Source: Tetradesmus obliquus (lineage: Eukaryota > Chlorophyta > Chlorophyceae > Sphaeropleales > Scenedesmaceae). Taken from it: DNA of 64,000 nt. Where the stretch lies: contig CP126203.1 in the NCBI GenBank assembly GCA_030272155.1, forward strand, positions 2,666,001 through 2,730,000, read 5' to 3'. The notes below the pieces were generated by a model. That model was not told the DNA's origin and did not search any database. It worked only from the letters and a program-made list of their open reading frames with translations. Positions 1 to 64,000 of the stretch are shown piece after piece. A program made the translations under genes and the position numbers. Each line of letters starts with the position of its first letter. Positions within the stretch are counted from its first letter, which is position 1.

Positions 1-332
1 CCACAAAGCACCATCGTGCGGAGGCGCACCTCGACATCGTCATAGCCAGCAGCCATAAGCAGGGGCGTCTCGCCTGACTCCAGCCAGACCGCCTCCAGTG
101 GAGCATCAAGCGCTAGCAGCATCGCGACAAGCTGCGCATTGACGGCGTTGCCAGCAGGGTCCTCCATTTGGATCGCATTCAGCAGCAGCATCTGGGGCTG
201 CAGGCTGGGGGGTGCCTGCTGTGTTGTGGTTTGAGCCTTGAGAGCCTTGAGAGCCTTGAAAAGCTGCAGTGAGGCACAACCTGCAAGATGGAGGCGGTTG
301 GGCACGTTCAAATGGGGCAGCAGCAGGACAGC

Positions 333-369
<37 letters not shown>

Positions 370-1288
370 GTAACCAGTAGGTTTTGAAGCAAAGCTGGCT
401 GCCGTGCAGAGGCTCATACACACAAACGCACCAGAGGATGTAGGCCCTTAGGCCAAAAGACTAAAAGGTTCTAGCGTGGAACGTGCGTGACAGCAGCAAA
501 CATAATGGAGCATTGCTCCCACATCCTGCCGCTCCCTTGGGGCGCAAAGCCAATGGCGTTACTGCTTCAGCTTGATTCTAAGTTTGATCATGAGCTGTCC
601 CAAGCCCACCTCAGCATTGAATTGCAGCAGCAGCATCGCCAGCTTGCCGTGATCAAACCCAACTGCCAGATCCAGCGGCCGCGCAGCATCATGTGACCTC
701 GGGTGATTCACATCTGCACCTGCCGTTAGCAGCGCTTCTGCCACCACATACACGCCCTTGCATGCAGCAACTGTGAGCGGAGTTCACTGTTGAGCAGTGT
801 GGCTGCATCTAGCAGCTGCCTCGCTGCTTCTTGCGCTGTGATGTGCTCAGCAGCAGCAGCGGCAGCAGCAGCAGCAGCAGCAGCGCCAGCCGCATCTAGC
901 AGGTACATGAAATAGAGCAGCTGCTCTGCCGATCCCCGCTGATACTCTGCTTCTGCTGCTATCGCATTTTTAGCTTGGCTGCTGCGCTTCCTGCTGCTGC
1001 TGCTGCTGCTGCTGTTGGATGCAGGCTGGTCTAGCAGTGGCTCTTGTGCAAGAGGTGACCAGCAGGCCAGCAGGTGCAGCGGGGTGATGCCGGCACTTTG
1101 CAACTCCTTGCTGATGCAGCAGCCCGGCTGCGCTCCCTTTTTCAGCAGCAGCTTCACAATGTCGCTGCATGATGGGCCAGCCTTGGCAGCATACGCCTGC
1201 AGCACAGCAGCACAGCAGCACAGCAGCACAGCACATTTTCAGCTTGCTGTTTTGCTGCCAATGCAGCGGTCCTGCTGGGTTCCGTTGG

Positions 1289-1329
<41 letters not shown>

Positions 1330-3443
1330 TGCACAATGTCGCTGCATGGGGGGCCAGCCTTGGCCGCGTAGGCCTGCAGAATAGGAGCCAGGCAATATGT
1401 TATGAGAGAGGATAGTTACATGTGTTTCCTGGCACCATGTGATAGTTACATGTGTTTCCTGGCACCATGTGATAGTTACATGTGTTTCCTGGCACCATGT
1501 GATAGTTACATGTGTTTCCTGGCACCATGTGATAGTTACATGTGTTTCCTGGCACCATGTGATAGTTACATGTGTTTCCTGGCACCATGTGATAGTTACA
1601 TGTGTTTCCTGGCACCATGTGATAGTTACATGTGTTTCCTGGCACCATGTGATAGTTACATGTGTTTCCTGGCACCATCTTGGATGGTATGAGCCACAAC
1701 AGGTTTAACACAAGGTCTGAGACCAGAAAAGGAGAGTGAGCACCGTAAAACACAACGCACACCCTTGAGCACCAAATCTCTCATGTTACACCAGAGATGT
1801 CTTACTGCGGTGCGCAACGTTATGACCTGGTCATGTGACCATTCAAAGAAGCTTGCGCACATACGTCATCATGGCCTGTGACATAACCTACACATGATTC
1901 AGGAGGCGATTATGACAGCTATATGCCGCATGCCTGCTGAAGAACTTCAAAGCAACATAACAGCATCAGCTGAATCCTGTACAAAATGACGATGTTGATT
2001 TACTGTCACATTACGTAACATGCCCAGCGCAACAGAGGAGATTCTCAAGGAACTAGCATTCAAATAGCGACTGATAGGGAAGTGTTGTACCATGAGCATA
2101 ACCTACCTGCAGGCCATACAGTGACGCAGCAGCGTCCTCCAGTGCAACCAGTTGCTCCACATCCCTCAGGCGCCTCATGCATGCTTAACCACAGAATGCA
2201 GCCCTGCCCCCACAAGACCTACCTGCAGGCCATACAGCAACTCGGCAGCGCCCTCCAAAGTCCTGCTCATCCCTCACGCTGCTACGCCACACGTCACATT
2301 ACGTTGCATGCCCGACCTAAAAGAGGAGTGACAACCCCAAGAAACCAGGAGCAAAACAAGATGCTCATCACTCTACAGACATGAGCACAACCTACCTGCA
2401 GGCCATACAGCGACTGAGCAGCGTCCTCAAGCTCAATCATCTGCCCCTCGTCCCTTACGCGCCCCATGCATGCCAGGTGCAGCGGGTACAAGCAGTAATC
2501 CTTTACAACAACTGCAGGGTCAGCTCCCAGTTGCAGCAGCTGCTGCACCAGCTTAGCCTTGTGTGCTGCTGCAGCGTAGTGCAGTGCATTCCAGCCGAAT
2601 GAGGTGCAGTCCAGGTGCAGCCGCTGCTGCTGGATGGACGCAAGCTCCTCAGCAGTGGCCTCCTGCAATAGATAAGAACATCAGCAGCAGAAGCAGCAGC
2701 GGCGGCAGCAGTAGCAGCAGCAGACTTGAAGGATTGCAGCTCTCAGACAACGCACTTCAACTTCATGAGGTGCCGCTGCAGGTGCTGGATGACCACAAGC
2801 TCCTCAGGGGTGGCAAACTGCAAGGCGAGTCAGAGTAGCAGGTGCAGCACACACAACAGCGATAGTTTATACTTGGTCTGAAGAGCATCAGAGCACTGGT
2901 AACCACTGCTGGATCTTGTAAACACTCCAAGCACATGATGCTGCTGGATGGCAGCCAGCTCCTCAGGGGTGGCCTCCTGCAAGGTGACAAGGCGACAAGG
3001 AGAGCCAGCAGAGTAGCACGAGCAGCAGGCGGCTCAGCTGTACAGTTCAGACGAAGAATCAGTGATTGCTGCATGACTTGTAGCAACCTTAGCCCAGCCA
3101 AACACCACACGGCAAGACGACTTGGGCGAGCCCCAAAATCCATGCTGCAAACGCAAGTGACACACAGTAACACGCTGCTTGTACCTCTACTGAGCACAGC
3201 GACATACTGCTATTCAACACCAGCTGTGCAGCTGCAGACAGCTTTGCAGCTGCAGACAGTTGTGCAGACGCAGACAGCTGTACCAACCTGCCACTCACCA
3301 GCGCCTGATCTGGGAGCTCCAGTAGGGCTGATGAGCAGAACTTTGCCCGCACCATGTCATGCAGGCTGTCATCAGATGCTGGTGCTGCTGTATCGGCAGG
3401 ATCTGACACAATGCCCTGCAGCGGCACTGATGCAGCCGCCTCT

Positions 3444-3475
<32 letters not shown>

Positions 3476-3524
3476 CTCCGCACCCGACACTGTGCTGTGA
3501 ACCTTGCCAGGTCTGCCGGCCGGC

Positions 3525-3562
<38 letters not shown>

Positions 3563-3846
3563 CCCGCTGCTGCTGCCGCTGTTGTTGACCGGCCACCCAG
3601 CTCCTGCTAGCAGCAGCTTGTGCAGCGTGCTGCGCAGCGTCTGCTGGAACTCCTCGGTTGACCTCTTCACATCATTGGCAGTCATCGCAGCTGCTGGCAT
3701 GTCACTCTGGGGCTGGTGTGTCACAGATGCAATGCAGTACATCAGCGCTGCATTGCCTGCGAGGCTGACAGCCGCCTGCAATCCGTGCACAAACAGCGCT
3801 GGCAGCAAATCACTGTCCACCGCCCCGGCTTCCCTGCGGGGCGTGC

Positions 3847-3895
<49 letters not shown>

Positions 3896-4123
3896 GTCTG
3901 CGATTGCTATCATGGCGCAATCTCTGATGGTGTTGACAAGCAGCAGGCACTGATGCTTGACATCATCAGGCAGCGGCAGCTACTGAGACACCAGTATGTT
4001 TGCGTACTGCAGCTGCACTGCCGCATCCGTCACAGCAACAGCAGCATGGACCAGATCTGGCTCCTGCAGCTGCTGCTGCTGCCGACGCCAGTGCTGCTGT
4101 CGCTGCCGCTCTGCTGAGCTGCC

Positions 4124-4175
<52 letters not shown>

Positions 4176-4722
4176 AGAGCTTGCGCCGCTGTGTCCATCA
4201 GGAAGGCCGCCACCCTTTTTTGCGCAGCTCAGGAGGGGTCTTTGTCTTTCCCAGCAGCTTCACAAAGTCTGGCAGTAGGCAGTACATCTGCTTCACAGCT
4301 GCTGCGCTGATGCCCAGTGGAGTTAGCTGCTGCTGCTGCTGCTGCTGCTGCACTTCTGCATACACGCTGCTCATCAGCGCAGCACAGAGCTCTGGGCTCT
4401 GATCTGTCACTACCGTGACACTGCGCTCACCTGTAGAACACGCAGCAGAGCAATTAGGCAGCAGGAAAGAGATGCTGTGACGTGGCCCTACAGCATGTAA
4501 TGAACAGCCACCAGCCTGCCGTGTGCTGTAATGCACATCCACCAGCCTACCATGTGCTTGCAGGATCGTACAGACTTGGAACACAACACGAGGCCTACTG
4601 CGCAGCACTAAGACCACCAAAGCTGTTTGATGGTGTTTGAGTTGCCAGCTTCACTGCTGTAGCTGCTGCTGCTGCTGCTCCTTACCCGAGGTTGTCCCAC
4701 CAGTCCAAGCAGACTGCATCAT
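1..4722 (-). pseudogene. Ankyrin-repeat gene, decayed paralogue, 3' part outside window
   Basis: This is a paralogue of the ankyrin-RING gene at 5355-12951, read right to left and cut by the window edge. Likely exons are 4722-4686 (start at a double ATG), 4403-3299, 2662-2396, roughly 1190-610 and an exon ending at 30. Ankyrin helices are visible, such as GWNALHYAAAAHKAKLVQQL and ITPLHLLAC. Two frameshifts are seen against the paralogue. At about 4222-4228 a run of six A then three G breaks the frame after PPELRKK; reading resumes one frame over as VAAFLMDTAAQAL. At about 780-786 a GAG ACG equivalent is reduced to GA ACT, breaking an ankyrin repeat before YVVAEALLTAGADV. Homopolymer sequencing error could explain the first but less easily the second. 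Several exons or exon parts are locally duplicated: near 2107, 2223 and 2396; near 2664, 2810 and 2975; and at 1392-1340 versus 1190. A RING end would lie beyond position 1. Confidence 0.6.
1411..1680. repeat. 30-bp minisatellite, 9 copies
   Basis: Nine head-to-tail copies of a 30-base unit starting GATAGTTACATGTGTTTCCT and ending GGCACCATGT. They are essentially identical; only the last copy differs near its end. The array lies in an intron of the ankyrin pseudogene, just upstream (in gene sense) of a duplicated exon segment. Because 30 is a multiple of three it produces open frames on both strands, which are not genes. The near identity implies recent expansion. Confidence 0.97.
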
Positions 4723-5354
4723 GCTCAGTAGGTCGTCTGCGGAACATAGGGGCTATTATGCCTCCTTTTTGTCAACGCGGATCATTGTGCGGGGCGTGCA
4801 GCACGGCACGACAGCTCACCCGCGACGAGCTGGCTCAGGACTTTAGCGGAGGGACATCAGGCAGTACAAACGTTTTTATAGAACACATGTTTTAATAGGA
4901 TGATCAGCTGGCGTGGCTCGTTAGTTTACAAATGCCTAGGTATATTGTCAGGCTGCAGCTGCCTCGCGCCCTGAGGGCTTGTCTTGTTGCCTGGGTGCGC
5001 TGAGCTGTGCCTCGATATCAGGCTCGTGTGTCGCAAAACAAAGAAAGAGGATGTTATTGGTGCCACCACCTTGTGCTGGCTGCTGGCATCCACGTCCCAA
5101 TTTGCGCACACGCTCAGAGGCTGCATTCTACCAGCCACATGGCATGTCAACTGCCATAACTGCCAAGGGTGATTACCCAGTGCAGTGGCTCGACCAGGCT
5201 GCAGGCTCTGAGCTGCTGGTGCATTTCAAGAATGCCATATCATCCGCATGTTTTCATGATGCCAACATGTCAGCGATAAGGGTTTTGCATGCTGCTGTCA
5301 CCTTCTGTGCATGTTTGCACACTCGCATGTTACACAGGCCTGACACAACACCAG
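4723..5354. other. Intergenic interval between the two ankyrin paralogues
   Basis: This interval lies between the first coding exon of the left paralogue and the stop codon of the right one. 4740-4850 resembles 12960-13060, the region just upstream of the other paralogue. Both contain a GTGAGCTG donor-like site preceded by a GAGCTNGCTCG-type stretch, so a 5' untranslated exon is plausible in both genes. I see no separate gene here. Confidence 0.4.
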
Positions 5355-6811
5355 CTAGTTGCCGTGCACGCGCACGCGCTGGTTGCAGGTCTGCCTGCAG
5401 TAGGGGCAGCTGTCCAGTGCTCCCCTGCCCTCCAACTGCTCAGCACAACCACTGCACAGCACCAGGTGCTTGCAGGGCAGCAGCAGCACGTTGCGCAGCC
5501 GCTCCATGCACACAATGCACTTCTTGCGGCTCTGCTTGGGCATGCCCTTGCCAGCAGCAGTGGCAGCAACTGATCCGACACCAGCTGCTGCAGTGCTGAC
5601 ATGGCTGCTGTTTTTGGCAGCTGCAGCCTGCTTCATTGGCTTGTGTGTTGCAGCTGCTCCTGACACAACTGCTGCAGGCAGCACTGCAGCTGCTGTGGTG
5701 GCAGCCGCTACTGGTGCTGCTGGACGCTGCCTGTGATGGGGCTGCTGCCGCTGCTGCTGCTGCGGTTGCAGCGAATGCTTGCTGCTGCTGCTGCTGCCCT
5801 GTGGCGACAGCTGCAGCGCTTTCATCATCGCAGACGGCAGGGCTGGCATGGGCACTGCCTCAAAGTGGCGCTGCTGCCGCTGCTGCTGCCGCCGCTGCTG
5901 CTGGTCCTGCTGCTGCTGCTGCTGTTGCTGGTGCTTGTTAAGCTGCTGGTCTTGCTGCTGCTGCTGCTGCTGCTGCTGAGGCATGTAACAGCCATGCATT
6001 GCTGGCACACCTGTCTGCTGCTGTGCTGCAGCCAGAGGTGGAGGCGACTGCAGAGCAACTACCCCTGCTGCTGTTGGCGGCACTTGTGTGTTTGGAGATG
6101 TCGCAGCTGATCCAGTTACTGCTGCTGTTGCAGGCACAGTACTGCTGCTGCCGCTGCCGGGCCTGTTGTACATGAAGATAGGGTTCAAGCTGCCCCGCCA
6201 GTTCTGCAGGCCAGACGGCGGCGCTGAACTTGGCACAGCAGCAGCAGCAGCACCACCACCTCCTTGCACAACTGCTGACATTGCTGGAGCCTGCATCACA
6301 GCAGCTGCTGCAGCAGTAACAGCTGTCCCTGCAGCCTGGACAACCGCTGTTGGCTGCACTGCTGGCGGTTGTGCTGCTGCTGCAGCAGGCTGCTTTGGCA
6401 CGGCTGAACCAGCAGCAGCAGCTGCACTAGTGCTGCAAACGACAGCTTCTGCAACAACCTGCTGCTGCTGCTGCTGCCGCTGCTGTGTCAACGGTACGGC
6501 TGCCCGCTGCTCCTGCCGTGCTGTCTTCTGCTGCTGCCACGCCTGTTGCTGCTGCTGCTGCTGCTTCTGCTTCTGCTGCTGCTGCTGCTGCTGCCGCACT
6601 TGCTGCTGCTGCACCTCATATGCTTCCTGCTGCAGCATTGCTGATGCGTGTGCCAGGATCTGCTCTGCTGTCTGCTGGCCAGCACCAGGTGCACTGGCCG
6701 CAGCCTGCTGCTGCTGCTGCTGCTGTCTGCTGGAATGCTTCTGGTGCTGCTGCTCCTTCTTCTGCGGCGATGGCTGCTCAGCCGGCTGCCGTGTCTTTGC
6801 TTCCTGCTTGG

Positions 6812-6845
<34 letters not shown>

Positions 6846-9800
6846 GACTGTGCTGCTGCTGGTGGCAGCTTTGCTTGCTGTCTTCTGCGGTGCTGGCAAG
6901 CTGCCATCCCCATTTGGCACAAAGTTGGCTGCAGCTGCTGCTACATCACTGCCTGATGATAGTTCTGCTGGCTTTGCTGCTGCTGTGCTGCTGTCTTGTG
7001 GCTCTTCGCATTCTGCAGAGCCTTCAGCGGCCTCACTACTGCGCTGCATCATGCTGTGTAACTGCTTCTGCTGCTGCTTAGCCTGCTGCTGCTTCTCCTT
7101 CTCCTTGTCTTTCTTCTTGCCTTTCTTGCTACTGCTACTGCTGTTGCTGCCAGCTGCAATGTTGCTGGTGCTGCTGCCGCCACCGAGTGCCTCTATCTCT
7201 GCTGCGAGGGCATCTATGTCTACCGAGTCTGCACCCGGCTGCTGCTGCTGCTGCTGGTCTGCAGTATCTGCACTGGTTTTGCCGAGTGCCTGATAAAGCC
7301 TGCTCAGCTTAGCTGCATCTGCCCGCTCCCTGCGCTGCTTTGCTACCTTCTCTGCTAACTTCAGCCGGCCCTCAATGAAGCTCAGCTGCACAGGAGGCAG
7401 GGTGGCAGCAGCAGAAAGGGCAGCGAAACACATAGCATAAGCACAGTATGTTACGTCATTATAGCAAGATATTAATAGTGCGGCACTGCTTTTGATTGTC
7501 AGCTTGGGCACGGCGCGCCACAGCTGTCACCATTGATTTGAATTTTGTTACTTTTGTGTTACTAACAGTGCAGCCCCACCTTGAGCCCCGGCTTGTTGAT
7601 GCAGAGCATCTCAGGCACGTAGAAGACACTGCCTCCCTTTACTCTCGGCTGCCCGCGTGCCAGCCGCCAGCTTGCACCGGCTTCAACCAGCTTCACCACC
7701 GCCTCAAACTGGCCGGAGTTTGCTGCTGACTGTACCAGGTCATAGTCTGTGTCCTCATCTACGTACGAAGAGTAGTCAGCGCCAGCATCTGCATAGAATC
7801 AGAATAAAAAACAATACTCTTCATGACTGCAGAGCTTCTGACATGGGATTATCGAACATTGATATCAAAAGCATGTTTACTAGGCAAGCTGCATTTCTGA
7901 AGCTGTTGGCAGCTGCTTGCAGGAAAAGGCCAGAGTGCGTTAAACAGCGGCATGAGAGAGTCCAAAGCATGCCTGAATTTGGTACACATATTGGTGCATG
8001 TTTCACAGCCCTGTGTATGGTATGGCAGTAGAGATAATAAACAAGGCAATGGCTCAGCTGATGCACACAGCAGCCTTGCGCTCACCCAGCAGTATCTGCA
8101 TGATGTCTGTCTTGCCTCTGATGCTAACATCAACCTGCCAGGGTGCAGCAGCACAGCAGCAGCAGCAGATTGTAACAGACAGCCCGTAGCACAGTGTCAC
8201 TGTTTGTGCAAGAAGCTTGCTGAACACAGCTCGAGCTTTGGTGAAGTTACTACAGCTAGAGGCCTGCGAGTTTCACAAAGCAACTGCATCCCCATGTGCA
8301 GCGCTATGCTGCAGTGTGGCTTGCAGGCATGCGGCAGTGAAGTGATGTATCCTTAGTGGCTGGATTTCAAATTTCACCTGCTGCAGGTCTATCTCAAGGG
8401 TAATGTGTTTCCGAGCATCACACTGCAGCAAACAGAGTTCCCACATGTTGCTTGCCTCAGCGCACTGCTTGATCTCCCCGCTGACGTCACGCGTGCTTCA
8501 TCGGCAACTCACCAGTGATGTTATCTCAGCAGGCTGCTGTCGCGCTGCCTCTCAATTGCTGCACAGCGTGCTGCTTCACGCATCAACACACATGTAACAC
8601 AACGACTGTACGTGACATAACAACTCACCAGTGCGGTGATCTTGGGAGGCTTCTGCCGCACTGCTTCCAGGTTTGCACCAGCCGCCACCAGCACCCGCAC
8701 GATCTGCAGCAGCAGCAGGACAAAGCCAGCAGCAAATGCCAGTCAGGGACGCAATGAGCTGCAGGACCATGTGATCAGTGCTGCATGCATGTAGTGCTGA
8801 TGCCCTGCAGCACACACAGCACAGCAGTGAGTGCGTGGAGCCCGGAAACAGATTGCTTTGGTGCCGGTTTGGCTCAGCAGCACATACAGCTACTAGCGCC
8901 GGAAACCAACATCCCCGCTTCCTGCAAGTGACTAGGTGAAACAAAATCAAACATCACTCGACGCCGCACCTCAACATCGTCATACGCGACTGCCATGAGC
9001 AGGGCCGTCTCGCCGGACTGCTGCCACACTTCTTCCAGCGGCATGCCCCGCTGCAGCAGCACCTCCACAAGGTGCGCATTCACGGGCGCGTGGCCCAAGT
9101 CCAGCAACGAGATTAAACTCCATAGATCACAATGTACACTCCTGCACGATGTACACTCCTGCACAATGTACACTCCTGCACGATGTACACTCCTGCACAA
9201 TGTACACTCCTGCACACTGTACACTCCTGCACAATGTACACTCCTGCACACCAGATCTGCCAGGTAGAACCCAGGAACGTCATACAATAAGGAGACATTG
9301 CGCAACGCCGCACCTCGACATCGTCATACGCGACTGCCATCAGTAGTGCCGTCTCGCCGGACTGCTGCCACACTTCTTCGAGCGGCATGCCCCGCTGCAG
9401 CAGCACCTCCACAAGGCGTGCATGCACAGGCGCGTGGTCAATCTGGACTGCATTGAGCAGCAGGTTCCTTGGATGCAGGTTGGCTGGAGGGTTTTCGTCA
9501 GCGTTGTCGAATGCCTCCCAGTAGCTGTCGCCAGGCAAGACCTGCAGTGGTGGCGCAAAGATAAGGAAAAGGGGCAGCAGCAGCGGAGGAGTGGCAGCAG
9601 GATGCAGTAGGGTGTGACCTTTCATATGGGCTTGCACAAGCCTGCCAGTAACTGGGTTTGAACCAGGCAGGCGATGCATGGGAACAAAGCAATCAACCAT
9701 GCATGGCGGTCAAGCAAACACATCAGGTCAAGCGAGCATGTTGTGTCAAACATGCATACCGGTCACACATGCAGGCAGCTGTTGCTTGGAAAGCAGTCAG

Positions 9801-10096
9801 CGGCACTGCCACATTTATCAGGACAAAGCCAAGCTCAGTTCCTGCGCCATCACCTCCAACACCGCTGCACATGCATATCTCTCCACGCTGCAGCAGCAGC
9901 CTGCAACACACCTCCTGCCGCGCCTGCTGCTGCAGCCGCTGCAACTATACATCTCCAGGTCACACCTTAGTCCTCAGCACTATACGCAGCATCATACCCA
10001 AGCACTATACGCAAGCACCATACGCAAGCACTACACGCAAGCACCATCTGCAGGCACCATCTGCAAGCAGCAAGCAGCCTCACCTCAGCCCCAAGC

Positions 10097-10182
<86 letters not shown>

Positions 10183-10622
10183 GTCTCGACCATATGATCC
10201 GTCCAACATCACAAGCCAGTAGGCAGCAGATCACTGAACCTCAGGCTTCAAACTCACCTCGGCCCCATGCTCCAGCAGCAGCAGCGCCAGGTGCGCATGC
10301 GCTTGGTCAACCGCCAGATCCAGCGGCCGCGCCGCATCCTTTGACCGCGGGTGGCCCACGTCTGCGCCCGCTGCCAGCAGCGCCTTTGCAACAACATAAG
10401 CACCAGAGTATGCAGCAAACGTCAGCGGCGTCTCGCCGTTGCAATGCGTGCATGCATTCGCAAGCCGCGCCTCCGCTGCTAGACCACCAGCACCACCAGC
10501 AGCACCGTCGTGTGCTGCCTGCAGCAGCATGGTGACAGCTCGCCATTGCTGCGTCAATCCGTCCGAATCTGTGGCGCTTGCTGCTGCCTTATCAGCGTGG
10601 CTGCTGCCCGCCTGGCTGCTGC

Positions 10623-10657
<35 letters not shown>

Positions 10658-11418
10658 ACAGCTGACTTACACCAATCCAGCGCGTGTTCAAATGGCGGCG
10701 CCCAGCACGCCAGCAGGTGCATTGGCGTGATGCCATCAGTTGAAAGCTGGCCGCGGCTGTCAATGCAGCAGTCTGGCCGAGCGCCCTTGTCTAACAGCAG
10801 CTGCACCATGGCGCTGCAGGCTGGGCCTGACTTGATGGCGTACTCCTGCGCGGCAGCAGCACAGCACATACATACATCTCGATGTGGTGCGTCAGATTGG
10901 CATCTGAATGCACAACAGCAGGTTCACAATGGCGCAGCAAGGTGGGCCTGACTTGATGGCGTACTCCTGCGCGCATTGGTGGCAAACTGCAAAGGGATTC
11001 AGCGGTTCAGTACAGCGCATTATGCAGACAGCCAGGGCAACCTTCAGCATGTTGTTGATCCCAAGCAACTGGCCAGTCTGCAGCAACTGCCGTCTAATGG
11101 AACAAAGTTACATGATGTTCTGTGACACCACAACGGCCACTCCAGCCCAGTCGCATATGCGTCACACGCTGTAACATCCTGGCTGCTTTCTGTTCCAGAT
11201 GCACAAACACGGCATGCTGCAGCTATAACATCACGTCCCCCAGCCCATTTGCTGCAGATATGTTTGTTGATTCAGCCGCTCACCGGATCTGGGTGCTCCA
11301 GCAAAGCTGCTGACAAAAACTTTGTCCGCACCGCCTCGTGCAGATTGTCTGCAGATACTGCTGCCCCTGCACGCCCCTGCACAGAGTCCTGCAGCTGCAC
11401 CGATGCAGCCGCTTCCAC

Positions 11419-11463
<45 letters not shown>

Positions 11464-12277
11464 CTGCTTTGCTGTATCTTTGCCCGCACTGGCTGCAGGC
11501 ACAGCAGCAGGATCTGCAGGAGCCTCTGCTGCTGCTGTTCTACTGCCCTTGCAGCTGCCGCTGCTGGCGGCAGCTGCACTGCCTGCCTTGTCGCCTGCAC
11601 TGCTGCTGCTGCTGCTGCTTCTCTTGGGTATGCTAGTTCTGGTGAAGAGCCCTTTCAGGCCTGGAAAAACCTTTGGCCCTGCTAGGCCGTCTGATTTGCC
11701 AGCACCTGCTGCTGCCGCCGCAACGCTGCTGCTGCTGCTGCTGCTGCCCTGCTGTACAGCAGGCTTTGTCAGCACCAACAAGTTGCTGCACACAGCCTGC
11801 TTGAACGCCTCAGGAGACGAACCAATATCTTCCATAGTTGCGGCAACTGGCAGCTTCTTCAGCTGCGGGCATTCTGTCGCCAGGGCAGTGCAGTATGCCA
11901 GCGCTGTTTTCCCTGCAAGGCTGGCAGCCTCCCGCAGCGCTTGCACAAATACAGGCGGCAGCTGCAGATCATCGTCAATCACAATTTCACCTAGGTTGAC
12001 ACCTGCGGACTGCAACGGCAGCCGCCGCTGCTGCTGCTGCTGCTGCGCAGCCTGCTGCAGCAGCTGCTGGTGCTTGTCTCCAATGACTTGTCGCGCTGCA
12101 GCGGTGATGGTTTTGACGACCAGCTTGCAGTGCTTGTTGGCAGCAGCAGGCAGCTGTAGCTGCTGCAGAGCCAGGCTGTGGCACAGCTGCAGCTCCATGG
12201 ACACCTCCATCACAGCCACGTTAGCACTGACTAGATCTTCTGTCTGCTGCTGCTGCTTCTGCTGCTGCTGCTGCTTC

Positions 12278-12314
<37 letters not shown>

Positions 12315-12320
12315 CTGGGA

Positions 12321-12361
<41 letters not shown>

Positions 12362-12951
12362 AGTGCCTGCTCCGCTGCACTCCTCAGGCACGCCACCACC
12401 TTTTCCTGCAGCTCAGGAGGGGCTTCTGTCTCTCCTAGCAGCGCCATGAAATCCAGCATCAACGTATCTAGCTGCCCCATTGCTGCCAACACTTCAATGT
12501 TGAAGCGCTGTGGATCTGGCTTCTGCTCTGCCTGCTGCCGCTGCTGCACCACTGCTGCGTGCACGCTGCCAATGAATGACTGAAACAGCTCTGGGTTAGC
12601 TTCTGCAAACATTGTAAATTCACTGCCACTTGTGGTGCAAGTACAAGCATGCAGAAGCAGTTAGAGGGTGGTGAAAAGCGGGCAAAAAGTGGCATGGTGC
12701 AGAAGCATGCAGTGCACGCACACCAGCATGCTGCATGCTCGCTGCATTGCGATGGACTCATGCTGGTGACGAACTTTGATTTTTATTGCTAACGATCAGC
12801 TTTTGCGACGACCACGAAGACCTCTAAGGCTTGTTACATGCAGCTCCCGGCACTGCTACAGCTGCTGCTGGTGCTGCTGCTGCTGTCGCTCACCCGACGA
12901 TCCTCCAGTGAGCCCTGCAGACTGCAGACTGCTGAATATGCTTCCAGACAT
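5355..12951 (-). CDS. Ankyrin-repeat protein with C-terminal RING finger (probable E3 ubiquitin ligase)
   Basis: Nine exons keep phase throughout: 12951-12894, 12602-11284, 10845-10258, 9541-9314, 8703-8629, 8134-8086, 7788-7580 and 7385-5355 are read as coding, plus a probable upstream non-coding exon. The product is 1,518 residues. The N-terminal part (about 1-460) is rich in Gln, Ser and Ala. Residues about 460-840 carry ankyrin repeats (for example TPLTFAAYSGAYVVAKALL, ETALLMAVAYDDVE, QILLDAGADYSSY). A long poly-Gln linker follows. The last 54 residues form a C3HC4 RING: CIVC, then PCKHLVLCSGC, then CPYC. RINGs of this C-terminal type (as in MGRN1 and IAP relatives) recruit E2 enzymes, so transfer of ubiquitin to ankyrin-bound partners is inferred. 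Fragments of duplicated exons sit in introns at 8514-8560, 8970-9110 and 10895-10980. The exact exon structure lacks transcript support. Confidence 0.8.
8970..9110 (-). repeat. Duplicated ankyrin exon in intron
   Basis: A near-copy of the 3' part of exon 9541-9314. It encodes LVEVLLQRGMPLEEVWQQSG and a second YDDVE ending at a GAG|GTGCGG donor-like site. It lies in the following intron, separated from the real exon by a 17-bp minisatellite. It has no clear acceptor at its 5' edge, so it is probably not spliced in, but mutually exclusive use cannot be excluded. Confidence 0.75.
9130..9252. repeat. 17-bp minisatellite between duplicated exons
   Basis: About seven copies of a 17-base unit resembling CACTCCTGCACAATGTA, with C/A variation in the middle (CACGATG, CACAATG, CACACTG). 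It fills most of the intron segment between exon 9541-9314 and its duplicate at 8970-9110 in the ankyrin-RING gene. Confidence 0.9.
10895..10980 (-). repeat. Partial duplicate of the exon starting at 10845
   Basis: It repeats the 5' part of the ankyrin exon 10845-10258: acceptor-like GCGCAG followed by EYAIKSGPPCCAIVNLLL. It then diverges into intron. It lies immediately upstream of the full exon. Exon 5' ends are duplicated at the matching place in the left paralogue (1392-1340). Confidence 0.75.
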
Positions 12952-13981
12952 GGTATGCTTCATTTCGGACTAGTTTTGGTCAACGGGGGCTTATTGTGCA
13001 AGCGTGCAGCACGGCTCCCACAGCTCACCCGTGCCGAGCTAGCTCTCAGATGCCTATCGTGTGGGCATCACATAAAAATATATTTAAGAATTATTCACCA
13101 GATAAAATGTATGACCACCAAGGCAGACAACATACATATCTGGCCAGTCCACGGGTGCTGCTGTGCTTTGTCAGACTGAAGCTGCCCCAGGGTTCTTTGC
13201 CAGGTTGTCCTGGGTCTCTGGCTCGTGCATCCCAGAACAATTAGGCGCGTTAATTCATGAAATGAATTGTAAAGTGGATTCTGGCTTTGAAGTCTAATTT
13301 CAATGAACAAGTTGGGGGTACATCAGCATCTGCGACACAAGTAACCAACTGCACTGGGTGACCAACTGCCAGCTTACATGCTGCTTGTGCACTTTCAACG
13401 CTACCATATCAGCTATAATGTGTGCAGACTGCTACGGTTGAGCCAAAACGTGTTACACGCTGCGGCCACCGGCACTGCCGGGCAAGCACTGCGCTTGCAC
13501 TGCATGCACTTGACACCAGCATACTATGCTCCACACTGCCTCATACCCAGTTGCGTCCATTCAGGCACTTCTGTGTAGATATATCATAACTCAAGGAATT
13601 CCGCGGTTGAATCGTGTTCACAACTGACGATGGTGCAGCACAAAAACTGGTCCACACCACGTCCATGGAGCCCAGCTCAGTGAATCCGAAGTCCAAGCAA
13701 CTGCGCTGTCAAGTGCAAGTTTGTGTGCTCTGCATACGCTGCAAAATGCAGGTTGCCTGGCTGGCTGGGCTGCCGCAGCCTCCCGGCAGTATCGCAATCT
13801 GCGCACCGCAGCGATGTGCTGGTGCTGCATGCCAGTGCTGCTGCATGGGTAACTGTGCAAACATTGGCCACGCACATGCACACTGCCTTGGCTGCAAAGA
13901 AGGAACCACCCAGCAGTGCTCCCATTGCTGCTGACGCTACAAGCACAAACCATTCTGTTACATTCAGCTTGCAAGAAACAT
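12952..13981. other. Intergenic: upstream of ankyrin-RING gene, downstream of DRC8-like gene
   Basis: 12960-13060 resembles 4740-4850, upstream of the other ankyrin paralogue, and may hold a 5' untranslated exon. A TTACA (TGTAA on the minus strand, the usual chlorophycean polyadenylation signal) lies at 13958-13962, about 20 bases after the DRC8-like stop; another lies near 13374. No further coding potential is convincing. Confidence 0.4.
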
Positions 13982-14587
13982 TCAAATAGGCCGGCCATCT
14001 GTTGCCAGCCGCAGCGCAAACTCCTGGTACAGCACGCGCCCCTGGTCATCAGCTGATACACTCAGCATGTTGTTTAGCTCCTCAGGGCTTAGCGCATCCT
14101 CGCAGCTGCCCAGCAGCTGCTCCAGCGTGTCTGCTTCTATGTAGCCTGTGTTGTCTGGGTCTAGGGCTTTGAACGCGCGCAGCAGCGTGTGGTAGTCATC
14201 TCGCTGCAGCGCATCTTTGCTCTCCAGCAACCAGGCAGCTATGAGGCCCTCGCACTGCTCCAGCGCTAAGAAAGCTGGGGGTGAGGCTGCTGCTACTGCT
14301 GCTGGGGGTGTTGCTGGGGGTGCTGCTTCTGGAGCTGGCCCGTCTGCAGCAGCTGCAGCTGCAGCTGGTGGCGTTGCTAGAGGGGGTGCCAGTGCTGCTG
14401 CTATCCGCTGCTGCAGAGCCTGAACCTGGGCTGTTGTGGGGTTTATGCCAAGGGAGCGCACAATTGTGGGAAGCTCCTTAGCATCTACGAGTTTGCTGCC
14501 CTCCTTGTGCTCAAAGATGATGAAGGCCTCCCTCACACGCTTTTTCGACTCAGCTAGCTGCTCTGCTTTCGTGAGGCCCGATGACAT
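13982..14587 (-). CDS. DRC8: DRC8/EFCAB2-like EF-hand protein (nexin-dynein regulatory complex)
   Basis: A single-exon frame of 201 residues beginning MSSGLTKAEQLAESKKRVRE. The first EF-hand-like unit (about 18-52: REAFIIFEHKEGSKLVDAKE, then LPTIVRSLGI) and the second (about 134-198: LLRAFKALDPDNTGYIEADT, then EELNNMLSVSADDQGRVLYQ) match the order and spacing of EFCAB2/DRC8, a small subunit of the nexin-dynein regulatory complex of motile axonemes. The loop DPDNTGYIEADT ends in Thr instead of Glu, so calcium binding is doubtful, as in other members. An Ala/Pro-rich insert (about 64-105) separates the halves. The ATG gives the whole conserved N-terminus. A TGTAA signal lies about 20 bases past the stop. 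Other calmodulin-like proteins are less likely because of the REAFxxFEHKEGxxVDxKEL start. Confidence 0.8.
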   Translation of the reverse strand: MSSGLTKAEQLAESKKRVREAFIIFEHKEGSKLVDAKELPTIVRSLGINPTTAQVQALQQRIAAALAPPLATPPAAAAAAADGPAPEAAPPATPPAAVAAASPPAFLALEQCEGLIAAWLLESKDALQRDDYHTLLRAFKALDPDNTGYIEADTLEQLLGSCEDALSPEELNNMLSVSADDQGRVLYQEFALRLATDGRPI

Positions 14588-15783
14588 GGTGATAGTGTTC
14601 AGATGGACTCACTTTGTTTAAATTGTAGAAGTAGATTGGCTGCAGCACGACTCAAGTCAAACGACGACGACAGACACGATTGCGATGAGAAATGCCTATG
14701 ACTTGAAGGCGAATACCGGTGTCTTGTTAGTTTCACTTGAAGTCATATTGCTGATGTTGTAGCTGCCTGGTCTTGCGCTGCCTTTTGAGGGCAGTTGCCT
14801 AGCTGACTTGAGACAAACCCTAGTGACAGATTTGCGGGCCAAACAGTGACAGCCACTGCCGTTGCTTGGATGGTAGGTGTGCACATCTACGTACATCTAG
14901 AATATCAATCAAAAGCAAGCTGAACACCGACGGGTACTGCTGGACTGTACAGGATGGGAGAATGCACAGTACAGGAGATCCTGCCCTGTAGCAGATCCCG
15001 CTCTGCTGATCAAACCATGAGGGTTCGATGTCCACCAAACTGCCTGTTACAGAGCTTGAATGCTGCCAATGTGGAGCGAGCTGCCCAACAGATCAGGCAG
15101 ACACGTTTGATGGCAAGCAGAGCAGCATATTGTCAACAGTTGACCGCTCAGGCCGTGACAGCCAACTGCTGCACCACCAGTTTGGCCACAAAAACCACCA
15201 GGCCCTGCTGCAGCTGCTGCACAAGCCTGTAGGCCTGCAAGCCAAACTGGACAACTGGCACTAAGCAAGCAACCCAGCTACAACTGCTCTGGCTGCTGAT
15301 GCGCACATCAAGTTGTGTGCCTTGCAGTGGTTCAAGCCACCACACCACTGCTGCTGCTGCTGTATGCTACTAACAGCTTGCAGGGATGCTCGCCACTCCG
15401 TGCGACTACATAGCAGCCACCAACGCTGTCAGTAGAACAGTTTCCTGGCCGCTGTAATCTGCAGCATCTGGGAGCGTAGCCAAAGCTGCATCATCTCTGC
15501 AACTATTCAATGCCTGCCATGCGCAGTCACAAACAACACTCACTGTGGCTGCTGCTGCTGTTGCACTGCTGCTGTCGCCAAGGTACACACTGCCGGCACG
15601 GCATGTCACGTCCCTTTCTGCCAAGCTGCAGCACAGGTGCACAATCCACAACTGGAGCAGCTGGCTAGTACGCCGACACCACGCTCCTACTGCTCCCATT
15701 CTTGCTCCTGCTCTTGCTGCTGCTGCTGCTGCTGCTTTTGATGCTGCTGCTGCTCTTGATGCTGCTGCTGCTGCTGCTGAGCT
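14588..15783. other. Intergenic, no gene recognised
   Basis: This interval lies upstream of the DRC8-like gene and downstream of the COX7a-like gene. It contains short CTG tracts at 15710-15780 but no frame with recognisable protein content and no clear exon chain. Part of it must be the 3' untranslated region of the COX7a-like gene. Confidence 0.35.
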
Positions 15784-16270
15784 TTATCCCCTTCCTCCCT
15801 CCTTCATCACCACATTGTAGCCAGCCCAGACAATGCCTCCAACACCAGTGGTGAGGAGGGTGAGGGGCACAAGCTTGGATGTAAGGCCGTCACCAGCGTA
15901 CCTGCACAGCGCGGAGGCAAGCGCAGCACAAGGGTAATAAGCAGGGTGGTAAGCAGAGCAAGCATTGTTTGATGCACAGGACAGACAGGCAGAGTCAGCA
16001 GCTGTCCTGCTAGCAACATACAACGCCAGTGCGCAAGCGCTGACAGCAGCAGCAGCAGCAGCAACAGCAGCAACAGCTGCACTAATAAGGCAGCAAGCGG
16101 CCGTTGCGCAATTTACAAGACACTGAGAACCCAATTGATGGTACAAAGTGCGCACGGGGATGCCGTCTACAGCCAACTCTCAACCCAGAAGACTTTGCTC
16201 ACTTCTGCCAAGTGAAAAGCACGGGCTCGTGGCCGTGAGCAGCTGCACGAAGCATCCTGGAGAAGAACAT
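15784..16270 (-). CDS. Small single-span mitochondrial protein, cytochrome c oxidase subunit VIIa-like
   Basis: Two exons, 16270-16203 (ending CAGAA|GTGAGC) and 15901-15784, join in phase to give a 61-residue protein. It starts MFFSRMLRAAAHGHEPVLFT and has a hydrophobic helix about residues 29-53 (LVPLTLLTTGVGGIVWAGYN) before a short basic tail, VVMKEGGRG. Length, N-terminal positive stretch, single helix and the pattern Y-x-G-D-x-L-T-x-K before the helix resemble plant COX7a-type subunits, which sit in the inner mitochondrial membrane at the periphery of complex IV. Similarity is to pattern rather than strong identity, so another small respiratory-chain subunit is possible. It shares a 440-bp upstream interval with the divergent CHCH gene. 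Confidence 0.5.
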
Positions 16271-16710
16271 GATGACAGATGCTTGCTGTGTGCTGGCTGA
16301 CGACCGGAGCACTGAGGTATGCTCTGGTTGATCGATATCACGTCAACACCAGCGATAGCAGCACTGTGAGTGAGTTGAGGGCACTAAGGAATAATCAACT
16401 TGTTTCACAAACTAAAGTTACGTGGCCGATCCTGTGTTAGGCAGCGGGAGAGGAATCGCCAGTACTCAACCCTAGCTCTGCTCTGCGTGGCTCTTTAGGG
16501 CTGCAACAATTGCAATCTAACCCAGTTTCAGCGTATTGATAGCAGAAATAGTACAACCCACCGTGTCGTTAGCTACGAGCAGCCATATACAGGTCTCTAG
16601 ACTCACGACATCATCTTTTTCTTTGTCTGATGTGGGCCGCTTGATGCCGTCGACAACAAAAACAATGATTGGAGCCTACTGAAGAGCCAGTGGACTGCAG
16701 GAGGGCTGCA
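16271..16710. promoter_or_regulatory. Divergent upstream interval shared by two small mitochondrial-type genes
   Basis: 440 bp between the ATG of the COX7a-like gene (minus) and the ATG of the CHCH gene (plus). No other coding exon fits here, so both promoters are expected within it. I could not identify a defined TATA box or binding site. Co-regulation is inference from arrangement. Confidence 0.35.
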
Positions 16711-17721
16711 ATGGACCAGCAGCAGGTAGCCACATCACTGCTGCTGCTGTTGCTGCTGCTGCAGCAGCTGGCAGCTGCCAGCTAGCCACAACTCTCTGCC
16801 TGCAAATCGATCATGCAGAAGCAGCTCTCGAGTACAACAATCATGCAGTAGATGCATGTATCTGCAGGCCATGCTGGCAGGCAAGAAGCTGTCACCCTGC
16901 GATGTAGCTGCCCTGAAGAAGTGCCTGGAGGAGAACAAAGGAGACAGGCACAAGGTGCGCCAGCAGCTGCGCTTGCTGCCACTACGCACTAAGCTGTGAC
17001 AAGTAAAGGCAAAGCAGCATCTTCACTCATGGAGGCGTAGTTTGGGCACTCAAGCTGTACCACAGCGGCAGTGCCACACCAGCCACACAGCTGCAGGACA
17101 GCTGCGACCATTGTCTGCAGTGTGCAGCTGTGCAGTCGATAAGTCCGTCTTGTGCTGTACTGTGTACCGCGCTGGAGTGCTGTAACTCCCATGCGTTACA
17201 CTGCTGCACTCTTGTGTTCTGCTCTGTCGCCGCTGCTGCAGTGTGAGAAGGAGGTGCTGGCATTCCAGCAGGCATGCAGCGCACCAACCGCAGCCCGGTG
17301 AGATATATGTAGCCTGGTGCAGAGCCTCGACATGGCGTGTTTGCAGCTACAAGACATTGACTCAGTCGTTTAACCCATGCAACAGGAGGCCATTGACCTG
17401 ATGGGAGCTTATATGATGTGTACTTTGCAGCGGGCAACACACAGCAGCCAGAGGCATGCTGACACATGCAGCAATGATGCGAGAGTGCAATTGCACTGCA
17501 GTAGATTGTGGCGTCAGCTGCTGTGGCACGTTCAGCTGGCCAAGCAACAGGCATGTGAAACTGGCAGCTGCTGCGTGCACTAGCAGCATAAATCTGCGCC
17601 CTGCTAGTCGGCCAGTCACAGCTTGTTATTTCATGGTGGCTGATATGTACACTTGCTGTTGCCCTGCTGGTTTTACTATGATCTGCATTGCAGGCCAGCA
17701 GCTGCTCCTTCTAGCAAATGA
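16711..17721 (+). CDS. CHCH-type small protein (paired-cysteine, intermembrane-space class)
   Basis: Four exons in phase: 16711-16725 (MDQQQ, donor GTAGCC), 16868-16954, 17242-17297 and 17694-17721. They give 61 residues. Four cysteines form two pairs: C16-x7-C24 in CDVAALKKCLEENKGD and C35-x10-C46 in CEKEVLAFQQAC, each within a predicted helix. This is the layout of CHCH/twin-CX9C-type proteins, which are oxidised by Mia40 in the mitochondrial intermembrane space. The spacings differ from strict CX9C, so I do not assign a named member. The tail APTAARPAAAPSSK is low complexity. The last exon lies in a 206-bp tandem duplication, so an identical spare terminal exon exists at 17900-17927. Divergent partner: the COX7a-like gene. 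Confidence 0.6.
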
Positions 17722-17965
17722 GCGGTGGCAAGGATACAGCAGCTGCAGCAGCAGCATACATGCTGCGTGCAGCATGCTGCGTGCACTAGCAGCATAAATC
17801 TGCGCCCTGCTAGTCGGCCAGTCACAGCTTGTTAGTTCATGGTGGCTAATATGTACACTTGCTGTTGCCCTGCTGGTTTTACTATGATCTGCATTGCAGG
17901 CCAGCAGCTGCTCCTTCTAGCAAATGAGCGGTGGCAAGGATACAGCAGCTGCAGCAGCAGCAGCA
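17572..17965. repeat. 206-bp tandem duplication containing a terminal exon
   Basis: Two copies, period 206, beginning near 17581 and 17787 with TAGCAGCATAAATCTGCG. Both contain the acceptor and coding end of the CHCH gene (ATTGCAG followed by GCCAGCAGCTGCTCCTTC). Differences are few single bases plus a longer CAG tract in the second copy. Confidence 0.9.
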
Positions 17966-19653
17966 GCAGCAGCAGCATGCACGCCTGCAGCCTCCGCTGG
18001 AGCCTTGGTGCCTTTTGCAGGCCGCAGCAAAGCAACCAGCAGCAGCTGTCACATGCAGCAGGTAACAATGATAACTTCCTTGATGTAGAGCAGGAGAGCT
18101 TAGTGGCACTGCAAACGTGCCAGTTGCATCATTATTTAGACTGAGCAAGCGATGCTCTGCCGCATGTGGACAGCATACTTTGCAAGCCCTGAGGGCCACA
18201 TCTGTGTTTTTCACCAGTCATGACCGGTGCAGTAGATGATCATCTATTTGTGAGATTAGGGCAGCTGCTGTTTGGAAGGCAAGCTTACTTCACCTGATAA
18301 GGGGTTTGAGGGCCCTCATGAGTCAGGGTTTTGACAGTGTGTGATATGCGGCAGCACTGCGCATCGGCGTGTGCGGCTTTACGAGAGCGTACGGCATGGC
18401 TGTCGCATTTGCGCACCAGCTGCCACACCAGCGTGCTCTCTTGCGCAAGTTGTGCATGCACAACTCCATACTGCAGCCTACGCGTCTTGCTTGTTCACTC
18501 AGCAGTAACTGCTGCCAGACCTAAGTCTGCTGCCAGGATGCTGCAGGAGTGTTGTTTGGTTGGCAGTTGATGCGAGTGCGAGGGTCCAGGTGACCCTGAC
18601 GTCTGCTGCACCCTTGGGCCCCACCGGGTGATCACTTCAATCGCGGGACATACTGTTCCGCGCACTGCTCAAGTAACGACATTACATGTAATTCAACTGT
18701 GTATGGTGGGCAAAGATGTTTGTAAGCGAGCGTCTAGACGCAGATCTGTGTTTGGGGTTGAGGAGTCGCATCTCTGGACGGTCCAGCTAGGTGACTGTTG
18801 GATTTTTTTTTATTGACCATCTGCTGGCAGGCAATCTGCAGGCGTGATTACTGGTCGTACTATGTGCATTCAGGGGACATAACATGGCCGGTGGCTTGCA
18901 TTTCTGTGTGCTGTGTAGTTCGACCTCGATCACCTGCCATCAGGTGGTCGACGATTTCTGCTGATGCAAGTGTGAAAGGCTGCAATGACATGATCAGTAA
19001 AAGTAATCGAATCCTTTGGTTTTGTAGATATGAGGCTGCAGCGTACGCTCTTTTAGCTCGTGTGATAATCCTTTCACGGCAGCTGAAATCAGGGCGACGC
19101 GATTACGATCCTTGCCCGTGACCTTGATCAGGAGTCACCGGCAGTAAAGAGGCGTACACCATTTTCATCTGATTGAAACAAGCGCACATGCGCAGCACCA
19201 ATGCGAGGGACTGCTTGACAATGAAGCCGCTGCTTGTTACGTGGGGCAGGACAAGAGCCCCTGTGATGAGAAGGGGAAGTGCAGCTTGCCTGATGTTGCT
19301 GTAAACACTCGTCCATACATTTTAGGAAGATTTTGAGTGACACAGAACAGCACATCTCACCCTCACAGTTGCCTCTTGGTTGCTCAAACCGACAGTCAGG
19401 TTGAGGGCAACCGGGGCTTCCTGAAGCTCCTTTCATTGCAGCGGGTACTGAAAGATCGTTGTTTATTACGATTCAAATGTATCATGTCTATCTGCACGCG
19501 CGCACCGCACCTTCAGCAGCACTGCACTTGGTTACTCCGTTGCCTGCTGTGCTGTGCTTGGCAGCAGCATATTGCTAGTTGATACACCCCGCTTGATTCC
19601 ACACATCGCCAATCGTTTTCATTTATGTCATTGCAGGAACCTTTACAGGGCTG
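17966..19653. other. Intergenic, no gene recognised
   Basis: This interval lies between the CHCH gene and the first recognised acyltransferase exon. I see no conserved protein segment. An upstream 5' exon of the acyltransferase could lie here, because an acceptor-like CATTGCAG precedes its first ATG at 19637. Confidence 0.35.
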
Positions 19654-22600
19654 ATGCAGGCAGGGACAGTTGCCAATGCTGGAGCAGCAGCTCCAGCAGC
19701 AGCAGCACATGCAGCAGCAGGCACTGGTCCATCTGGACAGCACCAGCACCAGCAGCAGCAGCCTGCTGCACAGAAGCAGAAGCGCCTGTACTTCATTGAT
19801 TGGCTGCGGACAGTGCTGACAGTGCTTGTGGTGGTGCACCATGTCTGGAACAGCTTCAGGACAACTGGCGGGGACATCTACTGGTAGGGCTTTGCCTGCT
19901 TGAGATTATATCTAAAAGTTGGACAGCCTGACTAGGCTAAATGATATTCAACATGATATCTACCTGCGCACGTGTTAGAGGCTGCCACACCCTCAGCCGC
20001 ACTGATAGCTTTTATAGCCGCCAGCTGCAAATTCGCAGCGCTTTAAAGCGCTTTGCTAGCTTGCAGTGATAAGGGTCAGCCTGCTGGCGCAGCTCCCTGG
20101 AATTCACACAACCCAAAACAGCACTGTTGCATTATAGTTATGTTGTAGTTATACTATAGTATGTAGTACTGTTATACAGTGGCTGGCAGACGTCAGCTCC
20201 TGCAAGACCAAATGCTGTCAGCAGCAGTTATCATCCCGCGGCAACCAGCATCTCGAACCGCTCTCAAAACACTCCCAAAGCATCTGCTATAAGCATCGCA
20301 TACGATGCATACTTGCATATATACCAGCACGAATATGCATAAGTACAGGCCCTAGGGCCACAATCTACTCACACACAGCATGATAGACAGAGTCCATGTG
20401 TGCTGCTGTGTGCAGGGTGGGCCAGAAGTCAGACGAACCTGACTACCTGGTTGAAACAATAATAACATGGGTGGCATCCACCCCCAGCATGCCTTACGCC
20501 ATGTGCCTGTTCTTCCTACTGGCCGGGTACTTCACACCAGGAAGTTACAACCGCAAGGGGCCGCTCCTGCACGTCTATGTGAGCGGATGCACCATGTTTT
20601 ATGAATCATCTTGAATCATAAGCACTCTTGTTGGCAGTATAATCATTCTGGGTGTTGAGCATATGCATATAGTTGTGCAAAGGGCTCGAGTGCACAGCTT
20701 CACTCAAGCAACAAGCACTTGCCAGCATCTACGTCCTGTGCTCAAAGCACAGCCTGAGGTGTTGCACCCCTTTGCCAACGCTGTTGACAAAACCGATCTG
20801 CTCAATCCGGCTGTGTTCCTCCGCTGCATCCACCGCTGCCGCTGCCGCTGCCGCAACACACGCACCACATGCACACCATGCAGGACCGCTTGATTCGGCT
20901 GCTGCTGCCGGTGGTGGTGTATGCAGTGCTGATCCACCCCCTCATCCTCACCATCAACAAGGCAGCAGGCGTACCAGCAGCAGTTGCCGCCAAGATCTTG
21001 CCAGTTGCAGGGTTCATGCAGAGCGCCTCATACCTCAAAGCTTGGCGGTGGTGGTTTGCCCACTTCAACATTGTCTTTGGTCCTACTTGGTAAGGCTGCG
21101 CAGTGCAAGCTCCATTTGTGCAAGCATGCTTACATGAGCCTGGTTGAAAAACAGTTGCAACCTCCAACCCTCTGTGGCGCTGCTTTCTCATGGCTGCAGG
21201 TTCATTTGGTGCCTGTTCTGGTTTGACGTAGGCTATGTACTGCTGCGCATGTTGCACAAGGCTGCTGTTAAACAGGGCTGGCTCCGACGCCAGTCAGAGA
21301 GTGGCAGTGCTGCAGCAGCCGCGAAAGGCAGCAGTGATGGTGCTGCACGCACCGCAACAACCACCAAGCAGACATCATCGGGAGATGCCGTGATCGACGT
21401 TGCAAACGGCAGCAGCAGCGGGGTGTCTGATAAGGCTGCTGCTGTCCAGCTGGCAGTGGCAGAGGAGTACAGTGTGAAGGCAGTACTAATTGGCATGGCG
21501 GTCCTGACGCTGGCCTTTACAGCAGTTAGTTTTGGAGCAGTCATGGCAACGTACAACAGCGACAAGGTATGTGCAAAAATCGACAGTATAACATGAAAAG
21601 GCAAATCTATGCGTATGTGTGTGCAGGTTGCTTCGCCATAGTCTGCTGATGCTTGTTTGCAGCGAACCTGTTACCTTTGCTTGCTCAGTATGTTATGACA
21701 TGTTATTTCCCAAGGGGCCCAGGGTTGAGAAAAGCCCCAGCAGGAGTTCAGAGGAGTGACTGCTTACTACAAGATGTGCATCTGTCTTACCATGTGCACA
21801 TGCAGCAAACTACTTTGCGGTGCATCACGACGTGGCATACTCCTTGCTAGCGTCGTTGCTGCGCCACACGCAGAGTGTCTTGTTCCTCTCTTTGCACACC
21901 CCCGCTGCAACGCACACCGCACTCTTAACGTGCACATGGACATATGCACATCTTGTGGTAAGCAGTCACTGCTCTGAACTCCTGCTTTGGGTTTAGTCAA
22001 CCCTGGACCCTCGTCACAATCGCAGCCCTGGGCCTGCTGCTGTTCTGTCTTTGCTGCCTTCCCAGGCGATGGGGTATGATGGCTTCTATGTGATAAGCCC
22101 CCTGATCGTCTTCAGGCCAAGTTGGATCGGCCCCAACGCCATCTCGTACATACTGGGTTGCCAGGTGAGACGGATACCCCCTTCGCTTCCATTTTCCATT
22201 CAAGATCGTTATGAAATTCTGGAAAAGCCTTGACAGCTTGCTTGATCAGCTTATACCCTTGATTGTGTGTGTGAGGGGGGGGGGCAAGCGCCCAAACCAC
22301 ACCAGACCCCCAAACCCCAAACCTCCAAAACTCGCATCACCCGTCAGCTGCACATTCAAATGTTGCAGCTGCCAGCAGCGATTTGCGAGCTCTACTTGGG
22401 CGACATACACCATCTTGCACACATCGCTGGCGTGTCTGGTAATGCAGCAGCACTCAGCGGCTGCTGCTGCTGCTGCTGCTGCATCCATGCCGTTCACATG
22501 CTCATCTGGCCTACAATTGTGTGTGCTGTGCTGCTGCGCTGCTATGCCGCTACCTTGCAGGCTCCCAAGCTCAACTTGCTGCGCAAGCTGCCTGCCCGCA

Positions 22601-24009
22601 TCACCTTCTGCTGCCCAGCTGGCTGTGAGCTACTGGCCATGTGTGCTGTACCGCTTTCTTGCAGGCCGCAAAGAGCAACCTCCTGCGCAAGCTGCCTGCC
22701 TCCATCACCTGCTACTGCCTGGGTGCTGCAGCGCCCTGGTGGCCTATTGGCTGCGGTAGCAGCGCTGCTACTGCTGCTGCTGCATCCATGCTGTCCACAT
22801 GCTCATCTGGCCTACAATTGTGTGTGCTGTGCTGCTGTGCTGCTATGCCGCTACCTTGCAGGCTCCCAAGCTCAACTTGCTGCGCAAGCTGCCGGCACGC
22901 ATGACCTTCTACTGCCTGGGTGCTGCAGCGCTCTGGTGGCCCATTGGCTGCATGCTCACACGGTCCTGCTGTGTTGCTGTGCTGCTGGATATGCACTGCA
23001 GGCTCCCAAGCTCAACTTGCTGCGCAAGCTGCCTGCCCGCATCACCTTCTACTGCCTGGATGCTGCTGCGCTCTGGTGGCCCATCGGCTGCATGCTCACA
23101 CGGTCCTGCTGTGTTGCTGTGCTGCTGTGCTGCTGGGTATGCCCTGCAGGCTCCCAAGCTCAACTTGCTGCGCAAGCTGCCTGCCCGCATGACCTTCTAC
23201 TGCCTTGGCGCTGCAGCGCTCTGGTGGCCGGTTGGCTGCGTGCTCACACGGTCCTGCTGTGTTGCTGTGCTGCTGGATATGCCCTGCAGGCTCCCAAGCT
23301 CAACTTGCTGCGCAAGCTGCCTGCCCGCATGGCCTTCTACTGCCTGGGTGCTGCAGCGCTCTGGTGGCCTATTGGCTGCGTGCTCACACGTTCCTGCTGT
23401 GCTGCTGTGCTGCTGCCCTGCAGGCTCCCAAGCTCAACTTGCTGCGCTAGCTGCCTGCCTCAATCACCTTCTACTGCCCAGCTGGCTGTCAACTATTGGC
23501 CATGTGTGCTGTACCACCGTTTCATGCAGGCCGCAAAGCTCAACTTGCTGCGCAAGCTGCCTGCCCGCATGACCTTCTACTGCCTGGGCGCTGCAGCGCT
23601 CTGGTGGCCCATTGGCTGCGGGATACCCGATTATTTAGCCCTCCCGTACCGCCCAGAGGAGCTTTGGGGAACACACCCCATCTCAGGTGCTATGGTGGGC
23701 TATGTACTGTACTCAAAGTTCTCACAGTGGGCGTTTGCTGTTGTGTGGGCAGTTGGGCTGCTGCTGCTGTTCCGGGAGCTGTTTAATCACGCGCCTGGGA
23801 GGCTAGGGAAGCAGCTGATTGCCGGCGCGTATGGGGCGTATATTATTCACCCGCTGTTTATTCCGCTCTGGGCGTGGGCTTTTAGGGGAGTCCCTTTCAC
23901 GACGCTTGTGGGCAATGCCATTGCTGTGAGTCCGCTGGTGGTTGTGAGCAGCTGGGCCTTCACAGCTCTTGTGCGCTGCATCCCAGGGACGAAGCGGGTG
24001 CTGGGCTGA
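19654..24009 (+). CDS. Membrane acyltransferase, Acyl_transf_3 family (OafA/MdoC-like)
   Basis: Exons 19654-19883, 20416-20578, 20884-21089, 21200-21566, 22066-22164 and 23530-24009 join in phase to 514 residues. The N-terminus (1-43) is Ala/Gln-rich. RLYFIDWLRTVLTVLVVVHH (44-63) is the family's first helix with its conserved His. LFFLLAGYF then RKGPLLHVY|DRLIRLLLPV are also hallmarks. About ten hydrophobic helices follow, ending AYGAYIIHPLFIPLWAWAF. The loop at about 217-265 (exon 4) is Ser/Ala-rich. Family members move acyl groups, often acetyl or succinyl, onto glycans or lipids across a membrane; the substrate here is unknown. Exon 6 has seven extra copies upstream in the preceding intron. 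Start choice is tentative, since the frame is open a few codons further upstream to an acceptor-like site. Confidence 0.8.
22561..23625 (+). repeat. Tandem array of eight exon copies in the acyltransferase gene
   Basis: Copies begin after an AG at 22561, 22675, 22862, 23002, 23150, 23290, 23424 and 23530. Each encodes a variant of the segment PKLNLLRKLPARMTFYCLGA followed by AALWWPIGC. The central copies have a period of about 140 bp and are nearly identical, separated by a spacer of type TGCTCACACGGTCCTGCTGT. Only the last copy continues into the rest of the protein. Copy 7 has an in-frame TAG (CTG CGC TAG CTG). Copy 2 ends at a possible donor GGTAGCAG, and others end at GCGTGCTC. All keep a plausible acceptor. 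Confidence 0.93.
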
Positions 24010-24620
24010 TTGCCAAGGCAGGTGATTCGGTGGCAAACATTGAGGGTTGGCTGTGAAGTTTTGAGTGCTGCATGGGATGTTGAGAAGAGCACATTGCGAC
24101 ACTGCAGCTTCCACTTGAGCCTGGTCAAGTCGCTCTAGTGGAGCGCTTGTACAGGCTGGTGATGGTGAGCAGCTGGGCGTTTACGGCACTTGTGCAATGC
24201 ATCCCAGGGACAAAGCGGGTGCTTGGATGATGGCTGAGGCAGATTATACAGTGGCAAACATCCAGGGTTTGCTGTGCACCCTTGAGTGCTGCTTGTGGCA
24301 TCACATGCATTGGAAAGAGCACACTGCAATTCTGAAGGCTTTCGCTGAGCGCTGAAGGCCTCCGCAAGTGAAGTTCAATTGCCAGCAATTCAACCTGTGC
24401 ACGCAGTGACACTTGTGCGCTGCATCCCGAGCACGCAGCATGCGGTGCTTGGCCGCACGTCCTTGGCTGAGGGATGAGTGCTGTGAGGCAGATGATATAG
24501 CGGCAAACATGGAGGATTTGCTGTCTTGAGCGTTGTCTGTGGTGTCGACATGAGAACATTGCTGTCAAAGAAGCCGTCAACTGATCATGCAGTGCACACA
24601 ATGGCACTTTGTACGCAGCG
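24010..24620 (+). repeat. Degenerate tandem copies of the acyltransferase 3' end
   Basis: The segment 23935-24120 (coding tail for SWAFTALVRCIPGTKRVLG plus 3' sequence with GGCAAACATTGAGGGTTGGC) recurs at about 24155-24345 and, more diverged, at about 24405-24600. The second copy still reads SWAFTALVQCIPGTKRVLG followed by a stop. The copies are not preceded by the rest of an exon. Confidence 0.85.
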
Positions 24621-25888
24621 TGTGCTCCGCTGACTGCTGTGCTTCACGAACTGCTGTGCCTGCATCGGATGAAATTTGTGCGAGCTCAGGCGGAGCCAAC
24701 TGTGGAGTGTTGGCTATACAGCCACTGGCAGTCACTGCTGCTGGTGGTCAACCTGTCTTGGCAGCTTCATTCTGGCTTTGGGCAGGGCTGCCTTGGGCCC
24801 GAGTAAGTGCTCCTGCGGGTGCTGAACTTCAGCAAGTGACTTGATTTTACAGCAAACTGGTTGCTGCACCATTGTGCACACGCATGGCTCACAACTCAGC
24901 ATGCCAGTGGACCGAGGGTTGCAAAGCTTGGCCGGCTGCTGCCAGCCCCAGTAGGGGCCCCCGGCACGCGGGGCATTTTTCGACTGCATCATATGATGCA
25001 TGCATGATGTTGTCCAGGAGCTTGTTGATCATATGATGCACGCATGCATGCATGATGTTGTTCAGGAGCTTGCACTGTTTTAAATACTGCCGGCTGGCAG
25101 GTGTCGGCACAACTGTGCAGAAAGCAGTTGTGTGGGAGCCCTGGCTGGGCTGACACTGCCTACAACAAAGAGGCTAGTGACAACACAGATCTTGTAGGCA
25201 GTGCGTTACCCACGTTGCTACACAGGGACGACCTGTGCCGTGCTGTAAGTGTTGTGGCATCTGGCATGGTCGGTGTCGGTGCTTCTTTCCGTCGAAGGCC
25301 TCTGAATGCAGCTAAAATGACGGCATCAACATAACCCATGATGCATCACATCTGCTGCGGAAGTTCTGCACACTGGTGTGTCCGTGGTGCTGCATCAAAG
25401 CGCTGACATGTTGGGCAGGCCGCAAGGGCTGTGACGCTTGTGACGCGTTATGTGCAAATTGCTGCTGATGATTGTGTGTGCGCATCACGGGCTGTTGTGC
25501 TGGCTTCCATATATATATAAACGCACGAAGAACACTGCAGAGTTTGCATCTGTTCCGCATCGCCCTTGATCATGGGTGTGCTGACACAGACAGTTGGCCA
25601 GGCATGTTGAAGCTCCCAACACACATTCGAGATATATGCTTCACAATCATAATCGGTGGGTATTTTGAAGCGCGAATGGCCGACAATACACACGATTAAC
25701 GGCCAAGGAGTCGTGGCAGAACCTGCCTTGACTGGCAGGTCAATCTTGAAACCCTTGTTCGTATCGGCATGACATAGTTGCCAGCAAACGCATATGTAAT
25801 ACACCATCGACATCAGTAACAAACTGCAATTTATGCACGCTGTTTTGGTGCTGTTGTTTGGTAGCTGACAGTTTGAGCACGCGGCACC
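24621..25888. other. Intergenic, no gene recognised
   Basis: The interval contains a two-copy repeat at about 24990-25075 (ATCATATGATGCATGCATGA type followed by TGTTGTCCAGGAGCTTG) and a short TATATATATA at 25510. A TGTAA motif is at 25244-25248. No coding segment is convincing. Confidence 0.35.
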
Positions 25889-30585
<4,697 letters not shown>

Positions 30586-30619
30586 TAAACGCGCTTCTGC
30601 AGCACCCCCTCCCCCCCAC

Positions 30620-32958
30620 CTGTGCTTGTCCAGCAGCTCCACTGCAGCATTGAAGGGGCTGGCACCAGCACGCGCCAGGCACCCCTGCGCAGCACAACAA
30701 TGTAGTTGATAACAATACAATACAATACAATACAATACAATACAATACAATACAATACAATACAATACAATACAATACAATACAATACAATACAATACAA
30801 TACAATACAATACACTTTCGGGACTGAACCCGACCCCAGGCACTAGCCCAGCGAGCCGCTATTCTGCTCATGGGGGAATAAGAAAATGAAGCAGCCAGGC
30901 CCTGCACAAGATTGCTTCGTGGTGATGGAGACACTGCTTGAAGCTATGAAGCAACAACGTACTCCCTCCTGGATTGTAAGTCATTTGACCGCCACGTCAC
31001 TCAATTGCACATCTTATGCATGCATGCATCGACTGTACCGCTGCAATCATATGAAGAAGCCAGTCAGTGATACAGCTGCAGTATGTTGCACTCTGACCTG
31101 CTCGTCTGCTGCTGCCACTCCAGCCAGGCAGTGCAGCGCTGGCGTGTGCAGCAGCTGCGCCAGGCTGCTGCTGCTGGCGCCGGCCACAAGCAGCACACCC
31201 TGATCAGTGATGTGGCGAGCTGCAGCCACCTCCTGCAGGCACGCCAGCAGCAGAGTTGCAAGCGGTGACATATGATCTACACACATATATACTGCAGCCC
31301 CCCTTCATTCATGGGCATGCAGCAGCCAGCGCTGCAACACCAGACGAGAACCCGGCAGTTGGCAGCAGTGCATGCGGCTGTGTAGCTGTCACGCACCCGA
31401 TGCCGCTGCACAATTCAGCGCCACAGACGCTCCTCTGCAATGGCCACGCTATTGTACAAGAATAAGCAGCTTGCCTGCGTGCATGCACCCAAATGCAATC
31501 TTTCTGGCAACGCACCTCAGGCGTTGCGATGTCGGCCACCAGGATCACGTCGGGCGCATTGACGGCAACAAAGCACGCACACATTGCTGTTCCAGAGACA
31601 CTCAGCTCCGCTGCAACCACCTCCTCTTACACACCTCAGGGCTGGCGATGTCGGCCACCAGGATCGTGTCAGGGCCGTGCACCAGCGCCTCAGCCATCAG
31701 CACCGCCTGCTGCCCGTGGTCAGCCACAGCCAGCCTGCACGCAGCACCAAGGCCCGCCTGCTGCTGCTGCACGGCACCACCTGCAAGACAAAAAGAAACA
31801 AGCCCCGCCAGCATCAGCTGGCAGCTCATGTGTTGTGCGGAGTGAGTTTTTGTGGAGTTGTGTGCTATCTTTTGCCAGCAGAGCTACTGTAGCCCTTGAC
31901 AGCTGCCACTGAATGCATACGCACGTCAGGCTTCATGACCCTTGATGCGGTCATGAGCCAAACCCACCTGCCAGCTGCTGCTGTGTGTCCAGCACCACGA
32001 CAGACAGCCCAAGCCCTCCCTGGCCAGGCGGCGCGCTCAGCAGCCTTGCCACGTCATGCAGCAGGCTGCGCTTGCCGCACCCCGGCCGCCCCAGCAGCAG
32101 CAGGCTCTGTGGCAACCTGCTGCCCCTGCTGCTACTGCTAATCACTGCTGCTTGCTGCTGCCGGCTGGCTGCTTTCATGCTGCTGAGCACATCAGCCAGC
32201 ATCAGCGCAGTGCCGGGCAGGGGCCTGCTGACGTGGTAGGTGAGGCCAAACACTTCGCCAGCCAGGTCACGCAGCGCTGACACCTGGTGCAGCGTGCCAG
32301 GTATGCTGAGGCGGTTGCTGGCACCAAACATACTGCTGCCGCTGCTGCTGCTGCTTTGGGCTGCATCTTGCTGCTGTGAGGATGCCGCGAGAACAGCTTG
32401 CTCAATGCTTGCCAGTGCTGCGGGTATTTCCAGGCTGCATGGCAGCTGCAGCATGCTGCCGTTAGACAGCCGCAGCTGCATGGGCGCCCCTGCATCTGCC
32501 AGCAGCTGAGTCACCAGCGACTGCCCTGGGCTTGCTTGCAGCAGGTGGGGCCGCACGTGCTCCGCAGCGCTGCAGGTTGCGGCAGGATTAGCAGTGAGGG
32601 TAGACCGTGGTTGTGTTTGCAGAAAGGTTCATTTGCAAAGCTGAAACGGAGCCAGGATGGATCAACATCAGGTAGGTGTCAGCAGATCATGTTGGGGCTG
32701 CAGCAGGCTGAACAGCTACAACTGCACATGCAAACATTTGAAGCATGGGATGTGCGAGCATCACCTGCTGCATGGTCGGGGTATGAGAAGGTGCACTTCA
32801 GGGCTGCTATCAGGCTGCGAAGTGTGACCTGCATGTATGCGAGCACAAACATATGCATGCATGCAAGTTCAGCTGGCACCTGTATGCATGCTCACACTAC
32901 CCACGTTTCTGGCAGAAGCGCCAACAAGCTGTCAGCTGCAACATCCATGATGCTTTCT

Positions 32959-32995
<37 letters not shown>

Positions 32996-34646
32996 CAACT
33001 GCCCCTGCTGCTGCAGCCCAACTGCCCCTGCTGCTGCAGCAGGAGCTGCGCCGTCATGCAGGTACACACTGTAGGTAGGAACCACCCAGCCCTGGTGTTG
33101 CTGCTGCTGCTGCAGCTCAAACAGGTGATGGCACATCAACTCCTGCCTGAAAGAAGGCACTGCATCAAGCTGCAGGGGCACCTGACCTCCTGCTGCTGTA
33201 GTGCTGCCTGCCCGCTCCTGAGCCGCAGCCACACCAAGCAGCAGCGGTGCATAGCTTGCAAGCTGCTGCTGCTGCAGCTGCAGCGCTGCTGCGTCCTGCT
33301 GTGCCAGCTGCAGTTGCAGGTCTGATAGCTTGGTGAGGACTGCTGGCAGCTGCTGCAGCAGAGTGTGTGCCAGGGGCTGCAACAGCATAACATTCAGCAC
33401 ATGCAGACACATCCTACGTTATCACATGCTTCAGATGTTGTGTTGTTCCAGAGGCTATCGGCACCGTGCGGCAGCAGCTTCAGCATACAGCAAGCACGCG
33501 GCAAGAGCTTCAGCAGGCAGCAAGCAGACCAACACTCTTCCTTTGATAGCATCGATGGCAAACAGTATACAAGTGTCTGGAAGCAAGCTTTCAGATGCAA
33601 AAGCAAGCTTTTGCAAGCTGTGACAGGCTCACCAGCAGGTAGCGTAATTCGCCCGCAGCATACTCCACAGCGCGACGGGGCAGCGGCCGCTGCCTCCAGC
33701 CGCTGCGGCAAGGAACGCGGGAAATAGAGCAAAGGCCACGGTGGAGTTCGCAGCATCCAGCCACAGCTCTGGTGAAGGGAATAATTATTTGTTGGGTTGG
33801 CAGAAGCTGAGGAGGATTGAGACCTTGTGTAACGGATATCCCAAGGCTGCATGCTGCAGGTGTTGTGCAGCATACCCGCAGGCCTTGCGCAAGCACTGAA
33901 AGCATGAAGCAGCAGAGCAGTGTGAGCATTGTCGAGGAAGCTGCAGCAACCTGACTTACGCTGCACCGCCACGCTTGTCTGATGTCACATCTGTGTGCTT
34001 GTAGCCGAGCATACGCGATAGCTTGGGCAGATGCAGACGTCTGCAGTCTTCCCCGCTTGCAGCGCCCAACCCTGCTAAGCCTGCCAGCACTTGCGTGTTG
34101 AGAGTGCCCTTGACAGTTACGCCAAAGTCCCTGTGCAGGACCGCGGCATCCTGTGTGGCAGCGCACCACACGCAATGCAGAAAGCAGCTGGACTTTTCAG
34201 GGAACAAGGACAGTACTGCAGCAAACAGTGCAAGCTGACACGCCTGTATGCTCGCTGCATGTGTGAGCTTCGTGCGCGTGAAACTGCATGAGGTTGCAGC
34301 ACAGATATCCATCATGTATGCCAAATCAGACACGGAGACTCTCGGACGAGCCAATGTGGCGCACCAGTCGTTCATCGTGCACCACCTTCACAATCCCTGC
34401 ATCCTCCAGCAGCGGCTGCAGCTTGGCCACCACCCGCTGCGCTGCTGCAAGCTGCTGTGGCACCTGGATCAGGTAGATCGCAGCCGGCCAAGCCCCTGCT
34501 GCTGCCTCTGCAGCTGGCACCATCAGCTGCAGCAGCGCCAGCTGCCAGCTGCTGCCCTGTATGTGCTGCTGGCTGCAGTTGTGCACAGCCGGCAACCGCC
34601 AGCTGCTGCTTGCGCTGCCGCAATCCTCGTCTTCGCTGGCACCTGG

Positions 34647-34686
<40 letters not shown>

Positions 34687-35007
34687 CTGTCACCATGCTC
34701 TACAAAGAACTCGGCATCCAGTGCAGCGATCCCGGCAGCACTCATGTGCAGCATCACACTGTCAAGCTGCTGTGCATGCTGCATGCTGTCTTGCTGATCA
34801 CTGACTATGGTGACCTGCGCTGCTGCACAGTCAGCAGCTGATATGGACAGCAGCTGCAGCTGCTCTGGCAGCACCAGGTTGGGCAGTGTGCGGGGGTAGG
34901 CATTGCTGCCCTGCTGCTGCTGCTGCTGCTGTTCCAGTTGAAGCTCATTGACTTTGCTGCCATTGCTCTGTGCAGCTGGTGCCTGACCTGTGGCCGCAGC
35001 AATGCCA

Positions 35008-35041
<34 letters not shown>

Positions 35042-36154
35042 TTCTGCTCCTGCTCCTGCTCCTGCTGCTGCTGCTGCTGCTGCTGATCTCCTGCATGCTG
35101 CCGCGGCTCATCTGCTGCCTACTGCTGCTGCTGCTGCGTCCCGGGGCGCCAGCACTGATCACCAGCTGTTGTATGTCTAGGCTCAGGTGTGGAAGGTTTG
35201 CACTGAAGTAGGAGCAGCCTGATACAGCTCTTGACAACCTAGGGGTGGATGCATTAGGCAGCTGAGCTGCTATTGCATTAGAAGCAATGACAGCTGCGCA
35301 GGCAGATGGGAGGCCACACAATGCAATGACAGAGTTTTGGACTCACACATTCGTGAACCGTATGGCATGCAATGTAGGCACAACCTGTGATGCCAAACCC
35401 ATCAGGACATGCTGTTGGTTGCTGGGTATCATGAAAGCATACAGGGCGATACAATGCAACTGCAGCACAACTGCCTAGTCAACGTGTTATGAGTGTGCAG
35501 TACACAAATAGGTCAGGATTGCATGCTTGCTTCAGGCTCAACTATAGCAAGCCTTCATTGCTGCGGCCTCACTTGCGTCACTGTAGTTGATGACGTATCG
35601 TTCAGGCTCCAACTTGGCAGGCACATCTTTGTCAGGCAGGCCAGACAGCTGGTAGCCATGTGCTTGCAGCACTGTATGCACTGCCACGGCACGCAGCGCC
35701 ACGTTGCACTGCTGGCTGGATTTGTGCCAAGTGCGTTCCATTGCATGCTGCCAGACGTTGCACTGCACAACATGGGATGTGGCCAATTGCAGCTGATGCC
35801 AGTCTACGGATGCCAGTCAGGGGCTTACTTGTAGCAAAGCTGCCTAGCATCTTATAATCGGCTGCTGCCACCTTGGTGAGTGGCGTGTCCTGCCATAGCT
35901 CATCCAGTGCATAGCCATGCGCATGCAGCACCTGCGGTGCAGGACCTGCGTCAGCACTGACCGCCAACAGCAATGAATGTAACTTGGCAAGCACTGCTGG
36001 CAGCCTGTACACACCCCATTGTCATTGCCACCATACCATGTGCAGTGCCAGCGCACGTTGCAAGGCATCATTGCGGGTGTCGGACAAGTCCCAAGTTCTG
36101 TTGACGATGAACTGCAGCAGCTGCTTCTTTGTTGGCAAATCCTCTTGCTGCTGC

Positions 36155-36200
<46 letters not shown>

Positions 36201-36518
36201 TGGCACTGCCAGCCACTGCTGCAGCACCGCGCCTAAAAACTCCGCACGTTTCTTTATCGCCTGCCTGAGCTGCTGGCTGCATGCACAAGGCAGGCAGAAC
36301 AGTAGCAGTGCCAGGCAGTGCAGGGCTGTTGTGAATACGGGGTATTGCCTGATCACTTGCGGAGAGAACGTGATTGAGCAGCCAGAAAAAATAGAAAAGC
36401 AGCCTGCTGCAGATGCCAGGCGATACAACCTGACCCTGGCCTGTGGCCTAAGTGCCTCTGACAAGCATCTAAGCAGAAGCTGGCATTGGTGCGGCGAGTG
36501 GTGTGGCTGCAACAACAT
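30620..36518 (-). CDS. DnaQ-like 3'-5' exonuclease domain fused to Ycf45/SpoIIIAA-type P-loop domain
   Basis: Exons: 36518-36435, 36276-36037, 35931-35829, 35803-35573, 35293-34365, 34150-33960, 33702-33633, 33376-32901, 32569-31968, 31780-31635, 31232-31098 and about 30684-30620. All phases close without a stop for more than 1,080 codons. Residues about 28-215 are two rough repeats around RTWxxS and HGYxL, after a possible organelle leader. About 220-616 is an RNase D/EXD1-like exonuclease: LDAEFF, then [16 protein letters not shown], then [19 protein letters not shown]. About 776-1090 resembles Ycf45/Spo[94 protein letters not shown]. Exo III has Glu for Asp (YAAGE); Walker A has Arg after Lys; the Walker B acid pair is AD. 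Activity is therefore doubtful. The 3' end is unresolved because the frame runs into the inverted-repeat centre. Confidence 0.65.
30712..30813. repeat. Pentanucleotide microsatellite (ACAAT)n, about 20 copies
   Basis: An uninterrupted run of TACAA/ACAAT units, about 100 bp, in the intron before the last exon of the minus-strand fusion gene. It adjoins a tRNA-like stretch at 30814-30875. Confidence 0.97.
30814..30885 (-). mobile_element. Possible tRNA-derived SINE fragment with (TATTG)n tail
   Basis: Read on the minus strand, a stretch resembling a pol III A box (TAGCGGCTCGCTGGGCTAG) is followed about 20 bases later by a B-box/T-arm-like GGGTTCAGTCCCG. It then runs directly into a (TATTG)n tail. 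That order is typical of SINEs. Only one copy is seen in this window, no target-site duplication could be confirmed, and no full tRNA fold can be drawn. Confidence 0.3.
31516..31575 (-). repeat. Duplicate of the Walker-B exon 3' half
   Basis: It encodes [16 protein letters not shown] followed by a GAG|GTGCGT donor. It copies the end of exon 31780-31635 ([15 protein letters not shown], donor GTGTGT), and lies about 60 bp further along the same intron. It lacks the exon's 5' half. Confidence 0.8.
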
Positions 36519-37332
36519 CTTGCCGCGTATCCTGCTACCATATGAACAGCTCCAGAATGGCTTGCATCAGCTGCGTTTGTTCGTTCATGTCGTTGGCGCG
36601 ATGAATAGTCGGTTGCCGGCAAGTCTGTCATGTCAGCACGAACAAGGCTTGTGATTGCCATCCAGATCAAAACGGGTTGTGCGTACGTTGACCTCAACGT
36701 TGATTTTTCTCCAAGCACAGCGCTTTGACCTCGTATTCAACATTGAGCGTGTATTATGTAGACGTCCATACACCCTTCAGCTGCCAGCACATACCGCCTG
36801 TTGCCGGCAATGCAAGGTAATCTCGTGTTACTGGCGACAACACAACCAGCAGCATTCAACAACCCATCAAGTGACGACGCATTTATGAGTCACGTGCAGC
36901 ACAATATAAAGGGTTATGACATGCATGACAAACAAGAAAGTTGCAGGGATTCTCGCTATGCACTTGTGCTGGCAACACACAAAGCACGCAGCCGCGCAAC
37001 TGTCGCTTCACCGCCGCCATCACCAGCGGTGCTGCTTGTGCAATCAAACCATGAAAGCAGCAGTGCCGCTGCCTCGTCTGCCCTAGAGCAATGCTGCACA
37101 TGCCATCTCAAGCAAGTTCGCAGCGCGCGCTTGGTGTACTTCACCGCCCGTACCACCAACACTGTGAACAATACTTCACTTGTGAGGTTCACTTGTGAAG
37201 TTTACAATGCAAACAGCAGTGCTGCAGCACTGAGTGCACTGCTCACTATCTGAACGTCACACAACAGCAGCACCAGATCATGTTCAGCCAACAACAGGCT
37301 ATGTTGACGACATATCGGCTCCACCAACACCC
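36519..37332. other. Intergenic: upstream of the fusion gene, downstream of ApaG exon copies
   Basis: No coding segment is recognised. The promoter of the minus-strand fusion gene should lie in its left part. Short direct repeats (ACTTGTGAGGTTC / ACTTGTGAAGTTT) occur at 37170-37205. Confidence 0.35.
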
Positions 37333-38087
37333 TCACGACACCTCGGGCTTGTGCAGTGCAAACTGGCAGCTCACCACCTGCACTCTGTCACAGACTGGAC
37401 GGTCCAGCCTGCCGCCAGCCTCGCCCAGCACCACCAGCTCACACTCGCCCTTCATGCACGCTGGCCCAACATGCACCCACAACACAATACGATAAACTGA
37501 TCCATGCAGGAAGAGTCCACTACACACACACCCACTGGCGCCTTCTTCACCAGATGTGTTGATTTTTGCGAGATAGTCTTTGGTGACGCAGTGGTAGCGC
37601 GTGGCTCTGCTCACGACATCTCTGGCTTGCGCAGCGCAAACTTGCCGATCACCACCTCAACCTTGTCCAGCCAGTCCCCTGCTTCCCCCAGGACCACCAT
37701 CTCCTTCGCCGTTCATGCATGCTGGCTCAACATGCACCCACAACACAACACAATACAAACGGGTCCACGCAGATAGAGTCCACTGTACACCCCACCCACT
37801 GGCGCCTTCACCAACAAATGTGTTTGTAAAAAACACAACAGAGTGGCGGGTAACGCAGCGCTAGCCCGTGGCTGTGCTCACGACATCTCTGGCTTGCGCA
37901 GCGCAAACTTGCCGATCACCACCTCAACCTTGTCCAGCCAGTCGCCTGCCTCTCCAAGCACCACCATCTCATATTCCCCTTCAATGGTGCCCACAGTGGT
38001 GAACAGCGGGCAGCAAAGACAAACTGGTGCAGGCACAACACGAAAACTGAACACGACTTTCAGCAGCAATGCTGCTAATACCTTCAA
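37333..38087 (-). repeat. Three decayed tandem copies of the ApaG terminal exon
   Basis: Downstream of the functional last exon (38322-38121), its 3' half recurs at 38010-37878, about 37705-37618 and about 37455-37333. The nearest copy still reads [20 protein letters not shown] and FALRKPEMS followed by a stop. The middle one is damaged. The farthest reads MKGECELVVLGEAG then FALHKPEVS and a stop, so it has diverged but kept a frame. Intervening spacers also share sequence (for example ATGCACCCACAACACAA). Confidence 0.9.
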
Positions 38088-38120
38088 AGCCGCTGAAGCA
38101 GCACTTCCGCGGCATACTGT

Positions 38121-40348
38121 TTATGACATCTCTGGCTTGCGCAGCGCAAACTTGCCGATCACCACCTCAACCTTGTCCAGCCAGTCCCCTGCTTCTCCAA
38201 GCACCACCATCTCATACTCCCCTTCCATGGTGCCCACAGTGGTGAACAGCGGGCACGCAGACTGGTACTCGAAGCTCTCGCCGGGTTTTAGGACAGGCTG
38301 CTCGCCCACCACACCAGGGCCCCTGCGGTAAGACAAGGCAGCAACAGACACACAAGCAGTTAGGTGGCCTGCAGCGGAGGGAGAGCAAGCTGGTACTCAA
38401 ACGATCCGATGGGATCAGGTTACGGTTACATGCACAGAAGGCAGCATCTTCCTTTTTACGGTCCAATGTTTCTGCACCCCAGTCGAACCCAACATTTCAT
38501 CATATATATTTGGTTTGACCAAGCTGACAGTCATTGAAACATAGAGCGGGCTACCACTGCTCTGTGGAAAGCAGGGTCAAAACCAAACCAAAAAATGCCG
38601 AGAATGGAGCAGCACCTGACGTAATCGACCTTGCCCGTGCCGTCTGTGATGACCCAGTGCCTGCTGTTGAGCATGACCGGGCGTCAGGTGCAGTTACATG
38701 CACAGAAGACAGCAGCTTCCTATATAGAGTCCAAGGTCTCTTCTGCATGCCAGCCACACCACCCGTTTACGCCCCTTTCTCTCTGGTTTGACCCAAAACA
38801 TACACGGGCCTTGCACTGCTCTGCAAAAGCTGGTGTCAAATCCAAACCAAACGGAGCATAGTCCAGGGAGCCGCACCTGACGTGGTCGACCTTGCCCGTG
38901 CCGTCTGTGATGACCCAGTGCCTGCTGTTGAGCATGACTGTCTTCTCGCCTTCATTGGTGACTGTCACGCTGTAGCAGAAGAAGAACTGGCCCAGCTCGG
39001 GCCGCGACTGCGCAGGCACGTAGTAGCTGCAAGCACACAGAATTGCAGTAACATGCAATGTTGATGTTTGCGCGGCAGCAGAGAAAGCAGGCACGTAGTA
39101 ACTGCAAAACTTGTAAGATTTGTATGTCCAAGTTGGCGCAACAGCAAGAGAGAGAAGACAAAAGAAAGTAGTTAGTCAGCATGCGCACGCATACAGCAAC
39201 TGCGCAGGCGCGTAGTAGCTGCAAACATGTAGCAGGAGTTGTATGTCCATGTTGGCGCAACAAGTGGTATGCCCATGTTAGCGCAACAGCAAGAGAGAGA
39301 AGGCAGGAGATAGTACTCGTGAACATGTGCACGCATGCAGCAGCGATTGGGTGTGCAGCTGCACGTATGCAGTCTCAAAGCTTGCCTCACTGCAGCCATT
39401 GCTCTCTTGCGTTGAATGCCGCACTCTCGCAACACAGTATGCAGGCCACGCCCGGCTACCATGCTAGGCAGCTCAGCCAAGCACTGGAACTTCCAGTTTC
39501 ACGGCGACCCCACAGCCATATGCATGTTCCCGTTGATAGCGTCAGCACCATGCGCACCTGCGCACGCGTACTCGCACACCCTGTGTGACTGTGTCGCTGG
39601 TGGTGCTGACACCTGTCATGTCTGGTGGCTGCGGCTTGTTGAGGTCTTCTATCTCCTTTATTTGGTCCCGCAGCCGAGCAGCATCCTGCAGTGTTACAAC
39701 AGCGCACCCCAGGATGTTTCTTAACCGTTATGTCATGCCTCACTCCATGACCCATTGCTCTGTTGTGCTGGCAGCTTGCAGCATGCGCCAATGGCATACA
39801 CAGGTGGCAGCATACACTGCAGGCACATCCCCGCATCTGAATACACGCTGCATATGCTGGCTAGGCCAAGCTGGTAGCCTGATACAACAGGATGCCAGAA
39901 TGCTCGAGTGCACTGGGTTAAGCCGTTGCACATGACTCGACTTTGTCTGGCGGTTGCCTGCAAAGCAGTCTCCAGATATGCCAGCTGTAGCTACTGCTTG
40001 ACATGTGCAGCTGCTGCATGATGCGGCTTCACCTGTGTGGTGGCACACTGCAAAGCGTGCATTCGCCCAGCACTGCGGCTGCGCTGCTGGTAGCAGGCAT
40101 GCAACGAAGCGCACGCCTCACCTGGTATCGCTCCTCCTCCACTGCTGCATCCAGCGAGATGCGCAACCCAAACAGTGGATCTTTCAGTTCAACCTTCAGC
40201 AGCTCTTCCTTGATTTTATTGGCTGCTACGTAGTCTTCGTCTGCAACTGCCTTCTTCAGCTTCTGCTGCAGCTCCTGCTTCAATGCAGCTTGCTCTTGCT
40301 GACTGCTCCTGAGTGGCTGCACATGCCTTAGTCTTGCAGGCTGGAACC

Positions 40349-40391
<43 letters not shown>

Positions 40392-40466
40392 GCTGCTCCT
40401 GTGGCATAGGCACCTCCGCCCGCTGCTGCTACCTAGCCCCTGACCTCTGACCAGTCCCGCTAACAT
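38121..40466 (-). CDS. UVR-motif and ApaG-domain protein, probably organelle-targeted
   Basis: Exons 40466-40122, 39685-39613, 39557-39503, 39026-38877 and 38322-38121 keep phase and give 274 residues. The start [20 protein letters not shown] followed by Ser and Arg looks like a transit peptide. Two UVR motifs follow (about 72-98, [20 protein letters not shown]; about 105-129, [20 protein letters not shown]). The ApaG/DUF525 domain fills about 157-274: [67 protein letters not shown]. ApaG is a beta-sandwich often used for protein interaction; UVR helices mediate contacts in UvrB/UvrC and in plastid proteins. Function is inferred only as an adaptor. Parts of the ApaG exons are duplicated in neighbouring introns and downstream. 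It is divergent from the giant gene at 40982. Confidence 0.75.
38620..38690 (-). repeat. Partial copy of ApaG exon 4 in intron
   Basis: It repeats the end of exon 39026-38877 ([15 protein letters not shown] coding region: CCAGTGCCTGCTGTTGAGCA on the plus strand) within the next intron. A stretch near 38700-38760 is also similar to 38440-38480. There is no complete exon boundary set. Confidence 0.75.
39085..39310 (-). repeat. Copies of ApaG exon 4 acceptor region
   Basis: The acceptor and first bases of exon 39026-38877 (plus strand GCACGTAGTAGCTGCAA) recur near 39093 and 39207, each followed by GTATGTCCATGTTGGCGCAA-type sequence, which itself also recurs near 39265. These would be decoy 3' splice sites in the intron between 39503 and 39026. 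Confidence 0.75.
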
Positions 40467-40981
40467 GGTGTTTGCTGCAACGTCGAATAGCTTCTTGATG
40501 TGGCACAGAAACTGTGTGTCGCAGTCACGGCAACTGCCCAGCAGTTTGTCCAAACGCAGACGATCGATGCAACCTTATACTGGTAGCTTGACAGTCTGGA
40601 AACCGAAACGCTTACATGATTGCAAGGCACGCTCTGCGTGTCAGTCACTCTTGTCACACACGTTCGTTCAAAACAGTCGCTTCCGCTCCTGACAGCCTGT
40701 CGTGTTCGAGTCTGCATATGTCTTTTTGTGTACATGAAGTTTTGATGCATGGTGCTAAATGAGCAGCTCACGTACACAACACCATGGCAGCAGTTCTGCT
40801 TTGCACGCGGTGCTTTCTGACTCAAGCAGCTGGATCCGTTCGATGCCAAAGACAAAACAGTGATGTAATGCAGCTACTGGTGATGGACGAGACAACTGGG
40901 TGACACCAGCTCTGTTACTGTTGCTCCGTCAGAGGCCTGACTGCAGTTCAACTGAGTAAAGGGGAGACAGGAGGACAAGCC
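40467..40981. promoter_or_regulatory. Divergent upstream interval of UVR-ApaG and giant Ala/Ser/Gln genes
   Basis: 515 bp between two start codons that point away from each other. No coding exon fits inside. No defined core element was identified. Confidence 0.3.
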
Positions 40982-43254
40982 ATGGACGCCTTGCAATCCT
41001 GGCAGGTACTGCAGTTGAAGTATCAGCTGACAATGAAATGCATGATGTTAGTGCTGGCTCAGCAGCCAGCAGGCGACACGAGGAACTGACCCCATATTCT
41101 GCTGCGCTCAACAATAGGCGCTGCTCAATACGCTTGGCGCCCAGGAGCAGCCACAGCAACGCGCAAGGAGCAACTCCACTGCCAAGGCTCCAGGTACGCC
41201 TTTCAACCGCTCCTGCAAGCAGAACTTTCCCAACATCACGCCTGCAAGCAGCCATTGCACCATAGCTTCTTTCAACTGACAAAAGAGAACGCGCTGACAA
41301 TGCAGATGGCACTCCAACCGCAACAGCAGCTGCCGCAAAAGCTGCAGCAGCAAGGCACACTCATGGTGGCCGTACCCCGGGTTCTAGCGCCCCGGAGGTT
41401 TACTGCACGCCCGCGCCGAGCAGCCCTGCAGGACAGCAAGCAGCAGCCACCCCAGTGGATGCATGGTACAGCATCATTTCCACACTGACAGGTGGCCCTG
41501 CCGGTAAGTCACAACTCGCAGCACCGAGAGGTTGCTGTACACAATTCCAAGACAAGTGGTTTCAAGTTCCGGCTCATGCATGTTCACCTGTGCAGTTGGA
41601 GCAGTTGCAGCATCTGAAAGCTGCAAACAGGTCTCTGTTGCTCCGCACACTGTCAATTGACCCAGTAACCACTTCAACACCCGTCAGCTTTACACATAGT
41701 TTGCTTCCTGCAAGTGCAGAGGGAGGGCGCAAAAGCCCCATGGCACGTGGCAGGGCTTTGCTTCTCGCAGCCAGCAGCCCCAGTAACAGCAACAGCACTG
41801 CCTCTCCAGCTGCGCAGTCAAACAGCAGCAGCAGCCCTGGCATGGTGCGCCAGCTGTTTCACAGCTCGCCAGGCAGCAGCAGGCAGCCAGGTGATCCGGC
41901 TGGAAGCTGCTTGTGGATGCTACCCATGGATATCACCTTCTCCTGCTCAGCAACCCGTCAATATGCGCTCCATGTAGCAGCTGAGCCCCTCCTGTTCCCC
42001 AACAACTGCCCACAATGACCCAGCTTCATTCACCGCAGCTGTGCATAGCCTGCTTGTTGCAGTTGCATTTGTATAACACATTGTTGAGGAACACCTGCAA
42101 TCGTGTACTGCGGCTGTCACGTCATGCAGGCCATGGCGCTAGCAAATTGTCAGGCCCAGCAGCAGTGCAGCAACCGCCAGCACACAGCAGCTCCCCGCAG
42201 CAGCGCCCGCAGCCCTTTGCGGCACCAACACCCGCTCAAGCCAAGCTAGCAGCGAAGCTGGGCGACATACGCGCATCAGCAGAACAGCTGAAAGGCGCGC
42301 TGGGCGTTGCAGGAAACAGCAGCAGCAGGAGCGGCGGCAAGAAGTCAGCTCCTGCAGGGCAGAAGCTGCAGGCAGCAGGCCTAGGGCCCCTTGCTAGCAG
42401 CAGTAAGCAGCGGCGGGGCACACCGCTGTCTCGTAAGCTGTTTTCATCTCCAGGCAGGGGTCTAATTGCATCATCTGGGGGAAGCCCTGGTGCAGCAGCA
42501 GCAGCAGCAGCAGCAGCATCTCCGCCAGGCAGCCCTGGCAGGCTCACAATGACTAGCCCAATTGTGATGCCACCTCGAGCTGCGCTGCAGCCCAGCAGCA
42601 GCCTGGGCCTCACTGCCAGCCAGCCACAGGAGATGCAGCAGCAGCAGCAGCAGCTAGCAGGTGTGCTCAGCAAGGTGGATGAGCTCCTGCAAGCTGTCAG
42701 GCAGCAGCAACAGCAGCCGGCAACAGGTACTCCTCAGCTGCCTGCAGGACAGCAAGGTGCCATTGGCTCCAGCACTGCAGTACCTGCAGCAGACATCACA
42801 ATGCAGCTCGCGCAGATCCTGCTGCAGGTGTCAGCAGCGGCATCTCCCCTGCAGCAGCAGGGGCAGGCCGCCGGGACAGCTGATGGGTCGACTCCAGCTG
42901 CCTCACCACAGGCAGCTCAGCTGCTGCAGCAACAGCAGCTGATGCTGCAGCTGATGCTTCACCAGCAGCAACAGCTCCTGCAGCAGCAGCGCAGCGCTCC
43001 TGCAGCAGCACAGCACGCAGTGCAGCATGGTGCGGCGCAGCTGCAGCAGGTTGAGCAGCTGCAGCAGCAACTGGCGCTGCCTGACAGCGCCGTGCTCGCC
43101 GCAGCTGCTGTGCAAGCGCGGCCAGAAGAGGCTGCAGCTGCAGCTGCAGCAGAACAACAGATGCAGCCATCAGCCTCTCCTGCAAGTCCGCAGGAGCGTG
43201 CTGTGTCAGACGCGTCTCAAGCATTGGCAGCTGGAGATGCTGCTGAGCACCACA

Positions 43255-43285
<31 letters not shown>

Positions 43286-45389
43286 TGGCACTCATCGCAG
43301 CAGCAGTCCTAGTGGTGCAGCGCGCAAAGGGAGCAGCACACAGAGCAGGTCTAGCAGCCCAACGCGCTCACTCAGCAGCAAGAGCGCTGGCAGGGGTGCC
43401 GCCTCACCTAAGGCACCTCTAGGTGAGCAGCAGGCAGCAGCGTCCGGCAGCAAGGCGGCCGCTGGCAGCACTGCTGCTGTGTCAGGTCCAGCTGCATCAG
43501 CTGCAGCACCAGGAGGGCATGCAGGCAGCAGAATTAGCAGCAGCAGCGGTAACACCGCACGGCAGCCATCTCTGCCAAGCCGTACCAGCCTCAACAGCCC
43601 AACTCGAGTCAGCCCCAGCAGGAGTGGCTCATATGCAGAGCGCCTGCAGCTGAAGCAGGCTGCTGCAGCAGCAGGCGATGCAGGCAGCAGCGCAGCAGTC
43701 CCGAAGCTGCGCCGGCAGTGGTCAAAGCCTGTCGCTAACAATGCCAGCAGCAGCCAGCACACCGCTGAGCCTGGCGCAGCTTCAGCAGCAGTAAATGCTT
43801 GGCTGGCTGCCACATCAGTTGCAGCTAGGGCTGGAGCTGGTGGGATTGGTGCTGCTGCTGGCGCAGAGCAGCCGAAGCAGCATGCGCAACAGCCAGGCAG
43901 CAGCACAGGCAGCAGGCGGGCCAGCAACCAAACCAGCATGCCTAGCAGCCGCAGGAATAGCATGGGCTTATCAAACACAGACACCATGCAAAGCAGCAGC
44001 CACAGCGCTGCAGCCACTTCGGCAGCAGCACCAGCAGCAGCAAAGTCAGGCACCGTGGCAGCATCTGCTGCAGCTGCTGTGCGTGCAAGCACATCTGCTG
44101 CGCATCACGCAGCAGTCACTGCCAGCAGCAGTAGCCACAGCACTAGCGCTAATGGCAACGCCACCAGCACGCAAGACAGCAGCCAGGGCACTGGTCTGCA
44201 GCACAGGCAGCTGCAGCAGTGGGCGAGCATGAGTGCAGTGCCGCGCAGCAGGATCCCTGCACCCCCAGGGGCTAGTCATGATGGTACCGGCAGCACTGCC
44301 AGCACTGCTGCAGACGCAGCTGCAGGTGCAGCTTCAGGTGCTACTGTGCTCAGGCGCAGCGCGACTGTTGGCGCTGTGAGGAGTAGTAATGCAGCCGAGG
44401 CTGGCAGGGTAGCAGCCAGCGCAACAGCAGCCGTGTCATTAAATGTTGCTGCTGACGCTGGCAGCACGCAGCAGCAGCAGCAGCAGCAGCGCAGGGTCAG
44501 CAGCAGCAGAGCCAGCAGCAGCGGAGGCTTGGGCCTCCCAGAGGTGCTGAAGTTTTCAGGTGGCAGCAGCAGCAGCAGCAAGCCTGCAGCAGTTGAACCA
44601 GGCAGCAGCCAAGGTCCAGGTATTGAAACAGAAGACCCACAAGCTGGCTGCCGGCTGCCAGAGGCAACTACAACCCTGCCTGCTAGTCTGTTTGTTGAGC
44701 AGACTGCAGGTGTAACAGCAGCTAGCAACATCTTACAGGCTGCCAGCGGCAGCGATCCAGCAGCTGCAGATGCTGACGGCACAGGCAGCACAGCTCAAGC
44801 TGCTGCCGGCGCCCAGCAGCAGCTGTCAGCAGAGCAGCTTGCCTCACCCTCATCACCACAGCAGCAGCAGCAGCAGCAGCAGCTGGATGCATTCTTGCGC
44901 GCACCAGATTCAGCCAGCAGCTCTTTCGAGGGTGATGATGGTGACACTGCTGTGCCTGCTGGCCTGACCACGCCAGCGCCTGCGCTGCCGCGCGTGCACA
45001 CGCCAGGCAAAGCTGCGTCAGCAGTTGCTGCTGACCTGGCGACGCCTATGATTGCATACAGCGCTGCTGCTGTGCTGCAGATGAGTGAAGCTTGGAGGGA
45101 GGAAACAGGCAACGCACAGGCCAGGTGGGTGCAATGTGTTCTTTCAACAGAGCACCAGCATGAGAGAATGACACATGGCAGCTGCCGGCGCATGCAAGAG
45201 GTGCACACACACCAACCATCACTACCAGCATCATATCACGCAAGCTGGCATGCAATATTGTCCTGCACTTCACTCCGTGTCTGCCTGGTCCCTGCTGCTG
45301 CTGCTGCGCTGCTGCTGCAGGTGGCGCGAGCTGCTTGACGAGTGGAGTGCAGATGACCTGCTGCCAGGCCAGGCTGAGCCCTCCACTGA

Positions 45390-45424
<35 letters not shown>

Positions 45425-45511
45425 GTACCTGCGCTGCTGCAGGTGGCGCGAGCTGCTTGACGAGTGGAGTGCAGATGACCTGCTGCCAGGCCAGGCTGAG
45501 CCCTCCACTGA

Positions 45512-45549
<38 letters not shown>

Positions 45550-45861
45550 GTACCTGCGCTGCTGCAGGTGGCGCGAGCTGCTTGACGAGTGGAGTGCAGA
45601 TGACCTGCTGCCAGGCCAGGCTGAGCCCTCCACTGACCTGCTGCTGCTGCTGCTGCTGCTGCTGCTACTTCTGCTGCTGCTGCAGGTGGCGCGAGCTGCT
45701 TGACGAGTGGAGTGCAGATGACCTGCTGCCAGGCCAGGCTGATGCTGCTGCTGCTGCTGCTGCTGCTGCTACTTCTGCTGCTGCTGCTGCAGGTGGCGCG
45801 AGCTGCTTGACGAGTGGAGTGCAGATGACCTGCTGCCAGGCCAGGCTGAGCCCTCCACTGA

Positions 45862-45899
<38 letters not shown>

Positions 45900-46822
45900 G
45901 TACCTGCGCTGCTGCAGGTGGCGCGAGCTGCTTGACGAGTGGAGTGCAGATGACCTGCTGCCAGGCCAGGCTGAGCCCTCCACTGACCTGCTGCGGCAGA
46001 GCACCTCAGGCTGCCTGCTGCGCTTCAGTGGTGCAGGCGCAGACAGCACAGCTGCGCTGGACGCTGCAGAGCCAAGCACAGCAGCAGCAGCAGCAGCAGC
46101 AGATGTTGCAAGAATCACGGCACCATTACAGACAGCAGCAACAGCAGCTGCTCACCAGACGGTAGTGGTGCATGCAATGAATGCGCTGGACGCTGGTGTA
46201 ACCAGTGATGCCGGTGCACCTGCTGATCCTGCTGCTGTTGGCGGCGTCCTTTCAAGTGCTGGAGATGCAGCAGCTGCAGCTCAAACGCCAGCAGCAGGGC
46301 AGGAGGGCTCAGCTGAAGCTGCGCTTGGCATGCAGCTGGCAGAGCAGCTCTGGGTGATCGGGCAACTGCTGGAGCAGCAGCGCCAGGATGAGGAGCAGCA
46401 GCAGCAGCAGGAGGCTGCTTCCCCGCAGCAGTTGGCAGTGCTGCAGCAGGCTGCGGATGCCTTGTTCTCTCCAGGTGCTCCAGGTGGTTCAGATGTGCTA
46501 ATTGCTGAAATGCACTATGCGTAGATCTCACCCTGAGGGCTGGTGGCATACCCGTGCAATGATGGTGGGCGACCATGTCTGACGCACAGTTCTGATGTGC
46601 ATCGAGCCATGCATGTTGCGTTAATACTGCGCCAGCGGTGTCCCTTGCGTTGCAAAAGCGCTCTGCATGTGACCTGACAGTTTGTGCACATGCTTGCGTT
46701 GTCCTGCCATTGCTGCAGCGTCCGCTGTGGAGTCTGAGGCTTCTGAGCTGTCCCTGGCATGCCTGGCAATGAAGGCAGCAGGGCAGCAGCTTGCAGCACA
46801 GCAGCAGGCAAGCGCAACTGCA

Positions 46823-46857
<35 letters not shown>

Positions 46858-48028
46858 GCCAGCTTCGCCAGCAACTGCCCGCCAGCTGTTCTTGGCAGAG
46901 ACAGAGGAAAGCAGTGAGCACAGCAGCCCACGGCAGCAGCAGCAGCAGGACCTATCTAATCTGCAGCAGCAGCAGCAAGACCAGCGTCAGCAGATGCCGC
47001 TGCATGCTGCTGCCGCAGCTGAAGTGCACAAAAATGCTGCTGCTGCGACTGCTGCTGTTGCAAATCCTGGCGTACCTGAACCTGCAGCTGTGGGGTCACT
47101 CGCTGTCCCAGCAGCTGCTGGCATGCTTACCAGTGCGCTTCTGGCAGGGGAAGCCACTGCACAGGCGTTGACATGTGCTGCACTTGCGCCCTCTGGAGCA
47201 GCGGACCAATCTGCAGCAGCAGCAGCAGCAGTGGATACAGAGGACAGCTTCTGCCAGCTGCTGCAGGGCCTGCAGGAGGTGCATGACCGCCTGGCAGCGC
47301 TAAGGTCAGCCAAACCAGCAGTTGCAGTTGCTGCTGCAGGAGCGATTGGCACAGCAGCAGCTGCTGCAGGCATTGCAATGCCAGGTGCAAAGGGCCCCAA
47401 AGCATTAGAAGGAGTAGCGGCAGCAGCAGCAGGAGCTGCAGGAGAGGCAGATCAAGGCAGCCGTGCTGCAGCTGATGCAGCTGCTGCTGCTGGACCTGGA
47501 GCTGCCAGCATCACATCACGCAGCGGCAGCAGCAGCAGCAATGCAGCAAGTTTGAGTGTCATGGCAGGCAGCAGCAGACGAGCAAGCCGAGATAGCAGGA
47601 CACCTGGCACTGCTGGTGCTGCAGGAACGGCTGCAGCAGGAGGTGTGGGCAGCAGCACCGTAGCCATTTCAATGCCGTTGATGCCGCTACCGTCACCTCA
47701 GTCAGCAGCAGCAGCAGCTGCTGCAGTGCTAGACCATGCTGCCGCTGCTGCTGCTGCCAAGCAGTCCTCTGCAGATAAGAGGTTTGCAGAGCTCCGGCGC
47801 AGGCTGCAGGAAAGCAGGGCAGCACTGGCAGCTATCCGCACTCCTCCTCCAGCTGCTGCTGCAGATCCTGCAAGCCTCGGCACTGTCCTTGCAGCTGCTG
47901 GCAGCTCAGCATTCACACCCCAGGTGGGCCTTTTAGAGCCAGCAGCAGATGCTGCATCTGCAAGCTGGATGACACCACCTCCGGCAGCAGCAGCAGCAGG
48001 CAGCTGGACTGCTCCTGCAGCAGCAGAG

Positions 48029-48060
<32 letters not shown>

Positions 48061-48519
48061 GCATGCAGCAACAGAGGCTGCACCTCTGTCGCTGCCAGCG
48101 TCAGCATGGCTGCAGGCCACGCCCCTGCAGCAGCTGCTGCGCAGGACACGCAGCAGGCGTGCGGAGGCAGCTGCTGCAGCAGCAGCCAGTACAGCTGCGG
48201 TCTCAGCAGCTGCCAGCAGCAGCATGAGCCATGCAATGCACTCCAGTGCGGGACAAGTACAGCAGCAGCAGCAGCAGCGGGTGGGATCAAGCATTCAGGC
48301 TTTGGTTGACAGGTGGAGGGCCGAAGCTGCCAACAAGAGCTGGCCAGCGACATACGGCTACACTGCGGGCGGTTCTCAGGAGCAGCAGCAGCAGCAGCAG
48401 CTCACGCCGGCAGCAGCAGCAGTGCCAGACAGCTGGGGTCTTCCAGCAGGCTTCCACAGCAACCGCATCCACCTTGCTGCTTTGAAGACACCAGCTGCCA
48501 CACTGGCAGCCGCCCGCAC

Positions 48520-48555
<36 letters not shown>

Positions 48556-49741
48556 GTATGACGGCGCAACTGCAGCACCCTCATCGCCAGCTTGGATGCA
48601 GCAAGGCTTTGCTGAGACGCCTGTCAGCGGCGCTGCAGCTGCTGCTGCGGCGTCTGCCGCCTCACCCTTTGACCTGCTGTTCCCCATGTCACCACTAGTG
48701 TCTTCTGCTGCTGCTGCAGCAGCAGGAGGAGGAGGTACAGCGGGAGCACCATACAGCGGCTTCGGCAGTTGTGCTGCAGGAGCTGGCACTGCTGGTGAGG
48801 ATACATGGGGAGCAGGCAGCGCTGGCGCAGCAGCACAAGCAGCAGCAGCAGGGTCAGGCAGTGGCAGCGCTGCAGGTGCAGCGTATCTGCTGCAAAACAT
48901 GCTTAAGGGCCGCCACTTAGCTCGCAGGGCTGCCAGCAGGCCTAATGCCTTTAGTATGAGCCCCCTGGCGATAACAAGCCATGCAGCAAGCAGATTAGGT
49001 GCCTCCCCTTCACCACTGCTGAGCCGCATGCAGCAGCAGCAGCAGGATGGCAGCTCGGGAGGAGGTTATGCTGCAGCTGCTTCACCAGCACCTGGCACGG
49101 CTGTGCTGCAGCGGTGGGCCAGGGATGGCTCGCCTACCAAGCAGCTCAGACAGCAGCGGCAGCAGCGGGCAGCAGCAGCATCGTGGCAATCGCAGCAAGA
49201 TCAGCAGCAGCAGCAGTCCTGGGGGGAGCGGGAGGCCATCAGTAGTGTTGATAAGTGCAGGGCTGCCATAAATGCAGCAGCAGCAGCAGCAGCATGGCCA
49301 GGGTCAACAGCAGCGGCTGACCAGCAGCCTGTGTTTGACCAGTTTGACCAGCACACAAGCAGCAGCAGCGCACCAGCAGCTGCCGCAGCAAGCTCAAGGA
49401 ACCTGACCACGTCCTGGCTCAGCAGCAGCAGCAAAGCAACCGCGGCCAGGCACAGCAACTTCAATGCAGCAGCGACCAGCAGTCATAGCCCCTATGAGGC
49501 ACCAGCAGCAACTCCTCGAGGCTGGCTAGGGGCTGGAGCACACTCAGCGCCACCTAGGACTCCTGCTGCAGTGCTGGCGGCAGCAGCAGCAACTGCACAG
49601 GACGTTGCTGCAGCGTTGGGTGCTGGTGCTGCGCCTGCCTCGGCATCTAGCAGGCTGAAGGCAGTGCGAATGCAGCAGGCGGCAGCAGGCGCAGGCCGGC
49701 TGCAGCAGCAGCTGCACATGGGGCAGCTAGGGTATTCATGA
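40982..49741 (+). CDS. Giant Ala/Ser/Gln-rich low-complexity protein, function unknown
   Basis: Proposed exons 40982-41005 (MDALQSWQ, tentative), 41266-41890, 42130-45124, 45918-46483 and 46719-49741 keep phase and give about 2,410 residues. Most of it is Ala, Ser, Gln and Gly, with homopolymer tracts set by CAG repeats. Less simple islands occur: PVDAWYSIISTLTGGPAG, LVEQLQHLKAAN-like LEQLQHLKAANRSLLLRTL, a helix spanning the exon 3-4 junction (MSEAWREETGNAQARWRELL, DEWSADDLLPGQ), FCQLLQGLQEVHDRLAALR and RFAELRRRLQESRAALAAI. These suggest short coiled coils in a disordered scaffold, but I recognise no named domain. A GTAAGT at 41504 is probably not used, because skipping its would-be intron breaks frame. 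Exon 45918-46483 has five upstream duplicates. Confidence 0.6.
45321..46010 (+). repeat. Tandem array of six exon copies separated by CTG tracts
   Basis: Copies start after GCTGCAG at 45321, 45443, 45568, 45686, 45793 and 45918 (periods 122, 125, 118, 107 and 125). Each encodes WRELLDEWSADDLLPGQA and is near-identical. Each unit ends in a (CTG)8-14 tract and TGTGTACCTGCGCTGCTGCAG or a CTACTTCTG variant. Only the last copy reads on into downstream coding sequence in frame; the others run into CTG tracts and frame changes. Copy 4 lacks the EPSTDLL end. Confidence 0.95.
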
Positions 49742-51355
49742 TGGAGCTCCGGTTGTTGTTGACAGACAGACTGCAACTGCGTGCATGCCAGCAGGCTAGC
49801 AATGTGTCCTGCACGGGCCAACCCAAGTAATGATTGTCAAACAAGCTGCATGTTGTGCGTTGGTTGTTGTGCATTAGCAAATCTTGCATCACAGACCTGT
49901 GACTCGCCCATTAATGTGCTTTGCTGGTGTGTGACCAATAGCACGCTCCGCGTGCCATGCACAACAACAATGACACCATTCTGGCAAGGCATCATGCCGA
50001 TCGGCATCATCAGCATCAGCATCATTGTCATCACCATCATCAGCAGCAGAGGCAGCAGCAGAGGCAGCAGCAGCAGCTGCAGAAGCAGCAGCAGCGGCAT
50101 GATCATCACCGTCAGCATCATCCTCGCCATCAGCAGCATCCGCATGTGTGACGCACAACAGATGGCATCTGTCTCGGTGATGTCTGTATGCAGATGCTGC
50201 GCGCAAGGCGCTGCAACTGCTGTGATAGCTGCTCACACCAAGCCACGGCAGCAGCTGCACCTGTGCCTGCAGGCTTGGCTGGCTGGAGCAGCTGTGTCGC
50301 CTCGTTAGTAATTGCACACAGCCAGCAGCAGCAGCAGTAGCAGGTGTTTGCGTGCCGGAAGCGTGTGCAGGTGCCAGAGAGCCCTCAGCTGCCAGCCAGC
50401 CGATGACATTGATGCTATGGCTTGATGGGTAACATGATGATAATGAGCTGCCAGCTGAGCTCTAGAGCTGCAGTGTAGAGCTGAGCAAGGTGGTGGCAGC
50501 TGCAGGGCCACTGGTGCTACTGGTAGTGACTCCCAGTGCTTGTGTGTACGAACGGTTCCTGGCACGTGGACGTGAGGCTGTTTTTGCAGGTCTTTTGCCG
50601 TTGGTGCGTATCAGTCACACCGGGCACACATCGTAGTCAAGTACCTGTTCTTGATCACCTCAAGTGTTTGACCAAGCCTGCGATCGGTGGCGGAACAGTA
50701 CCCGTGCTGCCAGCGTCCGTGGCCTTGCCAAGTTATCCGTGAGTGCTCCCGAGACATGCAAGCCTTGCATGTTGAGCACTGCATCATCATCATCATGTTA
50801 CCCATCAAGCCATAGCATCAACGCCATCGGCCCCGCGCCCCAATGGAGCTGAGCAATGCATACAGGATTTACCCGGCAGCTGACTGCAGGGTGTTCTGGC
50901 AGCACCTATCTTCTCATGCCACAGCAGAGCTTGACAAAGCTTGAGCTAGGCACTGTGTTTGCATGCGTTACACTTGACACCGCTGTAATAATACAAGGCA
51001 GCCGTCTGACCGTCTGACCGTCTGGCAGCTGACTAGGCAATGGTGCCCCGGGGCCTGCTGCAGTATTGGCTGTGTGCAGAGCCCTCGTGCCTAGCAGATC
51101 AACAAAACAGTGCGGCAAAACCTGGATAAAACCCTGATGCTGGCACCGCAGCTGCCCCGCAGCTGCAGCTGCCGCCGTCAGCGTCACTGAGCACAGTAAC
51201 AGACGGATACACTCAACCTTTCCCTTGTACCCTTGTAAGGAAACCTCGAGCTGCATCAACATCGAGCAGTGCAGTCAGCTGTCCAGTCAACACATAGCAG
51301 CCGAACACAAGCCGTCAACAACACCACTAGGTCCGCTGCACTGTGAACATTGCCG
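49742..51355. other. Gene-poor interval with CAT/CAG-type simple repeats
   Basis: It holds the presumed 3' untranslated region of the giant gene and, at about 50000-50150, an imperfect ATC/CAGCAG tract. Another ATCATCATC lies at 50783-50795. GACCGTCTGACCGTCTG-type short repeats occur at 51005-51025. No gene recognised. Confidence 0.35.
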
Positions 51356-53471
51356 CATCAAACAACCCTCCTCACGTAAGGTGTAAACACCATGAACACA
51401 ACATAAACGTGTGATCTGGCAGTACGCCGGAAAATGGGGCATTTGTGAGCAATGTACTGCACCACCTGTGCCGCACTCGGGTGCAGCACACAACACACCG
51501 AGAGTGCACAGGGCAGCATATACTGCACGATAGCAGTAGCAACACCTGAAAGTGTGCGGGTAGCTTCTAACAGTGTGTCATCGATAGGCCACATGAAGCG
51601 ATCCCAGATCACCTCATTCAGCCATTACAGCTTTCTGGCGCTTTGGTGTCACACATAAAACGATATCAGCCGTGTTCTGGAGGGGAAGCGCAGCACCTGA
51701 AGCAGCGCAAAACACAACATGCTGCGCAAACAGGAATCTGGCGCCACACGTTGCATCACTTTGTTGCATGCAAACATAAATCTCACGCTTGGAGAGATCC
51801 GCCATTGCTGTGACTCTGCAGCGCTGTGCCTGCTGCAGCATGATTAGCAGCTGGTGCCGGCCGCCAAAGACAAAGCAGAGGCAGCTGCAGCACCAGCTGA
51901 AAAGGACAGAGAGGTTTGCACAGCCACATCTGCAACCTTCAAAACGCTCATATCAGCAAGCGCCAAGTATGCCGTGCCCCAAAGCAACCAAGGAAAGTGG
52001 TCACCTTTAAAGCGCTCAAGCCAGTAGCCGGCTGCTGCTGCTCCTGCTGCTTTAGGCTGCAATGCTGCATGAACGACGGAAGCTTTCACAGGGCTGCATG
52101 CTTGCCGTTGCTCGGCTGGCACACAGATCCTGACAGGTGAGAAGCGCCAGCGCGTGTGCCATTGGCTTCACACTTGCTGTTGCATGCAGCAGCACATAAT
52201 GTGCTGTGCATCATGCTTGTGCGAGCCAGCACACAATGTGCGAGCCAGCACACCAGGTGCGAGCCAGCACACAAGGTGCGAGCCAGCACACAATGTGCTG
52301 TGCATCATGCTTGTGCGAGCCAGTGCAGGATAGGGCTTCGCGCAACAGCAGGTGCACAACCTTCCAAAGACATAAGACAGCAGGTGCGCCCCACAACAGC
52401 CACATGCAAGCCGCTGCCTTTTTTCAGTCCACAACAAACACACATGTGGATGTGTATTCTGAGGCTGTAATGTACTGTGCCACAGGTTTGCTTGGCAGCT
52501 GCAGCACAGCATGAAAAAAGCAAACATGTGCTGGGGGCAGCTGCATGGCATCTCCATTCCAAGCTCTGCAAACTCCCTCCGGCACTCCAGTGCTTTGGCT
52601 AAGCGAGCTACTATCACCCACAGCAAATGCATAACAACACCAACAGCGCTGGTCTATGCAGCGCATCGGTACATACATAGATACTACCTGTTTGCACAAC
52701 ACACTAGCCTGTCAACCGCGGCCACAGCGAGACTCTCCACAAACACGCAAAGTAACAAGCGCCACATGTTTGTAACATATTTTGAAACTGCACGTGACAG
52801 CCCTGCCTTCGTCAGCAGCACCGCACAGCAAGCCTTTGTAATACGGGTTCTGCAGGCCCCACAGCTGCCGACCTGCATATATAAAACGAGGTTCAGCATG
52901 TGCACTGTGTGATACAACCCCAGGAAGCACATGATACCTGTCTGGAAGTACTTCTACCACCATCATGCTAGACCATCTTCGCAGGTCACGGCTCGAAATG
53001 CGCATGGCTCGATAACAGAGCAGCCCTGCGCCTGCGTAGAAGCTGACAAGCTGGCAAGTCAGCATACAAACACAGAGCACATCCACGCATAAGGCCGTCA
53101 AAGCAACAACAGTCAGCAGCAGGGGCCAGGAGGTCCGCCCTGCTTGTACCACTGCTGACTGGAGTCTGCATGCGGCCCCTGAAGCATTTGATGACACAGC
53201 ACGCTTCGCAGCAGCCCAGCAGCGTCGTGCACCAGCATCAAGCAGCTGCACACAGCCTCTTTCCAGTGACACCAACAAGTAACAGCACCTCCACAAACAC
53301 ACTTGGACCTCTCAGACGCACAGCAAACAGCGGCAACATAAGGTCATGACATGGACCTTGCATTGCTGCTGTGAATGGGTGCGCATCACCTACAAGATGA
53401 TCAAAACCCAGCTGGCATGAAAGCAGAATGCTGGCAGCAGCAGCAGCTGACACCATAAGTGCCTGATGCAA
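51356..53471 (-). CDS. Possible membrane-protein gene, exon chain unresolved
   Basis: Several minus-strand segments look hydrophobic and exon-like but could not be joined with confidence. They are: MVSAAAAASILLSCQLGFDH at 53455-53390; a long stretch at 53240-52990 with WPLLLTVVALTALCVDVLCV and CQLVSFYAGAGLLCYRAMRI; NMWRLLLCVFVESLAVAAVD at about 52760-52700, which ends at a GTAGTA donor; LERFKGDHFPWLLWGTAYLA at about 52030-51960; and FMWPIDDTLLEATRTLSG at about 51600-51545. If this is one gene, it is a multi-span protein with about five helices. No family is recognised, so this is only a hint. It contains a 19-bp tandem repeat at 52200-52325. Confidence 0.25.
52200..52325. repeat. Short tandem repeat, 19-bp unit, four to five copies
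   Basis: Units resembling GTGCGAGCCAGCACACAAT recur from about 52219 to 52303, flanked on both sides by a longer copy of GTGCTGTGCATCATGCTTGT. Confidence 0.9.
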
Positions 53472-56400
53472 TGCTCATAGAGAGATTTGCTCCAGCATGC
53501 TTTTACTGCATGCTGTCAGGCCCGGCTTGCTGCCAAGCAGCTGCCGTTGCAGCAGCAGCTGCAGCAGCAGCAGCAGCAGCTGCAGCAGCAGCAACAGCAG
53601 CAGCAAATGACAAGCTATGGGTGCTCGAGGCTATGCAGGGAGGCAACCCACCCACACACACTCCCACAGTAAGATGTTGTGCTGAAACACAAAAAATACA
53701 CATCGTGCAGCCCTGCTGGTTCCATCATCAGCAGTGCTGCAGTGCACACACACAATCATGCACTTGGTGTGAAGCGCTGCTAATCAGAGCAACACGTGCT
53801 AATCAGGGCATACACTGCATGTGCAACACCTGGGAGTGCTGCACTTTGCTATGCACGGCCCTCGGCCCTCTGCATTAGCTACTGGCTCTTTTGTTGTGTC
53901 GGCAGCACACCCCAGCAGGGCAGCACAGCAGGCATTCATTGCTGCAGCAGGCTGACAGGCCTGGGGAGATCTGCTTTGACCAAAAACCTGCCCACAGAAC
54001 ACCACCAGACAGAGCACATGCCTTATGGGATATCATATGCCTCCAAAGGAAAATGACACGGCGTAACAAGCACGCATCAAGCCAACCCCTGTTGCCTTAA
54101 CACCACAAGAGCCACCAAAATGCCGTCGTGCTGTTGGTTGTGTGCGTAAGACATACTCGATCAACCATAGCGGCAGCACTGGTTGACGCAACCCTGTAGC
54201 AGGTACGGGCTGACCTGCTTCAATCACAACTGCTAGTCTGGATAGCACCATGACAACACCCAGCAGAACATTGTATTCTGCAAACCCCTAGGCCAAATAT
54301 AACATGTACTATGTCACAACAAGGCCCAGCAAGACAAAGCCTGTTGCCTCAACACCCAACAAACCTCCAGATTGCGTGTAATCCGCATGCCATACTAAAC
54401 CTTGTGGCAGCATCAGTTATGCATTGCTGCAACCACACAGATCTCAGGTATTCTGCAAGTCATATGAATACCAACAACACGCAATTCCACACGCAAACAA
54501 CGCCAACGCCACATCCCCATTCATGCAATTGCGGCGTTGCACGCATGCACAAGTACCACATTTCGACTGCTTTGAGAGCAGTAGGAAAGCAGTGTTTCAC
54601 CATCCGGCAGTGCAGAGCAGCACCGTATGCCAGATGCAGCAGATCCTGCAGCCGCTTTTCCCTGACCCCCTGGATGATCACACGATTCACATGCAGCAAA
54701 CACGTTGATGATGCAAGCACAACAGGCACACCAGACGGCGTCAAGCAGGGACACGCAGTGAGTGAGTGAGTGAGTGAGTGACTACCCAGGCAGCTCTGCA
54801 GCTCCTGGGTAAGTTGAGGCTTAGAGGGTGTGTGTGGCCAGGGGCGTCGCCCCTGGGCTCCACACCCTCCACCTGCAGTCATACCAAGACGCCCTGCTGT
54901 GCGTCCAGCAAGGCTCACAGTGACCTCACAACTGCTACAAAAAGGCAACGCGTCTCACACTGTACGCGCCCCTGGCCAATGGCCAACTGGCACACAATCA
55001 GATGCTGCTGCTGCTGCAGCCATGCGCCCAGAGCTCAAGTCAACACCTTGCACCCGAGCCACTGTCACGCGGAGCGTAGAGCGGTGCATGGCACACCACT
55101 GCTGCTCTTCATCTCAGCTCAGATGCCTACCAGCACAACACGCTGAAGCAAACAGTGCACATCACAGTCGATGTTTAAAAAGGCAGCCTCACCTCACAGC
55201 CTGGCAGCAATCTGTCAGCCTCAACGGCTAAGGCAGCTCCCTACAAAGCTTTAGCACACAACATCACAACGTCAACCACTACACTCTACCGGCCAGTGGC
55301 ACTGCTCTGTTTTTCTGAAAGCGAGGTCCAGCAGTGTATGCAACCCGCCAAAATTCAAACAAAACTACAAGTAAAAGCGCCACAGAATGCCAGAGCATCC
55401 AGACAAGCTGACACTGCAGCACGAGGCTACAGGATTACAACCTTGCTGCTGATCTCACAATCACGACATGACAGCAACAGCTGCTCAAGTCTTGGCAGCC
55501 GTAACCAGCACCACCCTTGCTGCAGCAGAGCGCCCATTTGAATATGACCAGCACCACCCTTGCTGCAGCAAACACACACGAGAACGGATGGTAGCTGCAG
55601 CAGAACTCAGCGCAACTGCCCACAGACCAACCAAAAACCCGCGCTATGCTCATACAACCGTTGCTGAGGCAGCGTTGATATGCTGATGCCAGCTGTCGGC
55701 TGCAGCCTCAAAACCACCATCCAAACCCCAGACCGTCAGCCATGTTGCATGCCGTAATCCAACGCAGCTGCTGAGCACTGCAATCTAACAGCAGGGTGCA
55801 GCACGTGCATTGCTCTCGCATGTGTTGTGAAACGGGGGCAGGCAGGGAGCCTGCTTATAGAGTTGCTCACAACAGCTGTCTGCTGCCTGGCGCTCATCAC
55901 AGCAGCTGAGCAACAGCATCGGCCTCCGGCCCATGCTACTATCAAATGCGCAACATCAAACACTGCCTAGCAGTACTTTAGGCAGAGCACAGCACAGCAC
56001 ACGCCAACAGCACTGGGGAGTTGTGGCGCTGCATGGGGTGTACTGCTGCTTCAACATGCATTCAGGCGGATCTCATGATGTTGGGTGTGTGCAGGACTGG
56101 CAAACCTGCGCGCAAGTGACAGGGTTCTGCATAACTGCCAAAACCTCTGCACAACCTTTACGCGCACAGCATGTTTGCCGGAGCCTGCCCAGCCTTGCGG
56201 TAAGTATGGATCAGCAAAAGCAGGCGACCTCAATATCACATGCCTCACATGCATTGCAATAAGCATGGCCCGCACCAGCCAGGACTCTCGTGGTATACCA
56301 CAGGACAGCAGCCAAGTGTGCTGTGCAGTTGGCGCAACAGCCACAAGTCCAGTCGTGCTCAATGCAAGCAACCTGATGGCACCCTGCAGGGGCGTTGTGT

Positions 56401-56935
56401 GATCACTCACAATCAACATCCACGAGCCACACATGCCCTGGCCGCTGCCTGTGCCACGTATGTTTTGAAACCCTTGTGGCAGCCCGGACTGATACAGCAG
56501 CAGCTGCACTGGTGTTGCAGCTCTGCATGCGACGCACTCTGTTGCAGTGCGAGTGCTTCTGTTAAGCCTGCAGCAATGCCAGAGGCTCGCCATCTCAAAT
56601 CGCCACAATACGGGTGCAGTCTGGCCTAGGTTTGAAATTCAAGGCAGTCTACTGCTTCAGCAGGGTCATGTCCTTTGTAACAGCAGTCAAATCAGCACAT
56701 GCAGTGCACCAGATCAGGACACAGACACACACACAAAAAGGAGCACATGGCAATCAACAGGTCACAGTTATCAAACCATCACTCCTCCGCAATAGATGCA
56801 GCAATTAGCAGCTGCACAGCAGCGCTGCAAGCCGGCATGCAAGCACACGCGCTCTGGTAACACTGTCCACGCGTCAGCGCTGCATTCCGCCGTGCAGCTG
56901 CAAAAAGTATCACTATGGGATTCGCCTCATACAAG
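53472..56935. other. Gene-poor interval
   Basis: Mostly AC-rich sequence without convincing coding exons. It contains a CAG/GCA tract at 53545-53605, a (GAGT)n run at 54757-54780, a perfect hairpin CCAGGGGCGTCGCCCCTGG near 54839, and a direct repeat ACCAGCACCACCCTTGCTGC at about 55505 and 55548. Nothing else stands out. Confidence 0.4.
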
Positions 56936-57215
56936 CGAGGCTCACAATGCAGGAGTGATCACAGCCGCCACATCCATCTGCTCACAATGCAGGAGTGACA
57001 CAGCCGCCACATCCATCTGCTCACAATGCAGGAGTGATCACAGCCGCCACATCCATCTGCACACAATGCAGGAGTGATCACAGCCAACATAACGAACGGC
57101 TCACAATGCAGGAATGATCACAGCCAACACAACGAACGCCTCAGAATGCAGGAGTAATCACAGCCGCCACATCCATCTGCTTACAATGCAGGAGTGATCA
57201 CAGCCAACAGCCCCA
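56936..57215. repeat. 40-bp tandem repeat, about seven copies
   Basis: Units begin CTCACAATGCAGGAGTGATC and continue with CACAGCCGCCACATCCATCTG or a variant with CACAGCCAACACAACGAACG. The two sub-types alternate irregularly. The array lies downstream of the PPR-SMR-cyclin gene stop, probably in or just beyond its 3' untranslated region. One unit carries TTACA (57181-57185), which reads TGTAA on the gene's strand and could serve as its poly(A) signal. Confidence 0.9.
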
Positions 57216-57697
57216 CAGGCTCCCCACAGCTCCTTTCAGAAATGTTTGACAACAAACAATGCCTTGGTTTGACAACAACCAGAGCCTTGGTTTGGCAACA
57301 ACCAAAGCCAGATGGGAGACAGGCAGTACACACACAGACCCTGCAAGCAGCAGCGTGCTTGTTTCTATGCAACTAGGCTGCTAGCCGTGATTTCTGCGCA
57401 GCTGGCTGCGTCAGCATAGACAGCAGCGCACGCGTTCACTGCCTCCCGGCAACAGCAGCGCGTGCATGCACACAGCTTTCCATGAGGAAGACCCACGTCC
57501 AAATACACCACATGCAACACGCCACAGTCAAACAAAGCTTCACTACGTTGTTGTGCTGCATGCCTTCAACCAGATTGCATACGTTGTCAACCCACATGCG
57601 TTGTGTGCTTTCTTCTCCCACCTTCCACCAAAAACATGCCAAGCGCTGCTCAGCACGCGCTCTGCATCTGCTTGCGGAAACATCAAACAGGAAAAGC

Positions 57698-60667
57698 TCA
57701 AGTAGAAGCAGAAGCCTTCACAGCCACTGCAGCAGCAGCAGCAGCAGCCTGGCCGTCCTTCACAATTACTGCTGCAAGCTTTGCAGTCACCTCTTCCTCT
57801 GCTGCATCAGCTACTGCCACCTCCACATCTGCTGCACCACACGCCACACCCACCACAGCAACAGCAGCAGCAGCAGCATCAGGCTCTGCAACGACAGCCA
57901 CCTCAGCAGCAGCAGCAGCAGCACGCCGCGCGCCCGCCATCTGCTTGATCAGCCGCTGCGCGCCATTGATCGCAGCCGCCAGCTCCGGTGTGCGCGCGTT
58001 GCTGTAGCCGGTCAATCCTGCAAGGCTGCTGGGCCAGAAAGGCAGCAAGCCCTGCTGCAGGCGCTCGCAGTACAGCACTGCAGCAGCAGTGATTGTGGGC
58101 CTGTAGTTGAGGAACTCTGATTCCATTGCTGCTCGGGAGATGAGCCGGATGGTGTCTGCAATGGCAGCCTGGGTGCTGCTGCAGGAGCCATCTGCCTGGA
58201 AGGCAAAGCCGAGCCGCTCCAGGTACAGCTTCAAGCAGCGCAGCGCCTGCAGGAAAGTCAAACAGAAGTCAAACATGAGTCAAACCAAAGTCAAACTATA
58301 TTATCCTTATTCGGCGAAAGGTGGGGTGGCTGAACATGACCAGAGTCTGGTTTGAAGAGAGCACGGAATGGGAACAGTGGCTGGAAAGGCCTCAGGTGCA
58401 AGGGGTTGCCAGTGTGCAGGGGAAGCAGCAGCAGCAGCACTGAAGCACAGCTTGCAGGACAAGGGGCGCAGGTGGAGCAGGCTGCAGGAAGTCGAGGCTG
58501 CTTGCAGGAAAGCAGTCAGCAGCCTCATAGCATGTTACGATGTGCTACTCACGCTTGTTGCGCTGGTGTCAGACTTGAGCGCCTGCTGCAGCTGCTGCTG
58601 CAGCTCTGCTGCCTCACTGCTGCTGCAGCAGCCCAGTGCAGCGCAGATGTCAATCAAAGAGGGGGCAGGCGTCTGCAGACCCGCGCTGCTGATAGTAGTG
58701 GCCAAGCAAGCAGCTGCCAGGCAGGTGAGCCCATCCTCCTGGACCTGCAGCAGCAAACAATCAACCCAGCGGCATGAGTGAGGTGTTATTACTGTTGCTT
58801 CTACTGCTGCTTCTGTCTTTTTACGCGCTAGAAGAGTGAGCTGGGGGCACAAGCAGGAGGGTAGCAGGAGCAGGACCAGCAGCATCACTTGTCTTGTGAA
58901 AGATGGCCTACACGCAGCGTGTTACTTTGCATCAGTACAGTGTGTAATACAGCAAGCACGTGGAAGCGCTTCAGGCCAGCAGAATGTTCGTGCTAATAAC
59001 AAATCAGCACCAGCTGCTCTGGTTCTCACCTTCATGCTCGCACTCATCGCCCTGTCCATGAGCAGCACAGCATCATGTGCCACATCGTCCCTGATCTTCA
59101 GCTTGCTCCCAGCCTCCAGCAGCAGCGACACGAGCCCAGCACGTGCAGCAGTGTAGCCCATGCCCATCGACTGCACGGACAGGTTGTGTGTGTTCTCAAA
59201 CTGCTTCACTGCAGCAATGGAGTCCCTGCAGCGCTTCTCCAGTAAGGTCTCCTCGGCGAGCTCTGCTTTGCTGCCGGCGCTGCTGCCCTTGCCTGTGTAT
59301 GCGCTGCTGGCAAACGGCTTCAGCAGCTTCTGCACGTTCTCCTGCGGTGGTCAAACGCGGTCAAACGTGGTCAAAGACAGCAGCAGGCAGGGCCAAGGTA
59401 TGGTCATACTTCAAGTCCACCTGAGCGCTCGTTCTGTGGACAGGCTACAGGCGTATGTGCAGTAACAAAAACTGTTATGCAATCACCACACATGGTGAAC
59501 ACAGGCTGCTGATAATCAGTTCTGTCGCAGAGGATCCAGCTGTTGTGTGGGTTTGCAATGGGTTGCAATCCACTGTGTCACTTTATGTTATTCAGCCTTT
59601 TTAAAAAGGTGAACTGCAGCTCACCTGCTGCAGCCACTGAGATACAGCTGCGCCAGACGCCTCCAGCTTGCTGCTGCTGCTGTGTTCAGAGCCCTGAGCA
59701 GCAAAGGGGCTGTCCCAGCTCGCCAGCAGGGCAGTGGTGCTGTCGCGCAGGATGCTTGACACATGGTCTCGCTGCCTGCTGCGTCCTGTGCTGACCACCA
59801 CCCGGTCTGGCAGGGCTTGCTGCTGCTGTTGCTGCTGCAGCACACAGTCCCTGCAGGATAAGCAGGGGAACAAGACAGGCAACAAGCAGTCCCACAAGCT
59901 GAAGGTTTTGAACATTCAGCCGGATTGAGATGGCCAGCAGGCATAGCATGTACACTGCGGTATGCAGACATAATACGTACCACACAGCGTGTGACAGGTG
60001 CGGGGACAAATCCGTTGTGAGTCAGCTGTGTGGTTTGCTGTTTCTCCCGCCTGTTTCCTGCAAGCAGCGGCAGGTGTTTTTTTCTCCTTCTGCCCCCACC
60101 TGAGATCAGCAAACCAGCAGTGCAGCATCAGCATGGCCACTCCTGGAGACACGCCCTGCAAGCCAAGCTCCAGCTTGCTGGCACTAGCAGCAGGTGCAGC
60201 GCTGCCTGCAGCACTGCCTGCTGTGGGGCTACCTCCAGAAGCTGCAGAAGCAGCAGATGGGCTAGAGGGCTCTGGCTTGCTGCCTGGGGCTGCTGCTGCA
60301 GCAGCGCCGAGGCCTTCACTGCTTGCAGGAGCTGCTGCAGCCTGCTGCTGCTGAGGTGGTGGGTAAGGCAGCTGCCTGAAGTGCCCTTCCTCTACTGCTT
60401 GACGGAACAGCTGGCCTGCCTTCTGCTGTGCCCATGCCACACCAGTGTCCCACAGGACATCCAGCAGGGTGTTGTACAGGATGGCGTCTGCGTTGCACCT
60501 CTGCTCCTGCATCTTCTGGAAGGCCTGCAGCAGAACAAATATGGCAGAACAGAAGGGAGTGTCACTTTGTTATGTTATTTTGGGTTCAAATTTGGTGAGC
60601 AGGGATGGATACTGCAGCGTTGCACACTGCAGCCTGGCTTGCTGTTCAGCAGCATACATGGTAGTAG

Positions 60668-60723
<56 letters not shown>

Positions 60724-63700
60724 AGTGCCGTGCTGCAGCTGCAGCCCACCTCAAGGGCCTTCATCCACTGCCCTCCGCGCTCGTAAGCAGACACCAGTGC
60801 GGTGTATGTGACCACATCTGGCTTGCAGCCGCTGTTCTGCATCTGCTCAAACACCTCCGCAGCCTTGCCCCACTGCGCACCCTGCAGGAACCAGCAGGAT
60901 TACAAACATTAGGCATTGGTAACATCGTCTAGCCCCTGACATCATCTCCTCTACCCTTAAGGTCAGGCAGTAGCTGTCTGAGCATGCTGCGAAGCTCAGT
61001 ATGCAGCAGAGGCAGCAGCGAAAGGCCTGTGCACTCGGCCCGCTCATAACACCAGCTAGCATGCAACAAGGCACCTCATGTGCACAGCAAGCAGCAGGCA
61101 TTGCAAGGCCACTTGCGCTCTGCTTGAAACACAAACAGCAGCATATCTTGCTATATCAGCACACCTGCGCGCATGCCGTGATGAGGGAGTTGTAGGTGAT
61201 GACGTTGGGCACGCAGCGCTCCTGCAGCATCTCCGCAAACAGGTTCAGCGCCAGCTGCCACTGCCCCGCCTTCTCGCAGGCGCTGATGAGCGCCGAGTAG
61301 GTGATGACGCTACGCTCGCAGCCGGTGCGCAGCATCTCCTGGTACACCTCCATCACCTGCAGGGCGTTTGATTGTGATTTGGAAAAAAGAAAATGGTTGC
61401 CTAATCAAGTAATCAAATCCCCCTATAGACAGCTGCAGAGTGCATCTGCCTTCACAGCAAATTGCATGTTGCACAGACAGCAGAGCACATTTGATGATAC
61501 GTATGACCATGTCGGATGCGTCAGCTGCTGAAACCCCATAACACATCAACAGCTGCAGTGGGGATGACAGCTGCAGCACGCACCTTCTCCAGGCGCCCCG
61601 CCTTGCTGTGCGCGCTGATGAGCGCGTTGTAGGTGGTGGTGTTGGGCGCGTGGCCCATGCGCACCATCTCACTGTACACATCCAGCGCCTTCTGCCACTG
61701 GCCACTGGTGTTGCAGGCAATCATCAGCGTGTTGTAGGTGCGCGTCACCGGCTTTGTGTTGTTGGCGTTCATGGCGTCGATCACCTGGTTGGTTCGTGGA
61801 GGGGATTGGTGCGACAGGGACAGGAGCAGCAGCAAGCAAAGCGTAGCGTTGACGTTGCGTACATGCGGCATGCATGTGTTGAACTGGTCTTAATGCTGAG
61901 AGCACAGCACACCCAAGAACGCATATGATGCACTTGCGCTTTACATAACGGATTCCAATGGTAATAGCCACGACATACACCGCCTGCACTTCCCAAACAC
62001 CTGATCCTGTTCCTTGACCTTTTAAATTTCCTAACGTAACACAAGTATAACATGTAACACTCTCACCTTGAGTGCCTCTGCCCACTGGCCAGTCTTGCCG
62101 TGCACGTCGATGAGCGTGTTGTAGGTCACAACGTTTGGTGAGCAGCCCTCTCTCAGCAGCTCGCCATACACCTCGAGCGCCTTCTGCAGCTGCCCGCACT
62201 TGATCGCCACATTCATCAGCGCACTGCAGTGCAGCGGTTTGAACACAGCAGCATTGAGTGGTTATGTTTGCAGTGGTCCAACAGCGGCAGGAATGGGGCG
62301 CATGAGTGCGACGGAAGGGGTACAAGGCAGGCAGAATGTGGGGTGCGTTGATGCAGTGTCTCGGTTGCTGATTAAGTGAAGATTATGCCAGGGCGAGCAT
62401 GCTGAATAGAGTCAACTGCTGGCAGCTGCATTGATACAGCAGAGACACGCCTCAACGCAGCCCGCTTTTCCATCTATACATACATACACAGGGGCAGCTG
62501 CACCAGCCAGCTGCTCTCACGTGTAGGTGTGCACGTTGCGTTCCACGTTGCGCTGCCTCATCTCTGACACGAGTTCAAACGCGCGCGACAGCTCCTGCTG
62601 GTCAACGCAGAGGCTGACCATGGCTGTGTATGTGAACACGTCGCACAGCTGCGACAGCTGGTGGTCAGGCGGCAGGGCCCGCAGGAAGTCAAACAGCTGC
62701 GTGTACACGGGTGCGTGCAAGCAGAGGCAGCAGGCGGGCAGCATTTGCAGTGTTGTTGATGGGGCGTTGACTACGGGGTATGCCGGAAGTCTACTGCAGA
62801 CTGCCAAGGGGCGTTTGCCCAGCCGCTGACAGGCTGGCAGAGCTGATAATTGCCGCCTGTAACTGAATGTGCACAGCTCTGCGTGCAGCAACACGTGGTC
62901 TCCTGCAAGCTGAGTCAATACGTGCAATGCGTGCTCTGTGCAACTACGCTCTGCTAGAAACTGGCAATGTGCCAAGAACGTACTGGCAGGACGTTCCACC
63001 GGCAGCTGTCAGACATTTGAACTGCCACCCGCCATGTTTGACCGCCAACTGCCATGTTTGACCGCCGCCGTTGACCGCCAACTGCTGCTGCTCACCTCGC
63101 GTGCCCTGCGGCCGTGGCGGCCCCTTGCCAGCTCCTTCAGCAGTGCTGCCAGTCCCCTGCTGTCTAAGTTCAGCAGGCCGTCTGACAGCATCTGCCTGTC
63201 CAGTGCCTCGCCAGCTGGAGAGCGCCGCACAGCCCATGCAAACTCCTCTACTGCAGCGTCTGAGAAGTCGCCTGCGACAAACAACACGTGAAACAACCAA
63301 CCTAATCTTGTGTTGTATGCATTGCAGCGATTAGTTTAGACGGGGCACAAAGCGAGTTACAGACCATAAAGCGCGCACAGAGGCACGGCAGCAGTTAGGC
63401 AGCAGTGTTGCGGCAATCCTCCTTGCAGCAAGCCAGACAGAGCTAGGTGTCGTGTTGGTGTGCAATTACCCGCAGCCTGCATCATCAGCGTCACACTTCA
63501 GCACTCCGCAAATTGACGACTACCTTGGATCCCATCTGCTGCTTCCGCGGACTTCTGCATCTGCTGCGGACCATGCCCGACAATGCACAGCCCTGTACAC
63601 GCTGCTGGGCGGTCAGTCTGCTGCTCACCAGGCTTAGTGTTGAACACAATGTTCTTCCTGCCTCTGCCGCGGCCGCCACTGTTGCCGAAGAACTGCTGCT

Positions 63701-63999
63701 GCTGCCCTCCAAGCATGCCGCTGCCGCTGCCGCCGCTGCCCTGCCTCGTGTGCATGCCGCGCCCGCTGCCGCTGCTGTGACCGTTGCTGCCCCTGCCGCC
63801 ACCGCCGCTGGCAGGCCAGTTGGGCTTAGCGACCATATCTTGGCTGACCATGTGGCTGCTGTTGATGCCGTTGGTAGGCGGCCGCATGTTGGGCATCACA
63901 TGCTGGGGGGCCCAAGTCATCATGAGCTCAGGAGCTGCTGCTGCTGCTGCGTTTTGGGACTGCTGCACCATGCCTATGTGCGTGCCTGGCATCATGTGG
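57698..63999 (-). CDS. PPR-SMR protein with C-terminal cyclin fold, 5' end possibly outside window
   Basis: Twelve exons keep phase: 63995-63629, 63271-63096, 62696-62521, 62223-62067, 61784-61584, 61356-61165, 60881-60750, 60524-60100, 59850-59625, 59341-59030, 58744-58553 and 58246-57698. They give 1,034 residues from MMPGTHIGMV. Residues 1-122 are Gly/Arg-rich. Eight or so PPR motifs span about 185-510 (for example PNVVTYNTLIDVHGKTGQWA, RSVITYSALISACEKAGQWQ). SMR at about 583-684: LQGVSPGVAMLMLHCWFADL, STGRSRQRDHVSS, SPF, ASGAAVSQWL. Cyclin-like lobes at about 705-960: IRDDVAHDAVLLMDRAMSAS, LTCLAAACLATTIS, ESEFLNYRPTITAAAVL, PFWPSSLAGLTGYS. The tail is Ala/Val-rich. PPR-SMR proteins bind organelle RNA, and SMR can be a nuclease. 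A cyclin fold could bind a kinase. The SMR-to-cyclin junction is an ordinary in-phase intron (59342-59624). Confidence 0.75.
60669..60723. repeat. (ATC)n microsatellite, 18 copies
   Basis: An uninterrupted ATC run in the intron between exons 60881-60750 and 60524-60100 of the PPR-SMR-cyclin gene. On the minus strand it reads as a poly-Asp frame, which is not coding. Confidence 0.97.
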
Positions 64000-64000
64000 T

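Follow-up and report, generated by a model that had tools for sequence, protein, structure and literature searches.

We describe here a gene of Tetradesmus obliquus that, as one nuclear gene, appears to encode a single protein composed of a PPR array, an SMR-like block and a cyclin fold. It is located on the minus strand of the analysed stretch of 64,000 nucleotides (the window), a piece of contig C13 in the 104.7 Mb assembly (17 contigs) that was searched. On balance, we consider it probable, if not strongly so, that the product is a P-class PPR protein with a pTAC2-type SMR-like block and a C-terminal pseudo-cyclin that would tether partners to RNA without activating a CDK. The copy in the window seems, as judged from its sequence, to have lost the residues gripping a kinase.

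The joining of 11 exons, from 63271 down to 57698, yields a single reading frame, 911 codons long plus the stop. The adjoining sequence supplies a 5′ exon with its ATG at 64262 (in window numbering, just outside the window) and its last base at 63629. Counted from this ATG, the full model comprises 12 exons and 1,123 aa (a further upstream coding exon being possible), with the PPR repeats at approximately 290-606, the SMR-like block at 673-773 and the cyclin fold at 814-1044. All 11 introns are of the GT-AG type, and every one of them would introduce an in-frame stop upon retention. The splicing of the model was additionally checked by the PPR register, which stays at exactly 35 residues through eight repeats, including across exon joins. 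A first-pass annotation of the same stretch had proposed that exon phases close across the SMR exon (59850-59625) and those following it, and this closure is reproduced by the single 911-codon frame; all the peptides it quoted were found at their exons on the minus strand. The gene span it gave, 57698-63999, holds for the 3′ part and falls short at the other end, as the gene reaches 64262. The features of the model are as follows.

63629..64000 in the window (ATG at 64262), minus strand: 5′ coding exon; Met/His/Gln/Ala-rich low-complexity N-terminus, last residues RGRGRKNIVFNTKP
63096..63271, minus strand: exon 2; helical region preceding the PPR repeats
62521..62696, minus strand: exon 3; the PPR array begins
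62067..62223, minus strand: exon 4; PPR repeats
61584..61784, minus strand: exon 5; PPR repeats
61165..61356, minus strand: exon 6; PPR repeats
60750..60881, minus strand: exon 7; PPR repeats
60100..60524, minus strand: exon 8; final PPR repeat, Ala/Ser-rich linker and part one of the SMR-like block (KLELGLQGVSPGVAMLMLHCWFADLR)
59625..59850, minus strand: exon 9; remaining SMR-like block (VVVSTGRSRQ ... WDSPF ... LEASGAAVSQWLQQ)
59342..59624, minus strand: intron separating the SMR-like block from the cyclin; retention would bring six in-frame stops; TGTAA absent
59030..59341, minus strand: exon 10; cyclin N lobe, part one (ARAGLVSLLLE, HDAVLLMDRAMS)
58553..58744, minus strand: exon 11; cyclin N lobe, part two, with Ser and Gln where ordinary cyclins have Lys and Glu
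57698..58246, minus strand: exon 12; cyclin C lobe, Ala/Val-rich tail and stop

The low-complexity Ala/Val-rich tail behind the C lobe occupies 57698-57935 of the window. The intron between exons 7 and 8 contains a pure GAT/CAT triplet run (18.7 copies, 60668-60723), which would be read as poly-Asp upon retention, and a minisatellite with a 40-base unit (6.7 copies) lies downstream of the gene at 56940-57205. The neighbour just upstream on the same strand (L003:1751-4400) has a rhodanese-like domain (PF00581, 53.3 bits, with its exons joined by eye).

The C-terminal part displays a two-lobe cyclin fold, as claimed in the first-pass annotation. Pfam models matched the spliced 265-aa region in the right order (Cyclin_N 27.1 bits, cut-off 23; Cyclin_C 26.7 bits, cut-off 22). 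The 911-aa protein scored 24.4 and 22.3 bits, respectively, barely above the same cut-offs; among unspliced single exons Cyclin_C passed (26.2 bits) and Cyclin_N fell below (16.4 bits). Searches of the joined protein thus recovered, of the domains named at first pass, the PPR repeats and both cyclin lobes, and failed to recover SMR (PF01713). A chance match to cyclins was rejected, as none of the four control sequences (one reversed copy and three shuffled ones, out of 4 shuffled copies made) matched any family at E<=1, and the profile of all five PPR-cyclins of this genome (introduced below) found cyclins only, namely 59 PDB sequences at E<=0.1, all of them cyclins A2, B1, D1 or E1. A phmmer search of PDB with the spliced cyclin region matched cyclin A2 over both lobes (E 5.8e-4). 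In the structure comparison, obtained with VIA-align alone, the best 50 rows listed were cyclin entries throughout, although one family can fill such a listing. Relatives of the C lobe were sought in viral contigs, bacterial and archaeal genomes and plasmids, and none were found there.

A leucine-rich-repeat identity of the N lobe was also considered. When the first cyclin exon is searched by itself, the leucine-rich-repeat chain 4r5d outscores cyclins (E 4e-6 versus 0.22 for cyclin A2). With the spliced region as query it again ranks first in PDB (E 1.9e-4 versus 5.8e-4), and a second such chain, 4r6g, is also found. This identity was rejected: the 4r5d match covers only the helices before and at the start of the N lobe, is a sum of weak repeats none of which is significant singly, and is absent from the 59 family-profile matches. 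For these reasons, we take it as a reflection of shared helix composition.

The search of the genome with the cyclin region revealed four further loci (L055, L056, L057 and L058), all on contig C1, in each of which PPR exons come first, an SMR-like stretch lies between and the cyclin is last. Each of the five members shows both lobes in order, and both Pfam cut-offs are passed by the window copy only. L055 (Cyclin_C 28.8, Cyclin_N 16.3 bits) and L057 (24.2 and 13.2 bits) fall below the cut-off for the N lobe, L056 (8630-9310; Cyclin_N 28.6, Cyclin_C 16.5 bits) for the C lobe, and L058 (Cyclin_C 20.1, Cyclin_N 14.8 bits) for both. A further, weak match (C14:3186249) was dropped: it scored 17.4 bits, contained one stop, and in its neighbourhood (L059) the window protein matched nothing at E<=1e-3.

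This family bears directly on the question of whether two adjacent genes, a PPR(-SMR) gene ending after 59625 and a separate cyclin-like gene, have been read as one, which we consider highly improbable. The intron with its six in-frame stops does separate the SMR-like and cyclin parts here. However, the PPR-then-cyclin order recurs at five loci, and two of these, L055 and L058, have a single uninterrupted frame running from the last part of the SMR-like block into the first helices of the cyclin (7901-8626 and 1420-2067, respectively); a tblastn match of L055 spans this very junction (query 548-679, E 4.7e-20). A weaker argument comes from TGTAA, the green-algal polyadenylation signal, which is missing from the SMR-cyclin intron and present at 57185, past the stop, although three other introns do have TGTAA. 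The artefact was rejected because five loci share the domain order and two of the junctions are uninterrupted. The in-frame PPR-cyclin fusion proposed at first pass is upheld by the single frame and by the recurrence of the domain order, and the objection it had raised against itself, that of two separate genes, is answered by the open junctions as far as DNA can answer it.

To assess whether the cyclin fold could still serve a kinase, the PPR-cyclins were aligned with ordinary cyclins encoded in this genome. All five PPR-cyclins retain the core Arg and four retain the core Asp, the window protein having both. The Lys/Glu pair, which we take to be K266 and E295 of cyclin A and to contact the CDK, is kept in full in all four ordinary-cyclin rows (one of them composite), whereas the window protein has Ser and Gln at these positions and so lacks the pair. 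The paralogues differ: Ala and Ser are found in L055, His and Val in L057, and Glu only is kept in L058, where the exon border near the Lys position is uncertain. L056 keeps both Lys and Glu, with the core Asp replaced by Gln, and is for the former reason the strongest candidate among the five for a functional partner of a kinase. The idea, put forward at first pass, that the protein could link organelle RNA handling with a kinase is weakened by the loss of Lys and Glu from the window copy, while the cyclin fold on which it was built is indeed present. Since the core Arg and Asp are kept as in working cyclins, a kinase might be bound via other contacts.

The nature of the block between the PPR repeats and the cyclin is less straightforward. 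None of the five family members matched Pfam SMR (PF01713) at E<=10, and the family profile of the block returned no PDB matches at the same threshold. With hhalign, the block was compared with a true SMR pair (probability 18%, E 0.0013) and with the cyclin profile (0.1%, E 0.69); sequence profiles gave no link to the SMR part of pTAC2. An SMR identity by sequence was therefore set aside, profile searches lending it no support and hhalign just 18%. The support comes from structure: a VIA-align comparison of the structural model of the block from one paralogue, L056, suggests an SMR-like fold, closest to PAP2/pTAC2. Hence, the SMR label of the first-pass annotation has the support of a structural resemblance in that paralogue and finds no counterpart in sequence profiles. 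The window protein has LELG in place of LDXH and TGRS in place of TGXG, a departure from the active domain. The available part of PMC6662315 attributes DNA cutting to LDXH and RNA cutting to TGXG in SOT1, and gives likewise altered motifs for pTAC2 (VDVH/SVRG). The only Pfam SMR match in the genome at E<=0.001 is at C1:2732438-2732605 (L001, 28 bits); it has IDLH and TGHH at the motif places and resembles human N4BP2.

In the PPR array, PPR_2 scored 306.6 bits over eight stretches, and the eight exact 35-residue repeats, together with a ninth, conform to the tandem organisation of the P class. The two-residue pairs of the repeats are TN TN NV NN NS SN ND TD; under the two-residue PPR code, which we assume to apply here, they would read roughly A A ? 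Y C A U G, an unproved guess. L055 differs from the window protein in these pairs by a single residue, located in repeat three (the mapping is faulty in some portions of L056 and L058). At least 33 of the 48 PPR_2 matches listed for the genome fall in the five PPR-cyclin genes, these counts being lower bounds, and on this ground the PPR-cyclins make up a large part of the PPR family of this alga. The remaining 15 of the 48 listed scatter over eight or nine loci. With respect to targeting, the first 40 residues of the window model contain no Lys or Arg and one Asp/Glu, and for want of Lys and Arg are ill-suited as an organelle presequence. The N-terminal starts of the four paralogues, read by eye, have 2-4 Lys plus Arg and 2-5 Asp plus Glu.

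Taken together, these observations are consistent with a protein whose PPR array would hold a short piece of single-stranded RNA, some nine bases long. Given its altered LDXH and TGXG motifs, the SMR-like block would not be expected to cut; it may dock proteins. The cyclin fold of the window copy would act as a protein-docking platform, i.e. a pseudo-cyclin, keeping its partners tethered to the bound RNA and presumably activating no CDK. The opposite possibility, that the C-terminal fold is a working cyclin, able to bind a CDK or CDK-like kinase and switch it on, with the PPR array aiming it at RNA, appears unlikely. The relation of the two-lobe fold to cyclin A2, the conservation of the core Arg (5/5) and Asp (4/5) across the family, and the paralogue with both Lys and Glu speak in its favor; the Ser and Gln of the window copy, set against a pair kept in 4/4 ordinary rows (one composite), speak against it. 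It is quite unlikely that the fold instead contacts nucleic acid or a transcription factor as TFIIB-type cyclin repeats do, which would give the protein a part in transcription, in an organelle or the nucleus, together with its pTAC2-like SMR block. The proximity of the SMR-like model to PAP2/pTAC2 of the plastid RNA polymerase would suit such a role, and one paralogue gave a TFIIB match at noise level (E 6.8). On the other hand, only kinase-binding cyclins are matched in PDB by the family profile at E<=0.1, and the best 50 VIA-align rows listed are all cyclins, a listing that one family can fill.

A broader and, in our view, improbable scenario is a green-algal class of RNA-guided cyclins and pseudo-cyclins, in which PPR arrays would read a short RNA and bear a cyclin fold. 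At least one member, L056 with its two kinase-contact residues, would recruit a CDK to that RNA, and the window gene and other silent copies would compete with it or buffer it. If true, specific transcripts would thereby be coupled to a cell-cycle kinase. Because some copies have the kinase-contact residues and others lack them, one can test directly whether a cyclin fold has become an RNA-tethered platform and whether any copy still holds a kinase. For the favored pseudo-cyclin, the most likely setting by analogy is photosynthesis-gene expression, since a Chlamydomonas protein of the same kind is a candidate from acetate-requiring mutants.

The PPR-cyclin architecture can be regarded as known by annotation, as it is named in Chlamydomonas tables without a functional paper having been found. 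Our search of the open-licence literature (mainly titles and the starts of abstracts) returned no functional study of a PPR-cyclin protein and no report of an SMR part in such proteins. Nor did the literature found mention the pTAC2-type SMR-like block, a family of five such genes within a single genome, or the division of the copies by their kinase-contact residues. We assume Arabidopsis SMR11 and SMR4 to be SIAMESE-RELATED cell-cycle inhibitors, not SMR-domain proteins. In the accessible portion of the PMC9368121 gene table, Chlamydomonas PPR4 and PPR6 are named 'PPR-Cyclin protein' and paired with these two Arabidopsis entries, possibly by a name mix-up. According to the portions of PMC8448359 at hand, Cre12.g511400 is annotated as a 'Cyclin-related protein with PPR domain', belongs to the 253 higher-confidence photosynthesis candidates derived from acetate-requiring mutants, is marked for overlaps with maize and Arabidopsis mutant sets, and is labelled 'O', i.e. 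not predicted to be plastid-targeted; its candidacy there reflects hand curation of insertion sites, and the same portions contain no complementation.

PPR4 (Cre12.g511400) and PPR6 (Cre10.g437150) are, by annotation, the closest parallels, with PPR repeats and a cyclin in one protein as here. The order of PPR repeats followed by an SMR-like part is common to the window protein and the plant PPR-SMR proteins GUN1 and SOT1. The motifs differ (LDLH/TGWG in GUN1 and LDVR/TGTG in SOT1, versus LELG/TGRS here), and the available text of PMC6662315 gives no cyclin for either, whereas the window protein has one. PAP2/pTAC2, the PPR-SMR subunit of the plastid RNA polymerase, differs in that the window protein has a cyclin fold behind its SMR-like block and no Lys or Arg in its first 40 residues. 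Finally, cyclin A2 and other CDK-binding cyclins share with the window protein the two-lobe fold and the core Arg and Asp, but the latter lacks their Lys/Glu pair and carries a large additional N-terminal PPR region.
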